Part shown: positions 1-36,600 of the stretch, piece after piece
Layout: every line of letters begins with the position of its first letter
Position numbering within the stretch: position 1 is the first letter of the stretch
Assembly (NCBI GenBank): GCA_028285705.1
Contig: JANQOS010000091.1
Location: 1 to 36,600, forward strand
Reading direction: 5' to 3'
DNA from: Altibacter sp.
GTDB taxonomy: Bacteria > Bacteroidota > Bacteroidia > Flavobacteriales > Flavobacteriaceae
Length of the DNA: 36,600 nucleotides
Translations under genes and position numbers: made by a program
Notes under the pieces: model-generated
What the model was told of the DNA's origin: nothing
Database searches by the model: none
What the model saw: the letters and a program-made list of their open reading frames with translations, nothing else

Positions 1-423
1 CCCAATATGCGCACCTGCTTTGCACATGGCGGTCAATTAGCTCAAATAAACTTAGGAAGGCGCATTCAAGGTTTTGATGGCCGGCCGGATCTTTTTGAAG
101 GAAAAGAACATCCACGAAAATCTGTGGCGCATAAAAATATATTCTTTGACACATTGGTACATGATACCGGGTCTTTAAAGTTGGTTGTAGAAAATCAAAC
201 CTCAAAACAAGTGGTTATGGGATTAGACGACCCTTACCCGTTAGGTGAAATGGAAAGCGAATCTCAGTCATCATACCCAGGAAAGATCTTGGATCTTGCC
301 ATGGAGCGAAACATTTTGACGAAAGAAGAATGTGATGCTATTTGGGAAGATAATGTGATACAATGGCTATGTGGTGATAATGAAGAAGCCAAACAGAAAT
401 TGATCAAACGAATACTTAGCTAA
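1..423 (+). CDS. C-terminal part of an amidohydrolase, aminocarboxymuconate-semialdehyde decarboxylase (ACMSD)-like; 5' end outside window
   Basis: Frame open from base 1; CFAHGG...GRRIQGFDGRPDL...FDTLVHD...VVMGLDDPYPLGE resembles the C-terminal metal-dependent ACMSD/amidohydrolase_2 region. Confidence 0.8.
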   Translation, partial: PNMRTCFAHGGQLAQINLGRRIQGFDGRPDLFEGKEHPRKSVAHKNIFFDTLVHDTGSLKLVVENQTSKQVVMGLDDPYPLGEMESESQSSYPGKILDLAMERNILTKEECDAIWEDNVIQWLCGDNEEAKQKLIKRILS

Positions 424-424
424 A

Positions 425-1564
425 ATGACTGAAGTTGCTAAGTTCTATATCTTATCACATATTTTCATTTCTTTCATTGGAGCCGTGCTGCTATTGGCCA
501 TATGGTATCATATAAGAAATCGATTTAAGCAACTTCTGGAAGAAAATGACTCTCAAAAACGCGTTGATAAAGGCTTATTATATCTAAGTTTTGCTATGTT
601 TATCTGGGTAATTGCCGGATGTTGGACCTATACCGGAACTGCTTTTTCCTTTACGGAATCCCAGGGTTTTCAGCTGGGTCTAAGTTTACTTTCCATAGTG
701 AACAATATGTTTTTACTATTGGCCCTTTTTTATTTTTATTACGCCCCTAAATTTATTTACAACAACGAAAAGAACATCAAAAAAATAGTAATTGTAATTA
801 TAGTTACTTCATTATTGGCTTTTATTATCTCGCCGCTTCTGGGAGAAAACAATATCGTGTATGGTATTAAAATAAGCAACATTCCGGAGTTGGTTCTATC
901 CGGCTTCCTCTGCTATCTTTTAGGAATTTCATTTTATAGGACGTTTGCCTTTAGAGGCCTAAAAATAATCGGGATTATCTCGGTTGTAGTTATTGTACTT
1001 ACATTTATTTCGCAACTTTCAGAAGTATTTTTAAACTTTGGAGATGACTTTACCAATAATTTCATTAGGATTTGTGCCAAGACTTCTTTGATCTCTATCT
1101 TCCTGGTTCTGGCTACAACCTGGGTTATTAGATTGGCCGGTATGCCTAAGCCCAATGAAATGTCAATCTCTTTTCTGGATTGGAGCTTAATTAAAATAAA
1201 TATCCCTACTAAAGGTATTTTTGACCAAACAATTGATTTTGGATCCAAAACAACCCAATACAAAAACTTATTGAAACTTGCGATCCGCCGTAAGTTTGGA
1301 GAAGGAATTTCGCAAAGCATTCTCGTGAATTTGGGCGGGGAAATTAAAAATCAAACTTACCTGACACGAATCATTGAAAACATGAATGATATTCTAAGTC
1401 TGGACGATTCTCAAAAACTGGAACGAAGAGATCTTTTTACTTTCATTGGAGAAAGCAGATACCGCTTAAGAATAATTCCGGAAAATATTACCATTGATAA
1501 GAACTTATTGGAAGAATTCTCGGAAAATATTGATAATGAAGAATATATGTCTATTTGTAATTAA
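425..1564 (+). CDS. polytopic membrane protein with ~130-aa soluble C-terminal region, unknown function
   Basis: 379-aa ORF, about seven hydrophobic segments then a charged C-terminal domain; starts 1 nt after the preceding stop. Confidence 0.7.
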   Translation: MTEVAKFYILSHIFISFIGAVLLLAIWYHIRNRFKQLLEENDSQKRVDKGLLYLSFAMFIWVIAGCWTYTGTAFSFTESQGFQLGLSLLSIVNNMFLLLALFYFYYAPKFIYNNEKNIKKIVIVIIVTSLLAFIISPLLGENNIVYGIKISNIPELVLSGFLCYLLGISFYRTFAFRGLKIIGIISVVVIVLTFISQLSEVFLNFGDDFTNNFIRICAKTSLISIFLVLATTWVIRLAGMPKPNEMSISFLDWSLIKINIPTKGIFDQTIDFGSKTTQYKNLLKLAIRRKFGEGISQSILVNLGGEIKNQTYLTRIIENMNDILSLDDSQKLERRDLFTFIGESRYRLRIIPENITIDKNLLEEFSENIDNEEYMSICN

Positions 1565-1676
1565 TTGTTACTACAAACACAAATAGTCACTTTATGTTAT
1601 TTTTTGTTATAATTTAAAACAGAGGTTCTACAACTCATCTCACACACATACCTTGCTCAAAAAAGTTTATATACTT

Positions 1677-3233
1677 ATGAGCATATCAAATTCTAAAACT
1701 CCGCCTTCAGAAATTTTTGGGCATCCTAAGGGTTTACTTTATCTATTCTTTGCTGAACTGTGGGAGCGTTTTTCCTTTTACGGAATGCGCGCACTGTTGG
1801 TACTTTACATGACCAAACATCTCTTATTTGATGATGATATGGCATTTGGTGTTTATGCCGCGTATATGTCGTTGGTATATGTAACGCCTATAATTGGAGG
1901 TATACTGGCAGATAAAGTCCTTGGTTTTAGAAAAGCGATTCTTCTGGGGGGAGTTCTAATGGCACTGGGGCATTTTTTTCTAACGATAGAACTGCCCGTA
2001 TTTTTTTATGGCTCCCTGGCCCTGATCATAGTTGGAAACGGTTTTTTTAAACCTAATATCTCATCTTTTGTAGGTGAATTGTACAAACAAGGGGATTCCA
2101 GACGGGATTCCGGTTTTACCATTTTTTATTTGGGAATAAATCTTGGAGCTGCTATTGCTCCGTTAGTTTGTGCATGGTTTGCTGAAACTTATGGATGGCA
2201 CTATGGTTTTGTTTTAGCGGGAATTGGGATGCTAATAGGACTCATTGTATTTAAAAAAGGGTTAAAAAGTAATGTATTTGAAGCAAAGGGACTCGTCCCA
2301 AATTCTGAATTATATCATCAAAAAACGATCGGATTAAATAAAGGGCAACTTGCAATACTTGGATCATTTTTAGCAGTCCCGCTATTCGCTACAATTGTAA
2401 GGTTCAACGAATTTGAGCACTACCTTGTGTGGATCGTTTCCACCTTTTTAATTGGGTACATAGTGTATGTTTTCACAAAAGTAAGTTCAATTGAAAAGAA
2501 GCGTTTATTGGTTGCTGTTTACTTCACTGTTCTGTACACTTTGTTTTCTGCCATATTCGAACAGGCCGGCAGTTCACTAACCTTATTTGCAGACAGAAAT
2601 GTAAACCTGGTGGGAATGGACGCTGCAGGAACCAATAGTATCAATGCCGGGTTTATCATTTTACTCGCGATCCCCTTTTCAATGTTATGGACATTCTTAA
2701 GTAAGAAAAAGAAGAATCCAAATTCTGCTGTTAAATTTGGTTTGGGATTACTTTTTTTGGGGTTAGGGTTCATTATTTTCGCTTTATCTGCCCATAGTGT
2801 GGATTCGTTTGCGAGGACATCTATGCTGTATTTGGTGCTTGGGTATTTAGTACTTACGGTTGGGGAATTGTTCTTATCTCCCATTGGACTTTCTAAAATG
2901 ACCGAACTGTCACCTTTAAAATATGTTGCCTTTATTATGGGGGTATGGTTTTCGGCAAACTTTTACGGCCACTTCTTCGCGGGTAAAATAGCAAAGTTAA
3001 CAACCGTTTCTAATGGAGAGGCCAATATCTTTTCAAGCGGGGTTTTTGGAGATATTGTAACATTTATTACCGGTTTAACACCAGATATCGCTACTCAAAG
3101 TAGTGAATCGTTTCAGCAGTTATTCTCATATGTTTCCGTATATGCAAGTTTTGGAGTAATAAGTTTAATTGTAGGTATATTTGCAATACTTATTTCGCCG
3201 GTTATTAAAAAGATGATGGCCGGTATCCATTAA
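1677..3233 (+). CDS. POT/PTR2 family proton-dependent peptide MFS transporter
   Basis: ELWERFSFYGMRALLVLYM (ExxERFxYYG-like) and FYLGINLGAAIAPLVC motifs; 12-14 TM pattern. ATG at 1677 preferred over TTG at 1653. Confidence 0.93.
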   Translation: MSISNSKTPPSEIFGHPKGLLYLFFAELWERFSFYGMRALLVLYMTKHLLFDDDMAFGVYAAYMSLVYVTPIIGGILADKVLGFRKAILLGGVLMALGHFFLTIELPVFFYGSLALIIVGNGFFKPNISSFVGELYKQGDSRRDSGFTIFYLGINLGAAIAPLVCAWFAETYGWHYGFVLAGIGMLIGLIVFKKGLKSNVFEAKGLVPNSELYHQKTIGLNKGQLAILGSFLAVPLFATIVRFNEFEHYLVWIVSTFLIGYIVYVFTKVSSIEKKRLLVAVYFTVLYTLFSAIFEQAGSSLTLFADRNVNLVGMDAAGTNSINAGFIILLAIPFSMLWTFLSKKKKNPNSAVKFGLGLLFLGLGFIIFALSAHSVDSFARTSMLYLVLGYLVLTVGELFLSPIGLSKMTELSPLKYVAFIMGVWFSANFYGHFFAGKIAKLTTVSNGEANIFSSGVFGDIVTFITGLTPDIATQSSESFQQLFSYVSVYASFGVISLIVGIFAILISPVIKKMMAGIH

Positions 3234-3243
3234 CATAAATTAT

Positions 3244-3885
3244 ATGAATTTCATTTCAGATAAATTAGATGACTACGTAGTTGCTCACTCACAGCCCGAA
3301 CCTGAACTATTACAGGAATTAAATAGAGAGACCTGGCAAAAGGTCCTGGCTCCTCGTATGTTAAGTGGCCATTTCCAGGGAAGAGTGCTAAGTATGATCT
3401 CTAAACTGATCCGGCCAAAAAACATTCTGGAAATAGGAACCTATACTGGATATTCGGCTTTATGCCTGGCAGAAGGAATGAATCCTGAAGGAGAGTTGCA
3501 CACTATAGATATTAATGAAGAATTACACGACCTGCAACGAAAGTATTTTGATAAATCCGGACATGGTTCACATATCTTTCAACATACCGGAAACGCATTG
3601 GAGATTATCCCAACATTGAATATTCATTTTGACCTGGTATTTATAGATGCAGATAAAAATAATTATCCTAACTATCTGGAAATGATCCTTCCAAAATTAT
3701 CAAAAGGAGCTGTAATCTTGAGTGATAATGTTCTGTGGAGCGGTAAAGTAATAGAAGAGGTTAGCAAAGATGATGAAGACACCAGGGCTTTGATCATTTA
3801 CAATAAGTTGCTCAACGAACACCCCTTGCTGGAAACAGTTTTGCTCCCCATAAGAGACGGATTGACAATTTCCAGAGTAAAATAG
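3244..3885 (+). CDS. SAM-dependent O-methyltransferase (COMT-like family 3)
   Basis: ILEIGTYTGYSALCLAEGM...ELHTIDINEE...FDLVFIDADKNNYPNYLE...LSDNVLWSG. Confidence 0.93.
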   Translation: MNFISDKLDDYVVAHSQPEPELLQELNRETWQKVLAPRMLSGHFQGRVLSMISKLIRPKNILEIGTYTGYSALCLAEGMNPEGELHTIDINEELHDLQRKYFDKSGHGSHIFQHTGNALEIIPTLNIHFDLVFIDADKNNYPNYLEMILPKLSKGAVILSDNVLWSGKVIEEVSKDDEDTRALIIYNKLLNEHPLLETVLLPIRDGLTISRVK

Positions 3886-4524
3886 TTAAGGAACAAATAT
3901 CTTATTCTTTATGGCGTAAATAACTAACCCGGTTCTGTTTCTTAAATTCAATTTTTCAAACAATACGTTTCTGTACCCTTCAATAGTCTTATAGCTTAGA
4001 CACATATCGTCTGCTATTTCTTTATATGTTTTTTCAGTACAGGCGTGTTTTATAAATTCAATTTCGCGTTCTTTTAAAGAAGAAACACTTGTTTCCTTCT
4101 GCGCTAAGGAACCTACCAGAATTTTAGCTACTGTGTTTGTATGATAGTACCCCTTTTTAAGAACTTCTAATAATGCATTCTCAAGTTCGGTCTTTTTAAC
4201 ATCTTTCATTAAATACCCCTTTGCGCCGGCACGAAGCATTTTTAGGATTGTGTTTTCATCTTCTTCGATGGAAAGTGCCAATACATTTACTTGAGGAAAA
4301 TGCTGTCGCAAATGATCGGTCGTTTCAATACCATTTAGAATTGGCATATTAACGTCCATCAATACAATATCGGGGATGTTCCTTGGGTTTTTAAATTTTT
4401 CAATTAATTCCTGTCCATTGTTACACAGGTATAGTACTCTAAATTGTTCAAAATCCCCGATAAGGCTACCTATAGCCTGCGAGAGTAAATTATGATCATC
4501 TACAACAACAACTGAATACTTCAT
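3886..4524 (-). CDS. NarL/FixJ-family response regulator (REC + LuxR-type HTH)
   Basis: VVVDDHNLLSQAI, DIVLMDVNMPILNGIE, and LKEREIEFIKHACTEKTYKEIADDMCLSYKTIEGYR HTH. Confidence 0.95.
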   Translation of the reverse strand: MKYSVVVVDDHNLLSQAIGSLIGDFEQFRVLYLCNNGQELIEKFKNPRNIPDIVLMDVNMPILNGIETTDHLRQHFPQVNVLALSIEEDENTILKMLRAGAKGYLMKDVKKTELENALLEVLKKGYYHTNTVAKILVGSLAQKETSVSSLKEREIEFIKHACTEKTYKEIADDMCLSYKTIEGYRNVLFEKLNLRNRTGLVIYAIKNKIFVP

Positions 4525-4526
4525 AA

Positions 4527-5291
4527 TTAATCAATTTTATATGTGAGGGAAAATTGAGTGCCTTTATTTTTTTCAGATGTGATCTGTACTTTTGCACCAA
4601 TTAACTTAGCTCTGTTCTTGATATTACTTAAACCAATCCCCTTTTTCGTGTTTACTTTGGAAGTATCAAACCCTACTCCGTTATCTTCAGCATTAATTTT
4701 CAATACATTATCACTAAAGTCCACATTTACAAAGAGTTTTGATGCTTTTGAGTGTTTTACCGTATTTGTAAAAAACTCTTGAAGCATCCTAAAGATAATA
4801 ATCTCTTTCTTATTATCTATAGAGAATGAAGCTTTAGTGTATTGCATGGACGCTTCCAAATATTTTAACCTGTTAAAACGTTCCACTTCTTGTTGCAGGG
4901 CCTCTACCAATGAGAGGTTATTTAGTGAACTTGGATTAATAAGCTTGGAGAGGCTTCTTAATTCGTTCAAGCTTGTACCAATTGTACTTATAGCCTCTTC
5001 TATGGCTTCCGGACTACCTTTCGCGTTCTGCAATTGAATTTTTGCCAATGTTAGCAACTGTCCAATATTATCATGGAGTTCCCAGCTCACATTACGCAAG
5101 GTATCTTCCTTAATTTCAATTTGCGTTTCAATTATTTCTTCTTTAAACCTACTCTCGGCTTCCTGCTGTTCTTTTACCAATTTATTTTTTCTTTTCTGAA
5201 ACAAGGCAAAAAGAAGAATAACGGTAAGTGCTAAAAACAAAGCAATGACCGAAAAAATAATTAGAAACGATTGTACTTCTTTTTCGTCCAT
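4527..5291 (-). CDS. sensor histidine kinase, HisKA_3/NarX-like, single N-terminal TM and no extracytoplasmic sensor domain
   Basis: ELHDNIGQLLTLAKIQL H-box, EFFTNTVKHSKAS N-box, DNGVGFD and GIGLSNIKNRAKLIG ATPase motifs; adjacent response regulator. Confidence 0.93.
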   Translation of the reverse strand: MDEKEVQSFLIIFSVIALFLALTVILLFALFQKRKNKLVKEQQEAESRFKEEIIETQIEIKEDTLRNVSWELHDNIGQLLTLAKIQLQNAKGSPEAIEEAISTIGTSLNELRSLSKLINPSSLNNLSLVEALQQEVERFNRLKYLEASMQYTKASFSIDNKKEIIIFRMLQEFFTNTVKHSKASKLFVNVDFSDNVLKINAEDNGVGFDTSKVNTKKGIGLSNIKNRAKLIGAKVQITSEKNKGTQFSLTYKID

Positions 5292-5902
5292 ATAAATCCA
5301 ATAATATAACAGCCATATAAAATGATGTTCAGGCTTAACAGAATCAATAAATAACTTAAACCCCTAAATTTTATATACCCCGATAAAGAGAACAAAGGTA
5401 TTATTCCCATATAAAAAAGGAGTAGCGCCGTAGAGATCCAAAAGCTCAGTTTGTATTTTACAATGAGAACTTCGTCGCTATTCAACAATTGATAAAAATG
5501 GAATATGGTAAGTACTAATACAAATAAGGCTCCGGCTATTAGTGTATACATATGGTATTCTAACCAACTTTGGTACACTAAGTTCACAATTGCAATGACT
5601 GTGAAAATTATTGAAAAAACAATGACTATGTTTTTAAATATCTTCCGTTTTAATATGGTGTGATACCAATAAAAATAAAAGAGAAAGCTTGTTATCGTAA
5701 AAGCATTATACAACCAGATATTCTTAACCTCAAAGACATAACCTAAAATTGCTCCGGTAACTTCAAGTGCAAAGGTGTACCATAAAAAATACAGGAAAAA
5801 CTTTTCAGTAGAAAAACTATATTTTTTAAAGTGAACTGTTGCAATAATAGCTGCTAAAAGTTCAAGTCCTAAAGGAATTAAAGATAGAGGTTGTATTTCC
5901 AT
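5261..5902 (-). CDS. integral membrane protein (about 6 TM), unknown function; overlaps the histidine kinase start by 31 bp
   Basis: 213-aa hydrophobic ORF co-directional with the two-component genes. Confidence 0.75.
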   Translation of the reverse strand: MEIQPLSLIPLGLELLAAIIATVHFKKYSFSTEKFFLYFLWYTFALEVTGAILGYVFEVKNIWLYNAFTITSFLFYFYWYHTILKRKIFKNIVIVFSIIFTVIAIVNLVYQSWLEYHMYTLIAGALFVLVLTIFHFYQLLNSDEVLIVKYKLSFWISTALLLFYMGIIPLFSLSGYIKFRGLSYLLILLSLNIILYGCYIIGFIWTKKKYNRF

Positions 5903-5910
5903 TTAAAATA

Positions 5911-6396
5911 TTAATAACCTATTGGTGGCTGCCCTCCCTGCGAATAATTTAAGGCCTTAAGCCCATCAATATTTTCGTTTTCGGGCAATACCGGTAAAAA
6001 TCCTTGTCGCAATGGAGAAGTCTTCTTCCGAGTCGTTGGCACTAAAAATACAGTAGAATAGCCTGCATCCCTATAATTACTGTTTTTAGGGTATGCTGCA
6101 AAATAAACACGCATTCCCAAATTTTTGAGGTCTTGTTTTTTTGCTTCATATTCAACATATTCAATGTACTTTTTTAATGAATCCAGTGAGAACCAAAATT
6201 CTCTGGTATCATCATACCCGAGAGCATCATTGATAACTCTATATCTTGTGACTATATAATCCTCTTCCAGCGTATTAGCCTCATCATAGCTAATTACTTG
6301 TTGGGGAGGAGTCACCTGTGGGTCACAAGAAACATTGAAAAGAATAAGTAGTACAACTACACAAAATACTAAAGATGATACAATTTTTGATTTCAT
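5911..6396 (-). CDS. small putative lipoprotein, unknown function
   Basis: Signal peptide with lipobox-like LFNVSC; ORF ends 8 bp before the next gene of the same strand. Confidence 0.75.
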   Translation of the reverse strand: MKSKIVSSLVFCVVVLLILFNVSCDPQVTPPQQVISYDEANTLEEDYIVTRYRVINDALGYDDTREFWFSLDSLKKYIEYVEYEAKKQDLKNLGMRVYFAAYPKNSNYRDAGYSTVFLVPTTRKKTSPLRQGFLPVLPENENIDGLKALNYSQGGQPPIGY

Positions 6397-6765
6397 AATA
6401 CACTGGTTTTAAGGTTTGTGTAAAATTAAGTATTAAATGCTTATAAAAAGAATCTTATATTTGTATAGCAACAAAAATTAATTATAAATAATTGGTTTAT
6501 AATTAGTTAAACTTTCTACTTAAAAAAATAATAAGGCATTTTCCTTATCTGTATAGGGGTTTTTCCCTTTATTGATTTAGGGTATATCTTATGAAGCTCC
6601 GGAATCTACACTAATAAAATAAGGAGGTTTTACAATAGCTAAAAACAGCTTTTTAACTCTAGTCTCATTTCACATTGAACCTCATCTTTGTACCAGTTAT
6701 TTCGAAATACTGCATCAATTTTTGCAACGGTAAAAAACATTTTTAATCATTTAAAAAGAGCAATT

Positions 6766-7260
6766 ATGAACAAATCAATTTACATCGCACTCTTTGCTTG
6801 CCTTACAATGAGTATGGGTTATGCACAGAGTTTAAGTCAAACAGTGATGGCAAACTCGGGCGAAACCATAACTGGAGCATCAAATACTTTGAGCTTTACC
6901 GCAGGAGAAACTATTATAGGTAATATAAGCAGTAGTTCTTCTTTGGGGCAAGGCTTTTGGTTAGGTGCCATTGTGGAACTGACGCTAAGCAGTGAAGATT
7001 TTACTTTTGAAGTAGAAGCCACTGTCTATCCAAACCCGGTAACCGACTATCTAAATCTTTATTTTAAAGATATGGCCGGCGAAGATTTTAAGGCTGTTGT
7101 GTATGACCTCAACGGAAAGCAGGTATTACATAAAGAGTTGCTTAAAAGCTCCGCAAATGAACTACTCAATTTTAGCACATTTAGCTCGGGTGTCTATATT
7201 TTAAAAATTGAACAGAGCACAACTAAAAAATCAAAAACTTTTAAAATTATCAAACAATAA
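6766..7260 (+). CDS. small T9SS type A sorting-domain protein
   Basis: Signal peptide MNKSIYIALFACLTMSMGYAQ; C-terminal VYPNPVTDYLNLYF...VVYDLNGKQV...GVYILKIEQ...KTFKIIK typical of the T9SS CTD. ATG at 6766 preferred. Confidence 0.85.
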   Translation: MNKSIYIALFACLTMSMGYAQSLSQTVMANSGETITGASNTLSFTAGETIIGNISSSSSLGQGFWLGAIVELTLSSEDFTFEVEATVYPNPVTDYLNLYFKDMAGEDFKAVVYDLNGKQVLHKELLKSSANELLNFSTFSSGVYILKIEQSTTKKSKTFKIIKQ

Positions 7261-7272
7261 AAACCAATTATT

Positions 7273-8310
7273 ATGAAAACTAAAATAACTTTTTTTGTAT
7301 TCGCTTCATTATTAATGACTTTCTCGACTACATTTGCACAAGATGGAGAAGGTTTTGTAAACAATTCAGATTATGCTAACCAAAGAGCATTGGATGAAGC
7401 CAAGAAGGTAGAGGCTAACTCTCAAACTACTATTAAAGCAACTGAAGTAACAAATACTTCTGTAAGATTAGCAGCTGCAGAACTTATCAACTACCAGGCA
7501 GTTGCAAGAAATGCCGGTGGAAATTTAATGACAAATGCCAATGTTACTATCGATTTTGAAATAAGAGATGGTGCCGGTGGAACTGCTGTTTTTAATGAAA
7601 CTCAAAACTTAGTAACTGATGCCAATGGTGTCTTCTCTGCCCAAATAGGTAGTGTAAGCCCTTTAGACGCAGTAAACTGGTTGGATATCGACGCTTATCT
7701 TGATGTTACTATGGATGGAACCAATGTAGGTGAAACTCAAATTGGAAGTGTTCCTACTGCTTTACATAGTAGAGAAAGTGGGCAAGTGATGATCTATGGA
7801 TCCGGAACTACAAATGCAGACAAAATGATCGCACAACACTCTCCCGGATTTCCAGGATGGGGAATTGGATACAGCGATGTTGGAGATGACGTAAATTTTA
7901 TGGCCGGAGGTACAACAAATCTAAGTGTTGATCTTGGAACTGGTAATATGACTACTGACGGAAATATAGAAATCACTCAGACTACGACCAGCCCTTCTGT
8001 AAATACAATTTACGGAAACTCCGTTGCAATTGCTTTTGGAAGTATAGATTCTCTTGGAGGAATTTCAACAGGATATGGTATTGCATCAGTTAACAACTCT
8101 GCAACAGGTGTATATGAGGTTACTTTAGACCTGGATTCAAATCCGGCCAACACTATTGTTACCATTACACCGTTTACCATTGGTTTTGGTATACCGGAAA
8201 TTTGTGGATATGAAACAACAGGTGCCAATACATTTACTGTTAGAATACAGGATGCTTCAGGAACAGCAAGAGACAGTGCTTTTACTTTCGTAGTTTACGG
8301 AAACCAATAA
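7273..8310 (+). CDS. secreted repeat/tail-fibre-like protein, unknown function
   Basis: Signal peptide ending in FAQ; ELINYQAVARNAGGNLMTNANVTIDFEIRDG motif common in Bacteroidota surface proteins; 12 nt after the preceding T9SS gene. Confidence 0.7.
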   Translation: MKTKITFFVFASLLMTFSTTFAQDGEGFVNNSDYANQRALDEAKKVEANSQTTIKATEVTNTSVRLAAAELINYQAVARNAGGNLMTNANVTIDFEIRDGAGGTAVFNETQNLVTDANGVFSAQIGSVSPLDAVNWLDIDAYLDVTMDGTNVGETQIGSVPTALHSRESGQVMIYGSGTTNADKMIAQHSPGFPGWGIGYSDVGDDVNFMAGGTTNLSVDLGTGNMTTDGNIEITQTTTSPSVNTIYGNSVAIAFGSIDSLGGISTGYGIASVNNSATGVYEVTLDLDSNPANTIVTITPFTIGFGIPEICGYETTGANTFTVRIQDASGTARDSAFTFVVYGNQ

Positions 8311-8405
8311 TATACTTAAAGCCCTCTTCAAGACGTAAGCAGCTTTGGGGAGGGTTTAGTTCTTAGATTATAATTTTTTCATATGTACATGATTGCGGTG
8401 TACAA

Positions 8406-8439
8406 AAAAGGTTCGGGAGTATTTTCTTCCAAACCTTTT
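8406..8439. terminator. candidate bidirectional terminator between convergent genes
   Basis: AAAAGGTTcgggag...cttccAAACCTTTT dyad in the 8311-8500 gap between convergent CDSs. Confidence 0.45.
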
Positions 8440-8500
8440 CCATTAAAGCTATTTCTTATCACATTCTTTTTATGCTACCAAGCAATTCAAAATATAAAAA

Positions 8501-9055
8501 CTAAGATCTCTTTAAAACTACTTTTAATATCCTATAAAATACAATAGCGAAGAGAACACCAACCAAAGCTCCAACTAAAATATCACTGGGATAATGGACT
8601 CCTGTATAAATTCGACTCATCGCAAAGAGGAAAGGCCACAGATAAGCAACCCAGATCCACCTATTGAATTTGCGTAATGCCAAAACCACAAAAGTTATAA
8701 TAGCAAAGCTTGAAGAAGCATGCCCCGAAAAAAAACTATAGGTAGCAGGTTCTTTTAACACCCTGATAAGGTCCGCGATCGCTTCTACATTGTTAGGTCG
8801 TAATCGGGCTACTAATTCTTTTGTAATATTAGTTGTAATGAATGTAAGCGTAAATGTAAGTAACACAAAACCAAAGACTATAGCTCCTTTTCTGCGTTTG
8901 TAATAGTAGAAGATCAGTAGGGTTAAAAAAATGAACAGTGGTATCCAAGATTCTATGTGAGTTACAAAGATCCAAAAACCGTCGTATGTTTCTACTCCAA
9001 GATTATTTAGAAAAATGAATAATTGACGATCCCATTCTTTAAGTACTTCGAACAT
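8501..9055 (-). CDS. PAP2-family phosphatase (undecaprenyl-diphosphatase/lipid phosphatase type)
   Basis: KELVARLRPNN, YSFFSGHASSSFAI and SRIYTGVHYPSDILVG, the three PAP2 motifs. Confidence 0.93.
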   Translation of the reverse strand: MFEVLKEWDRQLFIFLNNLGVETYDGFWIFVTHIESWIPLFIFLTLLIFYYYKRRKGAIVFGFVLLTFTLTFITTNITKELVARLRPNNVEAIADLIRVLKEPATYSFFSGHASSSFAIITFVVLALRKFNRWIWVAYLWPFLFAMSRIYTGVHYPSDILVGALVGVLFAIVFYRILKVVLKRS

Positions 9056-9343
9056 TTAGAATTTTCTTTTGATAGGCCCGCTAATGTCGTCTACATCTTC
9101 TTTTAGTTTGTCAATTTCTTTTCGTACATCTTTTGTAATATCAACATCAATTCCCTGCTTCTCGGCACTTTTGGTGATCTCACTCTTAATATCATTGGTA
9201 GCATCCTTGATCTGGCGCATCCCTTTCCCTAACCCACGTGCTATTTCCGGAACTTTATCTGCCCCAAACACCATTAGAATAATGAAGACAATAAAGGCAA
9301 TTTCCGCGCCACTAATAAATAGAAAGAAAGTGTTTGATATCAT
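9056..9343 (-). CDS. tatA: twin-arginine translocase TatA/TatE family subunit
   Basis: Short N-terminal TM then FGADKVPEIARGLGKGMRQIKDATNDIKSEI amphipathic helix. Confidence 0.92.
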   Translation of the reverse strand: MISNTFFLFISGAEIAFIVFIILMVFGADKVPEIARGLGKGMRQIKDATNDIKSEITKSAEKQGIDVDITKDVRKEIDKLKEDVDDISGPIKRKF

Positions 9344-9347
9344 ACCA

Positions 9348-9355
9348 CAAATATA
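9348..9355 (-). promoter_or_regulatory. candidate Bacteroidota -7 box (TATATTTG) immediately before tatA
   Basis: Minus-strand TATATTTG matches TAnnTTTG; 4 nt from the ATG; no clear -33 TTG. Confidence 0.4.
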
Positions 9356-9376
9356 AGGAAGTTTATATCCATAACT

Positions 9377-9403
9377 AAAAAAGCCCCGTTAAAGTAACGG
9401 GGC
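9377..9403 (-). terminator. Rho-independent terminator downstream of the M1 peptidase gene
   Basis: Minus strand GCCCCGTT-actTT-AACGGGGC followed by TTTTTT. Confidence 0.85.
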
Positions 9404-9425
9404 CATCATTATAAATTAAGGAGTA

Positions 9426-11729
9426 TTACTGTCCTTTTACATTTTCTTTGAACTTATCAAACTCACCCAGCTCTTTACTTTTTGGCCAGTTGTTATTAGA
9501 AGTATCAATGTCTGCGGTTTCTTCATCGGGATCTACCACAATTTTGGTGATCTCTTTATCTGAAGCAATTACTTTACCAACAAACTTATCGTTCTTTCTC
9601 CAAATTTGAGCAGGATAGGTAATTCTTTCTGTAGTTCCATCGCTATAGGTATATTCTGCAATGATAGGCATTGGAATTCCTCCCGGTTTTTCGAAAGTTA
9701 CTTCATAGAAGTATTTCGGGTTTTTAAGTTTGGACCTTTCCTCAGCCGGAACATTATCCATAATATATTCCTGAAGTGTCGTTACATCAGATAGTGTTGA
9801 TGTACGCATACTCTCTTCAAAATCTTCACTTCCTTCTTCTACCAGGTATACCAATGGAGGTAGGTCACTTTCGGTCATTCCACGTTCTTTAAGCATCTCA
9901 CGAATTTCCGTGTTCATTTTTGAAGTAACATAGAATTTTTTCACCTCTTTTACACCTATATCCGTATAGTCCGTTGTATAGAACCAGGCTCTCCAAAACC
10001 AATCCAGGTCTACAGCTGATGCATCTTCCATACTACGGAAAAAGTCTTCCGGAGTTGGATGCTTAAACATCCAGCGCTGTGAGTAGGTTCTAAAAGCATA
10101 GTCAAAAAGGTCGCGTCCCATAACGGTTTCACGAAGAATATTCAATCCGGTCGCCGGTTTGGAATAAGCATTGGCTCCAAAGTTATAGGTATTTAACCCT
10201 TTGGTCATAATAGGTGCCAAAGAACTTTGGTCCCCTGCCATATAATCTACTATTTTATTTGCAGGCCCGCGACGTGACGGATATTTCTTATTAGGAGCAA
10301 TTGCATCCGGATACCATTCTCCAAAATCCTGTTCTGCTACATATTGTACAAATGTATTTAAACCTTCATCCATCCATGTCCATTGACGTTCGTCACTGTT
10401 TACGATCATAGGGAAATAGTTGTGCCCTACTTCGTGAATAATCACACTCATCATTCCGTACTTAGTGCGGTCACTGTAAGTACCGTCTTTCTCCGGCCTA
10501 CCATAGTTCCAGCATATCATAGGATATTCCATTCCCTGGTTCTTAGCATGTACGGAAATTGCTTTGTGGTATGGGTAATCAAACGCCATTCTTGAATAGG
10601 TCTTCAGTGTGCTGGCAACCACTATGGTAGAATAGTCTTCCCAAAGAGGATTTCCCTCCGGAGGATAAACAGATACTGCCATTACGTCTCTGTTACCTAT
10701 TTTTACAGCCATCATATCCCAAATATATCTTCGTGAAGTTGCAAATCCGTAATCACGTACGTTCTCTGCTCTAAATTTCCACGTTTTCTTTTGAGTTGAA
10801 AATCCTTTTGAAGCAGCTTCGGCTTCTTCCTGTGTTACAATAAGAACAGGCTTGTCATAAGACTTCTTAGCCTGATCATAGCGTTTCATCATATCCTTGG
10901 AAAAGACCTCTTTTCGGTTTAAGAGAACACCTGTAGCATCTAAAGTGTGATCCGCAGGTACCGTGATATTCACATCGAAATTTCCAAAAGGCAAAGCAAA
11001 CTCATCACGTCCCCAGAACTGACTATTTTGCCAACCTTCCACATCATTATAAACAGCCATACGAGGATAGAACTGTGCAATTACATAACCGCGGGTTCCA
11101 TCATCAAAAGTTTCATAACCACTTCGTGCGCGGTCAACGGTATGCTCCGGAATATTGTACCACCATTTTATAGAAAATGTAAACTTCTCTCCGGGTTTTA
11201 AGCTTTTAGGCATCTCTACACGCATCATGGTTCGGTTAATTGTATAAGGAAGGCTTCCTCCTTTGGTATTTTTAACCTCTTGAATGTTGAAACCTCCTTC
11301 AAAGGGGTCTTCCATATAATCTCCCACAAAACCGCTTACTCTTCTTGCAGGGCCTGCACCACCTCCATCAATCAGTGGAGTCTTTGAATCTTTAGAACGT
11401 ACATTTTGATCCAACTGCACCCAAAGATATTCCAATACATCCGGAGAGTTATTGGTATACGTTATGGTCTCATTACCATAGAGTTTTGCATTTTTGTCAT
11501 CCAACTCTATGTCCATCACATAGTCCGCCTGTTGTTGGTAGTATTGTGGCCCTGGGGCTCCACTGCCAGCTCTATACACATTAGGAGTTGAGAACTCTTC
11601 GTATAGTTGTTTAAAACGGTTATTATTGTAATGTCCGGGTTCGCGTTCTGTTTTTTCTTTTTCCTGTGCGTAACTCATTCCTGCAGTAAGAAACAATATC
11701 GCTAAAGAAAGGTACTTCACTAGTTTCAT
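9426..11729 (-). CDS. M1 family metallopeptidase, secreted
   Basis: HEVGHNYFPMIVNSDERQWTWMDEGLNTF (HEXXH-x18-E) and GMEYPMICW; N-terminal signal peptide. Confidence 0.93.
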   Translation of the reverse strand: MKLVKYLSLAILFLTAGMSYAQEKEKTEREPGHYNNNRFKQLYEEFSTPNVYRAGSGAPGPQYYQQQADYVMDIELDDKNAKLYGNETITYTNNSPDVLEYLWVQLDQNVRSKDSKTPLIDGGGAGPARRVSGFVGDYMEDPFEGGFNIQEVKNTKGGSLPYTINRTMMRVEMPKSLKPGEKFTFSIKWWYNIPEHTVDRARSGYETFDDGTRGYVIAQFYPRMAVYNDVEGWQNSQFWGRDEFALPFGNFDVNITVPADHTLDATGVLLNRKEVFSKDMMKRYDQAKKSYDKPVLIVTQEEAEAASKGFSTQKKTWKFRAENVRDYGFATSRRYIWDMMAVKIGNRDVMAVSVYPPEGNPLWEDYSTIVVASTLKTYSRMAFDYPYHKAISVHAKNQGMEYPMICWNYGRPEKDGTYSDRTKYGMMSVIIHEVGHNYFPMIVNSDERQWTWMDEGLNTFVQYVAEQDFGEWYPDAIAPNKKYPSRRGPANKIVDYMAGDQSSLAPIMTKGLNTYNFGANAYSKPATGLNILRETVMGRDLFDYAFRTYSQRWMFKHPTPEDFFRSMEDASAVDLDWFWRAWFYTTDYTDIGVKEVKKFYVTSKMNTEIREMLKERGMTESDLPPLVYLVEEGSEDFEESMRTSTLSDVTTLQEYIMDNVPAEERSKLKNPKYFYEVTFEKPGGIPMPIIAEYTYSDGTTERITYPAQIWRKNDKFVGKVIASDKEITKIVVDPDEETADIDTSNNNWPKSKELGEFDKFKENVKGQ

Positions 11730-11786
11730 AATATTAATTTGATTGATTAAGGTTCTAAAAATAGTTCTTTATTGTCTTTATTTTAC

Positions 11787-12293
11787 TCATTCACCGAAGT
11801 TTAACAATCCTTTAGGATTATCTTTATCCAAAACTAGGCTTCTTCTGTTTTTTGGGGTTTTTAAATGAATAATATTTTGTTGTTCATCGAACATATCAAA
11901 TAAAATTTCATTTTCAATTTCCAAGGTCTTTAGATCTGCTATTCCTGTAATTTCAAGATATACTTTCATCACATCATTTTCATACGCTATTCCAACAAAA
12001 GTGAAAGTTTCCGGTTTACCATTTACATGTATCTGTAATTTCTGAAAAATATATTTCTTTAAATAAGCGACATCTGTAGCTGTTTCATTTTTGGTACCTA
12101 ATGAAATATCCGGACTGTACCTTTCCTGAAGCACATCTTCAATATCATCTGTAAAGATCTTTGTAATTATCTGAAGTGATTCTTTTTCCTGAACGTATTC
12201 AATCTTAGTAATACTTACATAAAATTTATGAGCTGTAGCAGCTGTAAATAAAGAAAAGAGCAGTAATAGAGTTGCTATTCTAAAAAACTTCAT
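11787..12293 (-). CDS. DUF6702-family protein, secreted
   Basis: Signal peptide then HKFYVSITKIEYVQEKESLQIITKIFTDDIEDVL; lies next to the M1 peptidase gene. Confidence 0.75.
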   Translation of the reverse strand: MKFFRIATLLLLFSLFTAATAHKFYVSITKIEYVQEKESLQIITKIFTDDIEDVLQERYSPDISLGTKNETATDVAYLKKYIFQKLQIHVNGKPETFTFVGIAYENDVMKVYLEITGIADLKTLEIENEILFDMFDEQQNIIHLKTPKNRRSLVLDKDNPKGLLNFGE

Positions 12294-12411
12294 AAATAAA
12301 ACCGGTTCAAAGTATATAGGACGTGCCTTTTTTAGAAATGTTACATAATTTTATTTTTCTTTTTGAGAAATTCTTAAAACCTCAACATAATTTCCTTTTC
12401 AAAATATGCTT

Positions 12412-13221
12412 TTAATTCCCTCCTATTTCCTTTTTATAGAGAATACTTTGATAGGTAATAAAGTCTAAAAGAAGCAGTTCATTTTCTATTTTTAACAGAT
12501 CACTGTCAATACCTGCTTCCTCCATATAGTATATAAAATCGTTTACCCTGCTTTCAGGAATTCCAAATGTTTTGGTGAGATAGTCATTGCTAAAACGTTG
12601 TCGCATTGCATTGATAAGTACCACCTTATCAATTGGCTTTTCAACCGGATCTTTTTTCTTCTTCTTAAAAAGTAACCCTGCCAACCCAACAAAATTCAAA
12701 GAAGCTTGTTTTTGGCCGTTGTAAAATGCTTCTTCTGCTTTGTTACCATCAATAGAACTGTACTGGTCATCCGAGAATTCGTAACCAAACTCCAGGGTTG
12801 TATAGGACAGGTCCCATTGAGGGTTCATATTTGCTGTTTTAATCCTTTTAAGATCCGCAATGATATTTCCGGAAAGATCGTATGGGCTTACAACCACTTC
12901 TTCTAACTGATTCACAGTAGGGTTCAGATAGATCGCCATTCGTTTTTTATCGATAACTCCTTTATCGACAATGATCGTAAAACTCTGAAATTGTATGGCA
13001 GTAACCTGTATACGGTCATTTTCGGCAACATCCAGTTCAAAATCACCCGTAATATTTGTTATGGTGCCTTTCTGTGAAGAAATATTATACACATTCACAC
13101 TCTCCACATCTTCGCCTAGAGGAGCAGTGATCTTTCCCTGAATTTTAACACGTTCAATGTTCTGAGAAAAAACATACATTGGAAAAGAAAAAAACAATAT
13201 GACGAACAGAAATCTTTGCAT
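12412..13221 (-). CDS. carboxypeptidase-like regulatory (CarboxypepD_reg-like) domain protein
   Basis: VKIQGKITAPLGEDVESVNVYNISSQKGTITNITGDFELDVAENDRIQVTAIQFQS...NQLEEVVV. Confidence 0.8.
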   Translation of the reverse strand: MQRFLFVILFFSFPMYVFSQNIERVKIQGKITAPLGEDVESVNVYNISSQKGTITNITGDFELDVAENDRIQVTAIQFQSFTIIVDKGVIDKKRMAIYLNPTVNQLEEVVVSPYDLSGNIIADLKRIKTANMNPQWDLSYTTLEFGYEFSDDQYSSIDGNKAEEAFYNGQKQASLNFVGLAGLLFKKKKKDPVEKPIDKVVLINAMRQRFSNDYLTKTFGIPESRVNDFIYYMEEAGIDSDLLKIENELLLLDFITYQSILYKKEIGGN

Positions 13222-13304
13222 AGTTTAAAAGTACTGTTTGTTTTCTTACTAAAGTCTTAAGGTTATGCTTCTATTTGTTAAATTTACACTTTATACATCT
13301 TTCT

Positions 13305-14015
13305 ATGAAGAACCTTATTGTTGCCAGTACCTCTACAGTTTATGGAGGGAGTCATCTCGATTATCTATTAGAAGAAATTTCACATTTGTTTTCTAATACT
13401 GAAGAAGTTCTCTTCATTCCTTATGCGCGCCCCGGTGGAATTTCTCATGACACATATACAGAAAAGGCAGCCGAGGCATTTTCACAAATAGGTAAAAAAC
13501 TCGTAGGAATTCATACCTTCGACAATGCCGAAACAGCAATAAAAAATGCAAAAGGAGTTTTTACCGGTGGAGGAAACACATTTGTATTGGTTTCACAACT
13601 GTACCAAAATGGCTTAATGCAACCTTTACGGGATGCTATTTTCAATGGGCTTCCCTATCTGGGTACCAGTGCGGGGAGCAATATTTGCGGTGTGACAATG
13701 CAAACCACGAATGATATGCCCATTGTATATCCTCCGTCTTTTAAAACATTAGGAGCCATACCATTTAATATCAACCCTCATTACCTGGATCCCGATCCAA
13801 CAAGTACACATATGGGCGAGACCCGGGAAACCCGAATAAAAGAATACCACACACAAAATAACATTCCGGTGGCTGGGCTTAGGGAAGGAAGTTGGTTACA
13901 AGTAACCGGAGATACTGTTATTTTGAAAGGAGAACATTCTGCCAGGATTTTCCAACAGGACAAAGAACCTTTTGAAATAGAACCAGGTACAGAACTTGGT
14001 GTGCTCCTTAGCTAA
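13305..14015 (+). CDS. pepE: dipeptidase E (alpha-aspartyl dipeptidase, S51)
   Basis: GVFTGGGNTFVLVSQL, YLGTSAGSNICGVTMQTTNDMPIVYPPSF, NINPHYLDPDP. ATG at 13305 preferred over TTG at 13275. Confidence 0.93.
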   Translation: MKNLIVASTSTVYGGSHLDYLLEEISHLFSNTEEVLFIPYARPGGISHDTYTEKAAEAFSQIGKKLVGIHTFDNAETAIKNAKGVFTGGGNTFVLVSQLYQNGLMQPLRDAIFNGLPYLGTSAGSNICGVTMQTTNDMPIVYPPSFKTLGAIPFNINPHYLDPDPTSTHMGETRETRIKEYHTQNNIPVAGLREGSWLQVTGDTVILKGEHSARIFQQDKEPFEIEPGTELGVLLS

Positions 14016-14437
14016 AGCATCTTTATAAAATGATAGCCGCGTGCTATAAAACCTTGATTCGCATAAAATTTATGAGAAGGATAGTTATCTACATATGTGT
14101 TTAACTCTACCCAGTTACAATCTTTTTTTTGAGCGTATTCATAAACAAACTCCATCAAACTATTACCAATACCTTTACTTCTATGAGTATCGTCGATGAT
14201 CACATGGTCTACCTCCATGCTCTTACCCGCATAATGCCTCGTCTGAAACCACATCCCGCAAATTCCAATTAATTTTGCAGCATCATAGATTCCTATACAT
14301 TCATAATTCTGCTGTGACATTTCCAAAACACGCTCTTTTAAAACCGCTTCGGAAATACTTTTATTTCCTAGTTTTTGCAGTAACGGAACAATAATTAAAA
14401 TATCCTTGGGAGGAATAATGAGAAATTTAACGGTCAT
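14012..14437 (-). CDS. GNAT-family N-acetyltransferase
   Basis: HVIIDDTHRSKGIGNSLMEFVYEYAQKKDCNWVELNT...SHKFYANQGF. Confidence 0.92.
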   Translation of the reverse strand: MTVKFLIIPPKDILIIVPLLQKLGNKSISEAVLKERVLEMSQQNYECIGIYDAAKLIGICGMWFQTRHYAGKSMEVDHVIIDDTHRSKGIGNSLMEFVYEYAQKKDCNWVELNTYVDNYPSHKFYANQGFIARGYHFIKML

Positions 14438-14603
14438 AGCTATTACTTTGATATCCTTGCATTTGGATTCAAATTCATTTTAAAATTTTATTCATCTCAA
14501 AAATAGGACAAAAAACCCACTTAAAATTGTATTGCAATAGTTACATTGAAATATAGTATCTTGATTGTCATAATTTTTTCTGTTACTCAATTTTAAAACA
14601 TAA

Positions 14604-15344
14604 ATGACCCGAGATACATTCATAAAAATTACAAGCATAGCTGTAGCCGGCTTTGGTATTCTTCCACAAATTTCATTCATGGCACTCCAGGAAAATTTTA
14701 CACGGGAACAACTCATTGGCAAAGGAAATCCGGACATTACCGGAGATTCTTATACTTCTACCATGCATATAGAAGTGAAGGCTGCATTTCAAAAAATGAA
14801 AGATGCAGCAGCCAAAGAGGGTATCAATATTGAAATCGTTTCGGCCTATAGAAGCTTTCAGAGGCAAAAAGAGATCTTTGAAGAAAAATACAGGCGGTTT
14901 ACCGGAGAAGGGTTAACTCCTATACAAGCCATTGAAAAGATCATTGAATATTCGACCATTCCCGGAACTTCCCGACACCATTGGGGGACCGACATCGACA
15001 TTATCGATGCAAACGCTCCTCGCCCCGAAAGTGTATTACAGGCGAAGCACTTTCATGGTGATGGTCCTTTTTGCAAACTGAAAGACTGGTTGAATGAAAA
15101 TGCCAATTCCTTTGGTTTCTTTGAAGTATATACCCACAATGCCAATCGAAAAGGTTTTAAATATGAGCCCTGGCACTTTAGTTATGCCCCTGTTTCAAAG
15201 CCAATGTTGCAAGCCTATAAAAAGCTGGACCTGAAACAAATCCTTTTGGAAGAAAAAATTATGGGTGCCGAACATTTTTCAGATGAATTTATTTCAAAAT
15301 ACCGTACAGAGAATATTTTGGATATTAATCCCAAATTACTTTAG
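14604..15344 (+). CDS. M15 family metallopeptidase (D-alanyl-D-alanine carboxypeptidase, VanY-like)
   Basis: VSAYRSFQRQKEIF, SRHHWGTDIDI, YEPWHFSY zinc-site motifs. Confidence 0.92.
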   Translation: MTRDTFIKITSIAVAGFGILPQISFMALQENFTREQLIGKGNPDITGDSYTSTMHIEVKAAFQKMKDAAAKEGINIEIVSAYRSFQRQKEIFEEKYRRFTGEGLTPIQAIEKIIEYSTIPGTSRHHWGTDIDIIDANAPRPESVLQAKHFHGDGPFCKLKDWLNENANSFGFFEVYTHNANRKGFKYEPWHFSYAPVSKPMLQAYKKLDLKQILLEEKIMGAEHFSDEFISKYRTENILDINPKLL

Positions 15345-15370
15345 TAACTTTAAGTCATTAAATTTTAACT

Positions 15371-16135
15371 ATGAGAAGAGGTAGCTGGAAAATAAGAATC
15401 TTTATAGGCCTTGCCATTGTGGCCTTTGCGTTTTTTAAAAAATGCTCCAATACAGAAGAAAACCCATATACGGGGAAGGAACAAGCCATATCATTGACCA
15501 CTGAAGAAGAGATCGCCATTGGACTGCAAAGTGCTCCCCAGATGGCGCGGGAATATGGCGGTTTACATCCCGACGAACGTATGCAGGCCTATGTCGATAT
15601 GGTAGGAAATAAGCTAGTGAATAGTAGTGTGGCAAGGGACACTCCTTATCAATATGACTTTCATTTACTGGCAGATCAAAATACCGTCAATGCCTTTGCC
15701 TTACCGGGAGGGCAGATATTCATTACCTATGCCCTACTTTCAAAACTGGAAAACGAAGACCAGTTAGCCGGTGTATTGGGCCATGAGATCGGACATGTTC
15801 TTGGGCGTCATTCGGCTGAACGAATAGCAAATAGCGAGTTTTGGCAAACCCTTGCCCAGGGAGCTTCTGTTGGTGCTGATGCCGGAGGATTGGTTTCGGG
15901 GATCGGGCAAAATGTATTGCTGGGTAATGGCCGGGGTGACGAATTGGAAAGTGATGACCTGGGAGTTCGGTTTATGATCAAAGCAGGGTACGAACCCCGG
16001 GAAATGATCGATGTGATGGAGATCTTAAAAGCTGCCGGCGGTTCAAACCGTGTACCTGAGTTTCAAAGTACCCACCCCGACCCGGACAACCGTATTCAAA
16101 AAATAAAAGAATCCATTGAAAAATATGGAGGATAG
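15371..16135 (+). CDS. M48 family metalloprotease, likely membrane-anchored or lipoprotein
   Basis: NAFALPGGQIFITYALL, HEIGHVLGRHSAER, ELESDDLGVRFMIKAGY. Confidence 0.93.
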   Translation: MRRGSWKIRIFIGLAIVAFAFFKKCSNTEENPYTGKEQAISLTTEEEIAIGLQSAPQMAREYGGLHPDERMQAYVDMVGNKLVNSSVARDTPYQYDFHLLADQNTVNAFALPGGQIFITYALLSKLENEDQLAGVLGHEIGHVLGRHSAERIANSEFWQTLAQGASVGADAGGLVSGIGQNVLLGNGRGDELESDDLGVRFMIKAGYEPREMIDVMEILKAAGGSNRVPEFQSTHPDPDNRIQKIKESIEKYGG

Positions 16136-16157
16136 AATAATCATTAAATCACTGCTC

Positions 16158-16186
16158 AAATCCCGCTTAAGCGGGATTTTGTTTTT
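16158..16186 (+). terminator. Rho-independent terminator after the M48 gene, T-tract abutting the candidate gpmI promoter
   Basis: AAATCCCGC-TTAA-GCGGGATTT followed by TGTTTTT. Confidence 0.8.
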
Positions 16187-16193
16187 ATCTTTG
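16186..16193 (+). promoter_or_regulatory. candidate -7 box TATCTTTG for gpmI
   Basis: Matches TAnnTTTG, 4 nt before the gpmI ATG; no clear -33 TTG because the terminator stem occupies that position. Confidence 0.4.
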
Positions 16194-16197
16194 CCGG

Positions 16198-17712
16198 ATG
16201 AATAAAAAAGTCCTTTTACTAATACTAGATGGCTGGGGAATCACTCAGGAGCCGGCTGTTTCTGCCATAGCTCAAGCTAATACCCCTTTTATAGATTCCT
16301 TATATTCAAAATACCCAAATACCCAATTACTCACCCATGGAATGAATGTAGGATTACCGGAAGGACAGATGGGAAACAGCGAAGTAGGTCATATGAATTT
16401 AGGTGCCGGGCGTATTGTATACCAGGATCTGGCAAAAGTGAATATGGCGATAGAAAACAATACCTTAAAAGATGAACCGGTTTTAAAGCAAGCTTTTGCA
16501 TATGCCAAAAAATATGATAAGAATATCCATTTCCTTGGATTGGTTTCGGACGGAGGTGTGCACTCACATATTGACCACTTAAAAGGTTTATTGACCACCG
16601 CAAATGATGAGGGCCTTAAAAAAGTATTTGTACACGCTTTTACAGATGGTAGGGATGTTGATCCAAGATCGGGAGTTGGACATATCGAGGATCTACAGGA
16701 ACATCTTTCAAGAACCACCGGAAAATTGGCTTCGGTAGTTGGGCGATACTACGCCATGGATCGTGATAAGCGATGGGAACGTGTAAAGAAAGCATATGAC
16801 CTTTTAGTCTTCGGAAAAGGAAAAGCTTCAGAGAATATCATTCAAACGATACAGGAAAGCTATGCCGAAGGAATTACCGATGAGTTCATCGAGCCAATAG
16901 TTCTAACCGAAGGAGGTAAACCCGTTGGAACTATCTCTGAAAATGATGTTATTATCTTTTTCAACTTTCGTACCGACCGTGGCCGTCAATTGACCGAAGT
17001 TTTAACGCAACGGGATCACGATGATTTTGGGATGAAAAAGATCCCTCTATATTATGTGACACTTACTAATTATGACGATTCGTACAAAGATGTTAAAACC
17101 GTTTATAACAAAGAGAATATAAAGGATACCCTGGGCGAAGTATTGGAGGAAAATGGAAAAACGCAAATACGTATCGCCGAGACCGAAAAATACCCTCATG
17201 TTACCTTCTTCTTCAATGGAGGGCGTGAAGAACCTTTTGAAAAGGAAAAGCGTATTCTTTGCCCTTCTCCTAAAGTAGCCACGTACGATATGCAGCCAGA
17301 AATGAGTGCCTATGATGTGAGAGACAAGATACTTCCCGAGATACGTTCGAAAGCAGCAGATTTTATCTGCCTGAATTTTGCCAATCCGGATATGGTAGGA
17401 CACACCGGTGTTTTTGAAGCAGCTGTAAAAGCATGTGAAACCGTAGACAAATGTGCTGAAGCAGTTGTTAATGCTGCCAGTGAAAATGGATATACAACCA
17501 TCATTTTAGCAGATCACGGTAACAGTGAGACAATGCGCAATCCGGATGGTTCACCCCATACGGCACACACAACAAATCCGGTTCCTTTAATAATTGTAGA
17601 TCATGATGTTACACAGGTAAAAGAAGGTATTTTAGGAGATATTGCACCAACAGTTTTAAAACTAATGGGTATAGAAAAACCTGATGCAATGACCCGGGGA
17701 TCTCTTATTTAA
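16198..17712 (+). CDS. gpmI: 2,3-bisphosphoglycerate-independent phosphoglycerate mutase
   Basis: LLILDGWGITQ, GNSEVGHMNLGAGRIVYQDL, HAFTDGRDVDP, NFRTDRGRQLTEVL, ADHGNSETM. Confidence 0.97.
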   Translation: MNKKVLLLILDGWGITQEPAVSAIAQANTPFIDSLYSKYPNTQLLTHGMNVGLPEGQMGNSEVGHMNLGAGRIVYQDLAKVNMAIENNTLKDEPVLKQAFAYAKKYDKNIHFLGLVSDGGVHSHIDHLKGLLTTANDEGLKKVFVHAFTDGRDVDPRSGVGHIEDLQEHLSRTTGKLASVVGRYYAMDRDKRWERVKKAYDLLVFGKGKASENIIQTIQESYAEGITDEFIEPIVLTEGGKPVGTISENDVIIFFNFRTDRGRQLTEVLTQRDHDDFGMKKIPLYYVTLTNYDDSYKDVKTVYNKENIKDTLGEVLEENGKTQIRIAETEKYPHVTFFFNGGREEPFEKEKRILCPSPKVATYDMQPEMSAYDVRDKILPEIRSKAADFICLNFANPDMVGHTGVFEAAVKACETVDKCAEAVVNAASENGYTTIILADHGNSETMRNPDGSPHTAHTTNPVPLIIVDHDVTQVKEGILGDIAPTVLKLMGIEKPDAMTRGSLI

Positions 17713-17766
17713 CAGATGTACGCTTCCTCTGGTAATATTATACTTTAAAAATGGTAATATTCTTCG

Positions 17767-17774
17767 TATTTTTG
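17767..17774 (+). promoter_or_regulatory. candidate -7 box TATTTTTG for the BT0820-type gene
   Basis: Matches TAnnTTTG, 16 nt before the ATG; no clear -33 TTG seen. Confidence 0.35.
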
Positions 17775-17790
17775 CGGTTTTAAATACCGT

Positions 17791-18198
17791 ATGGTACACG
17801 AAACATATACAATAGCAGTAGATTTTGACGGAACAATCGTTGAAGATGAATATCCAAGAATAGGCAAGCCTATGCTCTTCGCTTTTGATACCATGAAAAA
17901 ACTACAGGAAAAGGGACACAGATTGATTCTTTGGACCTATCGAAATGGCAAAGCCTTGGATGATGCAGTTCGGTTTTGCGAAAAGAATGGAATTACCTTT
18001 TATGCAGTAAATAAAAGTTTTCCTGAAGAAGAATTTGACCCCAAATACAGCCGGAAAATCAATGCCGACCTTTTTATTGATGATAGAAATGTTGGGGGAT
18101 TGAAAAGTTGGGGGGAAATACATCAAATTTTGATCGGTGAAGAAAAGCCTGCCGGTTCAGAATACAAAAAAAGAAAAAAAGGATGGTTTTCCTTTTAA
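17791..18198 (+). CDS. BT0820-family HAD-type phosphatase/hydrolase
   Basis: IAVDFDGTIVEDEYPRIGKPM...LILWTYRNGKALDDAV...LFIDDRNVGG. Confidence 0.88.
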   Translation: MVHETYTIAVDFDGTIVEDEYPRIGKPMLFAFDTMKKLQEKGHRLILWTYRNGKALDDAVRFCEKNGITFYAVNKSFPEEEFDPKYSRKINADLFIDDRNVGGLKSWGEIHQILIGEEKPAGSEYKKRKKGWFSF

Positions 18199-18207
18199 GC
18201 AAACAGT

Positions 18208-19026
18208 ATGATCATACCAAAGACCAGTGAAGAAATAGAATTAATGCGAGAAGCTGCTTTGATAGTTTCCAAAACATTGGGTATACTTGCCAAAGAAGTA
18301 AAACCAGGTGTTACAACACTTCATTTGGATAAATTGGCCGAAGAATTTATCCGTGACCACGGTGCAGTTCCCGGTTTTTTGGGATTATACGATTTTCCAA
18401 ATACACTTTGCATGAGCCCCAATGCGCAAGTAGTTCACGGAATCCCAAACAATACACCTCTTAAAGAAGGAGATATCATTTCTATTGATTGTGGTGCGAT
18501 TAAGAATGATTTTTATGGTGACCATGCGTATACGTTTAAAGTGGGTGAGGTTTCTTCTGAAGTTGAAAAGCTTCTCAAAATCACTAAAGAATCCTTATAT
18601 GTAGGTATTAGAGAATTTAAAGCCGGAAACAGGACTGGTGATGTAGGATACGCCATTCAACAATATTGTGAAGCACACGGTTATGGAGTTGTACGTGAAT
18701 TGGTAGGCCACGGCCTGGGAAGAAAAATGCATGAAGACCCTGAAATGCCCAACTACGGAAGACGAGGAAAAGGTAAAAAATTCGTAGAAGGAATGACTGT
18801 AGCCATTGAGCCTATGATCAATTTGGGAACCCGAAGAATAGAACAGCTCCAGGATGGTTGGACCATTCTTACTTTGGACCGGAAACCAAGTGCGCACTTT
18901 GAGCACAATGTTGCCCTGGTGAATGGAAAACCTGAGTTATTGTCCACATTTGCATATATCTACGAAGCTCTTGGAATTGAAAACGATGAAGAAAAAGAAT
19001 TCCGGCAGAAAGAATTGGTATTGTAA
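18208..19026 (+). CDS. map: type I methionyl aminopeptidase
   Basis: MSPNAQVVHGIPNN, GDIISIDCGAIKNDFYGDHAYTF, ELVGHGLGRKMHEDPEMPNYG, AIEPMIN. Confidence 0.95.
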   Translation: MIIPKTSEEIELMREAALIVSKTLGILAKEVKPGVTTLHLDKLAEEFIRDHGAVPGFLGLYDFPNTLCMSPNAQVVHGIPNNTPLKEGDIISIDCGAIKNDFYGDHAYTFKVGEVSSEVEKLLKITKESLYVGIREFKAGNRTGDVGYAIQQYCEAHGYGVVRELVGHGLGRKMHEDPEMPNYGRRGKGKKFVEGMTVAIEPMINLGTRRIEQLQDGWTILTLDRKPSAHFEHNVALVNGKPELLSTFAYIYEALGIENDEEKEFRQKELVL

Positions 19027-19037
19027 CTTACCACACA

Positions 19038-19814
19038 ATGCAAAAGCTTTTTAAATTTTTTCTGAATTTATTTCCGCGAACTTTACTGATACGAATCAGC
19101 TTTGCGGTTCGCCCTGTTGTGGCATTCTTCTTAAAAGGAACCAAATATACCGATCCCATCGACGGGAGGTCCTTCCGAAAGTTTTTGCCTTACGGTTATG
19201 AGAAAGTGCGTGAAAACGTATTGGCTCCCGGTACATTTTCTTTGGAGCGCCATAGATTATTCTGGCTGTACTTAAAAAATGAAACTCCTTTCTTTTCAGA
19301 AAAACAAAAAGTGCTTCATTTCGCTCCTGAACAGGCATTTTACAAACGTTTTCGTAAAATGAAAAACCTGGAATATACAACAACAGACCTAAACTCACCC
19401 ATTGCAGATGTAAAGGCGGATATTTGCAACCTACCTTTTGAGAACGATCTGTATGATTTTATAATATGCAACCATGTGTTGGAACATATTCCGGATGACA
19501 CAAAAGCCATGCAGGAGCTATACCGTGTATTGGCTCCCGGGGGAACTGCTATTTTACAGGTTCCGTATGAAGAGGGTAGAGAAATTACTTTTGAAGACAA
19601 TAGTATCACAGATCCAAAAGAACGTGCCAGGATATTTGGGCAATACGATCACGTACGCATCTACGGAATGGATTATTTTGAGAAATTAAAAAGTATTGGG
19701 TTTAATGTTGAAGCCGTTAATTATACGGAGACCTTTTCCGAAGAAGAAATCGAGAACTATCGCTTAGCCAAAGGAGAACTCCTTCCGGTTTGCAGAAAGT
19801 CAATCAACCAATAG
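19038..19814 (+). CDS. class I SAM-dependent methyltransferase
   Basis: VLHFAPEQAFYKRFRKM...TTDLNSPIADVKADICNLPFENDLYDFIICNHVLEHIPDDTKAMQELYRVLAPGG. Confidence 0.9.
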   Translation: MQKLFKFFLNLFPRTLLIRISFAVRPVVAFFLKGTKYTDPIDGRSFRKFLPYGYEKVRENVLAPGTFSLERHRLFWLYLKNETPFFSEKQKVLHFAPEQAFYKRFRKMKNLEYTTTDLNSPIADVKADICNLPFENDLYDFIICNHVLEHIPDDTKAMQELYRVLAPGGTAILQVPYEEGREITFEDNSITDPKERARIFGQYDHVRIYGMDYFEKLKSIGFNVEAVNYTETFSEEEIENYRLAKGELLPVCRKSINQ

Positions 19815-20807
19815 TTTTTCAAAATCCTCTGTCATAAAAACCCTGGCATTTCCAAGTGAATCATTGTACGTAAGGTATGCGCTGATTCCGGAGGTTACTT
19901 CCAAAAGTTCTTTTGATCTATTAAGCCCCAATGCCATTAAAGCAGTTGCATAAGCATCTGCCTCTCCACACGAATTTGCTACCACAGTTGCACTTGTAAC
20001 ATCGCTTTGCTCTGCGGAGCCGGTAAGGGGGTTTAATGTGTGTACGTATTTTTTTCCGGTAATGGAATCGATCCTGTATTTACGATAATTCCCGGAAGAG
20101 GCCATAGCCATATCTTTCAAAGTAATAGTCGCTTGATAATTTCGGTTTTCCAATTGAGAATCTACTGTCTCGATGCCAACGATCCAAGGCTTCTCCCTGG
20201 AAAGATTCTTACCTCTTGTTAAAATTTCCCCTCCCAACTCAATTAGGTAATTAGTAATTCCCTGAGCTTCTAAATAACGTCCCAGGCAATCAATTCCGTA
20301 GCCTTTTGCCACCGCATTAAAATCGAAGTAAATCTCAGGATGTTCTTTCATTACCCTCCCGGAACTCAAAATAGTTACTTTATTGAAACCTACATATCGC
20401 ATTAACGAGTCGAGTACATGTGCATCTATCTCTTCAACAGGCTTTGTATCTCCAAATCCGTAGGCATTACGTAATACTCCGATAGTGGGGTCAAAATAAC
20501 CATGGGAATTTTTATGTACAGCCTCGGAAATACGAAATACTTCTTTAAAAATAGCATCTACAACAACCGTGGTATCTCCCCGGTTTATTTTTGAAATATC
20601 ACTATTTGGCATATAAGTACTTACCGATCTGTTTACTGCATGAAGAACCGAGTCAATACCTTTTTCGGCGTCAAATATTTCAGGGGCATAATATTGTATA
20701 GAATACGTAGTTCCAAAAGCATCACCCTGTAAAACAAAAGCCTGTGGAGTTTCTTCTTTACAAGAAAAAAATAAAGCTAAGACGGGAATGAAGTAAAGTA
20801 TTTTCAT
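19800..20807 (-). CDS. apbE: FAD:protein FMN transferase (ApbE), lipoprotein form
   Basis: Lipobox LALFFSC; GDAFGTTYSIQYY, VNRSVSTYMPNSDISKINRG, DFNAVAKGYGID, YLIELGGEI, SSGNYRKYR, HTLNPLTG. Confidence 0.95.
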   Translation of the reverse strand: MKILYFIPVLALFFSCKEETPQAFVLQGDAFGTTYSIQYYAPEIFDAEKGIDSVLHAVNRSVSTYMPNSDISKINRGDTTVVVDAIFKEVFRISEAVHKNSHGYFDPTIGVLRNAYGFGDTKPVEEIDAHVLDSLMRYVGFNKVTILSSGRVMKEHPEIYFDFNAVAKGYGIDCLGRYLEAQGITNYLIELGGEILTRGKNLSREKPWIVGIETVDSQLENRNYQATITLKDMAMASSGNYRKYRIDSITGKKYVHTLNPLTGSAEQSDVTSATVVANSCGEADAYATALMALGLNRSKELLEVTSGISAYLTYNDSLGNARVFMTEDFEKLLVD

Positions 20808-20940
20808 CTATTTAAAAATTTTTATTAATCTGAAAGTGAGCACAATAAAACTTTTCTGCTTAGATCAACCGCTGTGCTTTCACACAAAAAAATTAATTAT
20901 TTCAGTAGGTAAGCAAAAAATTAATTTGTTTATGTTCATT

Positions 20941-21303
20941 TCATAAAATCTCTTGTAAGCCATTGTATACCATTGTATAGGCTTCATTTTTAATGACCGG
21001 CTTTGCGTAATCACTACCATGCCCTAATCCTACTCCGGCATAATACATTTTCGCTTCAAATTTTAGTGCATGTTGTTTGATGGTTTGCATAAAGACAGGA
21101 TCGTACACATTGGCATCTTCAGGGTACGAAATGGCACGAACAATTACAAAATGTAAGTTCTTGTCCTTTAAAGCTACAAACTGCGGATCTTTCTTCAGCT
21201 TAGAATTTACGCCCAAAAACTCATAGCCCTTTTCTTCCAGATCCTTACCTACAATATTCATAGCCAGATTATGTAGTTCCTGCTCGGTAAGTTCTTCTTT
21301 CAT
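20941..21303 (-). CDS. small conserved flavobacterial protein; I recall homologues often being labelled 'Na+-translocating NADH-quinone reductase subunit F', but it has no NqrF domains
   Basis: 120-aa ORF, ATGA overlap with the upstream DUF4846 gene, directly upstream of apbE; no [2Fe-2S] cysteine cluster or FAD/NAD motifs. Confidence 0.75.
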   Translation of the reverse strand: MKEELTEQELHNLAMNIVGKDLEEKGYEFLGVNSKLKKDPQFVALKDKNLHFVIVRAISYPEDANVYDPVFMQTIKQHALKFEAKMYYAGVGLGHGSDYAKPVIKNEAYTMVYNGLQEIL

Positions 21304-22172
21304 ATATCTTTGAATCGAATAAACTTTGTTTCATTAAAATAATAAGTAGGAATTTCAAGGTGTGCACCCATCTCCAGCTTGTACCACGGACTTATTCCGG
21401 GGTCATTCAGATTCTTTAAAACATGAACACTTTGTGCCGGTGTATTTCCCTGGGCTAAAATAAACAATTTTTCACCTTCAGAATTGGTAGCTTTATCTAC
21501 TACCATTACAACATGCCCGGGACTACCCGGATAGATAAGCATATCTCCTACCTCAACAGCATCTATAGAATTAATAGCTGGTAATTCGTCAAACAAGGAT
21601 TGAGTACCTGCATACATGTATATAAGGTTAAGATAATTGTAAAAATTTTTTTTTGAAGAATTCGCACCGGCAGTTTTCAAAAAAGTAACTTTATTACCGT
21701 TAATCTTAGGGCGGTACCCCTCGGCATACTTTTTCCATGAGCAGTAGTGACCAGATGTAAAATTAAAGCCGATCTTGTCTTTTTCGTTACGATCCCACAG
21801 ATATTCTGCCCGTATCCTTATCAATGCATCTGCGCACTGTTGTAACCCATTTTCAGGCACCGGGATCTCCAGAATTCCAACGTGACCCTTTTGGTATATG
21901 TATGCACTACCATCATAATTAATGATCTTTGCATCAAAAGGTTTTAGCGGATACTTCTGAATTGAATTCTTAAAAGTTCCTTCAGCGTATATTTCCCGTA
22001 TATACCCTTCAGGAACATTGATTCTTTCTGAAATAGTAGCCCCTTTCTCGTTTATATAATTAGGAGCAACTACATAGCTCAAAGCAATATTTTTAGCTTT
22101 TTTTCCTTTTTTTGAAAAGAAGAAAAGTCCAATTCCCAAAGCAATTATCACAAATACAATAACTCTCTTCAT
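21300..22172 (-). CDS. DUF4846-like protein, membrane-anchored/exported
   Basis: N-terminal hydrophobic anchor MKRVIVFVIIALGIGLFFFS; QQCADALIRIRAEYLW...FTSGHYCSWKKYAEGYRP...VGDMLIYPGSPGHVVMVVD. ATG at 22172 preferred over 22262. Confidence 0.75.
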   Translation of the reverse strand: MKRVIVFVIIALGIGLFFFSKKGKKAKNIALSYVVAPNYINEKGATISERINVPEGYIREIYAEGTFKNSIQKYPLKPFDAKIINYDGSAYIYQKGHVGILEIPVPENGLQQCADALIRIRAEYLWDRNEKDKIGFNFTSGHYCSWKKYAEGYRPKINGNKVTFLKTAGANSSKKNFYNYLNLIYMYAGTQSLFDELPAINSIDAVEVGDMLIYPGSPGHVVMVVDKATNSEGEKLFILAQGNTPAQSVHVLKNLNDPGISPWYKLEMGAHLEIPTYYFNETKFIRFKDI

Positions 22173-22224
22173 ACTCAAATAACAACTTAAAATGGAATGT
22201 TTTATTTCAAATATGAAATAAAAA

Positions 22225-22251
22225 AACGCCTTCAGTTTTCCTGAAGACGTT
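22225..22251 (-). terminator. Rho-independent terminator after the PL8 lyase gene
   Basis: Minus strand AACGTCTTCAG-GAAAA-CTGAAGGCGTT followed by TTTTT; the one imperfect pair is G.U only in the minus-strand RNA. A second AT dyad TTTTATTTCA-aata-TGAAATAAAA lies at 22200-22223. Confidence 0.8.
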
Positions 22252-22272
22252 TTCTTTATCAATATTTTTTAA

Positions 22273-23932
22273 TTAATGTTTGACGATCCTTTTTGTGATC
22301 GAACCATTTTCGGTATGTATTTTCACAAAATACATGGCTGTCTCTAATGCCGAAATGTCCATCTGATAACTTCCTTCTCCTTTAACAGCAATCCGGTTCA
22401 CCACTCTACCTCTAACATCATACACTTCGACATCTGCAATTGGTGTTTGTGGAGATACAATATTCAAGATATTTTTTGCAGGATTTGGAAAGACAGCTAT
22501 TCTTTTCAGATTATTGTCATCGGTATCTAGGACCACCTCTTCTTCGAACATCAATGTAAACCTTTGATTGAAAGTTCCTTTTCCTGCCTTAAATTGGTAG
22601 TCTCCCTGACCGGTTAGATTATGGATGAAATTCTCCTGATTGTCAACCAGTAATATCTTGGTATTTGCAATATTGTTTCCTTCCAAAGAAGCAATGGATA
22701 TGGTGTAATAGGTATCTGCATCCACCTGAGATGCAAATCCCATGGATACTTTTATGGCAGAGTCAAAGGCTTCCCTGCTTTGAATACCTAATTGTTGTGT
22801 TCCATTTTCCAAATGAGAGTATAGAGAAATGGTCGTTGCTAATCTTTGTGCATCATATCTTTCGTCTAATCCTTGTGTTGCCAGGGGGTTGAATGCTATT
22901 AGTGCATGACTTCCTATTCCGTATTGTTCGTTTCGAACTTTCAGCAATACTTTTTCTATATCGACCGGGTTTCTTAAGGTTGTGTTACCGCTGGTCAATC
23001 GCATCGCGTTTGTAAAGGTTACATTTCCTGCACCAAAGGCCTTGATACCAAATCCCTGTCCGGTGGCGATCACTCCATTGGATTGTGTACTGGTACCGGG
23101 ATCGTTAGCTGCCGGTAGGGCACCTCCGTCTATATACATGGAGATATCATCCATAGAGAAGTTGATACTTCCCGCACCGGGCGTACTTGGGCTTGGTGGG
23201 GTCAAATGTTCCCAGAAATAGATCCTGTCCACCAGCGGATTGGCACTGATAAACTGAGAGGCCGATATGGCAGAAGCATACGGATTGGCCAATGCATTGG
23301 GTGTTCCATCTGGGTTAGGTCCGGCTCCATTGTAAACAATAGGCCTTGTGATGTCTCCGTTGTTAAGGGTTCCCTTGGTATAGGTCATATCAAAGGTGGT
23401 ATTGGCCGGATCGGTGTACCCGGATTGAGGCCTTACAATATATCCTTCTCCCACATTGATGGGTCCACTTGCAAAAGAAGTCCAGAAATCTCCATTGTCA
23501 TCGGCGAAGTTGGTTCCTCCTGCGAGTACGCCCGGGTGTGGTAAGAAGTTGGCCGGTGTATGTTCCAGAACCAAGAAAGCACTTCCAAATACATCGGTAC
23601 GTGTTTCACCACTCATAGGGCTTCCCAGCACCATAAAGTCACGGGTCTGTAAAACAGGGGTGGTGAGTTCTACATTGATGGTTCCGTTGTTGGTCACAGT
23701 AGCAGCACCATCTGTTTGAACGACGCTTCCCGTATGTTTTACGATCAGGCTTCCGTTTACAGCTATGTTTCCATTGATCTTCATATAATTACCAGCTTCA
23801 ACTGTCACGGTCTGTCCGGCCCTTACTTCACAGGTACATGCGTCTATGTTTCCACTTGAAGTATTATAATCTTCAGTGAATATTGCTTTTTTGGTCACAT
23901 CCGGATTTCCATTATCCCACGATCCGGACGAA
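22273..23932 (-). repeat. copy 1 of ~550-aa C-terminal module duplicated in the S8 protease gene
   Basis: Near-identical protein to 28761-30430 (e.g. LTTPVLQTRDFMVLGSPMS...INVGEGYIVRPQSGYTDPANTTFDMTYT...LANPYASAISASQFIS...DRIYFWEHLTPPSPSTPGAGSINFSMDDISMYIDGGALPAAND). Confidence 0.95.
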
Positions 23933-26850
23933 AAAGTTGTTGTTGAAGCACAGGTTTCCGGCCCCTGTTCAAGAAGGACTTCATACGAAAGGCCATCAAC
24001 GGTTGTAAATTCGATCACAGTCTCGGTAGCATTGGCAGAGGTGATCTGAACAGCAGGATTGGTAGTTACAAAATGCCACTCTCCTTGTAAAGTAACTTCT
24101 TTTACTACTGTAATTGAAGCAGCATACGACCTGCTATCAAATCCTATATCCGGATTGCTTAAAGAAAGTAATAAGGTCTGGGCTGTACTATCGTATTCTG
24201 TCATCACCAAACATGAAGAATTTACATCCGTTACATAATCATAACTAAGGTTGGCGGCACTATTGAAAAAAGCATAACCCCAAATATTCTTTGACTCATG
24301 CTCTACAATATGTGCATTGGCATTCTGTTGATGTACGGTATAAGGTTTATTGCCTCCTTGTATATCTGTATCCAGGGATTGCATTTCAGAAATAGAAGAA
24401 TCCGGTTTTAAAATGTATTCGTAGCTTTCATTTGAAGGGCTCGTTCCATGGTCCAGATATCCTATATAATATGTGTCTGTAGCATTGCCACTATAATCTA
24501 CAGGCCATATCTGGTTATAATTAGGAGTTTGCTGTACAGCTTTACTAACTTTTAGACTATGTCCTCCCGAGAGTAAATAAAACCCTGTCCCATAGTTGCT
24601 CAAGACCCAATGATCTGTAGCACCACTGAAGCTCACTTCACTCAAAGAAGATTGACTACTTCCATCTACGGTAACTCCGTTTCCGGTATTATCTATACGC
24701 TGATACAAGGTTGTGATCGTTGGATTGGTAGTGTCATCATTAGAAATTCCGGATCCCAGACAAACAATAATGTCATCAAAATAAAAACTCGATTTTTTAA
24801 ATGTGAATGTATTATTGTGGTTATTGGTAGAATGGGTAGTTCCCCAACCCAGGCCTTCCTGTTCCTGAAAATCCATCGCAAACAGACCATAGTCTCCATG
24901 ATTGTTCAGTAACAATTCACTATTCTTTTTGTTAAGGGTCAATGCTCCTACAAATCGGTTTTGCTGTAACTCATCAATCCTGCCTCTCTCTCCGTGCAAT
25001 TCTGCCCAGGGTAATCTTATCACCGTAGCGCCGGGGCTATAGTTCCAATCCCAGGTATCTACATCATAGCCATTACCAGTCTCCAGATCACCGGGATATA
25101 AAACCTCTAAGGCTCCATAACTTTGGTAACGACCATATCTGTTTGCGGTAGTGTAGATCTCACTACCCCACATATTGTTAGAAAATCCTTTGTTGAATAC
25201 TACCCAGTTGTCCTTTCTGAAAGCACCTGCCGAAGCATGATTGAACTGAAAAAATCCTTCCGTAAATGGTAAGAGACTGCTATAATTGAACTCTGCATCT
25301 ACGCCATAGATTCGGTTATACATTCCCGCAAAAATCGGGTCGGCTGTTGGTAATCCTAAAATATCTCCACCTGCAATCGCTAAAAGTTTTAAGCTTGACT
25401 GGTTAAATTGCCTGATTCTTAATTCGGGTCTTCTACCATTTGTAGATAATGCTTGTATACCATCATCATTAGCTTGCATGTATTGATTATACACCGCATT
25501 TCTGAATACCTCATAACTCGCCTGATCTACCTGAAAACTGGTTCCTCTTAAATAATACAGCAAACTTGCAGCCGTCTTATAAGCGTACAAATAATTGTTA
25601 TAGGCGGTCCAGTGATGAAAACCGGAACCATCTGCTTTTATTCCATCTGTTGTGCCAACTGTATAGGAGAAAAAACGCTCCAAATACCTTTTAAAGCCTC
25701 GCATATACCGATAGCGTTCATCGGCAGTGTCATACCACAAGCTATAAGCCATCATAGCATCTAATATATTGTAGACCAGATCGGTATTAATACTACCATT
25801 TGCAGTTTGATAGGCAGTATCATAGGTAGCGACCCAGTAATGTTCAAACTCAACTGAGTGTTCATATAAAGTATAAGCGAACAGGTCCTTGACATCCGTG
25901 TCAAGAAAATCTTTCAGTAAAGAAGCGGGCCTGGCAAAATCTTCATAAGAATACATCTGGCTATCCAATGACAGGGAACCCGAACAAAATTGTTTTGCTA
26001 CCCACCATACCGTATTGTTTGCCTTTTCCTGAATGGCAGTATCACCGGGGTTGAATTTTAAATGCTGAGCAAATGTTTTTAAAAAGGAAGCTGTGCTGAA
26101 TGAGCTCATAGCGTCACCGGATATTACACCACCCGTTACACTTATATTCAAAGCAGCATACGAGCTTTCTGCAGAAGACAATGTTCCTGCCGAAGGTGCA
26201 CTGGTACCTAAATAACTATCTGAAAACCGGTCAACTGCCAGATTTATTTCAGCTTCTATGGTTGCATTAGAAGAAATTAGGGATAGGTCCGGAGTTAATG
26301 TAAAAGGACAGGTCTGGGCCAGGCTTAAAGAAACATAACTTCCATTGAGCGAAAGGTTATCTATTGCCAAATTACGATATGTATCCCCGGGATCATTTCT
26401 AATATATCTAACCTGTAAGGTATCTCCAACATCACTGGCAACTGCCGTGTAATTCAATGTGGTTAATACCGGAGGTGAACTACTGTTCGAAATTAATACG
26501 GGTGAAGCTGTTGAAGCCAGAACAGTATTATCTGTAACATTATAAAGTTCTACATTGAAACGAACATAAGAGACATTGACATTGTAAGTATAGGTATTTA
26601 TTACAATGGACTCTCCTAAAGTCATGGCTCCACCGAAAGTGTGAGTAACTCCTTGCCCGACAACCGCAGACTGTCCATCAACAAAAATAGCTCCGTCACC
26701 TACTCCATCACCATTATCACCATCTGAAGTAACAATACTCAAATTCACATCGCCGATCTCGGTCCAATAACCCGAAGTGCTTACTACCTGTGCATTGGTT
26801 GTAAAGGTTAAAAATATAACTAAAAGTGTAAATAGGTAAGAGGTTTTCAT
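22273..26850 (-). CDS. polysaccharide lyase family 8, chondroitinase ABC-like, with long C-terminal module and T9SS type A sorting domain
   Basis: GIKADGSGFHHWTAYNNYLYAYKTAASLLYYLRGTSFQV, SNNMWGSEIYTTANRYGRYQSYGALEV, WDWNYSPGATVIRLPW...ERGRIDELQQNRFVGAL; C-term VFPNPAKNILNIVSP...YFVKIHTENGSITKRIVKH. ATG at 26850 gives a clean signal peptide. Confidence 0.88.
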   Translation of the reverse strand: MKTSYLFTLLVIFLTFTTNAQVVSTSGYWTEIGDVNLSIVTSDGDNGDGVGDGAIFVDGQSAVVGQGVTHTFGGAMTLGESIVINTYTYNVNVSYVRFNVELYNVTDNTVLASTASPVLISNSSSPPVLTTLNYTAVASDVGDTLQVRYIRNDPGDTYRNLAIDNLSLNGSYVSLSLAQTCPFTLTPDLSLISSNATIEAEINLAVDRFSDSYLGTSAPSAGTLSSAESSYAALNISVTGGVISGDAMSSFSTASFLKTFAQHLKFNPGDTAIQEKANNTVWWVAKQFCSGSLSLDSQMYSYEDFARPASLLKDFLDTDVKDLFAYTLYEHSVEFEHYWVATYDTAYQTANGSINTDLVYNILDAMMAYSLWYDTADERYRYMRGFKRYLERFFSYTVGTTDGIKADGSGFHHWTAYNNYLYAYKTAASLLYYLRGTSFQVDQASYEVFRNAVYNQYMQANDDGIQALSTNGRRPELRIRQFNQSSLKLLAIAGGDILGLPTADPIFAGMYNRIYGVDAEFNYSSLLPFTEGFFQFNHASAGAFRKDNWVVFNKGFSNNMWGSEIYTTANRYGRYQSYGALEVLYPGDLETGNGYDVDTWDWNYSPGATVIRLPWAELHGERGRIDELQQNRFVGALTLNKKNSELLLNNHGDYGLFAMDFQEQEGLGWGTTHSTNNHNNTFTFKKSSFYFDDIIVCLGSGISNDDTTNPTITTLYQRIDNTGNGVTVDGSSQSSLSEVSFSGATDHWVLSNYGTGFYLLSGGHSLKVSKAVQQTPNYNQIWPVDYSGNATDTYYIGYLDHGTSPSNESYEYILKPDSSISEMQSLDTDIQGGNKPYTVHQQNANAHIVEHESKNIWGYAFFNSAANLSYDYVTDVNSSCLVMTEYDSTAQTLLLSLSNPDIGFDSRSYAASITVVKEVTLQGEWHFVTTNPAVQITSANATETVIEFTTVDGLSYEVLLEQGPETCASTTTFSSGSWDNGNPDVTKKAIFTEDYNTSSGNIDACTCEVRAGQTVTVEAGNYMKINGNIAVNGSLIVKHTGSVVQTDGAATVTNNGTINVELTTPVLQTRDFMVLGSPMSGETRTDVFGSAFLVLEHTPANFLPHPGVLAGGTNFADDNGDFWTSFASGPINVGEGYIVRPQSGYTDPANTTFDMTYTKGTLNNGDITRPIVYNGAGPNPDGTPNALANPYASAISASQFISANPLVDRIYFWEHLTPPSPSTPGAGSINFSMDDISMYIDGGALPAANDPGTSTQSNGVIATGQGFGIKAFGAGNVTFTNAMRLTSGNTTLRNPVDIEKVLLKVRNEQYGIGSHALIAFNPLATQGLDERYDAQRLATTISLYSHLENGTQQLGIQSREAFDSAIKVSMGFASQVDADTYYTISIASLEGNNIANTKILLVDNQENFIHNLTGQGDYQFKAGKGTFNQRFTLMFEEEVVLDTDDNNLKRIAVFPNPAKNILNIVSPQTPIADVEVYDVRGRVVNRIAVKGEGSYQMDISALETAMYFVKIHTENGSITKRIVKH

Positions 26851-26901
26851 CTTGTATGATATGTTTAAATCGGGGAAACTTATCTTCAATTCTTCTATAT
26901 A

Positions 26902-26958
26902 AGAATTGTTGTTTTGGTTTTATCACTTTTTTAAGCTGAAGACCAAAACAACAATTCT
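26902..26958. promoter_or_regulatory. perfect 17-bp inverted repeat (23-nt spacer) between the repeat-protein gene and the PL8 lyase gene
   Basis: AGAATTGTTGTTTTGGT (26902-26918) and ACCAAAACAACAATTCT (26942-26958). Confidence 0.75.
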
Positions 26959-26984
26959 ATGCTAACTTATATGAAAAGTAATCA

Positions 26985-28592
26985 TTATGATTTCTTTTCC
27001 AGTTCACTTAATCTTTTGTTTAGTGCTTCAATAGCGTCTACAGCTTTATCAAGTTGTTCTTTTAGCTGGTTATTTTCGATTTCCAGTGTTTCAATTTTTT
27101 TGGAAGCTTCAATATTATGTAAAAATAACTCCTCCACTTTTTCAAGGTTATCACGAATTCCTTCAGTAACATTCCATCCATTATCCATAACTTCTTTTCT
27201 GCTCTGAACATTAGGTAAGTGATTGTTCTTCATTAAAAACGCTTCGACTTCTTTTAGGCTCTTCAGGCTATACGTCTTATTATATTCTGAAAATCCGGCG
27301 TAATACGTTTCGAATACATAATCAGGATAGGTGTAAGCTCCTCCTGTATTTCTCAGGGTACCTGTTAGGTTAATATCTCCGGCTACATCCAGTGTATATC
27401 CTGGTGTTGCCGTACCAATTCCTACTCTATCTGTACTGGCATCAGCAAAAAATAAATTTGCATCGGTCTGCCCTTCAATCCTGAAGTCAAAATCTCCACT
27501 TGCTTCGTTAGCAACTACATGCCCTCTGTTAAATACTGCAGCATAATAAGTACCGCCGGTTCCATATGAATCAAACCAACCTGCATAATTGGTTCCAGTA
27601 GCACTATTGATATCATTAAAAGTACCGTAACCATTTTTACCGGCCTCTGTATTATTTATATCATTATAGGTACCATATTGATCTCCATTTCCTCCTAATT
27701 GATTTTGAATTCCATACTTGTCTCCTGTTCCGGATCCATCTACATCGTTGATAATACCGGAATGTGTACCGTTCCCTGCGGCTCCATCGTCTCCAATATC
27801 ATTATAAACTCCCGTTCTGGTTCCGTCTTCCGTACCTTTTAGGTTATTATAAACTCCCCACCTGGTTCCGGCCCCGGTATTAATTTTATTATATATACCT
27901 GCAAGCTGCCTGGTGCTTCCTGCAGTTGCATTTAAATTATTGTATAGGCCGTATCGCCTTCCCGATCCTGATCCGCCTCTTACATAAGTACTGATTGCAT
28001 ATTGATCTGTACTACCGGAATCATTATTAACATAATCTACATATAAACCGCGAGATGTTCCGGAATTCGATCCGGAAACCTTAACACTAAGCGCATTTGT
28101 AGAACCAGTTGTTGCAATACTTGCAGCATTAGCAGAAGTATTATCCTGAACATCTAAAGCAGAACTGGCTGTTGTTTTTCCTATGGCAACTTTACCGGTT
28201 CTAAAAACATCGTCTGTGATCGCATCCGGAGGAAGTGAAGTACCTACCTCATGAAAGTCACCATCTTTAAAAGTAATAACAACCCATTGGCTTCCATCCC
28301 AATAATAATATCCCGGAGCAACTGCAGTACTCCCGGATCCTGCCGTGGCAGTATTATAGACCAACAAACTAGTTGCAGGAGCAGGAGTTATAGGTGTACT
28401 GGCATTTGTTGCAGTAAGTGCTACATTGGGGATCAATATACCTTTATCTGTACTGGTAATATCTAACATGGCACCATTTCCCGGAGAAGTAGTATTGATT
28501 CCCACCTGGGCAGTTAGATCTGTTGAAAAACTAAAAATGATACATAAAACCCAGATAAGGGTATAGGCTTGAGGCTGTAAGTATTTCTTCAT
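26985..28592 (-). CDS. secreted tail-fibre-like protein: N-terminal VGINTTSPGNGAMLDI region, tandem short repeats, C-terminal coiled coil
   Basis: Signal peptide; AQVGINTTSP...GAMLDITSTDKGILIPNV typical of Bacteroidota tail-fibre-like proteins; C-terminal LKSLKEVEAFLMKNNHLPNVQSRKEV...EELFLHNIEASKKIETLEIENNQLKEQLDKAVDAIEALNKRLSELEKK. Confidence 0.8.
   Translation of the reverse strand: MKKYLQPQAYTLIWVLCIIFSFSTDLTAQVGINTTSPGNGAMLDITSTDKGILIPNVALTATNASTPITPAPATSLLVYNTATAGSGSTAVAPGYYYWDGSQWVVITFKDGDFHEVGTSLPPDAITDDVFRTGKVAIGKTTASSALDVQDNTSANAASIATTGSTNALSVKVSGSNSGTSRGLYVDYVNNDSGSTDQYAISTYVRGGSGSGRRYGLYNNLNATAGSTRQLAGIYNKINTGAGTRWGVYNNLKGTEDGTRTGVYNDIGDDGAAGNGTHSGIINDVDGSGTGDKYGIQNQLGGNGDQYGTYNDINNTEAGKNGYGTFNDINSATGTNYAGWFDSYGTGGTYYAAVFNRGHVVANEASGDFDFRIEGQTDANLFFADASTDRVGIGTATPGYTLDVAGDINLTGTLRNTGGAYTYPDYVFETYYAGFSEYNKTYSLKSLKEVEAFLMKNNHLPNVQSRKEVMDNGWNVTEGIRDNLEKVEELFLHNIEASKKIETLEIENNQLKEQLDKAVDAIEALNKRLSELEKKS
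27515..28062 (-). repeat. about 12 degenerate 13-18 aa protein repeats, consensus ~(Y/G)G(I/V/T)YN(D/N)(I/L)n...G(T/S)
   Basis: YGLYNNLNATAGSTRQ / AGIYNKINTGAGTR / WGVYNNLKGTEDGTR / TGVYNDIGDDGAAGNGTH / SGIINDVDGSGTGD / YGIQNQLGGNGD / YGTYNDINNTEAGKN / YGTFNDINSATGTN. Confidence 0.85.
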
Positions 28593-28710
28593 AATAATTG
28601 GTTATATCAGAAACAATAATAAACAAATTATTAGACAAAAAGCATTAAAAAACGATTAAATACTATTTTTTTTAACAAATTAAAGAAAAAGACTACATTT
28701 AAGAATAAGA

Positions 28711-28740
28711 AAAGCACTTCCAGTATGTTGAAAGTGCTTT
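28711..28740 (-). terminator. candidate terminator after the S8 protease gene
   Basis: Minus strand AAAGCACTTt...gGAAGTGCTTT followed by TCTTATTCTT. Confidence 0.6.
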
Positions 28741-28760
28741 AAATTTCTGATCTTTTGATG

Positions 28761-30430
28761 TTAATACTTCACAACCCTTTTTGTGATCGTACCATTTTCG
28801 GTATGTATTTTCACAAAATAAATAGCAGTTTCTAAAGCGGAAATATCCATCTGATAACTTCCTTCTCCTTTAACTACAACACGGTTCACTACTCTACCTC
28901 CAACATCATACATCTCAACACTTGTAATAGGACTTTGTGGAGATACAATATTCAGGATATTTTTCGCAGGGTTTGGGAAAACAACTATTCTTTTCAGATT
29001 AGTATCATCGGTATCCAAGACCACCTCTTCTTCGAACATCAATGTAAATCTTTGATTGAAAGTTCCTTTACCACTCTTAAATTCATAATTGCCGGTACTT
29101 AAATTATGGATCACGTTTTCCTGATTATCCACTAAGAATACGGTAGCGTTACTTATATTGATTCCCTCTATTTCAGCAATAGAAATTGTATAAAGAGTCT
29201 CCGCATCCACCTGACTGGCAAAACCCATAGAAATCTTCATGCTACTATCAAAGGTTTCTCTACTCTGAATCCCAAGCTGCTTTGTTTCATTCTCTATCTG
29301 GGAGTATAATGAAATTGTTGTAGCTAATCGCTCAGCATCATATTTTGAATCCAGTCCGGAAGTTGCCAATGGGTTAAACGCAACCAAAGCATAGCTACCA
29401 ATACCATAGTTCTCGTTTCGTACTTTCAACAATATTCTTTCAATATCTACAGAGTTTCTTAAAGTTGTATTTCCTGTAGTTAAGCGCATACTATTTTTAA
29501 AAGTAACTGTAGAAGTAAGGTTTGATTTGATCTTTACTCCAAATCCTTGTCCGGTAGCAATAACCCCATTAGGAGTTGTTGTCCCTCCTCCATCATTAGC
29601 TGCCGGTAAGGCACCTCCATCTATATACATAGAAATATCATCCATAGAAAAATTGATACTTCCGGCACCTGGGGTACTTGGGCTGGGAGGGGTTAAATGC
29701 TCCCAGAAATAGATCCTGTCTACCAAAGCATTATCACTTATGAATTGAGAGGCCGAGATCGCAGAAGCGTATGGATTGGCCAATGCGTTTGGTGTTCCGT
29801 CCGGATTGGTCCCTGCTCCATTATAAACGACCGTTCTCATTACATCCCCATTATTTAAGGTTCCTTGAGTGTAGGTCATATCAAAGGTTGTATTAGCAGG
29901 ATCTGTATATCCGGATTGTGGGCGCACAATATATCCTTCCCCCACATTAATAGGCCCGCTTGCAAAAGAGGTCCAGAAATCATTATTGTCATCTGCAAAA
30001 TTAGTTCCTCCTGCCGGTACTCCCGGATGGGGCAAAAAGCTGGCAGGAGTATGTTCCAGTACCAGGAATGCGCTATTGTACACACCGGTACGGGTCTCGG
30101 CGCTCATTGGGCTTCCCAGTACCATAAAGTCCCGAGTTTGTAAAACTGGAGTCGTTAGCTCTACATTAATGTTGGCACTTCCTCCTTTAGTTACTAATGC
30201 ATTGGAATTAGTCTGCACAACACTTCCCTGATGCTCTACCACTAAGTTTCCGTTTACAGTAATGTTTCCATATATGTCTATAAAACTATTGGCAGGAATG
30301 GTAAGTGTTGCCCCTAAATTAATTGTAAGGTCACAGGCAACAATGTCTCCGTCCGTATCTGTGTTATAGGGCCCTGCAATCACCACAGAATTTGTAATAT
30401 CCGGTACTCCTGTTGGACTCCATGAAGAAC
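28761..30430 (-). repeat. copy 2 of the ~550-aa C-terminal module shared with the PL8 lyase gene
   Basis: See copy 1 at 22273-23932. Confidence 0.95.
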
Positions 30431-33400
30431 CGTTCCAGGTCTTAACACTTCCCGGACAGGATACAAACGCGCCGGCCGGGCCAAATAAATAGGTTCCCTC
30501 CAGTCCTGTAAATGTTCCTGTTAAAGTAACATTAGAAGCAAAAGAACCGATCGTTAATGTAGATGTTTCATTCAGTGCTCCTCCCGTATATCTTCCGGAA
30601 GTTAAAACGTTTCTTGATAAGCCTGTTGCTGCCTCCCATCCTGCAATTTCAGCTTCAGTGAAATAAAATGTAATACTTGTACTACCCGATCCGGTCACAA
30701 ATGTTGGAGTAATATCAAATGTCTTATCCATCACTAAATTAGGAGAAGAACTACCATTGTTAGATTGTGCTCCGGTTCCCGCCCTGGAAACCGAAACGTC
30801 TACACAACCAAAATCATGTGTATTGCTATTGGTAATATCCAGCATTACATCTCCAGAAGCACTATCTGAAGTATACATTGTTCCTGTACCAGGCAGGTCG
30901 ATCTGGTCATTTGTAGTTCCGGTATTTACTGCAGTTTGTACTGGGCTTTCAATAGTTACTGTAATGTCAAGAGCATCAAAAAACAGAAGTCCGTTATTTG
31001 CCGCGGAATTATAGTGCCTGATCACAAAATAACCTGTTTGCCCTGCCAGGGTTGTATTATTTACTGTTCTGACATCCCCTACATTTGCAGTTGCATCACG
31101 TTCTTCAAGTATGGTTCCCGCATCAATTGCTGCATATGATGAGATGTCCGTTGTCCACTGAAGCCTATAATGCTCTATATCATTATATCCGGCTATAGAA
31201 AAAGTAAATGCGGTATTGGTAGCACCAGCCGGTATAGTCATTTGCGGACTAATAAGATAGTTATCGGCATTTGCTGAGCCTGATCCTCCTAATACGGTAA
31301 GGTCTGTTTCTGATGCCGCAAACTGTCCTGAGAATCCTGTTAAACCTCCCGAAGTAAAAGAAATTGACTTCCATCCTTCTCCGTCACCATCTCTGTCCGC
31401 ATTTAACCAACCGGTCCAATCTTCAAAATCTTCGGTCAATAGGGTAATATCTTGCGTACTTGCCGGAGCAACATCATCGCTATTAATAGTAATTTTAAGT
31501 GAATCTGCATTTGTATTTGCTGTTGCATCTCCTCCATTAGCATTAACTGTAAAGTCAATAATTATTGTTTCCGGGCTTTCAACAAAACCGTCATGATAAA
31601 CACGTACTGTTATATTTTGGGAAGTTGTCTGACCTTGTAAAAAGGTTACTGAGTTTGTCATAAGATCAAAATCCACTCCATTAGTTGCTGTTCCTCCAGC
31701 TACTGTAAAAGTAACGTCCGCATCTTGAGATGGAGCCATAGCAATATTAACAGGCATAACTACATCTGTGAAACTACAATTGGTTTGTTCGGTAGCAATT
31801 GCGGTAATGGAATTATAAGAGATCTCCGGGGAAGTAACTGAAATAATTCCTCCGGTCACTATCAAAGAAAAGTTCTGTGATCCACCCGAAAGAGTCCCTT
31901 TATGTGTTACTGAAAGCGTATACTGGCCAGAAGCACTACTAATATCAATTCTTTCATAAGGATCCACTATGTTATCACCTGTACCATTTGTGGTAACTCC
32001 TGTAAGTCTCCATGGAGTAAAAGAAGTTCCATTATCCAATCTAATATCTAAGTCGTTTACCAATGCCGGAGTATTACTATTTGTTCCATTATTAATCGTT
32101 CCGGCCGGATCTGTCCAGGAAATGGAAGCCATTAATGGGTTTACACCGTCTGCCTGGATAGTAACCTGGTAGGTTTGTCCCTGGGAAAGTGTCAATTCAG
32201 AAATTACAGCATTAGTTGGCGCGGCTGCAATTGTTTCGGCTGCTGCCTTTGCATTCATCAAACCCCATCCGGTTTGGGCATCGGGCCCAGTTGGAGAAAC
32301 ATCATCTGCAGTGTGTAGTGCAAGGCCTTTAAGGGTTGCGGCTCTCATAAATGCCCCATGAACATCAAAATAATAATCCTGAAGTAGTAAAAGCGTTCCC
32401 GTTACATTAGGAGCAGACATTGATGTTCCCGATATGGTCCCATATGCACTATCACTTCCATGAAAAGTAGAAGTTAGTAAAGTACCATTTCCCATAATGT
32501 CTGGTTTAATACGGTAATCATCTGTTGGTCCTTCACTACTGCCAGAATTTCTTGTTACTGATACCAAATTTCCACTTCCGTCAATATTTGCATCCTGACC
32601 GTTAGCAATTACAAGATTATTCTTGGCACAAGCATCTCCATTCAATTTATCATAAGATGACTGGCCGTCCAATGGATTCCCATTAGAAGCATTATCGTCT
32701 CCATCATTACCAGCCGATTTAATCTGTAAATAGTAAGGTGCGTTGTACATTATTTCGTCCCATTCCCGTGCATCGGAACCATATTGTCCAAACCATGAAT
32801 TGGGAATCAATGTAGCATCAAAACCATACGAGTGATTTGATAAAAGCATTCCCGATGAGGCAGCTGTCGTGGCTTCTGTTACATCATTATCCCAATCATA
32901 TGTTAAAGCATCTGCTTTCCATGCCATTCCTTTGGCTGCTGCCGAAAACCCTGATGCTACTATAGTACCTGTAACGTGTTGTGCGTGAAAACTATTAGAA
33001 TTAAGAGTTGTAACTCCATCATTGATAGTCACTCTATTGGTCCCTCCTGCGCCATCAAATTCCTGATGCGTAGGCCTTGTAGGCCCACCATCCCACACAT
33101 AAGCTGTTAAACCATCACCATCTATTGTTAAACCAAGACCTCCTCCGGTATTCAAGTAGTTAGCCCGTGTTGAGATTGCAGCATTCACATTATGTAATGT
33201 GTAATATATCGGAGAACCGTCCGGAGCTATTTTCTGAAGCTCATCGAAAGAACCATCTTCGTTATATTTTTTTACTGGTATATTGTGGATCAACGCATAG
33301 GCAACAGCCGCTTCCTTTTCCGCTATTTGTTTTGCGCTATAACGATTGTACAATTCTGTCAATTTTATTTGATCATAGCTATCAACAATTGTCTGAATCT

Positions 33401-33488
33401 GTTCCGAATACTTAGTAGTACTTTCTTCTTTTTGGGCATTACCCATAAAAAAAGACAATAGAAACAAGGATAAAATAATTTTTTTCAT
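28761..33488 (-). CDS. S8 (subtilisin-like) serine protease with Calx-beta-like, choice-of-anchor-like and shared C-terminal modules plus T9SS type A sorting domain
   Basis: D region YVWDGGPTRPTHQEFD, H region HAQHVTGTIVASG, S region GTSMSAPNVTGTLLLL; Calx-beta-like DADVTFTVAGGTATNGVDFDL...VRVYHDGFVESPETIIIDF; C-term VFPNPAKNILNIVSP...YFVKIHTENGTITKRVVKY. Confidence 0.93.
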   Translation of the reverse strand: MKKIILSLFLLSFFMGNAQKEESTTKYSEQIQTIVDSYDQIKLTELYNRYSAKQIAEKEAAVAYALIHNIPVKKYNEDGSFDELQKIAPDGSPIYYTLHNVNAAISTRANYLNTGGGLGLTIDGDGLTAYVWDGGPTRPTHQEFDGAGGTNRVTINDGVTTLNSNSFHAQHVTGTIVASGFSAAAKGMAWKADALTYDWDNDVTEATTAASSGMLLSNHSYGFDATLIPNSWFGQYGSDAREWDEIMYNAPYYLQIKSAGNDGDDNASNGNPLDGQSSYDKLNGDACAKNNLVIANGQDANIDGSGNLVSVTRNSGSSEGPTDDYRIKPDIMGNGTLLTSTFHGSDSAYGTISGTSMSAPNVTGTLLLLQDYYFDVHGAFMRAATLKGLALHTADDVSPTGPDAQTGWGLMNAKAAAETIAAAPTNAVISELTLSQGQTYQVTIQADGVNPLMASISWTDPAGTINNGTNSNTPALVNDLDIRLDNGTSFTPWRLTGVTTNGTGDNIVDPYERIDISSASGQYTLSVTHKGTLSGGSQNFSLIVTGGIISVTSPEISYNSITAIATEQTNCSFTDVVMPVNIAMAPSQDADVTFTVAGGTATNGVDFDLMTNSVTFLQGQTTSQNITVRVYHDGFVESPETIIIDFTVNANGGDATANTNADSLKITINSDDVAPASTQDITLLTEDFEDWTGWLNADRDGDGEGWKSISFTSGGLTGFSGQFAASETDLTVLGGSGSANADNYLISPQMTIPAGATNTAFTFSIAGYNDIEHYRLQWTTDISSYAAIDAGTILEERDATANVGDVRTVNNTTLAGQTGYFVIRHYNSAANNGLLFFDALDITVTIESPVQTAVNTGTTNDQIDLPGTGTMYTSDSASGDVMLDITNSNTHDFGCVDVSVSRAGTGAQSNNGSSSPNLVMDKTFDITPTFVTGSGSTSITFYFTEAEIAGWEAATGLSRNVLTSGRYTGGALNETSTLTIGSFASNVTLTGTFTGLEGTYLFGPAGAFVSCPGSVKTWNGSSWSPTGVPDITNSVVIAGPYNTDTDGDIVACDLTINLGATLTIPANSFIDIYGNITVNGNLVVEHQGSVVQTNSNALVTKGGSANINVELTTPVLQTRDFMVLGSPMSAETRTGVYNSAFLVLEHTPASFLPHPGVPAGGTNFADDNNDFWTSFASGPINVGEGYIVRPQSGYTDPANTTFDMTYTQGTLNNGDVMRTVVYNGAGTNPDGTPNALANPYASAISASQFISDNALVDRIYFWEHLTPPSPSTPGAGSINFSMDDISMYIDGGALPAANDGGGTTTPNGVIATGQGFGVKIKSNLTSTVTFKNSMRLTTGNTTLRNSVDIERILLKVRNENYGIGSYALVAFNPLATSGLDSKYDAERLATTISLYSQIENETKQLGIQSRETFDSSMKISMGFASQVDAETLYTISIAEIEGINISNATVFLVDNQENVIHNLSTGNYEFKSGKGTFNQRFTLMFEEEVVLDTDDTNLKRIVVFPNPAKNILNIVSPQSPITSVEMYDVGGRVVNRVVVKGEGSYQMDISALETAIYFVKIHTENGTITKRVVKY

Positions 33489-33544
33489 AAGATTAAAGAA
33501 TGTCGCGGGGTTTACTATTATATGATAAATACTATATAATTGAT

Positions 33545-33574
33545 CAAAAATAGCATTTTATCGGAAAAATGCAA
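33545..33574 (-). promoter_or_regulatory. Bacteroidota-type promoter for the S8 protease gene: TTG-N19-TATTTTTG
   Basis: Minus strand TTGcatttttccgataaaatgcTATTTTTG, about 57 nt upstream of the ATG. Confidence 0.65.
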
Positions 33575-33641
33575 CATTTAATCGATAAAAACAATAATTT
33601 TACCGACCAAAGACACTTAACCATCTATAAAAATACAGAAT

Positions 33642-33672
33642 AAAAAAGCCGTTTCAAAGTATTGAAACGGCT
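33642..33672 (-). terminator. strong Rho-independent terminator after nqrF
   Basis: Minus strand AGCCGTTTCA...TGAAACGGCT followed by TTTTTA, 24 nt past the nqrF stop. Confidence 0.9.
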
Positions 33673-33695
33673 TTAAGAATTTTGTAATAAATAAA

Positions 33696-35003
33696 TTACC
33701 CTCCGAAATCGTCGAAACGTATATTTTCATCAGGGATACCAAAGTCTTCACCCATTTTCTGAACCGCCTGATTCATTAACGGTGGCCCACAGAAATACAA
33801 TTCTATATCTTCCGGTGCTTCATGATGATTTAAATAGTTATCTATCACTACTTGGTGAATAAAACCTACAAAACCGTCCCCTTCATCATTGATATCCTTC
33901 TTCACCTTCCAGTTATCTTCTTCCATAGGTTCGGAAAGTGCCATATAGAATTTGAAATTAGGGAAGTCTTTTTCCAAATTACGGAAATGATCTATATAAA
34001 ATAATTCTCTTTTAGAACGCCCTCCATACCAATAGGTCACTTTACGTCCAGTTTTTAAGGTTCTGAATAAATGATACAAATGTGAACGCATAGGTGCCAT
34101 TCCGGCTCCTCCTCCAACATATAGCATCTCAGCTTCCGAAGGGTTAATGAAAAACTCCCCATAAGGTCCGGAAATGGTTACTTTATCTCCTTTTTTACAG
34201 TTGAAGATATACGAAGATGCAATACCCGGATTTACACTCATCCATTGATTTTTTGCACGGTCCCAAGGCGGAGTTGCCACACGGACATTCAACATAATCT
34301 CACGCCCTTCTGCAGGGTAAGAAGCCATAGAGTAGGCTCTTTCTACCGTTTCGGTATTCTTCATTACCAATGGCCAAAGTCCAAATTTGTCCCATTCGGC
34401 TTTAAACTTATCCGGTGTATCGTGCTCTTCAGGGTGTGCAGTGATATCCATGTCTTCAAACTTCACTTCACACGGTGGAATCTCTATTTGAATGTATCCT
34501 CCGGCCTTGTAATTCATATCCTCCGGAATTTCAACTACAAACTCTTTAATAAATGATGCCACATTATAGTTCCTTACAACAGTTGCCTCCCACTTTTTAA
34601 TTCCGAAGACTTCTTCAGGAATATGAATATTCATATCCTGTTTTACTTTTACCTGGCACGATAATCGTGCTCCTTCTTTCAACTCTTTACGTGTAAAGTG
34701 TGGCGTTTCTGTAGGTAGGGCTTCTCCCCCTCCTTCCAATACATGGCATTCACACTGAATACATGTTCCACCTCCACCACAAGCAGACGGTAGAAATATT
34801 TTTTGATTTCCTAAAGTTGAAAGCAATGTCCCTCCGGATTCTACCTCAATTACTTTTTCATCATTGATGGTGATCTTTACAGGTCCCGAAGGCGATAATT
34901 TTTGTTTCGTAAAAAGTAATAGCGCAACCAAAAGCAAGGTTAAAACCAAAAAGGCCACTACTGTTGCAATTATGACGCCAAGTGTGCTCGCTGCTAAAAA
35001 CAT
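33696..35003 (-). CDS. nqrF: Na+-translocating NADH:quinone reductase subunit F
   Basis: N-terminal TM, [2Fe-2S] [29 protein letters not shown] site, [27 protein letters not shown]. Confidence 0.97.
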
Positions 35004-35004
35004 A

Positions 35005-35742
35005 TTATTCTTGTGTTATTTCTGAAACTTCTACCGTTTCGTTTGATGCTATATTTTCTGTGTTACTTTCTGAAGAATTTTCTACATGAGCTGTTTTCAC
35101 TTCAGAAACCTGAGCCTCTTCATCTCCTCCGGTTAGCATTCCACCAAAGCTCATGAATCCAATCGCCATTAAACCGGTAATAATAAAAGTGATCCCTAAA
35201 CCACGTAATGGTGGTGGAACATTGCTATATCTGATTTTCTCACGTATCGCTGCAATGGCCACGATTGCTAAAAACCATCCTATTCCGGAACTAAAACCGT
35301 AATTAAGCGCTAAAGTGAAACTTTCTATATCTCTGGATTGCATAAAGAGTGAACCTCCCAAAATAGCACAGTTTACAGCAATTAACGGAAGAAAGATTCC
35401 TAAGGAATTGTATAGTGCCGGTGAAAACTTCTCTACAATGATCTCTACCAATTGTACCATTGTTGCAATGGTAGCAATAAATAGAATAAAAGACAGGAAA
35501 CTAAGGTCGTAATCCGCATAGCCTTCGCCCAACCATACCAGTGCTCCTTCACGTAATATGTATTGGTCCAATAACCAGTTTAACGGTACCGTTACCGTTA
35601 ATACAAAGATCACAGCAGCTCCTAAACCAACTGCAGTGCTCACTTTTTTGGAAACAGCCAGGTAAGAACACATTCCAAGGAAATATGCAAATACCATGTT
35701 ATCTACAAAAACCGATTTAAAAAATAATTCTAAATGCTCCAT
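35005..35742 (-). CDS. nqrE: Na+-translocating NADH:quinone reductase subunit E, with acidic/Ser-rich C-terminal extension
   Basis: [84 protein letters not shown]. Confidence 0.96.
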
Positions 35743-35806
35743 AAATTTTTAGTATTCTGTATTTACTATTCAGTTACTTTCGCTAACCGAAAGCTGTCAA
35801 CTGCTA

Positions 35807-36454
35807 TTAGTTTTCTTCAATTAAATCTTTATTCTTACTACGTTGTACCCAGATAATCAATCCTACCACGATCAAAGCCATAGGCGGTAATACCATAAAC
35901 CCGTTATTCTCATAGCCAATTGCATATAATCCGGATTTTTCAACAGGGTCCCCCAATACTTTAAAGCCAAATAAGGTTCCCGAGCCTAGCAACTCTCTAA
36001 AGAATCCAACAATTATCAATATAATACCATATCCGGCTGCGTTTCCAATTCCATCTAAGAAAGATCTCCAGGGACCATTACCTAACGCAAAGGCTTCAAA
36101 GCGTCCCATAATGATACAGTTTGTAATAATCAAACCAATAAATACCGAGAGTTCTTTACTTAATTCATAAGCGAAAGCTTTCAGTACCTGGTCCACAATG
36201 ATAACCAAGGTCGCAACTACAATAAGTTGAACGATAATTCTAATCTTTGACGGGATGATATTTCGCATAAGAGAAATAACTACGTTCCCAACTCCCAATA
36301 CAAACACTACCGAAATGGCCATTACTATAGATGGCTTTAGTTGTGCGGTAATAGCCAGTGCTGAACAAATACCCAATACCTGGATGGTAATTGGATTGTT
36401 ATCTGCTAAAGGGTCTAATATTAATTTACTGTCTTTCTTTGATAATAGTCCCAT
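35807..36454 (-). CDS. nqrD: Na+-translocating NADH:quinone reductase subunit D
   Basis: LILDPLADNNPITIQVLGICSALAIT; LIITNCIIMGRFEAFALGNGPWRSFLDGIGNAAGYG. Confidence 0.96.
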   Translation of the reverse strand: MGLLSKKDSKLILDPLADNNPITIQVLGICSALAITAQLKPSIVMAISVVFVLGVGNVVISLMRNIIPSKIRIIVQLIVVATLVIIVDQVLKAFAYELSKELSVFIGLIITNCIIMGRFEAFALGNGPWRSFLDGIGNAAGYGIILIIVGFFRELLGSGTLFGFKVLGDPVEKSGLYAIGYENNGFMVLPPMALIVVGLIIWVQRSKNKDLIEEN

Positions 36455-36457
36455 AGC

Positions 36458-36600
36458 TTATTGGTTTAATTTTTTAAAGTAAGGCACGTACATTCTAATA
36501 TCTTTTTTGAGCATTGCCGAAACACCATCACCCGTAATCGTGGCTCCGGCTAAAGCATCTACTTCATTATCGCTTGTATCTGTATTTTTGGGGTCGTTAT
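36458..36600 (-). CDS. nqrC: C-terminal end of Na+-translocating NADH:quinone reductase subunit C (5' part outside window)
   Basis: My translation of the minus strand: NDPKNTDTSDNEVDALAGATITGDGVSAMLKKDIRMYVPYFKKLNQ*; contains a DxxxGAT flavinylation-type motif. Confidence 0.9.
   Translation of the reverse strand, partial: NDPKNTDTSDNEVDALAGATITGDGVSAMLKKDIRMYVPYFKKLNQ

Follow-up and report, generated by a model that had tools for sequence, protein, structure and literature searches.

Two enzymes encoded in the window, which is the whole stretch of 36,600 nucleotides of Altibacter sp. DNA analysed here, have unrelated catalytic parts and end in the same ~550 residues. On profile alignment this shared stretch is a RemA/RemZ-type C-terminal module. 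Our results suggest, with moderate confidence, that it serves for surface display of T9SS substrates and that its DNA is homogenised between cargos. The two enzymes, their module copies and the gene between them are as follows.

22273..26850 (-): PL8-like (chondroitinase-like) lyase, 1525 aa from the ATG at 26850 (ORF; PF02278, PF09093)
24397..25842 (-): PL8 catalytic and super-sandwich region of the lyase (Pfam, residues 350-831)
28761..33488 (-): S8 (subtilase) protease, 1575 aa, which also has Calx-beta-like and cleaved-adhesin (anchor J) domains
32262..33005 (-): S8 catalytic domain of the protease (PF00082, E 4.6e-22, residues 162-409)
22273..23952 (-): lyase copy of the module (BLASTP, profile alignment)
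28761..30449 (-): protease copy of the module (BLASTP)
26985..28592 (-): 535-aa protein with a C-terminal coiled coil, between the two enzymes

By both its catalytic (PF09093, E 3.3e-20, 73 bits) and its super-sandwich domain (PF02278, E 2.8e-28, 99.6 bits) the lyase is a PL8 enzyme; the chondroitinase-AC equivalog model scores 48.9 on it, far under the cut-off of 1000. Its open reading frame is listed as 22273-26889 (-) with a TTG start; the ATG at 26850, next to a signal-like stretch, is the likelier start. The protease matches PF00082 at 79 bits against a gathering score of 21.8 and carries the serine motif GTSMSAP. Both proteins begin with hydrophobic, signal-like N-terminal stretches, MKTSYLFTLLVIFLTFTTNAQ and MKKIILSLFLLSFFMGNAQ.

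From residue ~985 of the lyase and ~1017 of the protease the two can be aligned to the last residue of each, with 77% amino acid identity over ~555 residues and ~75% at the DNA level (BLASTP E = 0.0, well beyond chance). An earlier note, made from the letters alone, had described these C-termini as nearly alike and the catalytic halves as unrelated, and both statements hold: the block LTTPV...GGALPAAND spans 189 residues with exactly 15 differences, while the N-terminal parts reach 22% in a forced alignment and fall to PL8 and S8 in Pfam. The bounds given there, 23932 and 30430, are essentially right, except that the likeness begins slightly upstream, at ~23952 and ~30449. Over the first ~90 module residues the lyase and protease are only ~45% identical. 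G+C content is 0.44 in the lyase module, 0.41 in the protease module and 0.38 in the window. Next to a module gene of UBA4166 (L033 1485-4016) there are several copies, 41-65% identical, of an N-terminal segment of ~80-100 aa of the 535-aa protein.

The module has three parts, which in the lyase and, for the sorting domain, in the protease lie as follows.

23683..23952 (-): first ~90 module residues of the lyase, beta-rich by prediction (pLDDT mostly 73-96), 42-48% identical in same-genome pairs
22519..23682 (-): unnamed conserved core of the lyase (residues ~91-478), without a family match; homogenisation between copies affects this part
22276..22494 (-): T9SS type A sorting domain of the lyase (TIGR04183, E 1.1e-15; fold match to the RemA and RemZ CTD)
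28761..28982 (-): T9SS type A sorting domain of the protease (TIGR04183, E 1.1e-12, residues 1503-1574)

Only the last ~75 residues of the module have a name in Pfam and NCBIfam, that of the type A signal, which scores 53 and 48 bits in the two enzymes against a curated cut-off of 23. The ~480 residues ahead of it match nothing in either collection in the window pair. The module is, as had been proposed, far longer than the signal. A scan of the ~390-aa core in 72 diverse members likewise returned no named domain; apart from tail models, weak matches turned up here and there, none of them in more than two members. The suggestion of an unnamed module therefore stands as far as domain names go, but characterised relatives do exist: a profile built from the 72 modules matches F. 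johnsoniae RemZ (E 1.2e-111, positions 3-549 of 551) and RemA (E 5.1e-102, positions 2-549 of 551) over nearly its whole length. In a fold search the predicted sorting domain matches the RemA and RemZ CTD structures, and outside the CTD only Ig-like noise was returned. Structure models of the core (two AlphaFold runs with 12 sequences) were poor, with mean pLDDT of 53 and 46.

The earlier note had pointed to a similar C-terminus on other secreted proteins of Flavobacteriaceae, and a search of genomes bears this out, finding the module, on many unrelated cargos, in 87 of 151 genomes of the family, with up to 10 copies per genome, and in 88 of 396 at the level of the phylum. Neither outcome that the note had named as refuting its proposal, matches to a named domain of known role alone or a pair peculiar to this genome, has come about. 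Full-length matches are nearly limited to Flavobacteriaceae and its order, those elsewhere being mostly partial. SprA is found in all 88 module-positive genomes against 305 of the 396 overall (hypergeometric p 3e-12, a statistic that ignores shared descent), and the window genome (G000) also encodes it (match E 1e-150). In every complete copy examined the module is C-terminal. Most modules measure 549-605 aa, a near-constant length, and intact copies stop no more than ~80-95 residues short of the C-terminal residue; a few longer spans and shorter tails are an effect of the automatic boundary call. By Pfam the cargos include PL8, S8, M36, M4, M14, M43 and DUF1028 as well as MAM, LVIVD, sortilin/BNR, GEVED, fn3 and the T9SS-associated galactose-binding repeat; proteases, DUF1028, beta-propeller and adhesin-like proteins are thus among them. 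The window pair are the only module copies found in the window genome (77% complete), where the other 28 matches listed are sorting domains, some with a little flanking sequence. As would be expected of long near-identical repeats, several assemblies break inside module copies (G106 C24/C76, G074 C5, G064 C46/C24, G012 C18/C23), and module counts in drafts and bins are therefore probably too low. Dense arrays of module genes within ~20 kb occur in one genus (g128), for example at G350:C1:2777698-2799000. A viral collection gave one distant match (L130 4001-5149, 22% identity) on a 211-kb contig that may be host DNA.

What the module does is suggested by RemA, by analogy with which it probably retains its enzymes on the outside of the cell. 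It would consist of a beta-rich linker (~90 aa), the unnamed beta-rich core (~390 aa) and the type A sorting domain. The sorting domain would be recognised by PorV and the SprA translocon and cut off outside, leaving the core as the mature C-terminus beside the outer membrane, where it may act as a stalk by which the enzyme is retained at the surface for a time and not released. It is known that type A CTDs pass to PorV and SprA, that PorU removes them, and that cargo is in some cases anchored and in others set free (PMC10202324). When tagged ahead of the CTD, native RemA forms mobile foci in 86% of fluorescent cells. With its own C-terminal region RemA forms surface foci of both kinds, mobile and static, whereas SprB given the RemA CTD only is immobile; the authors credited the CTD (PMC12618676). 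We regard the RemA core as a candidate alternative source of the mobile fraction. The RemA CTD alone, for its part, gives static surface anchoring and release (PMC12618676); anchoring may therefore not need the core, and the claim of display is limited to that extent.

Two other roles for the core have to be weighed. It may be an extended aid to secretion or folding, a maturation cassette that helps the substrate to remain unfolded or to dock at the translocon and is without function once export is complete. Its constant place directly ahead of the sorting domain and its restriction to genomes with SprA would fit such a role, but bare type A CTDs of ~100 aa are enough for export of a reporter (PMC10994853, PMC12618676), and the core is absent from most type A proteins of the window genome and from the PL8 relatives; we consider this reading quite unlikely. 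It may also be a domain that binds a substrate or carbohydrate and brings the enzymes to it, display being incidental. Such a role would suit cargos that range from a polysaccharide lyase and proteases to repeats of adhesin type, RemA itself is an adhesin of lectin type (PMC12618676), and the core has conserved aromatic and Asn residues (N223-P224, W247, Q299) that could line a site. Against this, a single strongly conserved domain sits on enzymes with unrelated substrates and the core matches no carbohydrate-binding family, which leaves ligand binding an unlikely explanation. Retention of cargo at the surface is the role that we prefer.

The second part of our reading is that copies in the same genome exchange DNA by gene conversion while their cargos diverge normally, and that modules stay alike within a genome because of this exchange. 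In the module tree many copies cluster by genome and not by cargo, and AU tests reject a single clade for the cargos S8 (p 0.0019), LVIVD (p 1.8e-5), DUF1028 (p 9e-8) and M36 (p 1e-46). The tree takes 17 changes of cargo label and 20 of genome label, counts that have different minima and are not directly comparable. Several modules on unrelated cargos of one genome are 70-90% identical, whereas those on the same cargo in other genera reach only 41-71%. There are exceptions: same-genome copies in G077 and G119 are as distant as copies across genera, and the GBD cargo group keeps a separate module clade. Judged from the sequences, gene conversion is clear in some same-genome pairs. The DUF1028 and M4 genes of G064 share an identical run of 738 nt with divergent flanks (chi-square p 2.5e-21), and their four-fold sites are 97-100% identical in the core, against 24% over the first 90 residues and 80% over the tail; those first ~90 residues are divergent even between converted copies. 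Milder cases occur in UBA4166 and Altibacter MAG_02.

In the window pair the signs of conversion are weaker and patchy. With dN 0.17 and dS ~1.9 the two modules are, by these distances, old copies, and the longest exact tracts are 29-30 nt, much as the earlier note had described short identical tracts amid synonymous changes in what it took for an older copy kept similar by selection and/or patchy conversion. Could purifying selection on an old duplication account for the likeness by itself? The silent sites are close to saturation, and most of the similarity in this pair is therefore selective. However, identity at four-fold sites reaches 63-65% in two segments, alignment columns 200-310 and the tail, against 23-40% outside them (p 0.0013); control pairs are even in this respect (p 0.28-0.66). 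The lyase module is moreover a mosaic at silent sites, LVIVD-like until the tail and S8-like within it (permutation p 0.0002, with S8 and LVIVD modules as the candidate sources), and its four-fold identity to LVIVD is 81% in columns 90-200. Together with the plain conversion in related genomes, this makes selection without any conversion somewhat unlikely; uneven constraint could contribute to the patchiness. The combination of selection and conversion remains our preferred account of the pair.

The module of the lyase appears to be a later addition. Relatives of its PL8 part were found in 17 other genomes among the 301 searched, and none of the nine best (at most 56% identical) has the module; the sorting domain at the end of each is either bare or spaced differently. 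Because these relatives are without it, the lyase most likely acquired the module secondarily, within its own lineage, and apparently from resident copies. According to the module tree, the lyase and protease modules had diverged before the window genome split from its sister, G091.

The two enzyme genes lie between nqrF and apbE, an interval that we refer to as a slot and whose remaining features are these.

33696..35003 (-): nqrF, which borders the slot upstream (Fer2 and NAD-binding domains by Pfam)
19800..20807 (-): apbE, which borders the slot downstream (PF02424, E 1e-72)
21300..22262 (-): DUF4846 protein, slot gene downstream of the cargo genes (PF16138, E 2.1e-85)
22219..22253 (-): terminator-like hairpin past the lyase, in the same flank as follows the S8 gene in G091

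In G091 the order is nqrF, S8, DUF4846, apbE, with flanking proteins 90-100% identical to those of the window, and both the lyase and the 535-aa gene are absent. The G091 sequence is protease-like until the stop codon and lyase-like beyond it, the 3' flank of the window lyase being that of the G091 protease. This switch points to one insertion or deletion with an edge at the end of the module gene, the lyase having been either gained in the window genome or lost in G091. A crossover inside the module as the cause of a lyase insertion is not supported, the breakpoint lying instead at the stop codon.

The arrangement could be thought to be an artefact of repeats misjoined in an incomplete metagenome bin. 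The bin is 77% complete in 189 contigs, and other assemblies do break inside modules. However, the two copies differ at about a quarter of their nucleotides, gene order on both sides is that of G091 and the 3' flank of the lyase is the native flank of the slot, and we hold a misassembly to be extremely improbable.

In 16 of the 18 genomes of the clade defined by NqrF, the interval from nqrF to apbE contains one or two module genes, which in nearly every case follow nqrF immediately and share its orientation. The cargos are S8, S8+PL8, S8+M36, M36, BNR, M43, GEVED+BNR or others; G027 and G039 have no module gene there. Altibacter MAG_02 was counted from the apbE side only, its locus stopping short of nqrF, and 4 of the 16 positive slots lie on contigs that are interrupted close to the module or past it. 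None of 26 other genomes of the family with an intact interval has a module in it (16/18 against 0/26, in related and hence not independent genomes). The interval (window 19800-35003; loci L167-L206) is variable across the family, and outside the window clade it holds other genes, mostly in opposite orientation, of up to ~18 kb. Across these genomes, then, the slot changes its genes and keeps the module. It is possible, though we lean against it, that nqrF and the module serve as homology arms by which whole N-terminal cargos are swapped in one step, the module being both display stalk and recombination handle. Such a cassette system would renew the surface enzymes. Our literature search found no paper describing the nqrF-apbE slot.

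Why some cargo with the same type A signal is retained at the surface and some released is described as unresolved (PMC10202324). A module with ~480 residues ahead of its signal, common to RemA, RemZ and many hydrolases, is a concrete candidate determinant of this choice, and one that can be deleted or grafted. Through homogenisation of the module and through the nqrF-apbE slot, these secreted enzymes of marine bacteria that degrade polysaccharide and protein are also a natural example of how modules evolve in concert while cargo is turned over. A name for the core would also improve the annotation of such proteins in much of Flavobacteriaceae.

The closest known systems are RemA and RemZ of F. 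johnsoniae (PDB 8gl6, 8gl8), whose C-terminal ~540 residues align with the entire module from linker to CTD. Those two proteins are adhesins, whereas the window cargos are PL8 and S8 enzymes without a lectin-type N-terminal region and are therefore not RemA orthologues. RemA and RemZ are the substrates seen in structures of the T9SS translocon; only the RemZ CTD is well resolved there (PMC10994853), and for that reason the core is without a structure. Our literature search found no description of the RemA/RemZ upstream core as a family. The last ~75 residues of the module are a standard type A sorting domain (TIGR04183, PF18962), which by itself measures ~75-100 aa and occurs on many proteins of the window genome without the core. 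The type C C-terminus of ChiA (NF033708) shows weak similarity to the tail in 48 of the 72 module members (E at most 0.001), but in the window pair it scores 17.3 bits on the lyase against a cut-off of 40 and does not match the protease; by these models both enzymes fit type A and not type C substrates.

It is already known that T9SS modules are shared and exchanged between surface proteins in P. gingivalis (PMC5266723). The cleaved-adhesin modules of kgp, rgpA and hagA are likewise near-identical stretches C-terminal to different catalytic parts of T9SS surface proteins, with identical repeats within and between genes and exchange of variants (PMC5266723). The domains concerned in P. gingivalis are others (CAD, DUF2436), internal and repeated, whereas here each protein has one unnamed module directly ahead of the CTD and the types of cargo are many more. 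What our analysis adds to that precedent is a distinct RemA/RemZ-type module, unnamed and single-copy, that is carried by cargos as varied as these, its homogenisation within genomes and its fixed chromosomal slot.
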